From positions 1 to 25,227 of IMG/VR virus record IMGVR_UViG_3300025704_000103: a DNA stretch of 25,227 bases; one strand, 5' to 3'. The notes beneath the pieces are model-generated. The model was not told the DNA's origin and did no database searches. It saw only the letters and a program-made list of their open reading frames with translations. Made by a program: the position numbers and the translations under genes. Each line of letters opens with the position of its first letter. Position 1 is the first letter of the stretch. The DNA comes from a virus. Shown piece by piece: positions 1 through 25,227 of this stretch.

Positions 1-1
1 T

Positions 2-760
2 AGCGAATCCGTACAACGTCGAATTAATCAATTAACAGCAAAACGTAAGCAAGCTTCTGAAGAAGCTCAAGCCGCTGTTCAGTACGCTCAAACAATTCAA
101 CAAGAAAACGCTCAAATGAAACAGCGTTTACAGCAGATGAGTGCAGGATATAACACAGAAGCTGAAGGCCGCTTGAAAGCTCAAGAAGCTCAAGCAACTC
201 GCGCTTACGCAGAAGCAAGTGAAGCTGGCGACTATGATCGTGCAGCTAAAGCTCAACAAGCATTAGCTCAAATAGCTGTAGCTAAAGATAAAGTACAGGC
301 TAGAAAAGCTAATATTGATAGGCAAAGAACAGAAGTTGAGCAACAACCAGCTCAAACTCAACAACAACCTGCGCCTCAACAGCAAGCTCCAGTACAGCGT
401 GATGCTAAACTGGAAAGCTGGTTAGATAAGAATAGTTGGTTTGGAACTGATCGAGTTATGACTCGTGCGGCTCAAGCTATTCATGAACAGTTAGTTTTAG
501 AAGAGGATTTCGATCCTACGTCGAGCGATTATTATAAAGAAATCGACTCTCGTATGCGTAGAGAAATGCCTCAAAGGTTTAAGGAAAAACGGTCCAACGC
601 TCAGACTGTTGCTCCCACGTCCAATGGACGGTCTATAAAATCAGGGCGGAAAAAATCGGTTGAGTTATCACCGGGTCAAGTTGCTTTTGCGAAAAAAATG
701 AGAATACCACTCGAAAAATATGCGCAAGAAGTAGCAAAACTAAACAAACGGAGTGAATAA
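2..760 (+). CDS. Scaffold-like capsid assembly protein, 5' end outside window
   Basis: The frame is open from the left edge, so the gene begins upstream; the ATG at 116 is internal. The visible 252 residues begin with a long Gln/Ala/Glu/Lys-rich segment without Gly or Pro that should form coiled coil, then a Gln/Pro-rich linker, a compact part (WLDKNSWFGTDRVMTRAAQ onward) and a basic C-terminus (SPGQVAFAKKMRIPLEKYA). Helical, charged proteins with a basic tail that sit directly upstream of the capsid gene are usually internal scaffolds that guide procapsid assembly and leave before DNA packaging. That assignment rests on composition and position (two small genes before the major capsid gene), not on a diagnostic motif. 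A non-scaffold minor head protein is the main alternative. Confidence 0.7.
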   Translation, partial: SESVQRRINQLTAKRKQASEEAQAAVQYAQTIQQENAQMKQRLQQMSAGYNTEAEGRLKAQEAQATRAYAEASEAGDYDRAAKAQQALAQIAVAKDKVQARKANIDRQRTEVEQQPAQTQQQPAPQQQAPVQRDAKLESWLDKNSWFGTDRVMTRAAQAIHEQLVLEEDFDPTSSDYYKEIDSRMRREMPQRFKEKRSNAQTVAPTSNGRSIKSGRKKSVELSPGQVAFAKKMRIPLEKYAQEVAKLNKRSE

Positions 761-762
761 TC

Positions 763-1242
763 ATGGTAAATGATCAAAATAGGAAGTCACGCGATGCAAA
801 TACGCGGGAACACTCAGAACGTGTTCAAGAATGGCGTCCGGGTTCAGCTTTGGAAGCTCCAGAGCCACCTATCGGTTATAAGCACCGCTGGATACGTGAA
901 TCTGTAATGGAATTCGACGATAAAACTAACGTACATAAAAAACGGCAAGAAGGTTGGGACCTCGTTCGCGCTGAGGAATATACCGATTATTATGGCCCTG
1001 TTGTAGACGAAGGAAGAAACGCTGGCATCATTGGTGTTGGTGGTCTTGTTCTCGCAAGAATCCCCGTCGAAGTAGCAGAGCAGCGGAGTAAGCACTATCA
1101 AGGTGTATCACAAAATCAAATGGATGCAGTGGATCGTGATTGGATGCGTGAAAACAATCCAGCCATGCCTAAGCTAAATCCGCAACGTAAATCATCCGTT
1201 TCCTTTGGTCAAAAAGGACGCGGAAACTCTGAAGGAGAGTAA
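763..1242 (+). CDS. Hypothetical protein between scaffold and capsid genes
   Basis: This 159-residue soluble, charged protein is not one I can name. It starts two bases after the stop of the scaffold-like gene and ends two bases before the next gene, so it belongs to the head operon. A central hydrophobic stretch (AGIIGVGGLVLARIPVEVAE) is flanked by hydrophilic, Arg/Lys/Glu-rich ends. There is no signal peptide or metal motif. The C-terminal 25 residues are Ser/Gly/Lys-rich and probably disordered. Its position suggests a head-assembly role, for example a minor head protein or scaffold partner; the sequence itself does not prove this. Confidence 0.75.
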   Translation: MVNDQNRKSRDANTREHSERVQEWRPGSALEAPEPPIGYKHRWIRESVMEFDDKTNVHKKRQEGWDLVRAEEYTDYYGPVVDEGRNAGIIGVGGLVLARIPVEVAEQRSKHYQGVSQNQMDAVDRDWMRENNPAMPKLNPQRKSSVSFGQKGRGNSEGE

Positions 1243-1244
1243 AG

Positions 1245-1817
1245 ATGTCTAATCAAGACGCTGCTTTCGGCCTTCGCCCTCTTAGAACTTCCACAAGTTC
1301 ACAAAGACAAAATCGTTATCGTATTGCTTCTGGCTATGCTACAAGTATTTTCCAAGGTGACTTAGTTATAGTCGCTACTAATGGAACAATTACTCGTGCG
1401 CCAGCAGGTGCTACTAATCTGATTTTGGGCGTATTTAATGGCTGTTCATATGTAAACGCTAGTGGTGAAATAACATATTCTAACTACTGGCCTGCAAACG
1501 CAACTGGGACAGATATTTTCGCAAATGTCATTGATGACCCAAGTGCAACTTTCGAAATTCAAGCAGATGCAGCTATGCCTGTAACTGACTTGTTCGGAAA
1601 CTTTGACATCGTTGATGCAACGGCAGGAAGTACCGTAAGTGGTAATTCTCGCACTGAGCTAGATGTTACTACAGGTGCGACGACTGCTGGTCTTCCACTT
1701 AAAGCTATTGATATTTCTCAAGACCCTGAGAATAGCGATACTGCCACCGCGAACACTAATGTGATCGTAAAAATCAACAACCACCTGTTCAGTGCTGGCA
1801 CTGCGGGTCTAGCATAA
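1245..1817 (+). CDS. Putative capsid decoration or head-stabilising protein
   Basis: A 190-residue protein rich in Gly, Ala, Thr, Asn and Val, of the kind that folds as beta-sandwich or beta-barrel virion parts. The N-terminus (DAAFGLRPLRTSTSSQRQNR) is followed by alternating hydrophobic/polar beta segments and ends VIVKINNHLF. No membrane segment or signal peptide. It starts with a good ribosome site (GAAGGAG about 7 bases before the ATG) and ends 12 bases before the major capsid gene. A small beta-rich protein immediately before the capsid gene is commonly a decoration protein on the capsid surface. Function is inferred from composition and context only. Confidence 0.7.
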   Translation: MSNQDAAFGLRPLRTSTSSQRQNRYRIASGYATSIFQGDLVIVATNGTITRAPAGATNLILGVFNGCSYVNASGEITYSNYWPANATGTDIFANVIDDPSATFEIQADAAMPVTDLFGNFDIVDATAGSTVSGNSRTELDVTTGATTAGLPLKAIDISQDPENSDTATANTNVIVKINNHLFSAGTAGLA

Positions 1818-1829
1818 GGAGTCTGTGTA

Positions 1830-2738
1830 ATGGCTATTTCACGTTCCCAGCTCGTCAAAGAGCTAGAACCGGGCCTCAACGCTCTGTTCGGTATGGAGTA
1901 TGATCGCTATGAGGGCGAACATGCTGAAATCTTCGATACTGAATCTTCAGACCGTGCGTTTGAAGAAGAAGTAATGCTTGTAGGATTTGGGAATGCTCCC
2001 ACAAAATCCGAAGGCGCAGGAGTCGATTTTGATAATGCAAATGAAGCATATACTGCTCGTTATTCACACGAAACAGTTGCGCTTGCATTCGCATTGACTG
2101 AAGAGGCAATCGAAGACAACTTGTATGACCGCTTAGGCGCTCGTTATACAAAAGCACTTGCGCGCTCAATGGCGCACACTAAGCAAGTCAAAGCTGCATC
2201 TGTATTAAACAATGCGTTTAATGCTGCTTTCTCAGGTGGTGACGGTGTTGAGCTTTGTTCAACAGCACATCCACTATCAGGCGGCGGAACTTTCCGCAAC
2301 GAACCATCAACTGCTGCAGACCTTAACGAAACTTCGTTAGAAAATGCTTTAATTGATATTTCAACGTTTGTAGACGAACGCAACATGATTATTGCTCTTC
2401 GCGGAGCAAAAATGGTTATTCCACCACAACTGCAATTCGTTGCAGATCGCTTGTTGGAATCAACTTTACGTGTTGGCACAGCAGACAATGATATTAACGC
2501 GGTAAAGAACATGGGTATGCTTCCAGAAGGTTACACTGTGAACCATTTCTTGACAGACCCAGATGCGTTTTTCATTAAAACTGATGCACCTAACGGATTT
2601 AAGCACTTTGAGCGTTCGCCTATGCGCACGAACATGGAAGCTGACTTCGATACAGGTAACATGCGTTTCAAAGCGCGTGAGCGTTACAGCTTTGGCTATT
2701 CTGACCCACGTTGTGTATTCGGTTCTCCGGGCGCATAA
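1830..2738 (+). CDS. Major capsid protein (HK97-type)
   Basis: A 302-residue protein that forms the icosahedral shell. It begins MAISRSQLVKELEPGLNALF, has an acidic N-arm, a helical segment around residues 75-125 (ALTEEAIEDNLYDRLGARYT, then KALARSMAHTKQVKAA), and the conserved-looking loop LCSTAHPLSGGGTFRN near residue 150. The C-terminal part (MRFKARERYSFGYSDPR) is typical of the last beta strands of phage capsid subunits. I recognise this as the Mu gpT-like/HK97-fold capsid class often found in marine phages. Length, the single-copy position after scaffold and decoration genes, and the strong terminator directly downstream all fit. A spaced AAGGAG ribosome site precedes the start. Confidence 0.9.
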   Translation: MAISRSQLVKELEPGLNALFGMEYDRYEGEHAEIFDTESSDRAFEEEVMLVGFGNAPTKSEGAGVDFDNANEAYTARYSHETVALAFALTEEAIEDNLYDRLGARYTKALARSMAHTKQVKAASVLNNAFNAAFSGGDGVELCSTAHPLSGGGTFRNEPSTAADLNETSLENALIDISTFVDERNMIIALRGAKMVIPPQLQFVADRLLESTLRVGTADNDINAVKNMGMLPEGYTVNHFLTDPDAFFIKTDAPNGFKHFERSPMRTNMEADFDTGNMRFKARERYSFGYSDPRCVFGSPGA

Positions 2739-2760
2739 TAATAAGTCTTTTAGTTTTGAT

Positions 2761-2790
2761 AGGGGTGACTTCGGTTGCCCCTTTCTTTTT
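2761..2790 (+). terminator. Rho-independent terminator after the capsid gene
   Basis: A 9-bp stem (2761-2769 with 2774-2782, including two G-T wobbles) closes a TTCG tetraloop and is followed by a T-rich run (2782-2790, one C). It lies 22 bases after the capsid stop codon and would end the head transcript there. UUCG loops give very stable RNA hairpins. Confidence 0.85.
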
Positions 2791-2806
2791 GTAAAATACT
2801 GTGTAT

Positions 2807-2812
2807 TATAAT
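2807..2812 (+). promoter_or_regulatory. Candidate promoter -10 box (TATAAT)
   Basis: A perfect TATAAT lies 17 bases after the capsid terminator and 54 bases before the next start codon, which is the expected layout for restarting transcription. I see no good -35 hexamer at the usual spacing (only a T-rich stretch), so it would need an activator, a phage factor or an extended contact. The call rests on position and the -10 match. Confidence 0.45.
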
Positions 2813-2823
2813 GTTATCCCTGA

Positions 2824-2842
2824 CAGTGGCATTCCGCTACTG
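2824..2842 (+). other. Hairpin in the 5' leader of the next gene
   Basis: A 7-bp stem (CAGTGGC at 2824-2830 with GCTACTG at 2836-2842, one wobble) with a 5-base loop sits between the candidate -10 box and the ribosome site (CAGGAG, about 2855) of the next gene. There is no T-run after it, so it is not a terminator. It could protect the 5' end of an abundant late mRNA. Confidence 0.5.
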
Positions 2843-2866
2843 ACTTAACCCAGACAGGAGATTAAC

Positions 2867-3328
2867 ATGGGTAATACTACTTTTTCAGGCCCGATAAAGG
2901 CTGGAACCATTAAAAATACTACAGGAACAACTCTTGGTTCTGACGTTGCAAACGTTGGTCAAGTTGTTATGGCGCAAACATTTTCAGCAGATTTATCTGG
3001 TGGTGCTTTAGCGGCAGTTGTAACTGACGTTGTAATACCAGCAAATTCACAAATTATTGATTGTGTGATTGATGTAATTACCGCAGCAAGCGGAGCTACT
3101 AATTTAAGCGTAGGAGATACCGTAGGTGGCGCGGCTACCGTCTTAAACACATACGGTATTGGCACAGATGCAGGTCGTAAATATCCTACAACTCAAGCTG
3201 GCGCGGCTTTAGCTTGGCAAGACACAGGCACAGCAGATATTCGACTTACTGTTACTGCTTCTGCTGCTACAAACGCAGGTTTAGTTCGTGTTACAATTAC
3301 ATACGCGCAAAACAACAACTTAGCGTAA
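2867..3328 (+). CDS. Small beta-rich virion protein
   Basis: A 153-residue protein of low complexity rich in Ala, Thr, Val and Gly, predicted all-beta. The N-terminus (MGNTTFSGPIKAGTI) is of a kind I recall from many pelagic phages; the rest reads as an immunoglobulin-like or jelly-roll sandwich (VTDVVIPANSQIIDCVIDVI; TADIRLTVTASAATNAGLVR). No signal peptide or membrane segment. It is the first gene after the terminator/promoter pair, with a CAGGAG ribosome site, so it is probably highly expressed. A capsid decoration or fibre-attachment role is plausible but not shown by the sequence. Confidence 0.75.
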   Translation: MGNTTFSGPIKAGTIKNTTGTTLGSDVANVGQVVMAQTFSADLSGGALAAVVTDVVIPANSQIIDCVIDVITAASGATNLSVGDTVGGAATVLNTYGIGTDAGRKYPTTQAGAALAWQDTGTADIRLTVTASAATNAGLVRVTITYAQNNNLA

Positions 3329-3340
3329 TAGGAGCTTAAA

Positions 3341-3619
3341 ATGGCAGGTCCAGTAACCGCATATAATGTTGACCAAGGTGATGCAGCGGCTCTTTATGGG
3401 CCAGCTAGGTCTAGGCTTAGAACTGTAAACATTTACGCTGAGACTGCGGGTTCTTTCACTCTTACGAATGGAAATGGCGGAGCTACAATGGTAGTTCAAA
3501 AGTTTCCAGTAGGAATGAATGAGCTTTACATACCAGATGACGGTATAATTTTCTCAAATGGCGTTTATGTGTCTGCTTTCACAGGCGCAAACAACGAATT
3601 AACAGTATTTTTGTCATAA
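3341..3619 (+). CDS. Small hypothetical virion-type protein
   Basis: A 92-residue beta-rich protein without membrane segments or catalytic motifs, beginning MAGPVTAYNVDQGDAAALYG. It follows the previous gene by 12 bases with a clear AGGAG ribosome site, so the two are probably co-expressed and may act together in the virion. The C-terminal half has alternating hydrophobic residues (YVSAFTGANNELTVFLS) as in small capsid or fibre accessory proteins. I do not recognise a named family. Confidence 0.7.
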   Translation: MAGPVTAYNVDQGDAAALYGPARSRLRTVNIYAETAGSFTLTNGNGGATMVVQKFPVGMNELYIPDDGIIFSNGVYVSAFTGANNELTVFLS

Positions 3620-3630
3620 ATTTAAAAAAT

Positions 3631-3657
3631 GGCAGGAGAATTAATCTTTCTCCTGTC
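3631..3657 (+). terminator. Hairpin in the intergenic gap, possible weak terminator
   Basis: A 10-bp stem (3631-3640 with 3648-3657, one wobble) and 7-base loop. On the + strand the T-run (ATTTTTTA, about 3672-3679) starts only 15 bases later, which is poor for Rho-independent ending. On the - strand the hairpin is followed at once by ATTTTTTAAA, so it looks better as a block to antisense transcription. It may also be an mRNA-processing or stability structure. Confidence 0.5.
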
Positions 3658-3694
3658 GATTCCTCAATAACAATTTTTTACCAATAGGTGAGAC

Positions 3695-3988
3695 ATGCCT
3701 CGTAAGAAAGAAAATACTATAAGAAAAACCACTGGCAAAGGCGGTAATTATCGCAAAACAAAAGCTGGTGCAGGTATGACTAAAAAAGGTGTTGCCGCTT
3801 ATCGTAAGAAAAATCCCGGCTCTAAACTTAAAACTGCCGTTACTGGCAAGGTTAAAAAGGGTAGTGCCGCCTCTAAACGCCGTAAATCTTATTGCGCACG
3901 TTCAGCAGGACAAATGAAACAATTTCCAAAAGCTGCAAAAGACCCAAATAGTCGATTGAGACAAGCTAGAAAAAGGTGGAAGTGCTAA
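3695..3988 (+). CDS. Very basic small protein (DUF-type, DNA-binding candidate)
   Basis: A 97-residue protein dominated by Lys, Arg, Gly and Ala. Recognisable blocks are GNYRKTKAGAGMTKKGVAAY, RRKSYCARSAGQMKQ and a C-terminal DPNSRLRQARKRWKC. I recall this architecture from marine phages and large algal viruses as a conserved protein of unknown function. The strong positive charge suggests nucleic-acid binding, for example neutralising packaged DNA. It heads a run of three or four very basic small genes lying between capsid and head-tail adaptor genes. Two cysteines (one near residue 67, one terminal) could bind metal or crosslink; that is inference. Confidence 0.8.
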   Translation: MPRKKENTIRKTTGKGGNYRKTKAGAGMTKKGVAAYRKKNPGSKLKTAVTGKVKKGSAASKRRKSYCARSAGQMKQFPKAAKDPNSRLRQARKRWKC

Positions 3989-4135
3989 ATGGCTATGAGC
4001 CGTTCACAGATGGGGCAACAAGTTACTAAACCGCCCATGAAAAGGAAGAAGAATGCCAAAAGACGCGTGCTACAAAAAGGTAAAAGCAAGGTACAAGGTG
4101 TTTCCAAGCGCATACGCAAGCGGAGCAATCGCTAA
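3989..4135 (+). CDS. Candidate 48-residue basic ORF overlapping the next gene
   Basis: It starts with the ATG directly after the TAA of the upstream gene, preceded by AGGTGGAAG at a usable spacing, and encodes MAMSRSQMGQQVTKPPMKRK followed by a highly basic tail. The last 83 bases overlap the following gene in another frame, and the ribosome site of that gene (AGGAAG, about 4044) lies inside it, which fits translational coupling. The N-terminal 20 residues look like a genuine protein start; the basic tail could simply reflect the A-rich second frame. It may be a short leader ORF rather than a functional protein. Confidence 0.4.
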   Translation: MAMSRSQMGQQVTKPPMKRKKNAKRRVLQKGKSKVQGVSKRIRKRSNR

Positions 4136-4328
4136 GTGTAGAAAAAAAGGCGCTAAAAACTGGGGAAACAGCAAGAAAAAGCCTGTTAAGAAGGCTATGG
4201 GTGGCGTTATTGAGCCATCTAATGATTTTCGCAAACGTCCAGTGCGTCGAATGGTAAAAGGCGGTGCTGTAGCAAATGGTTGTGGCAAGGTGATGTCTAA
4301 TCGCCGAAAAGTGACAAAGAAAAGCTGA
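4053..4328 (+). CDS. Basic small protein with PSAYASGAIAKCRKKGAKNW block
   Basis: A 91-residue basic protein. The first half (KDACYKKVKARYKVFPSAYA, then SGAIAKCRKKGAKNWGN) is a conserved block I recall from cyanophages and other marine phages, where its function is unknown. The second half is Arg/Lys/Gly-rich with a cysteine in ANGCGKVMSNRRK. It starts from a good AGGAAG ribosome site and its stop codon overlaps the next start by one base (TGATG). Like its neighbours it probably binds nucleic acid or another virion part; the two conserved Cys in the N-terminal block could pair or bind metal. No experimental function can be inferred. Confidence 0.8.
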   Translation: MPKDACYKKVKARYKVFPSAYASGAIAKCRKKGAKNWGNSKKKPVKKAMGGVIEPSNDFRKRPVRRMVKGGAVANGCGKVMSNRRKVTKKS

Positions 4329-4606
4329 TGGCTGTTAGAAAAACAAAAAAAGGTGCTGCTTTAAAGCGTTGGTTTAAAGAAGACTGGAAAGATGTTAAAA
4401 CAGGTAAGCCTTGTGGTCGTAAAAAAGGTGAAAAACGCGCAACTCCTTACTGTCGCCCAAGCAAACGCGTAAGTTCTAAGACACCAAAAACAAAATCAGA
4501 GATGACAGCGAGTGAAAAGCGTAGTAGAGTAGCCCAAAAGAAGCGTATTGGTCAACCTGCGGGTAAGCCTCGTAGAGTAAAGGCTCTAAAAAGGAAAAAG
4601 AAATGA
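4328..4606 (+). CDS. Basic small protein, DUF5872-like
   Basis: A 92-residue Lys/Arg-rich protein starting MAVRKTKKGAALKRWFKEDW, then the block VKTGKPCGRKKGEKR, YCRPSKRVSSKTPKT and a basic tail. As far as I recall this matches a domain of unknown function (DUF5872-type) shared by marine phages and algal viruses. The two cysteines in GKPCGR and PYCRPSKR are family features. It overlaps its upstream neighbour by one base and the adaptor gene downstream by four, so all are co-translated. A role in binding packaged DNA or an RNA is plausible but not demonstrated by the sequence. Confidence 0.8.
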   Translation: MAVRKTKKGAALKRWFKEDWKDVKTGKPCGRKKGEKRATPYCRPSKRVSSKTPKTKSEMTASEKRSRVAQKKRIGQPAGKPRRVKALKRKKK

Positions 4607-5271
4607 CTGTATCAGGCTCTAAAGACTTTGAATTGGACGTAGCAGACTATATTGAAGAAGCTTTTGAGCGATGTGGCTTAGAAGTTCGTACTGGATATGA
4701 TTTAAAGACTGCGAAACGCTCTATGAACCTAATGTTTGCTGATTGGGCAAATAGAGGCTTAAATCAATGGACTATAGCGCAGAAAAACTTCACTGTTACT
4801 CAAGGGGATGGTAATGAGCCTCTTGGAACTGATGTAATTGACATATTATCCCTAGTTATACGTCGAGATGGTACAGATTATGCCTTAAACCGCATAAGTA
4901 GAGACGAATACTTAAATATTCCAACAAAATCTACAGTTGCAAGACCAACACAGTTTTTTGTTGATAGACAGATAAATCCAGTCCTTCAAATGTGGCCTTT
5001 GCCTGATAATAACACTGATGTAGTGTATTATGACGCTTTAGTACGCATGGATGACGCTGATACTTACACTAATACAGCGCAAGTTCCCTTCCGTTTTTAC
5101 CCTGCTTTAGCCGCTGGATTGGCCTATTATATCTCTATGAAACGCGCCCCAGATCGCTCACAAATGCTAAAATCGGTATATGAAGAAGAATTAAACCGCG
5201 CAATGGACGAAGATAGAGATAGAGCGTCCTTCCGTGTGGCTCCAGATTTAAGGAGCTATGGCTATGTCTAA
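4603..5271 (+). CDS. Head-tail adaptor, P22 gp4-like
   Basis: A 222-residue protein that should bind below the portal ring and connect the head to the short tail. The helical N-terminal part (ADYIEEAFERCGLEVRTGYD, MNLMFADWANRGLNQWTI) and the later RFYPALAAGLAYYISMKRAP segment match what I know of P22 gp4-type tail accessory proteins in podoviruses; the middle (residues about 60-150) is beta-rich and carries the variable insertion. Its ATG overlaps the upstream stop. Together with the gp10-like gene at 19304 it indicates a P22-like tail machine rather than a contractile or long flexible tail. Family assignment is by recalled pattern, not by alignment. Confidence 0.75.
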   Translation: MTVSGSKDFELDVADYIEEAFERCGLEVRTGYDLKTAKRSMNLMFADWANRGLNQWTIAQKNFTVTQGDGNEPLGTDVIDILSLVIRRDGTDYALNRISRDEYLNIPTKSTVARPTQFFVDRQINPVLQMWPLPDNNTDVVYYDALVRMDDADTYTNTAQVPFRFYPALAAGLAYYISMKRAPDRSQMLKSVYEEELNRAMDEDRDRASFRVAPDLRSYGYV

Positions 5272-5590
5272 ATATGCCACTGGAAAATGGGCATATGGTA
5301 TATCTGACCGTTCTGGCTTCCGTTATCGCTTGCGAGACATGCGAAAAGAGTGGAATGGCTTGCTAGTTGGCAAGGATGAATGGGAAGCAAAGCAACCTCA
5401 ATTAGAGCCATTACGAGCTACTCCAGACCCACAAGCGTTGCGAAATCCGCGTCCTGAACAGAACGTTCCGCAACAAGACAATATACAATGGGGATGGAAT
5501 CCAGTAGGAATGACATACAATGAGGGTTTAACCCCTAATAATTTAGTTGCTACTGGTTCAGTAGGTGGAGTTACGGTGACAATATCATGA
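5258..5590 (+). CDS. Conserved small virion-type protein with VATGSVGGVTV tail
   Basis: A 110-residue protein overlapping the adaptor gene by 14 bases; ATG at 5258 or 5264 are both possible (MAM or MSK), with the GGAG at about 5252 favouring 5264. The first 45 residues (KYATGKWAYGISDRSGFRYR; EWNGLLVG) are a conserved-looking block; the middle is Pro/Gln/Asn-rich (PDPQALRNPRPEQNVPQQ). The last 14 residues (VATGSVGGVTVTIS) match the consensus of the 22-residue repeats in the gene at 6757 and the C-terminus of the gene at 21427. Probably a tail or neck component; function unknown. Confidence 0.75.
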   Translation: MAMSKYATGKWAYGISDRSGFRYRLRDMRKEWNGLLVGKDEWEAKQPQLEPLRATPDPQALRNPRPEQNVPQQDNIQWGWNPVGMTYNEGLTPNNLVATGSVGGVTVTIS

Positions 5591-6252
5591 GTTTTACATA
5601 CGCAGAAATGAAAACAGCAATTCAAGACTACACTGAGAACACAGAAACAACTTTTGTGAATAATATCAATGTATTTATTAAGAATGCAGAAGAACGTATT
5701 CTAAAAATAGCTCAATTAGAGGTTTTTAGAAAAAATAAGACAGGAAATCTAACAGCATACGCTACAGATGCAAATAACGCTCAATATCTTGCCTTGCCAA
5801 GTGATTATTTGGCTCCATTTAGTCTTTCTTACACAGCCAACAATTCAAAAGAATTTGTTATGTTTAAAGATGTAAACTTTGTTCAGTCTTTTAATCCTGA
5901 TAAATCTACAACTGGTGGGCCTCGTTATTATGCTCAATTCGACATAAATAACTTTATATTAGCTCCCAGCCCAGATCAGGCATATGAAGTAGAGTTACAT
6001 TACTTCTATAGACCTCCAAGTTTAACTTCTGTAGGTGATAACAATACTACATGGTTAAGTACAAACGCTTCTGTGGCTTTATTGTATGGAACTCTTATCG
6101 AAGCTTATACATTTATGAAGGGTGAAGGAGATTTGGTTGCAAACTATACTCAGCGGTTTACTGAAGCTATGTCTAGGGTCAAAAACTTTGGTGAATCTCA
6201 AGAAGTTACTGATGCTTATCGCACTGGATTAATTATGAGAGAAAAGACATGA
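5587..6252 (+). CDS. Phage adaptor / neck protein
   Basis: A 221-residue protein whose ATG overlaps the upstream TGA by four bases. Helical N-terminus (MKTAIQDYTENTETTFVNNI; FIKNAEERILKIAQLEVF) is followed by a beta-rich middle (LALPSDYLAPFSLSY; YYAQFDINNFILAPSP) and a helical C-terminus (SVALLYGTLIEAYTFMKGEG). This layout resembles small adaptor or connector proteins of podoviruses, including SU10-type adaptors, which sit under the portal or hold fibres. There is no signal peptide or catalytic motif. Assignment depends on recalled sequence style and position beside the gp4-like gene. Confidence 0.7.
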   Translation: MSFTYAEMKTAIQDYTENTETTFVNNINVFIKNAEERILKIAQLEVFRKNKTGNLTAYATDANNAQYLALPSDYLAPFSLSYTANNSKEFVMFKDVNFVQSFNPDKSTTGGPRYYAQFDINNFILAPSPDQAYEVELHYFYRPPSLTSVGDNNTTWLSTNASVALLYGTLIEAYTFMKGEGDLVANYTQRFTEAMSRVKNFGESQEVTDAYRTGLIMREKT

Positions 6253-6275
6253 CAAAACAAAAAAATAATTATAAT
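6249..6275 (+). promoter_or_regulatory. Candidate sigma70-type promoter
   Basis: ATGACA at 6249-6254 (five of six matches to TTGACA) and a perfect TATAAT at 6270-6275, with a 15-base spacer that is shorter than ideal. It lies in an A-rich gap, 34 bases before the next start codon and upstream of the two fibre-type genes. Moderate support only. Confidence 0.4.
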
Positions 6276-6308
6276 ATAACAACATTAGATTCATAAGGAG
6301 ATTGTGAT

Positions 6309-6743
6309 ATGGCCTTTTCAGGTAACTTTATGTGTACCAGCTTTAAGAAAGAACTTCTTGAAGGTGTGCATAACTTTTTAAATAGTGGTGGAGACACCTT
6401 TAAAATAGCACTATATACAAATAGTGCTTCTTTTACTGCTGCAACTACAGCTTATACTACAACTAACGAAGTCACAGGCACCAACTATACGGCAGGTGGA
6501 AATACTTTAACTCGTGTTGATCCAGCAAGTTCAGGAACTACTGCGTTTACTGATTTTGCAGATACAACATGGGCTTCATCTACTATAACTGCTCGTGGTG
6601 CTATAATTTACAATGATACCGCAGCAGGAAATCCAGCAGTTGTGATCTTGGACTTTGGTAGTGATAAAACATCTACAAACGGTGATTTTAAAGTTGTATT
6701 CCCAGCAGCAGACGCAAGTAACGCAATTATCCGCATCGCATAA
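6309..6743 (+). CDS. Conserved tail-associated structural protein
   Basis: A 144-residue beta-rich protein (FKKELLEGVHNFLNSGGDTF, then KIALYTNSASFTAATTAYTT). The pattern of a short helix, then KIALYT, then TTNEVTGTNYTAGG, then an all-beta C-terminus is one I recall from many podovirus and siphovirus genomes as a small virion protein of unclear role, often close to fibres. No signal peptide, no cysteine except one near the N-terminus. A strong AAGGAG ribosome site and an upstream promoter-like sequence suggest high expression. It directly precedes the repeat-fibre gene by 13 bases. Confidence 0.75.
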   Translation: MAFSGNFMCTSFKKELLEGVHNFLNSGGDTFKIALYTNSASFTAATTAYTTTNEVTGTNYTAGGNTLTRVDPASSGTTAFTDFADTTWASSTITARGAIIYNDTAAGNPAVVILDFGSDKTSTNGDFKVVFPAADASNAIIRIA

Positions 6744-6756
6744 GGAGTAACATCCT

Positions 6757-9471
6757 ATGGCAGTAATAACAGGATGGGGGCGTGGCTCGTGGTCTGAAAT
6801 GGCTTGGGGTTCAGCTATTCCTGTTACTGCTTCAGGTGTTTCAGGTGCAGGTTCGGTTGGATCAGTAAGTGCTTCTGGTGCTTCAGATGTGCCATCAAAT
6901 GGATTACAAGCGAATGCTTCAGTTACATCTGTTTCTGTTATTGCAGAAGCAAATGTTTCTCCAAATGGTCTAACCTCTACAGGTCAAGTTGGTGTTGTTT
7001 CGACATCAACTGCGGTAGGTGTTGATGTAACAGGTCTAACCTCAACAGGCGGAATAGGGTCTGTTTCTGTAGCTGAGGGTGTTGGCCTCAACGTATTAGT
7101 TACTGGCGCTTCTTCTACAGGAGAAATAGGTTCTGTTTCTGTTGTTGCAAAAGCTGTTAGTAATGCTACTGGAGTTCTTGGTACAGGCTCTGTAGGTACT
7201 GTTACTGTAGTTGAGGCGACTGGTGCTAACGTATCAGTTACTGGCGTTTCCTCCGCAGGATTATCTGGATCAACAACTGTAAACGCAAATGCAGATATTA
7301 ATGCAACAGGTGTATCAGCAGTAAGCGGAATAGGTACCGTTACTGTAATTGAAGCGACTGGTGTCAACGTATTAGTTACTGGAATTTCTTCTACAGGATT
7401 ATCTGGATCAACAACCGTTATTGCAGATGCAAATATTAATGTTACAGGAGCATCTGCAACAGGTGTAATAGGTTCTGTTGCTGTAACTGAAGGTGTTTCT
7501 ATAAACGTTACTGGAGTATCTTCTTCAGGTAATATTGGAACAGTCTTTATAATTGGTAATTCCAATGTTCCAGCAAATGGATTACAGGCAAATGCTTCAG
7601 TTTCACCTGTATTAGTAAACGCAGATGCAAATATTAATGTAACAGGTGTATCTGCAACAGGTTTAATAAGTTCCGTTTCTGTTACTGAAGGTGTTGGCGT
7701 AAATGTATCCGTCACTGGCATTGGAGCTACAGGGCAAGTAGGTTCTGTTTCTGTTATTTCAAAAGCAAATATTAATGTAACAGGTGTATCTGCAACGGGT
7801 CAAGTCGGTACGGCTGGGGTACAAGAAGGTGCAAATGCGCCTGTCGTTGGTGTATCTGGAACAGGAGTGGTTAACTCTGTAACGACCTCTATGGGAACAA
7901 GTTTTTCTGTCATTGGTGTATTTGCAACAGGAACGGTTGACTCTGTTACTGTAACTGAAGGTATCTCTGTTAACGTTACTGGAGTATCTTCTTTAGGTTC
8001 TATTGGCTCAGTAAGTATTATTGCTGAAGCCAATGTCCCAACAGTTGGATTGCAAGCGAATGCTTCAGTTACATCTGTATTAGTAAATGCAGATGCAAAT
8101 GTTAACGTAACAGGAGTATCATCAACAGGCGGAATAGGTTCTGTTTCTGTTGTTGAAGGTGTTGGGGTCAACGTACCTGTTACGGGTTTGTCCACAAATG
8201 GACTGATTGGTTCTGTATTAGTAAATGCAGATGCAAATGTTAATGTAACAGGTGTATCATCAACGGGTCAAGTCGGTACGGCTGGGGTACAAGAAGGTAT
8301 TGGTGTCAACGTGCCTGTTACAGGTGTATCTGCAACAGGCGGATTAGGTTCCGTTACTGTAAAAGAAGGTGTAAATGCTTTTGTCACTGGAGTATCTGCA
8401 ACAGGCGGATTAGGTTCCGTTACTGTAAAAGAAGGTGTAAATGCTTTTGTCACTGGAGTATCTTGCACAAGTAACATTGGAATAGTTTCTATAATTGGTA
8501 ATTCTAATGTACCTTCTGTAGGGCTTTCTTCAAGTGGGCTTATTGGTTCTGTTTTAGTAGCTGCAAATTCTAATTCCTCAGTTACTGGCGTTTTAGCTAC
8601 AGGTGCAGTTAATTCTGTAACTGTAAAAGAAGGTACTTCTGCTTTTGTTACTGGAGCATCTTGCACAGGTAATATTGGAACAGTTTCTATAATTGGTAAT
8701 TCTAATGTGCCTTCTGTAGGGCTGTCTTCAAATGGAGTGGTTGGTTCCGTTTCGGTAGCTGCAAATTCTAATTCTTTAGTTACGGGATTATCTGCAACAG
8801 GTGCAGTTGACTCTGTAACTATAAATGAAGGTATCTCTGTAAACGTTACAGGATTATCTTCTTCAGGTAACATCGGAACAGTTTCTATAATTGGTAATGC
8901 CATTGTTCCTTCTACGGGATTGTCTTCAAGTGGACTTATTGGTTCTGTTTCTGTTGTTGCAAATTCTAACTCTTCAGTTACGGGCATTGCAGCCACAGGA
9001 TCACCCGGATCAACAACCGTAATTATAGAATCTGTAGTTAATGCTACTGGAGTATCTGGCACAGGCTCTTTAGGTTCTGTTGCTGTTACTGCTGGCGGAA
9101 AAATTCCTGTTACTGGCCTTGAATCAACTGCATCTGTAGGTGCGGTTGCTGTTATCGCTGAAGCAGTTGTTAATCCGACTGGAATTTCTGCTACAGGTTC
9201 TGTTGGCTCTGTAGACGTAGGTACTTTTATTACAGTAAACGCAATAGGTTCACAAGGAACAGGGCAAGTAGGTTCTGTTTCTGTAGAACTTAACGCAATT
9301 ATTAATGTTACAGGAGTATCTGCTACAGCAAATACTGCTCAAGTTTTAGTTTGGGGGGCTATTGTGCCAAATCAAAATCCAAGCTATAATCCAATTAATC
9401 CATCTTCTACCCCATCGTGGACTGACGAATCTCCGTCTCAAAGTCCCGGATGGGACGATATAGCAGCATAG
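6757..9471 (+). CDS. Giant repeat fibre/adhesin-like virion protein
   Basis: A 904-residue protein in three parts. Residues 1-22 (TGWGRGSWSEMAWGSAIP) form a Trp/Gly-rich head. Residues 23-872 are 38 tandem units of 22 residues (24 in seven of them) with the pattern V-x-V-T-G-V-S-a-T-G-x-I-G-S-V-S-V and a variable, often acidic, turn. Residues 873-904 form a Pro/Ser/Trp tail (SWTDESPSQSPGWDDIAA). Cysteines are nearly absent. Alternating small hydrophobic and Ser/Thr/Gly residues with constant length suggest a regular beta solenoid or fibril, as in tail fibres. It lies beside the fibre gene at 9481. Receptor binding or surface display is inferred; the high Ser/Thr/Asn content makes it a possible glycosylation target. 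Confidence 0.85.
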   Translation: MAVITGWGRGSWSEMAWGSAIPVTASGVSGAGSVGSVSASGASDVPSNGLQANASVTSVSVIAEANVSPNGLTSTGQVGVVSTSTAVGVDVTGLTSTGGIGSVSVAEGVGLNVLVTGASSTGEIGSVSVVAKAVSNATGVLGTGSVGTVTVVEATGANVSVTGVSSAGLSGSTTVNANADINATGVSAVSGIGTVTVIEATGVNVLVTGISSTGLSGSTTVIADANINVTGASATGVIGSVAVTEGVSINVTGVSSSGNIGTVFIIGNSNVPANGLQANASVSPVLVNADANINVTGVSATGLISSVSVTEGVGVNVSVTGIGATGQVGSVSVISKANINVTGVSATGQVGTAGVQEGANAPVVGVSGTGVVNSVTTSMGTSFSVIGVFATGTVDSVTVTEGISVNVTGVSSLGSIGSVSIIAEANVPTVGLQANASVTSVLVNADANVNVTGVSSTGGIGSVSVVEGVGVNVPVTGLSTNGLIGSVLVNADANVNVTGVSSTGQVGTAGVQEGIGVNVPVTGVSATGGLGSVTVKEGVNAFVTGVSATGGLGSVTVKEGVNAFVTGVSCTSNIGIVSIIGNSNVPSVGLSSSGLIGSVLVAANSNSSVTGVLATGAVNSVTVKEGTSAFVTGASCTGNIGTVSIIGNSNVPSVGLSSNGVVGSVSVAANSNSLVTGLSATGAVDSVTINEGISVNVTGLSSSGNIGTVSIIGNAIVPSTGLSSSGLIGSVSVVANSNSSVTGIAATGSPGSTTVIIESVVNATGVSGTGSLGSVAVTAGGKIPVTGLESTASVGAVAVIAEAVVNPTGISATGSVGSVDVGTFITVNAIGSQGTGQVGSVSVELNAIINVTGVSATANTAQVLVWGAIVPNQNPSYNPINPSSTPSWTDESPSQSPGWDDIAA
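8326..8457 (+). repeat. Perfect 66-bp tandem duplication
   Basis: 8326-8391 and 8392-8457 are identical base for base, while neighbouring units differ at many third positions. This is the youngest duplication in the array and adds exactly one 22-residue unit. Confidence 0.9.
8443..9036 (+). repeat. Higher-order 198-bp repeat (three units x three)
   Basis: Blocks 8443-8640, 8641-8838 and 8839-9036 each hold three units in the same order: a C/S-T-G-N-I-G-T-V-S-I-I-G-N unit, a V-P-S-V-G-L-S-S unit and a V-T-G-x-x-A-T-G unit. The three-unit block therefore expanded as a whole after the single unit diversified. Confidence 0.8.
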
Positions 9472-9480
9472 GAACGCAAA

Positions 9481-11187
9481 ATGGCTAGTACATATACGTT
9501 AAATAACGGTATCGAACTCATTGGCACAGGCGAACAGTCTGGTACATGGGGCGATACAACAAATACAAATTTTGAACTAATTGATACTGCACTAGACGGT
9601 CAGATTAGCTTAACATTATCATCAGCAGGCTCTTCTGGATCGCCAAACGCGCTTCCAGTTTCAGATGGCGCATCATCTAACGGTAGAAATCGTTTAATTT
9701 CTTATGTAGATGGCGGCGATCTTGGAGCAACAGCTTATGTTCAATTAACCCCAAATGACGCTGAAAAGATCATTTACATTCGAAACGCTTTATCTGGATC
9801 ACGCAGTATTATTGTCTTTCAAGGTACATATAACGCATCTAATGACTATGAAATTCCAGCGGGTACAACAGCAGTTGTTTACTTTAATGGTGGCGGCACA
9901 GGTGCCGTAGCCGCAAACGTATTTAACAATGCTTACTTTGATGGTTTAAGATTAGGTAGCGTTTCTGTTACAGCAATTCTTGATGAAGATAATATGTCGT
10001 CTAACAGTGCTACAGCTCTTTCTACACAACAGTCTATTAAGGCATATGTAGATAGTCAGGTTGGCACAGTTGATACGCTTGCTGAGATTCTTGCTAACGG
10101 CAACACTACAGCTACAGACCAAAAGATACAGTTTAGAGACAGCGCTATATACATAAACTCTAGCGCAGATGGGCAGTTAGACCTTGTTGCTGACACAGAG
10201 ATTCAAATAGCAGCTACGACTATAGATATGAATGGTAACTTAGATATATCAGGTACAGTCGATGGGGTAGATATTGCAGCTAGAGATGCGGTGTTAACCT
10301 CTACAACGACGACTGCGAATGCAGCACTACCTAAAGCTGGCGGTGCTATGACAGGCGCTATTACAACCAATTCTACTTTTGATGGTAGAGACGTAGCAAC
10401 TGACGGAACTAAACTAGATGGTATTGAGGCTTCAGCGGATGTAACAGACACAACTAATGTAACTGCTGCAGGGGCCTTGATGGACAGCGAAGTTACTAAT
10501 CTTGCTGAAGTAAAAGCATTTGATAGTACGGATTATGCTACGGCAGCACAGGGTACAACCGCAAACAATGCTCTACCTAAAGCTGGTGGGGCTATGACAG
10601 GTGCTATCACAACTAACTCAACTTTCGATGGGCGTGATGTAGCTACGGACGGTACAAAGCTAGACGGTATAGAAGCAAGCGCAGATGTAACAGACACTGC
10701 AAACGTAACTGCGGCTGGCGCATTGATGGATAGCGAACTTACCAACCTTGCGGCAGTCAAAGCGATTAACCAAAGTTTGGTTACTGGGGCTAGTCCTACG
10801 TTTGCTGGGCTGACTGTAGGAGGTAACATAGCAGTTACAGGTACAGTAGACGGACGTGATATAGCTACAAACATACCAGCTTCTTTAGGTACAGCAGGAC
10901 AAGTTCTTACAGTTAATGCAGGTGCAAGTGCTGGTGAATGGGCAGACGCTGGTGGTGGTGTATCTTTTTCAAGTGAGATTTTTACAGCCTATAGTGACAC
11001 AGGCCAACAACGTAACTCGAATACTGGTAATACAACTTATCTTGAAGTGACAGCATTTACAAATTTAGGAAATGAATGGCCTATGACACGTTATCAAGCT
11101 ACAATTACACAAACGGTACTATTCGACGATAATGGAAGAGTAAACTATCGATTAGATATGCGCCGTGGATACAGAACATTTAGTTAA
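9481..11187 (+). CDS. Tail fibre protein with internal duplication
   Basis: A 568-residue tail fibre. The N-terminus (NNGIELIGTGEQSGTWGDTT, then NTNFELIDTALDG) is a block I recall at the start of many marine phage fibres and probably attaches the fibre to the virion. A helical stretch (STQQSIKAYVDSQVGTVDTL) leads to a trimeric-fibre type shaft with the motif DGRDVATDGTKLDGIEASAD, present twice (residues 282-346 and 364-428, 82 residues apart). The C-terminal domain (about 480-568) is beta-rich and likely the host-contact part. It is nine bases after the repeat protein. No intramolecular chaperone motif is visible. Confidence 0.88.
   Translation: MASTYTLNNGIELIGTGEQSGTWGDTTNTNFELIDTALDGQISLTLSSAGSSGSPNALPVSDGASSNGRNRLISYVDGGDLGATAYVQLTPNDAEKIIYIRNALSGSRSIIVFQGTYNASNDYEIPAGTTAVVYFNGGGTGAVAANVFNNAYFDGLRLGSVSVTAILDEDNMSSNSATALSTQQSIKAYVDSQVGTVDTLAEILANGNTTATDQKIQFRDSAIYINSSADGQLDLVADTEIQIAATTIDMNGNLDISGTVDGVDIAARDAVLTSTTTTANAALPKAGGAMTGAITTNSTFDGRDVATDGTKLDGIEASADVTDTTNVTAAGALMDSEVTNLAEVKAFDSTDYATAAQGTTANNALPKAGGAMTGAITTNSTFDGRDVATDGTKLDGIEASADVTDTANVTAAGALMDSELTNLAAVKAINQSLVTGASPTFAGLTVGGNIAVTGTVDGRDIATNIPASLGTAGQVLTVNAGASAGEWADAGGGVSFSSEIFTAYSDTGQQRNSNTGNTTYLEVTAFTNLGNEWPMTRYQATITQTVLFDDNGRVNYRLDMRRGYRTFS
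10324..10764 (+). repeat. 82-residue internal duplication in the fibre shaft
   Basis: Copy 1 at 10324-10518, copy 2 at 10570-10764. Over 65 codons the proteins differ at only three residues (T/A, V/L, E/A), but by my count about 35 codons differ synonymously. Confidence 0.9.
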
Positions 11188-11200
11188 TTAGGAGAAAATA

Positions 11201-11614
11201 ATGTGGTTTTTATTTAATGAAAAAGATGATAGTTTTGCAACATGCGATTCTAAAGAAGAAAATATTGAAGCTATTATGAGACAGATTGATGGTGTATATA
11301 AAATTCATATTTCAAACTTTTCTACTACATCTCACCCAGAAACAATAGACGACACAGACTTGTCAGCACTTTTTTATGATCAAGAAGCCGAAAATGTTTT
11401 TATTCCAGCAGGAACTATAACTACAAGTACAGCAACTGGCAAAAAGCGTCTTGAAGAACTTCTTAAATCTGAGGTTATTTTACCAAAAGAAGAACAAAAT
11501 AGTTTTATTATAGATTTAGCTAAATCAGAATTACCTGAATCTGTTTATAATGAAATTATTAAAGACATTGACTCTAGTGATGCAGAAGATGTTTTAGATG
11601 CTTTAGAAGATTAG
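11201..11614 (+). CDS. Acidic hypothetical protein at head of accessory cassette
   Basis: A 137-residue acidic protein (many Asp/Glu, pattern DSSDAEDVLDALED at the end) with no signal peptide or membrane segment. Start is set by AGGAGAAAATA before the ATG. The first half has a beta-rich look (MWFLFNEKDDSFATCDSKEE; IMRQIDGVYKIHISNFSTTS), the second half is helical. It ends 4 bases before the next gene, so it belongs to the coupled five-gene cassette. I do not recognise a family. Its place directly after the fibre gene leaves a fibre-assembly or fibre-chaperone role possible, or a partner of the enzymes downstream. Confidence 0.75.
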   Translation: MWFLFNEKDDSFATCDSKEENIEAIMRQIDGVYKIHISNFSTTSHPETIDDTDLSALFYDQEAENVFIPAGTITTSTATGKKRLEELLKSEVILPKEEQNSFIIDLAKSELPESVYNEIIKDIDSSDAEDVLDALED

Positions 11615-11618
11615 TATT

Positions 11619-12143
11619 ATGCTTGTTAAAAAAATTGATCCAAACCCAAAAGTTACAACTATCCTAAAAGAAACTATTGTTAAAACAAAAAACACATGGG
11701 CAAATTTAAAACCTAAAAATTCTACTTATGAAGAATTTAAATCACAAGCATTACCAGAACAAGATGTAACAAACCCTAATACAGATTATATCAGAATTAA
11801 CTCTATACTTAATGGGTCTATCCGTAATACTACAAAACAACTAGAAACAGCGAAGAGTATATTAGGTGCAGACGAAATTACGAATAGCGTTGTTTATAAC
11901 CCTATGTCTTTTATGAAATGGCACACAAACAGCAATAACTGTGGAAAGCGTATTTACTATACTTTTAGTAATAAGCCCTCAGTATTTATGTGGAAGCATC
12001 CAAAAACAAATGAAATTATATTAGAAAAAGATAACGCAGGTTGGTCTGCTAGAGAATTTATTGTAGATCATAATTATTTATTATGGCATTCTATCTGGGC
12101 AGAGGGTTTAAGGTTTAGTTACGGCTTTAATAAAAAGCTGTAA
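11619..12143 (+). CDS. 2-oxoglutarate-oxygenase-like protein with H-x-N site
   Basis: A 174-residue protein. The C-terminal half shows the order of marks of the 2OG-Fe(II) double-stranded beta-helix fold: H102-T-N104 in FMKWHTNSNN, H157 in LLWHSIW and R165-F-S167 in LRFSYGF, the last fitting the R-x-S that binds 2-oxoglutarate. The usual metal-binding Asp/Glu of H-x-D/E is Asn here. The first 75 residues are Lys/Thr/Asn-rich and not recognisable. Either the enzyme has an unusual metal site or it is a non-catalytic fold relative. It overlaps the next gene by one base. Assignment is by motif spacing only. Confidence 0.6.
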   Translation: MLVKKIDPNPKVTTILKETIVKTKNTWANLKPKNSTYEEFKSQALPEQDVTNPNTDYIRINSILNGSIRNTTKQLETAKSILGADEITNSVVYNPMSFMKWHTNSNNCGKRIYYTFSNKPSVFMWKHPKTNEIILEKDNAGWSAREFIVDHNYLLWHSIWAEGLRFSYGFNKKL

Positions 12144-13033
12144 TGGAGATTACCAAACATGCACTTACTTTTGAGGATATGGCGACAGAGTGGATAGAGA
12201 GACGATCTTATAGTCCTTTAAAATCACAGAACTTTTCTACTTTACTTAAAATTACGAATGCCTTAACTGAACTAGCTAACCCTATAGATTTTTTAGTAGA
12301 TCACATGTATACCCCTAACTCAAAAACTTTTATAATAGGTTCTGGTTTTGGGAAGTTTAGCCATTTTAGAATTGTTAAAGCAGGATTATATATAAACAGA
12401 AATCCTAGATTTAATTTATGGAAAAAATACAAGCCTGATGAAATTACTTATAATTATTTTAAAGAAGAAAATTTACAGAAATACACACAAAAACTACCTC
12501 TTTATGTAAAGCAACATCCTTACGATGTGTTTTTTATACAAAGACGTATAGATACGTTTGCTTTTTTAGATGCCTGTAAATACGCTAATCAAACAAAAAC
12601 AAAGACTATTTTTAAGTATCATCCAACTCCAGATACAATTACAACTAATGATATGATGTATAAGATTTGTAAGAAAACTGGTTTACTTAGCGAGTATACT
12701 ATATTTTTATCTGATTATGATGCAACAAGCTTAATAAAACAAGCAGACTTTAGTTATAGTATGGACAGCGCAACAACGCTAAATGCTTTAGTTCATGGAA
12801 TACCTTGTATGACTTATGCAGACACACCACTATCAGAAGTTGTCCCAGTTTATAGAAGTCGCTTTGATTATAAAAAGCCAGTAGCAACTAGCGATGAAGA
12901 CACTTCTAAATTTTTAAACTGGTATTATAATCGTTTAGTAATTGATGTTGATAAGCCTAATTTTAAAGATAAATTAGCTACTATCTTAAATAAATATGCT
13001 AATGGTATAAAAACTCGTGAGGTATACTCTTGA
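12143..13033 (+). CDS. Glycosyltransferase-like protein (capsule KpsC/KpsS type)
   Basis: A 296-residue protein. The second half has the signature of bacterial capsule-type transferases with a GT-B-like fold: KYHPTPD with H160 followed by a block ending in QADFSYS and DSATTLNALVHGIPCMTY (about 208-225), the position where related enzymes bind the nucleotide sugar. The first half (SKTFIIGSGFGKFSHFRIVK; LPLYVKQHPYDVFFIQRRID) looks like the acceptor-side domain. No signal peptide or membrane segment, so cytoplasmic. Its ATG overlaps the previous stop. It may add a sugar to a host surface glycan or to a virion protein; the donor and acceptor cannot be read from the sequence. Confidence 0.65.
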   Translation: MEITKHALTFEDMATEWIERRSYSPLKSQNFSTLLKITNALTELANPIDFLVDHMYTPNSKTFIIGSGFGKFSHFRIVKAGLYINRNPRFNLWKKYKPDEITYNYFKEENLQKYTQKLPLYVKQHPYDVFFIQRRIDTFAFLDACKYANQTKTKTIFKYHPTPDTITTNDMMYKICKKTGLLSEYTIFLSDYDATSLIKQADFSYSMDSATTLNALVHGIPCMTYADTPLSEVVPVYRSRFDYKKPVATSDEDTSKFLNWYYNRLVIDVDKPNFKDKLATILNKYANGIKTREVYS

Positions 13034-13644
13034 TATATGAAGAACCTATTCCACATTATATTATAAAGGGTGATCCTTTAATGTATGCTAGAGGTTTAAA
13101 AACATTTACTAAAAATAAACGTAATTTAAATTACAAAAAAAACATACGCCAGAATAGCCCTATAAATGATGAAAAATTAAAAAAATATTTAGAAGGTGTT
13201 TTGTCTAATGCTTATATTTCTTTTAAGCCTTACTTGCAAAAAGCTTACCCCAAATGGGTACTTGGAGAACCTAATTTTAAAACCTATTATTCTATTAATC
13301 CAGCGTCAGATAAGCCTTTTAACCCTCGGATGTGGCACTTAGATACAGGTGAAAAAGTTCTTATAGGTCTTTGGTATGCCAAGCATCCTGACGATGATGC
13401 AGGGGGTGACTTATACATTTCTGATAGAAAAAAATATAAAAAAATACCGTATGATACTAATAATCTTGTTATAATTCCTAACTTGCCTAATGCTTGGCAT
13501 TCTGTGAGCAAAAGACAACCTTCAAAATATGATAGGTTATTTTTTAATTTTATGATGACACATAATGGAGATCATTTACATGATTACCGAAGAAACGCTG
13601 ATGGGTCTGACGAATTTAAACCCATTACAAATAACTATAAATAG
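13030..13644 (+). CDS. 2-oxoglutarate/Fe(II)-dependent oxygenase
   Basis: A 204-residue protein with the full 2OG-Fe(II) facial triad: H103-L-D105 in MWHLDTGEKVLIGLW, distal H157 in NAWHSVSKR, and R169 in YDRLFFNFM as the likely 2-oxoglutarate anchor. The fold marks GGDLYI and NNLVIIPN between the triad residues are typical of prolyl-4-hydroxylase-like enzymes, which hydroxylate proteins or small molecules. The start is TTG at 13030 giving a TTGA overlap with the upstream stop; ATG at 13081 is the alternative and keeps all active-site residues. No signal peptide. Substrate unknown; a protein or sugar handled by the neighbours is possible. Confidence 0.8.
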   Translation: MIYEEPIPHYIIKGDPLMYARGLKTFTKNKRNLNYKKNIRQNSPINDEKLKKYLEGVLSNAYISFKPYLQKAYPKWVLGEPNFKTYYSINPASDKPFNPRMWHLDTGEKVLIGLWYAKHPDDDAGGDLYISDRKKYKKIPYDTNNLVIIPNLPNAWHSVSKRQPSKYDRLFFNFMMTHNGDHLHDYRRNADGSDEFKPITNNYK

Positions 13645-14521
13645 AGCTGTTTTAGAGATTAATGGTAGTTGCAATTACACTTGTACTATGTGTCCACAAT
13701 CTCAAGGCAGAGATCATTCTTTCTTAGATAGCATGGATTTAGACACTTTTAAGCGATTATTAAAAGAACTAAATCCGTCCATTGTAAATCTTGATGGGTC
13801 AGGCGAAGCTACCATGCTTAAAACTTTGCCGTATTATATTGAAGCAGTAAAAGACTTTGGTGCTAAAGCTTATATATTTTCGAATGGTCTAAAAATGAAA
13901 GGCCAATATATGAAAGATTGTGTAAATGCAGGTTTAGATTTTTATCGTTTTTCTATTATAGGATACACACCTGATTTGTACTCTAAGTGGATGAAATCGT
14001 CTTCTTTTTATTGGGTTCTTGATAATCTTTACAACATGAGAGATTATTCTGATATGTGCTTTGTTTCGTCGTATCACTTAATATTAGATAATAATAATTT
14101 AGAATACGAAAAGCAAAAATATTTATCTTTAATTGATGATGGAAATATTGAAATATGGAAAATGCACAATTGGGCTGGCTCTTATGAAAGTAGCCGCAAA
14201 GGAGAAATAAAAACTTGTGGTAGGCCATTCAGTCCAGATGCGGTAGTAAGGGCAAATGGGGCAGTTCATCCATGCTGTCAGGTCTTAGGAAAGGATGTAG
14301 AAGCAACTCTAGGCAATATTCACGACAATACCTTTGAGGAAATATGGAATGGCTCTTTGTATGAAGATTTAAGAGATCGTCACAGAACTGGCAATTATCC
14401 AGATTATTGCAAAAGTTGTGATTTTTTAATTTCTGACCCAGAGGTTCTTGTGTATAGTAATTATGCTAAAGATGGCAATATGAATGGTGCAGATTTTAAT
14501 TTAAAAGAATACACAGGATAA
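13580..14521 (+). CDS. Radical SAM protein with SPASM-type C-terminus
   Basis: A 313-residue enzyme. C31-x3-C35-x2-C38 (GSCNYTCTMCPQ) binds the 4Fe-4S cluster that cleaves S-adenosylmethionine; DGSGEATM is a GGE-like SAM motif. C-terminal cysteines C213, C232, C233, C277 and C280 (TCGRPF, HPCCQV, YCKSCDF) with GNIHDNTFEEIWNG match a SPASM domain carrying auxiliary clusters, usual in enzymes that modify peptides or sugars. I prefer the ATG at 13580, with GGAG 10 bases before it, over 13565. It overlaps the upstream gene by 65 bases. Peptide modification, sugar or alcohol oxidation are all possible. Confidence 0.9.
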   Translation: MITEETLMGLTNLNPLQITINRAVLEINGSCNYTCTMCPQSQGRDHSFLDSMDLDTFKRLLKELNPSIVNLDGSGEATMLKTLPYYIEAVKDFGAKAYIFSNGLKMKGQYMKDCVNAGLDFYRFSIIGYTPDLYSKWMKSSSFYWVLDNLYNMRDYSDMCFVSSYHLILDNNNLEYEKQKYLSLIDDGNIEIWKMHNWAGSYESSRKGEIKTCGRPFSPDAVVRANGAVHPCCQVLGKDVEATLGNIHDNTFEEIWNGSLYEDLRDRHRTGNYPDYCKSCDFLISDPEVLVYSNYAKDGNMNGADFNLKEYTG

Positions 14522-14539
14522 TTTTAACACTTAGAGCTA

Positions 14540-14596
14540 ATGGTTGCTAAAGATTATTGGTGCGGCTATTATAGTAGTAAAAAGGCAAATGAGTAA
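14540..14596 (+). CDS. Candidate 18-residue micro-ORF
   Basis: ATG to TAA encoding MVAKDYWCGYYSSKKANE; its TAA overlaps the ATG of the next gene (TAATG). The dense aromatic DYWCGYY core is unusual for a random short frame, but only a weak GAG-type ribosome site is present. It fills nearly all of the only gap in this region. Could be coupled to the downstream gene or be chance. Confidence 0.3.
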   Translation: MVAKDYWCGYYSSKKANE

Positions 14597-14832
14597 TGCA
14601 AATGGACGCGCTTTGGAACATTGGGTTAACCGCAGGGTTTGGTTTTTTAATATGGTGGATTAAAACTCACCATGAAGAACTAAAGCGCGTTACTATCTTG
14701 ATCAATAGAACAAGAGAAGAGTTGGCTAAAGAGTACGTCACTAAGGCTGACTCATCTCAAGTATTAGGTCAAATTATGAGTAAATTTGATCGTATTGAAG
14801 AAAAATTAGATAGGTTGGTAGAAAGAAAATGA
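14596..14832 (+). CDS. Small single-TM protein with coiled-coil tail
   Basis: A 78-residue membrane protein. Residues about 6-22 (LWNIGLTAGFGFLIWWI) form one transmembrane helix, followed by a charged amphipathic helix (HEELKRVTILINRTREELAK; SKFDRIEEKLDRLVERK) with heptad-like spacing. ATG 14596 overlaps the micro-ORF stop; ATG 14602 is an alternative. Size and topology fit small phage lysis-accessory or anti-holin-type proteins, although single-TM coiled-coil proteins can also scaffold complexes at the membrane. Ends with a four-base overlap to the next gene. Lysis involvement is inferred from the cluster at 17462-19193. Confidence 0.75.
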   Translation: MQMDALWNIGLTAGFGFLIWWIKTHHEELKRVTILINRTREELAKEYVTKADSSQVLGQIMSKFDRIEEKLDRLVERK

Positions 14833-15392
14833 TACGGTTATTTATAGTAATATTCTTGTTTATTACAGGTCTTGCTATAGGTAACTCTGTCTTTGCTGAC
14901 GATGACATAATTAAATCGGAAAGCACAGTAATCTCTGATGGCACAATGGACACAACCATTAACAGTCCACCACCTTCAGCTATATCACCACAGATTAGTG
15001 CAAGTAACTCTGACTTATGCACTGTAGGCGTTGCTGGTGCAGTACAAACACAGATACTTGGTATCTCTGCTGGTCGTACTGTTAGAGATATGAATTGTGA
15101 AAAATTAAAGAACGCCAAAACCATGTATGATATGGGCATGAAGGTAGCTGCTGTATCTGTAATGTGTCAGGACGAAAGAGTTTTTGAAGCAATGTTAAAT
15201 GCTGGAACTCCCTGTCCCAAGGATGGTTTGATAGGTGATAAAGCTAGGCTAGCTTGGGAAATGGAAGCGGTTGAGCAAACTATTGAGCGCGAACAGAATA
15301 ATCCAATGAGAAAGATTTTCAATGAAAACGTTGAAACAAAAACAGGTCTTGGTATCATTATTGCTACTTTGGCCTTCTTACTCGCAATGTGA
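14829..15392 (+). CDS. Exported protein with signal peptide and C-terminal TM
   Basis: A 187-residue envelope protein. Residues 1-23 are a signal peptide (LFIVIFLFITGLAIG, cleavage likely after VFA). The mature part has a Ser/Pro-rich stretch, then a conserved-looking block with four cysteines (SDLCTVGVAGAVQTQILGIS; DMNCEKLKNAKT; VMCQDERVF; AGTPCPKDG), which could form two disulfides in the periplasm. The last 15 residues (GLGIIIATLAFLLAM) form a terminal transmembrane anchor. Its 3' end overlaps the next gene in another frame by 71 bases. I recall this family from marine phages as hypothetical. Host-envelope or virion-ejected roles are both possible. Confidence 0.75.
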   Translation: MIRLFIVIFLFITGLAIGNSVFADDDIIKSESTVISDGTMDTTINSPPPSAISPQISASNSDLCTVGVAGAVQTQILGISAGRTVRDMNCEKLKNAKTMYDMGMKVAAVSVMCQDERVFEAMLNAGTPCPKDGLIGDKARLAWEMEAVEQTIEREQNNPMRKIFNENVETKTGLGIIIATLAFLLAM

Positions 15393-16194
15393 TCCGTATA
15401 GCTACGGAACTACAGGAAACGCTGCGTCTACAGCACTGAGCTGGGGCATGAGTTCTGTGTTGCCTGATATACCCGGATTAGATATAAATGGCCTCCTGTA
15501 TAGATATACTACTGTGAAGAACCCTGAAGATGATATGAAGGTTCACGTCAGTAACAGTAATGCTGTTGGGGATGGGTATACTTTTCGTGAAACTGATGAC
15601 TGGTCTGGAGTTCCCGGAAACACTATTGTCAAGTCTTTCCCCCTTGCACATATACCTGCCGCGAACTGGGGTGACGGTTCAATTACTGTTGAAGGCCAAG
15701 GCTCTGTAACTGACCCTGTGGTTATATACAGCTTTCGAATAGACGAGTGTTATGACGAACAATCTAACCCAGCGTGTCCGGGATACGTTAAACCTATCCC
15801 TGTTATACCTGTTGTGGATGTCTATGACGCATTAGAAGATGAGGCCGCTATGGACGCTATAGACGACGATGAAGATTTTCAGTATGATGAAAATGGAGAT
15901 TTAGTGTTATCTGAAGAAGAAGAGGAAGAAGAAACGCGACTTGAAATGGGGCTGACGGCATCTGCCAATGCGTTAACTCTGTTTAGAACGCAAGGACAAT
16001 CTGATATTATTATGGCTATTAACCTGCAAACAAACATTAATATGTATTATAACGCCAACCTTAACGGCGGAACATATAACGAGACAGTTGGTTTGGTTGA
16101 TGCAGAAATATCAGACAACAAGAAAGCCTTGCGTAACAATTTGGCACAACAACTTCTGCATGAGAAAATGATAGACATGCAGTACAATAATTGA
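15322..16194 (+). CDS. Secreted acidic protein, unknown family
   Basis: A 290-residue protein that begins inside the upstream gene. The proposed start at 15322 gives a signal peptide (KQKQVLVSLLLLWPSYSQC), encoded over the same bases as the upstream gene's terminal TM helix; ATG 15448 would avoid the overlap but would drop a plausible secreted N-terminus. After a beta-rich middle (residues about 40-155) comes PVIPVVDVYDALEDE and a run of seven Glu within an acidic patch (about 170-205), then a helical C-terminal domain with Asn/Gln-rich segments. The sharply acidic patch may bind calcium or interact with basic partners. Function unknown. Confidence 0.7.
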   Translation: MKTLKQKQVLVSLLLLWPSYSQCDPYSYGTTGNAASTALSWGMSSVLPDIPGLDINGLLYRYTTVKNPEDDMKVHVSNSNAVGDGYTFRETDDWSGVPGNTIVKSFPLAHIPAANWGDGSITVEGQGSVTDPVVIYSFRIDECYDEQSNPACPGYVKPIPVIPVVDVYDALEDEAAMDAIDDDEDFQYDENGDLVLSEEEEEEETRLEMGLTASANALTLFRTQGQSDIIMAINLQTNINMYYNANLNGGTYNETVGLVDAEISDNKKALRNNLAQQLLHEKMIDMQYNN

Positions 16195-16202
16195 GGTTTA
16201 TT

Positions 16203-16691
16203 ATGAAATATTCTATTGCAATACTTTCGTTCATTGCATTTCCTGCATTAGCTAACGTCGAGATTACAGGTAGCGTAGAGGCTAAATGTGTTATCCAAAC
16301 AACTAAAGCAGGTGTATACGGCAACCCGATTGCTAGTAAGTTAAGCACAACCCCTGCAGATGGTGGCGTATTGCCTATAATTAGGTATGACGTTTCGATA
16401 GCGGATTCTTACACAGCTAACATAACACACCCAACAGCGTTTAGTTCGTCACCTACTTTGTCTGATACGCTTGCATGGACAGGTAGCACAAGTGTTACGC
16501 AAACGTCTGTTGCTGGTATGTCAGCCTATGAAGCCGCAAAGATTTTAGTAAACAACACAACTATCTTTGATTTAACTCTTGCTGGGTCAACATGGTTTTC
16601 TACTGCATCAAGCGCAGTTTACGGCTCTGCTAAAGCACTACCGGGTGGCACATACACGGCAGTTGTGCAGGCAACTTGTATTGCGAAGTAG
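16203..16691 (+). CDS. Pilin-like secreted beta-sandwich protein
   Basis: A 162-residue protein with a clean signal peptide (MKYSIAILSFIAFPALA, cleavage before NVEITG). The mature chain is Thr/Ser/Ala-rich and all-beta, with one cysteine near the start (EAKCVIQTTK) and one near the end (VQATCIAK), the layout of fimbrial subunits and spore-coat-U-type proteins in which these cysteines pair. I choose ATG 16203, with GAGG six bases upstream, over the TTG at 16191. It follows the secreted protein at 15322 and precedes a gene with pilus-chaperone features. Whether it forms a surface structure on the host or a virion part is unknown. Confidence 0.7.
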   Translation: MKYSIAILSFIAFPALANVEITGSVEAKCVIQTTKAGVYGNPIASKLSTTPADGGVLPIIRYDVSIADSYTANITHPTAFSSSPTLSDTLAWTGSTSVTQTSVAGMSAYEAAKILVNNTTIFDLTLAGSTWFSTASSAVYGSAKALPGGTYTAVVQATCIAK

Positions 16692-17067
16692 TGTACTCAT
16701 AACGTTTTTGCTTTGGGCAACAGCTATCTCTGGACATGAGATGACTCCTGCTTACCCTGTGGTAAAGCCTTCCCACGTTGCTGACGTGGTTAAAGTGGAG
16801 ATGTCTTTGTTTAACTCCAGAGAAGAGATAGAGTATTATCAAATAGAATTGTTTGATTTAAACTGGATGAACATTCCCTTTTCTACAACATATCGAATTA
16901 TTAAAATAGGCTACAAAGAGAGAAAATCTTTTAATGTATATATTCGTAAAAGAGATATGGATGAGGCTGTGTATTTATGCACCACCTCAAAGGTACGGAA
17001 GACTAATCAGTCTAGGACGCTTGTTTCGTCTAAGATATGCTCACGTTTAGATGGTGAACCTGCATGA
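16681..17067 (+). CDS. Secreted pilus-chaperone-like protein
   Basis: The longer open frame begins at 16579, but the start most consistent with the protein is TTG 16681, overlapping the previous stop and giving a signal peptide (SSVLITFLLWATAISG) and a 128-residue product. The mature part is a small beta-rich domain (VKVEMSLFNSREEIEYYQIE; NIPFSTTYRIIKIGYKERKS; FNVYIRKRDMDEAVYLCTT) with two cysteines near the C-terminus. The alternation and the KSFNVYIRKRD segment resemble the first Ig-like domain of PapD-type periplasmic chaperones. Placed directly after the pilin-like gene this suggests a subunit/chaperone pair, but full chaperones have two domains, so the match is only partial. Confidence 0.55.
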   Translation: MRSSVLITFLLWATAISGHEMTPAYPVVKPSHVADVVKVEMSLFNSREEIEYYQIELFDLNWMNIPFSTTYRIIKIGYKERKSFNVYIRKRDMDEAVYLCTTSKVRKTNQSRTLVSSKICSRLDGEPA

Positions 17068-17462
17068 GACTAGCTTTTGCTCTTTGTGTTATGGCTAGTT
17101 CAGCAGTTGCTGATAGTAGTTCACTTGCGTTAAGCTTACCAAACCCACCTATGAACTATCAATCGGATTCGTTTTCGACGGGTAGTATGCGGTGCAGTAA
17201 TGCTGTCGGTGGAGGTGTAAACTTAGAGTATGGAGTAACTGGTGTACTGTCAGGGCTAGACACAAACAGTCGTGGTAAAGACATAGGCGTATACGCTCGT
17301 ATAGTTATACCACTAGATAAACCAAAGGCTCGTATTAACTGTAATGACCTATACCGAATAGAACTAACGCAGCGCAGACTAGAAGTGCAGAAGTTACGTG
17401 ACGAACTAGAAGAACTAAAGAACTTACAACGTGTTGGCGGTGATATGGAGTTCGAGAACTAA
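17064..17462 (+). CDS. Secreted protein with C-terminal coiled coil
   Basis: A 132-residue protein with signal peptide MRLAFALCVMASSAVA before DSSSLALSLP. The mature N-terminal half (PNPPMNYQSDSFSTGSMRCS; NLEYGVTGVLSG; DIGVYARIVIPLDKPKARIN) is beta-rich, the last 30 residues (ELTQRRLEVQKLRDELEELK) are a clear coiled coil. Two cysteines (MRCS, INCND) may pair. ATGA overlap with the upstream gene and TAATG contact with the downstream gene show tight coupling. I recall similar sequences from marine phages without known role. It could oligomerise in the periplasm, for example as a spanin-like or virion-exit factor. Confidence 0.75.
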   Translation: MRLAFALCVMASSAVADSSSLALSLPNPPMNYQSDSFSTGSMRCSNAVGGGVNLEYGVTGVLSGLDTNSRGKDIGVYARIVIPLDKPKARINCNDLYRIELTQRRLEVQKLRDELEELKNLQRVGGDMEFEN

Positions 17463-17953
17463 TGGTTGATACAACTACAATAGCCGATAACATTGATGGT
17501 TTAGCAGATCGTGAGTTTAAGACTGGCGGCATGAAGCTGTCGTTTGGTTCTATCGTAGCTATATTTGCGTTCTTATCTACCGTAGTAGGTGGGCTATACG
17601 GTGGGTTTGTTATGTACCAAAAGATAGAAGAGGTCGCTGGGCTAGACTTAAACGAATATCAGACTCAGATGGATTTAATGGACGCTAACATTCAGCAAAC
17701 TATGGATTACACACGCGAGATTAAAACTGGGCTTCGTGACGATATTTTGAGCATTGAGCGCCAAGCCGACAGAGTTGAGGACATGGTAAGAAAATCTGAG
17801 GACAATGTTAGGGAGATGATCGACAAGGCTGAGGTGCGCTTTGAAAATCAGAGAGAACGTGTTAGAGTTTCACAAAGCGGCGAAATGAAATCGCTGGAAG
17901 ATAAATTAATGGGTAAGTTGCAAAGAGCGCTTGATAACCCCCTTTCCGATTAG
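17462..17953 (+). CDS. Single-TM protein with long coiled coil
   Basis: A 163-residue membrane protein. One transmembrane helix at about 27-51 (SFGSIVAIFAFLSTVVGGLY; GGFVMY) is followed by about 100 residues of continuous charged helix (EEVAGLDLNEYQTQMDLMDA; NVREMIDKAEVRFENQRERV) with heptad periodicity. No signal cleavage site. The layout, anchor plus long coiled coil, resembles inner-membrane spanin subunits, although spanins are usually shorter and act with an outer-membrane partner. It begins the stretch that ends with the muramidase gene, so a lysis role is likely. Ends nine bases before the EF-hand gene. Confidence 0.75.
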   Translation: MVDTTTIADNIDGLADREFKTGGMKLSFGSIVAIFAFLSTVVGGLYGGFVMYQKIEEVAGLDLNEYQTQMDLMDANIQQTMDYTREIKTGLRDDILSIERQADRVEDMVRKSEDNVREMIDKAEVRFENQRERVRVSQSGEMKSLEDKLMGKLQRALDNPLSD

Positions 17954-17962
17954 GAGACTAAT

Positions 17963-18286
17963 ATGACAGAATTTGAAAAAGTTGATGCAGACGGTAATGG
18001 TTCAATAGACCAATCTGAATGGGATCGCATGGCGTTCGAAGATAAGCGTTTAAAAATGCTAGATGACGATGCACAACGTGATGCCCAAAGAAAGATGGCT
18101 TGGTTTGCATTGTTTGGTATGTTGTTATACCCTTTTGCTATAATTTTTTGTAACTTGGCTAATCTTGATGAAGCCATGAAGTCACTAGCGTCTATAGCTG
18201 GTGTGTATTTTGTTTCTGTAGCTGCTATAGTTGCCGCCTTCTATGGCAAGGAAGCCTACACAAAAGGAAAGGCGAATAAAGAATGA
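17963..18286 (+). CDS. EF-hand membrane protein, holin candidate
   Basis: A 107-residue protein. Residues 8-19 (DADGNGSIDQSE) are a complete EF-hand calcium loop with D8, D10, N12, S14, D16 and E19 at the six coordinating positions. After a charged linker (FEDKRLKMLDDDAQRDAQRK) there are two transmembrane helices, about 46-65 and 76-93. Small two-TM proteins next to an endolysin gene are usually holins, which form the lesion in the inner membrane. A calcium-binding head facing the cytoplasm or periplasm could tune the timing of lysis; this is inference. The single EF-hand without partner is unusual. Confidence 0.75.
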   Translation: MTEFEKVDADGNGSIDQSEWDRMAFEDKRLKMLDDDAQRDAQRKMAWFALFGMLLYPFAIIFCNLANLDEAMKSLASIAGVYFVSVAAIVAAFYGKEAYTKGKANKE

Positions 18287-18687
18287 TGAGTTTAGTAAGT
18301 AATTTGATAGGGCCTGTTACTGGGCTACTAGACAAGGTAATCGAAGACAAAGATCAAAAGGCAAAGTTAGCCCACGAGATAGCTACGATGTCCGACAATC
18401 ATGCCCAGCAGGCTCTAATGGGGCAGTTAGAGATAAACAAAGCCGAAGCTGCATCGGGTTCTTTATTCAAAGGCGGATGGCGACCGTTCATAGGTTGGGT
18501 GTGCGGTGTTGCTTTTGCTTATCATTTTGTATTGCAGCCATTAATTGTGTTTGGTGTAACTGCTGCTGGCGTTGACATACCTGCGTTACCTGAGTTTGAT
18601 ATGGGTAGTTTAATGACTGTTATGATGGGAATGCTCGGATTGGGCGGACTTCGTAGCTATGAGAAGAAACAAGGAATTACAAAATGA
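18283..18687 (+). CDS. Holin, 3-TM type (gene-transfer-release family)
   Basis: A 134-residue holin that should form the membrane lesion for endolysin release. The first 55 residues are an amphipathic, charged helix (DKVIEDKDQKAKLAHEIATM), followed by GSLFKGGWRPFIGWVCGVAF, a first TM, a second hydrophobic stretch (FVLQPLIVFGVTAAGV) and a third (LMTVMMGMLGLGGLRSYEKK). This is the pattern of the 3-TM holin family found in phages and gene-transfer agents. It overlaps the EF-hand gene by four bases (ATGA) and the muramidase gene by four, so the three lysis proteins are made from coupled translation. Confidence 0.88.
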   Translation: MMSLVSNLIGPVTGLLDKVIEDKDQKAKLAHEIATMSDNHAQQALMGQLEINKAEAASGSLFKGGWRPFIGWVCGVAFAYHFVLQPLIVFGVTAAGVDIPALPEFDMGSLMTVMMGMLGLGGLRSYEKKQGITK

Positions 18688-19193
18688 AAGAAAACTTTGA
18701 TAAGTGTTTGAAAATGCTACTTTCTCACGAAGGAGGATTCGTAAATCATCCCGATGATCCCGGAGGTATCACAAATTTGGGAGTTACCAAAAAAGTGTAC
18801 GACGAATGGATTGGTCGTGAGTCTACAGAGCAGGAAATGCGTGACTTAACACCTGAAGATGTAGGCCCGATATATAAAAAGAACTACTGGGATCGAATTA
18901 AAGCAGATTCACTTCCATCTGGGGTAGACTGGGCCTGTTTCGATTGGTGTGTAAATTCTGGATCGGGTAGACCTGCAAAAGCTGTGCAACGTGCAGTTGG
19001 GGCTACACAAGATGGAGCCATAGGACCAGCTACAATAGGGCTTATTATGGAGAAAGACCCTAAATTTATTATTGAGTACGTTCATGATGTAAGGCAAGAT
19101 TTTTATAAAAGTTTAAAGACTTTTGAGACTTTTGGACGTGGATGGACTCGTAGAAATAAAGAAACTTTGCATCAAGCTTTAGAGATGTTGTAA
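18684..19193 (+). CDS. Endolysin: GH108 muramidase with peptidoglycan-binding C-terminus
   Basis: A 169-residue endolysin that cleaves the beta-1,4 glycosidic bonds of peptidoglycan. Near the N-terminus HEGGFVNHPDDPGGITNLGV contains the family's catalytic Glu (E16) in the E-G-G motif. The later part (PAKAVQRAVGATQDGAIGPA) is a peptidoglycan-binding type 3 repeat with the usual DGxxGPxT core. Length fits the family. No signal peptide, so it depends on the holin for export. It is the last gene before a gap with an inverted repeat and TATAAT box. Confidence 0.95.
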   Translation: MKENFDKCLKMLLSHEGGFVNHPDDPGGITNLGVTKKVYDEWIGRESTEQEMRDLTPEDVGPIYKKNYWDRIKADSLPSGVDWACFDWCVNSGSGRPAKAVQRAVGATQDGAIGPATIGLIMEKDPKFIIEYVHDVRQDFYKSLKTFETFGRGWTRRNKETLHQALEML

Positions 19194-19235
19194 TTTGTTC
19201 GGATTATTTTTAAAAAACTAATTAAAAAAACAATT

Positions 19236-19270
19236 GTTCGGCTTACAGCTTACTCTAGCATAAGTCGAAC
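19236..19270 (+). terminator. Long inverted repeat after the lysis genes
   Basis: GTTCGGCTTA (19236-19245) pairs with TAAGTCGAAC (19261-19270), a 10-bp stem with one G-T wobble and a 15-base loop, followed by TTTT. It can act as a weak terminator after the endolysin gene or as an operator for the adjacent TATAAT box. TTGTTCGG also occurs at 19195-19202, giving a second copy of one arm. Confidence 0.5.
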
Positions 19271-19277
19271 TTTTGTG

Positions 19278-19283
19278 TATAAT
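19278..19283 (+). promoter_or_regulatory. Candidate promoter -10 box before the tail-hub operon
   Basis: A perfect TATAAT seven bases after the inverted repeat and 20 bases before the start at 19304. The upstream sequence has no good -35 box; the inverted-repeat arm covers that side, so a phage or host regulator may bind there. Leader would be about 13 bases with AGGAG. Confidence 0.45.
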
Positions 19284-19303
19284 CCACCTAACAGGAGCTG
19301 CCG

Positions 19304-21427
19304 ATGACGTTACAAAAACTTCAATTTCGCCCCGGTGCAAACCGCGAAACCACGTCTTATAGTAACGAAGGCGGCTGGTTCGATATGGACAAAGTTCGCT
19401 TTAGGTTTGGTTTTCCAGAAAAAATTGGAGGCTGGATAAAGCAATCTGGCAATGCTTTTCTTGGAACGTGTCGCGCTCTTCATCCTTGGCTTACAGTAGA
19501 TGGTGCAAATTATATTGGAGTTGGAACTCACCTAAAGTATTATATAAATCAAGGTGGAGGGTATAATGACATTACACCTATCAGAGCAACAACTGCTGCT
19601 GGAGATGTAACATTTTCCGCAAAATCCACAACTTTAAACGAAACTTTATCTGCTATAGATACAACAATTACTGTTGCTTCAACTTCAACGTTTCCGTCTT
19701 TTGGCATTATAAAAATAGGTTCTGAACATATTACCTTTGCAGGTCTTAGCGGAAATAATCTTATTGGGTGTGTTAGGGGCGCAGATGATACTGTGGCAAC
19801 CACTCACTCGTCAGGCGCTGCTATTACAATGTCTACTGTAATTGTAACAGACGATGGACATGGCGCTTTAGTGAATGATTTTGTAACATTTTCTGGAGCA
19901 TCTAGTCTTGGCGGCCTTATAACAGCTAACGTTCTAAACCAAGAATATCAAATTACAGGCATTATAAATACTAATAGCTACCAAATTGATGTTCGTGAAG
20001 TTTCTAATATTCAAAGCATTACAACGACAACTGGTTTAGCTTCAAATTATGTATTTTCTAATTCTTCTGATAGCGGGAATGGCGGTGGTTCTGTTGTTGG
20101 CGCTTATCAAATCAACACTGGCCTAGATACAACTATTGCTGGAAATGGTTGGAGTGCAGGTAATTATAGTAGAGGAAATTGGAGTTCAGGTACAAATTTA
20201 TCTGCTTCTGGTCAAACTCTTCGAATATGGTCACATGATAACTTCGGTGAAGACTTAATTATTAACGTTCGAGATGGTGATATATTTTATTGGGATAGCT
20301 CAACAAGTTCTGGCTCTCCATTCTCAAGAGCTGTTGAGCTTGCTAGTTTAGCTGGATCAAACAAAGCTCCAATAATAGCAAAACAAGTTCTCGTATCCGA
20401 TAGAGACAGGCATGTAATTGCATTTGGTTGCGATTCCGAAACAAATCCCGGAGTACAAGACCCGCTATTAATTAGATTTTCAGATCAAGAAAACATTCTT
20501 GAGTGGCAATCTCTTGTAACAAATACTGCTGGTGATCTTCGTATTGGCTCAGGTTCAAAGATTATTACTGCTGTAGAAACAAGGCAGCAAGTTTTAGTAT
20601 TTACTGATGTTTCATTGCACGCAATGCAATACTTAGGCCCACCACTTACCTTTGGTATTAACGCTATTTCTGAAAACATTACAATTGCAAGCCCGTTGGC
20701 TGCTATTGCTATTGAAGATAATGTATTCTGGATGGGTGCAGAAGAGTTTTATGTGTATGGTGGTGCCGTTCAACGTCTTCCATGCTCAGTAAGAGACTAT
20801 GTGTTCTCAAACATTAACAATGATCAAATAGAAAAGGTTACTGCCTCTCTTAACTCTGCATTTTCTGAAGTTACTTGGTATTATCCTTCTGCTTCTAGCT
20901 CTGAAAACGATAGCTATGTAACATACAATTACGATCAAAAAATATGGTATTATGGAACATTATCACGAACCGTTTGGTTAGATCGTGGTGTAAACTCAGA
21001 GCCTATAGCTGCTGGTGCAGATCATTACTTATATTTACACGAAATTGGCTTTGATGATGGCAGTACAAGCCCAGCTACAGCAATTACATCATACATTGAA
21101 AGTAGTCAGATGGACTTAGGGGAAGGTGAACAATTTGCGTTTATGCGTCGATTAATACCTGATATGACGTTTAGAAACTCTACAGCCCCTGTTCCAAGCG
21201 CTACTATGACCCTTAAAGTTAGAAATTTTCCCGGTGGAAATTACTTAAACTCTGATGCAAATACAATTACAAAGACAGCAAGTGTTCCTGTAGAGCAATT
21301 TACAGAACAAGTATTTGTTCGACTTAGGGGTAGATCGTTTGCTTTTAGAATAGAAAGTGAAGACACTGGTGTAGCTTGGAGGTTAGGCTCTCCAAGAGTA
21401 GATATTAGACCCGATGGGAGACGGTAA
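19304..21427 (+). CDS. Tail hub / packaged-DNA stabilisation protein, P22 gp10-like
   Basis: A 707-residue protein. The N-terminus (RETTSYSNEGGWFDMDKVRF, then RFGFPEKIGGW) and the end (AFRIESEDTGVAWRLGSPRV, then DIRPDGRR) are the usual ends of gp10-type tail proteins of podoviruses, which cap the portal/gp4 channel and hold the fibres. A beta module at about 107-170 (LSAIDTTITVASTSTFPSFG; IGSEHITFAGLSGNNLIGCV; RGADDTVATTHSSGA) is inserted after the N-terminal domain and makes it longer than P22 gp10 (472 residues). The middle (about 350-600) has propeller-like repeats (GAEEFYVYGGAVQRL). Strong AGGAG start. With the gp4-like gene this defines the tail type. Confidence 0.8.
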   Translation: MTLQKLQFRPGANRETTSYSNEGGWFDMDKVRFRFGFPEKIGGWIKQSGNAFLGTCRALHPWLTVDGANYIGVGTHLKYYINQGGGYNDITPIRATTAAGDVTFSAKSTTLNETLSAIDTTITVASTSTFPSFGIIKIGSEHITFAGLSGNNLIGCVRGADDTVATTHSSGAAITMSTVIVTDDGHGALVNDFVTFSGASSLGGLITANVLNQEYQITGIINTNSYQIDVREVSNIQSITTTTGLASNYVFSNSSDSGNGGGSVVGAYQINTGLDTTIAGNGWSAGNYSRGNWSSGTNLSASGQTLRIWSHDNFGEDLIINVRDGDIFYWDSSTSSGSPFSRAVELASLAGSNKAPIIAKQVLVSDRDRHVIAFGCDSETNPGVQDPLLIRFSDQENILEWQSLVTNTAGDLRIGSGSKIITAVETRQQVLVFTDVSLHAMQYLGPPLTFGINAISENITIASPLAAIAIEDNVFWMGAEEFYVYGGAVQRLPCSVRDYVFSNINNDQIEKVTASLNSAFSEVTWYYPSASSSENDSYVTYNYDQKIWYYGTLSRTVWLDRGVNSEPIAAGADHYLYLHEIGFDDGSTSPATAITSYIESSQMDLGEGEQFAFMRRLIPDMTFRNSTAPVPSATMTLKVRNFPGGNYLNSDANTITKTASVPVEQFTEQVFVRLRGRSFAFRIESEDTGVAWRLGSPRVDIRPDGRR

Positions 21428-21723
21428 TGTCTCGTAATTTAAACTTACCATTTTTTCCCATACCACCAGATGAGTATGACCAAAGATATTTTGCAGAAGT
21501 TTTACGTTCATACTCTACATATATGCAAAACATGCAAAATCCGGGTGAAGGACGTAATACCTTCACAGTATTTACAAATTTACAAACAGACGATTCAGGA
21601 TTAGAAATTGGAAGTGTCTTTCAACACATTGGGCAACTGCGTGTTCCTTTAGGTAATGTACCTTATGTGAGAGGCTCTTCTGCAACAGGAGAAGTAGGAA
21701 AGGTAACGGTGATTATATTATGA
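21427..21723 (+). CDS. Small conserved tail-associated protein
   Basis: A 98-residue protein whose ATG overlaps the tail-hub stop (TAATG). N-terminus NLPFFPIPPDEYDQRYFAEV, then a helix (LRSYSTYMQNMQNPGEG) and a beta tail. The last 15 residues (SSATGEVGKVTVIIL) match the repeat consensus of the fibre protein at 6757 and the end of the gene at 5258. Its position suggests it works with the tail hub. I recall similar small proteins after gp10-like genes in marine phages, without a known role. Confidence 0.75.
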   Translation: MSRNLNLPFFPIPPDEYDQRYFAEVLRSYSTYMQNMQNPGEGRNTFTVFTNLQTDDSGLEIGSVFQHIGQLRVPLGNVPYVRGSSATGEVGKVTVIIL

Positions 21724-21950
21724 GTGATACAATTATTACAATGAGTGACGGTTCAACATGGAAGCCAGCAACTAGCGTGGATGTAGTTTCTTGCGCAAAT
21801 TGTGCAAATGAGGTAGACACACCTGAAGAGATTGCGTCATACCCAGACGGTAACTGTCCAGATTGCGGCGAAAGTTGGACTGGAGCAGAAGAAAGAAGCA
21901 CAAATATTAAAGTTACGGCCCCTGAAGGAATTTCTGGGTCAACACTCTAG
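21720..21950 (+). CDS. Small zinc-ribbon protein
   Basis: A 76-residue protein with two CxxC knuckles: C25-A-N-C28 and C46-P-D-C49, spaced as in rubredoxin-like zinc ribbons, in an otherwise polar chain. The ends (MSDTIITMSDGSTWKPATS; APEGISGSTL) look flexible. ATG overlaps the previous stop by four bases. Zinc ribbons of this size in phages can bind nucleic acid, polymerase or a structural partner. Its location inside the structural operon, between tail hub and internal-protein genes, favours a virion or assembly role, but this is inference. Confidence 0.75.
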   Translation: MSDTIITMSDGSTWKPATSVDVVSCANCANEVDTPEEIASYPDGNCPDCGESWTGAEERSTNIKVTAPEGISGSTL

Positions 21951-22003
21951 TATTTTAAATAAATATTTGGTAACTTATATATATTAAGTACGAGGTTAGT
22001 ATA

Positions 22004-23008
22004 ATGCAGAACATGGCTAGATACGGTAGAAACGGCGATACTACTATGGGACACCTAACTCCGGGTGAAACAATTGTCCCACAACAGGTACTCCAAAGTA
22101 ACCCACAAGTAGCTCGTGGCCTTGGTCGTGCGTTTAAAGATGTAGGTGCTGACCCTCGACGATACGTTGTTGGATCAGGTCAAAACAGCATAAATCCCGT
22201 AACTGGTAAATCTGAATTCTTTTTAGGTAATTTAATTGGCGCTATCGTAGGAAACCCTGCAATATCAGGCGCTCTTGGTAATTTAGCATTAAGAAAGATA
22301 CAAGGAAAAGACGTATCTCTTCGTGACGCTCTAATAGGTGGTGCCGCAGGTGCTGGTCTTGGAGCTTTGTCGGGAGGTGGCACAGGAATGTCATTTTTGG
22401 ACAGCATGATGGATGCTGATAAAGTAAAATCTGGTGGTGGGCTTGGTGGGCTTGGTGAAGCTCTTAGTAAGCTTACAGGTGGTCCACCTTCTGTTTTAAG
22501 TTCTGCAGCAAGTTCTGCAGCAGGCTCTAAAAATCCTATAGCAAAAACAGAAGGTCTTTTGGGTATAGGACAAATGTTCGGTTTAAATCCTGATGAAGGT
22601 ATAGGAAGATTTCTTAATACAAAAGCAGGAGAAGGCATAGCTTCTGGATTAGCAGCTCAGTTGATGGATAGCCTATTTAGTGAAGAAGAAGACCCTGATC
22701 CATATGGAAACATGGCAAGATTTAATAGAGGGGCAGGTGAAGCGCCTGTAACTCTAAGAAGGCGCGCTCCGCGTCAACAGACAGACCTTTTATACGCTAA
22801 TCAAGGTGGAGTAGCTAGTTATCCTCGTAGAAATGGTGGTATAATGCCAAGCGAAGGTTCTGGAACTAAAGATGACGTACCTGCGATGTTGACTGCTGGT
22901 GAGTTTGTTATGACTCGTGATGCAGTTAAAGGCGCAGGAAACGGAAACTTACAAAGCGGTATAAACAAAATGTACGGCATGATGAATAACTTGGAAAGGA
23001 AAGCGTAA
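22004..23008 (+). CDS. Internal virion-type protein with two LTxGE motifs
   Basis: A 334-residue protein rich in Gly, Ala and Ser. N-terminal block GHLTPGETIVPQQVL, then QVARGLGRAFKDVGADPRRY and GQNSINPVTGKSEFFLG; middle hydrophobic, Gly-rich stretches (NLIGAIVGNPAISGALGNLA; DALIGGAAGAGLGALSGGG) as in membrane-active or ejected proteins; C-terminal block DDVPAMLTAGEFVMTRDAVK. The same short core (LT-P/A-G-E followed by a hydrophobic pair) occurs at both ends. Start at 22004 or the ATG at 22013 are both possible; GAGG precedes 22004. The gene class is common before internal virion proteins in pelagic podoviruses; ejection into the host during infection is inferred. Confidence 0.7.
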   Translation: MQNMARYGRNGDTTMGHLTPGETIVPQQVLQSNPQVARGLGRAFKDVGADPRRYVVGSGQNSINPVTGKSEFFLGNLIGAIVGNPAISGALGNLALRKIQGKDVSLRDALIGGAAGAGLGALSGGGTGMSFLDSMMDADKVKSGGGLGGLGEALSKLTGGPPSVLSSAASSAAGSKNPIAKTEGLLGIGQMFGLNPDEGIGRFLNTKAGEGIASGLAAQLMDSLFSEEEDPDPYGNMARFNRGAGEAPVTLRRRAPRQQTDLLYANQGGVASYPRRNGGIMPSEGSGTKDDVPAMLTAGEFVMTRDAVKGAGNGNLQSGINKMYGMMNNLERKA

Positions 23009-24399
23009 TGGCTGATAGTGTAACAACCATACGGCAATTGCCAGCTTATATGCAGGAATACGATGAGGCGTTGCTTCAACGTATTTTTGGCTCTCCTAAT
23101 GATGAGGGCGTTTTAACAGGTGGGATTATAGATGATCCTGATCTGTTTAATGTTCCTGATTATGTTCAAGCAGGAAGAAATCCATTACAAGAATCTGTAG
23201 TTAATTCATTTGGTAATGAAGAGCAACGTCAAGCATTTATGGATCGCTATCAACCATATTTTACTGATGAAAGTGGCATAGCAAGATACTTACCTCAAGC
23301 AAGCCAAGGATTGGGAACTGGCGCGTCTACTATAGCTGATTCACTTTCTAATTATTTTCCAGAAGCACAAAATTACTTACGTCAAGGCACTGGTGGAATT
23401 GATGCAAAAGGATTTTACGACACAGAAACAGCAGAAGCTAAGGCAAGAGCTGACCAATCTACACAATTATTTGATGCTCAACAGCGTGCAAATGATCTTT
23501 TAGCAGATTCCCGCAGTGCAATTAAAGGTGGCTTAGGTCAGTTTGATCCTTCATCTGCTGATAAATTTATGAATCCGTACAAAGAACAAGTTCTTGATAC
23601 AACTTTAGCTAAAATAGATCGTCAAGCTGCACAAAGGCGTCAAGCTGATGCGGCAAACGCTATAAGCAAGGGTGCGTTTGGTGGTTCACGGTCTGGTGTT
23701 CAAGCCGCAGAAACAGAAAGAGCCATTGAAGAAGCAAGGCAAGGAACTATAGCTAACGTGATGTCTCAAGGTTACGACAAATCTTTAGCTGGAGCGCAAG
23801 CCGCTTATGAAAACGCTGCAAAGCGTGGAATTGCTGGCGGTCAGCAACTTGGTTCCCTATCTACAAGCCAGCTCGGCGCAGAGGCTAAATCATTCGAAGG
23901 CGCTGAAGGCAGAATGCTAAAAGCCGCTGATATGTATCGTAGTATGGGTTTATCTAGCGCAGAAGCGCAAGCCCGTGCAGCAGAAGATGAAAGAAAAAGA
24001 AGCTTAGAGACTGGTAGATTAATGGGTGGCCTTGGTGCATCTACAGCTACACTAGGCGGTGCGCAAGCTGACATAGGTAAAGCATACGGCGCATTAGCTG
24101 GAACATCTGCTGATATTGGTCAAGTATATGCTGGAATGGCACCTAAAGACTTAGGGTTTATGTATGAAGTAGGTGGAAAAGAGCAAGCGTATGATCAGCA
24201 AGCTCAAGACTTCTATCGTCAAAATCAGTTGGCATTTACACAGCAAGCTTTAGCTCCTTATAGTTACGCTCAAAACTATTTAACTGGCGCTCCATCTGCG
24301 TCAATGTATAGTCAATACTCACAAGGTCCTTCGACTGCTCCTAATCCTTTCCTACAAGGTGTTGGTATGTATGCAACCTACCAAGGTGCGAATAGATAA
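23008..24399 (+). CDS. Internal virion-type protein, helical and Ala/Gln-rich
   Basis: A 463-residue protein whose ATG overlaps the previous stop (TAATG). After an N-terminal block (TTIRQLPAYMQEYDEALLQR) most of the chain is Ala/Gln/Gly/Ser-rich and helical: AKARADQSTQLFDAQQRAND; LAKIDRQAAQRRQADAANAI; SKGAFGGSRSGVQAAETERA; GGAQADIGKAYGALAGTSAD. The C-terminus turns Tyr/Pro/Gln-rich (YSYAQNYLTGAPSASMYSQY). No signal peptide or long TM. Such proteins usually form the core stack inside podovirus heads and leave with the DNA. Placed between a Gly-rich protein and another large gene, as expected for a set of ejection proteins. Confidence 0.7.
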   Translation: MADSVTTIRQLPAYMQEYDEALLQRIFGSPNDEGVLTGGIIDDPDLFNVPDYVQAGRNPLQESVVNSFGNEEQRQAFMDRYQPYFTDESGIARYLPQASQGLGTGASTIADSLSNYFPEAQNYLRQGTGGIDAKGFYDTETAEAKARADQSTQLFDAQQRANDLLADSRSAIKGGLGQFDPSSADKFMNPYKEQVLDTTLAKIDRQAAQRRQADAANAISKGAFGGSRSGVQAAETERAIEEARQGTIANVMSQGYDKSLAGAQAAYENAAKRGIAGGQQLGSLSTSQLGAEAKSFEGAEGRMLKAADMYRSMGLSSAEAQARAAEDERKRSLETGRLMGGLGASTATLGGAQADIGKAYGALAGTSADIGQVYAGMAPKDLGFMYEVGGKEQAYDQQAQDFYRQNQLAFTQQALAPYSYAQNYLTGAPSASMYSQYSQGPSTAPNPFLQGVGMYATYQGANR

Positions 24400-24412
24400 A
24401 AAGGTAAATACT

Positions 24413-25227
24413 ATGGCTGAACCTACAGGCAATCAACTCGCCAATACACTAAAAACCTTATTCCAAACTGAAGGCCCAGAATCTAGTGGCACTTACTTTG
24501 AAATACCTTCTTTTGAAAGTAGCCCCGGTGGTAGGTTAGATATGTTTAAGCAAATTGGAGAAAGATTTTCTCCAGTAATTGAACAGAACCCCAGCAAATC
24601 TGGAATATATCAAGATATAGTTGAGGATATTAATAAAAGAACAGAAGGCGCTGATGGTTTAGGTATATTTTTAGACGATCCTTTTAAGTCTAGTGAGTTA
24701 GAATTTGCTAAACGAGAAATAATAAAAAATGCAGGATTAGAAGATTTAGCTAATTCAAACCTGTATCCTAGTGGCTCAGAAGGTATGTCTTTAACTAAAA
24801 AGAAAATACTAGAAGATCAAGCATCTCGAATAGAAGATATGCCGAACAATTCTGCGGCTTTTGATGAATCTGGACTTGATCAAATAGCTGCTACATTGGC
24901 TGAAGCTCAAAAGCCCAGCTTTTTTAACGCTGGTGATGCAATGTCGGCAGGTCAAGCTGGAGCGTTAGAATCTTCATTATTAGATAGCTCTACATCAAAA
25001 GGTCCAGATGATGGACTTAGAGGTGGATCATTCAAAAACATTGAAGAAGAAGCGTTTATTGCAGGTATGGAAGATTATATAAAAGCTGCGCGTGGAGAAA
25101 GCCCTACAGGACCTAAGAAAAAAACTATTGATCAGTATAAAGAAGAATTTTCTAAAGCTACAGGCATTGACGTAAGTGGTAAAGTTGACAAGAGCCAAGC
25201 ACTCATGTCTTTTGGTTTAGCTTTAAT
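24413..25227 (+). CDS. Internal virion-type protein, 3' end outside window
   Basis: The frame is open from the ATG at 24413 to the right edge, giving 271 residues; the gene continues. The sequence is helical and acidic with linkers (MAEPTGNQLANTLKTLFQTE; IYQDIVEDINKRTEGADGLG; SLTKKKILEDQASRIEDMP), and the visible end (TIDQYKEEFSKATGIDVSGK, then VDKSQALMSFGLAL) is a block I recall from large internal proteins of marine podoviruses. A weak AAAAGG ribosome site precedes the start. Function as an ejection or core protein is inferred from neighbours and composition. Confidence 0.75.
   Translation, partial: MAEPTGNQLANTLKTLFQTEGPESSGTYFEIPSFESSPGGRLDMFKQIGERFSPVIEQNPSKSGIYQDIVEDINKRTEGADGLGIFLDDPFKSSELEFAKREIIKNAGLEDLANSNLYPSGSEGMSLTKKKILEDQASRIEDMPNNSAAFDESGLDQIAATLAEAQKPSFFNAGDAMSAGQAGALESSLLDSSTSKGPDDGLRGGSFKNIEEEAFIAGMEDYIKAARGESPTGPKKKTIDQYKEEFSKATGIDVSGKVDKSQALMSFGLAL

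Follow-up and report, generated by a model that had tools for sequence, protein, structure and literature searches.

What could a phage gene do whose product is almost entirely one short repeat, and how fixed is the length of such a product? We addressed this question for a 904-aa ORF (6757-9471, + strand) of a marine phage, lying within a 25,227-base virus record, hereafter the window, i.e., the whole stretch of DNA analysed. When segmented by means of a family profile and cut deterministically, the protein divides into a 26-aa head, 38 units and a 30-aa tail with no residue left over (Table 1). The uninterrupted 38-unit array described by the initial annotation, with its Trp/Gly head, its Pro/Trp tail and sizes summing to 904, is thereby borne out; only the phase is slightly shifted, the array having first been placed at 6823-9372 rather than 6835-9378. 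The size of 32 units is 22 aa while six units (4, 6, 8, 13, 20 and 22) measure 24 aa. Every departure in unit length is an addition of 2 aa, always at unit positions 15-17, and the earlier remark that all insertions are of 6 bp holds as well. Unit 38 is a hybrid running into the tail. Trp residues occur only in the head (positions 7, 12 and 17) and in the tail region (866, 888 and 899). Among family members the tails mostly measure 8, 19, 30, 41 or 52 residues. The tail varies in copy number as well, in steps of 11 aa, which equals half a unit (L014, L032, L113, L115 and L171), and the tails of L018 and L032 are two such steps apart despite 99% upstream identity.

Table 1. Coordinates of the repeat gene, its internal blocks and its neighbours in the window.
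Feature	Position	Strand	Basis or remark
SU10-type tail adaptor	5587..6252	+	PF24175, E 1.9e-23
phrog_644 gene, 144 aa, upstream partner	6309..6743	+	phrog_644, E 1.5e-23; repeat gene next in most loci
Trp/Gly head MAVITGWGRGSWSEMAWGSAIPVTAS, 26 aa, N-terminal	6757..6834	+	GWGRGTWGxxxWGE-like head kept across most family members
38-unit array; family consensus GVSATGSVGSVTVTADANVSVT	6835..9378	+	Family-profile segmentation and deterministic cutting
Units 23 and 24, 98% identical DNA	8323..8454	+	72-bp exact repeat 8326/8392; dN 0, dS 0.05
Three-unit (198-bp) blocks: units 25-27, 28-30, 31-32	8455..8982	+	TRF period 198; unit identities
Pro/Trp tail PSYNPINPSSTPSWTDESPSQSPGWDDIAA, C-terminal, 8 + 2 x 11 aa	9379..9468	+	Family tail lengths mostly 8 + 11n
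Tail-fibre gene MASTYTLNNGIELIGTGEQSGTWGDTTN..., downstream	9481..11187	+	phrog_892 tail fibre, E 2.4e-37
Island: distal tail fibre, capsule-synthesis-like, 2OG-oxygenase-like and radical SAM/SPASM genes	10110..14593	+	Absent from close relatives

The units score on average 47.5 bits against the family profile, whose consensus was derived over 1465 units, whereas the best single 22-mer per shuffle averages 17.9 bits over 200 shuffles with a maximum of 35.5. Since the array moreover shows a self-identity of 0.35 at lag 22 and again at lag 66, the repeat pattern is far beyond chance. Of the 848 residues of the array, 36 are charged, and 79% of the protein consists of six amino acids (V, G, S, T, A and N). 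This composition, together with pLDDT values below 50 in the head and tail, would suit a linker or tether within the tail fibre complex, low in complexity and for the most part disordered. Yet hydrophobic and charged residues are strictly placed: unit positions 2, 8, 11, 13, 19 and 21 are occupied at 67-92% by V, I, L, M or F and are almost never charged. The 22-aa length is also maintained over 1465 family units, and the indels of the window protein fall in one turn only. A disordered tether consequently seems very improbable.

AF2 models were generated for L010, a relative with 9 units (57 sequences; mean pLDDT 59.8, about 65-76 across much of the array and below 50 at both ends), and for units 23-37 of the window protein (mean 66.4; 73-85 over the first 100 residues, then down to about 50). 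The models are all beta with a strand rhythm of 22 aa; in units 23-37, strands cover unit positions 8-15 and 19-22, positions 2-3 form a further, short strand, and the insertions of the window protein are confined to a predicted turn. VIA-align placed beta-helical proteins closest, namely MpAFP (3p4g; Z 19.9, rmsd 3.3, 273 aligned), EtpA (8vbb; Z 19.9, rmsd 3.3, 308 aligned) and HMW1 (2odl; Z about 19-20), while a Foldseek search of the models against the PDB returned nothing below E 0.1. These proteins share similar beta-helical coils with the modelled units, a likeness of fold class for which no sequence relation was found. AF2 is reported to over-predict solenoids for repeats, producing confident but unrealistic solenoids from perfect repeats (PMC11795689), so the fold of the array is given here as a prediction. 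The hydrophobic positions and the turn-only indels do not depend on AF2, and they favour, without proving, a beta-solenoid whose coils would be the 22-aa units. Of the regular beta-solenoid or fibril originally proposed, the solenoid is the part retained, on models of moderate confidence and a fitting sequence pattern weighed against the bias of the method; the fibril received no support, and the predictions gave solenoid coils rather than a disordered chain.

Fibres of phages and other viruses are trimers as a rule. The host-contact role proposed below could be filled by an obligate trimer (a triple beta-spiral or a triple-stranded beta-helix) rather than by a single-chain solenoid, and the monomer models, moderate in confidence and decaying along the chain, would agree with this. 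However, the 22-aa period, the three strands per coil and the wholly hydrophobic inward positions fit a single chain, and the best structural matches are monomeric beta-helices, which makes a trimeric shaft rather unlikely. Curli CsgA (8c50) is a beta-solenoid of about the same repeat length (Z 16.1 and 17.9, rmsd near 9). The window protein holds zero matches to the curli Q-x-G-x-x-N (Gln/Asn) motif and zero to GG.G.D, the pattern of RTX or MpAFP-type GGxGxD repeats. As for the two-partner-secretion adhesins (FHA, EtpA and HMW1), the resemblance is structural and concerns the repeat part only, the N-terminal TPS domain having no Pfam match in the window protein. Matches to the hexapeptide helices of GlmU and LpxD, with an rmsd near 11, were not taken as kin.

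Unit number, which would set the length of the solenoid favoured here, differs between close relatives. The window and L003 share 98.6% upstream DNA identity over 2 kb, yet carry 38 and 27 units, respectively. L005, whose upstream DNA is 96.7% identical to that of the window, has 21 units, while L007, L010, L014, L015 and others have 9 (about 93-96% identity). All of these arrays are in frame beside upstream DNA that is about 93-99% identical. The length variation without frameshift anticipated by the initial annotation, which had called for a copy-number comparison, was therefore recovered: among the metagenome assemblies compared, relatives do not share one count. In a tree built from 1.85 kb of upstream DNA, the window and L003, then L005, form nested clades (100/100 support) with 9-unit phages around them, and a more distant group has 9 units too. 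As the long arrays are nested among 9-unit phages, the ancestor likely had 9 units, and the array of the window seems to have expanded recently. Units 1-4 and 33-38 are conserved in position between the window and L003, and window units 33-38 correspond to units 4-9 of L007. These comparisons suggest that the shaft changes length fast, with whole units gained and lost among near-identical phages. L106 and L107 (441 and 496 aa) were dropped as length variants, L106 being without the usual start and probably an interrupted reading frame.

The array itself bears traces of such changes. TRF detected periods of 66, 138 and 198 bp, and the interior is rearranged by duplications of one unit (98% identical), two units and three units. 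As judged from their sequence, units 23 and 24 are the most recent duplication visible in the array. Between the three-unit blocks, identity is 92% for units 25 and 28 and 82% for units 26 and 29. The dN/dS ratio between paralogous units is mostly 0.1-0.5, dN being well under dS. The duplicated blocks and the length differences in unit multiples point to recombination between units as the mechanism by which array length evolves. The proposal that length is set in this way thus stands on duplications that can be seen in the array, the recombination itself being deduced from the blocks and the unit-multiple differences.

The underlying sequences are all metagenome assemblies, and the contig end of L002 shows a junction skipping three units inside a shared stretch, as would be expected if the copy-number differences were artefacts of short-read assembly. 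Still, exact repeats in the array do not exceed 72 bp, the second longest being 38 bp. Short reads can therefore resolve most of the array, and its interior units differ from each other at many sites. Moreover, the 9-unit count is agreed by several independent contigs, L003 and L004 agree although they come from different samples, and L005 and L055, from different metagenomes, show 99.5% agreement through most of the array. An assembly origin of the differences is hence extremely unlikely. L002 was not accepted as proof that three units had been lost, since its switch lies at the very end of the contig, within the final bases.

By position the repeat gene belongs to a tail module, with the adaptor upstream and the tail fibre downstream (Table 1), an arrangement conserved in relatives; of the 85 relatives that could be checked, 84 have a tail fibre of the same type, with a shared N-terminal motif, 3' of the repeat gene. 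The capsid gene and the repeat gene also lie in a single morphogenesis run, and phrog_644 has no known role (against the PDB, its best single-protein match had an E of 0.23 and a profile search gave no match). These two points would allow a decoration of the head or whiskers, or a different surface fibre of the virion, with no part in the tail or in host recognition. Such a placement is nonetheless improbable, as the nearest neighbours are the tail adaptor and the tail fibre and as a different tail-fibre-type gene occupies the slot after phrog_644 in about 20 loci. L111 and L113 carry an extra ORF resembling an HNH-type endonuclease between phrog_644 and the repeat gene. In the window, three small and very Lys/Arg-rich ORFs, possibly DNA-binding, lie between the capsid and adaptor genes (3695-4606).

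Searching viral contigs yielded 52 loci; using the upstream adaptor and phrog_644 genes as queries added more. Most phrog_644 loci encode a repeat-type protein next, 101 of them by strict criteria; beyond these, several loci have heads of another kind or fall short of the unit number needed for automated counting. These counts carry a bias, the repeat protein itself having served to fetch some of the loci. In each of eight larger contigs searched, matches were confined to one place, corresponding to one such gene. A single-protein search of bacterial genomes found one locus, L210, with the same gene order on a phage-like contig of an Oceanicoccus sp. MAG; its binning in this bacterial MAG is a possible hint to the host. 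The window protein matched no family in Pfam (best E 0.088, which misses the cut-off), PHROG or NCBIfam. A PDB sequence search of the array found no family, and the sole match of the profile, to a leucine-rich-repeat protein, was weak (E 0.058). The family is common in aquatic phage contigs and nameless in every library searched.

Some relatives carry additional domains. A Laminin_G_3 lectin lies within the array of L124 (E 3e-18) and L162 (E 7e-18), and the same Laminin-G-type domain is visible by sequence inside the array of L105; the Pfam search found none in the window protein. The near-identity of this domain in three otherwise different proteins suggests its recent exchange as a module among these family members. 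L118 and L127 possess an N-terminal domain with weak MAM similarity.

Host-recognition (metaviromic) islands of marine phages combine a repeat-patterned tail-fibre shaft with a hypervariable island beside it, and carbohydrate-binding or lectin domains are common there (PMC3909814). The window resembles these adhesin shafts in having a repeat shaft in the tail-fibre region next to a variable island, and its 4.5-kb island, partly of low GC (about 30-32% at 11-14 kb), is itself similar to the metaviromic islands described (PMC3909814). In those phages, however, the repeats are part of the tail-fibre protein and vary from phage to phage, whereas in the window a single 22-aa repeat, flanked by fixed end pieces, fills nearly all of a separate gene, and its copy number varies between near-identical phages. 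A hypothetical protein of phage DSL-LC04 (OR003939) and gp68 of Pelagibacter phage HTVC027P share the Trp/Gly head, beta repeats, a short C-terminal motif and a position after phrog_644, but are shorter, divergent and annotated as hypothetical only. Literature searches did not find this repeat family described. Repetitive phage adhesin or fibre shafts are already known as a kind, while the present family and its copy-number series appear undescribed in the literature and libraries consulted.

We infer, as the somewhat more probable reading, that the protein is a virion-associated spacer or fibre of the host-recognition module, with a solenoid shaft whose length evolves via unit recombination. 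The phage, an aquatic member of the Caudoviricetes whose adaptor is podovirus-like (SU10-type), would bear it on the virion, probably on the tail. Fixed end pieces would be provided by the Trp/Gly head and the Pro/Trp tail, one of which may mediate attachment. The 22-aa units would stack as beta-solenoid coils into a shaft that grows or shrinks as recombination adds or removes one, two or three units in frame. Such a shaft would reach toward the host surface or present an adhesin to it, the most likely role being that of a length-variable spacer or fibre presenting or supporting host contact. Array length may affect reach or avidity. It is possible, if doubtful, that spacer length is an adaptive, rapidly tunable trait, recombination giving near-identical phages different reach. 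As the series of 9, 21, 27 and 38 units occurs in nearly constant genomic backgrounds, the relation of fibre length to adsorption can be asked directly. Variation in shaft length would add a further dimension next to the classical hypervariable receptor-binding island, and a tunable spacer length, if true, would be the physical counterpart to the sequence variation of the adjacent tail-fibre island.
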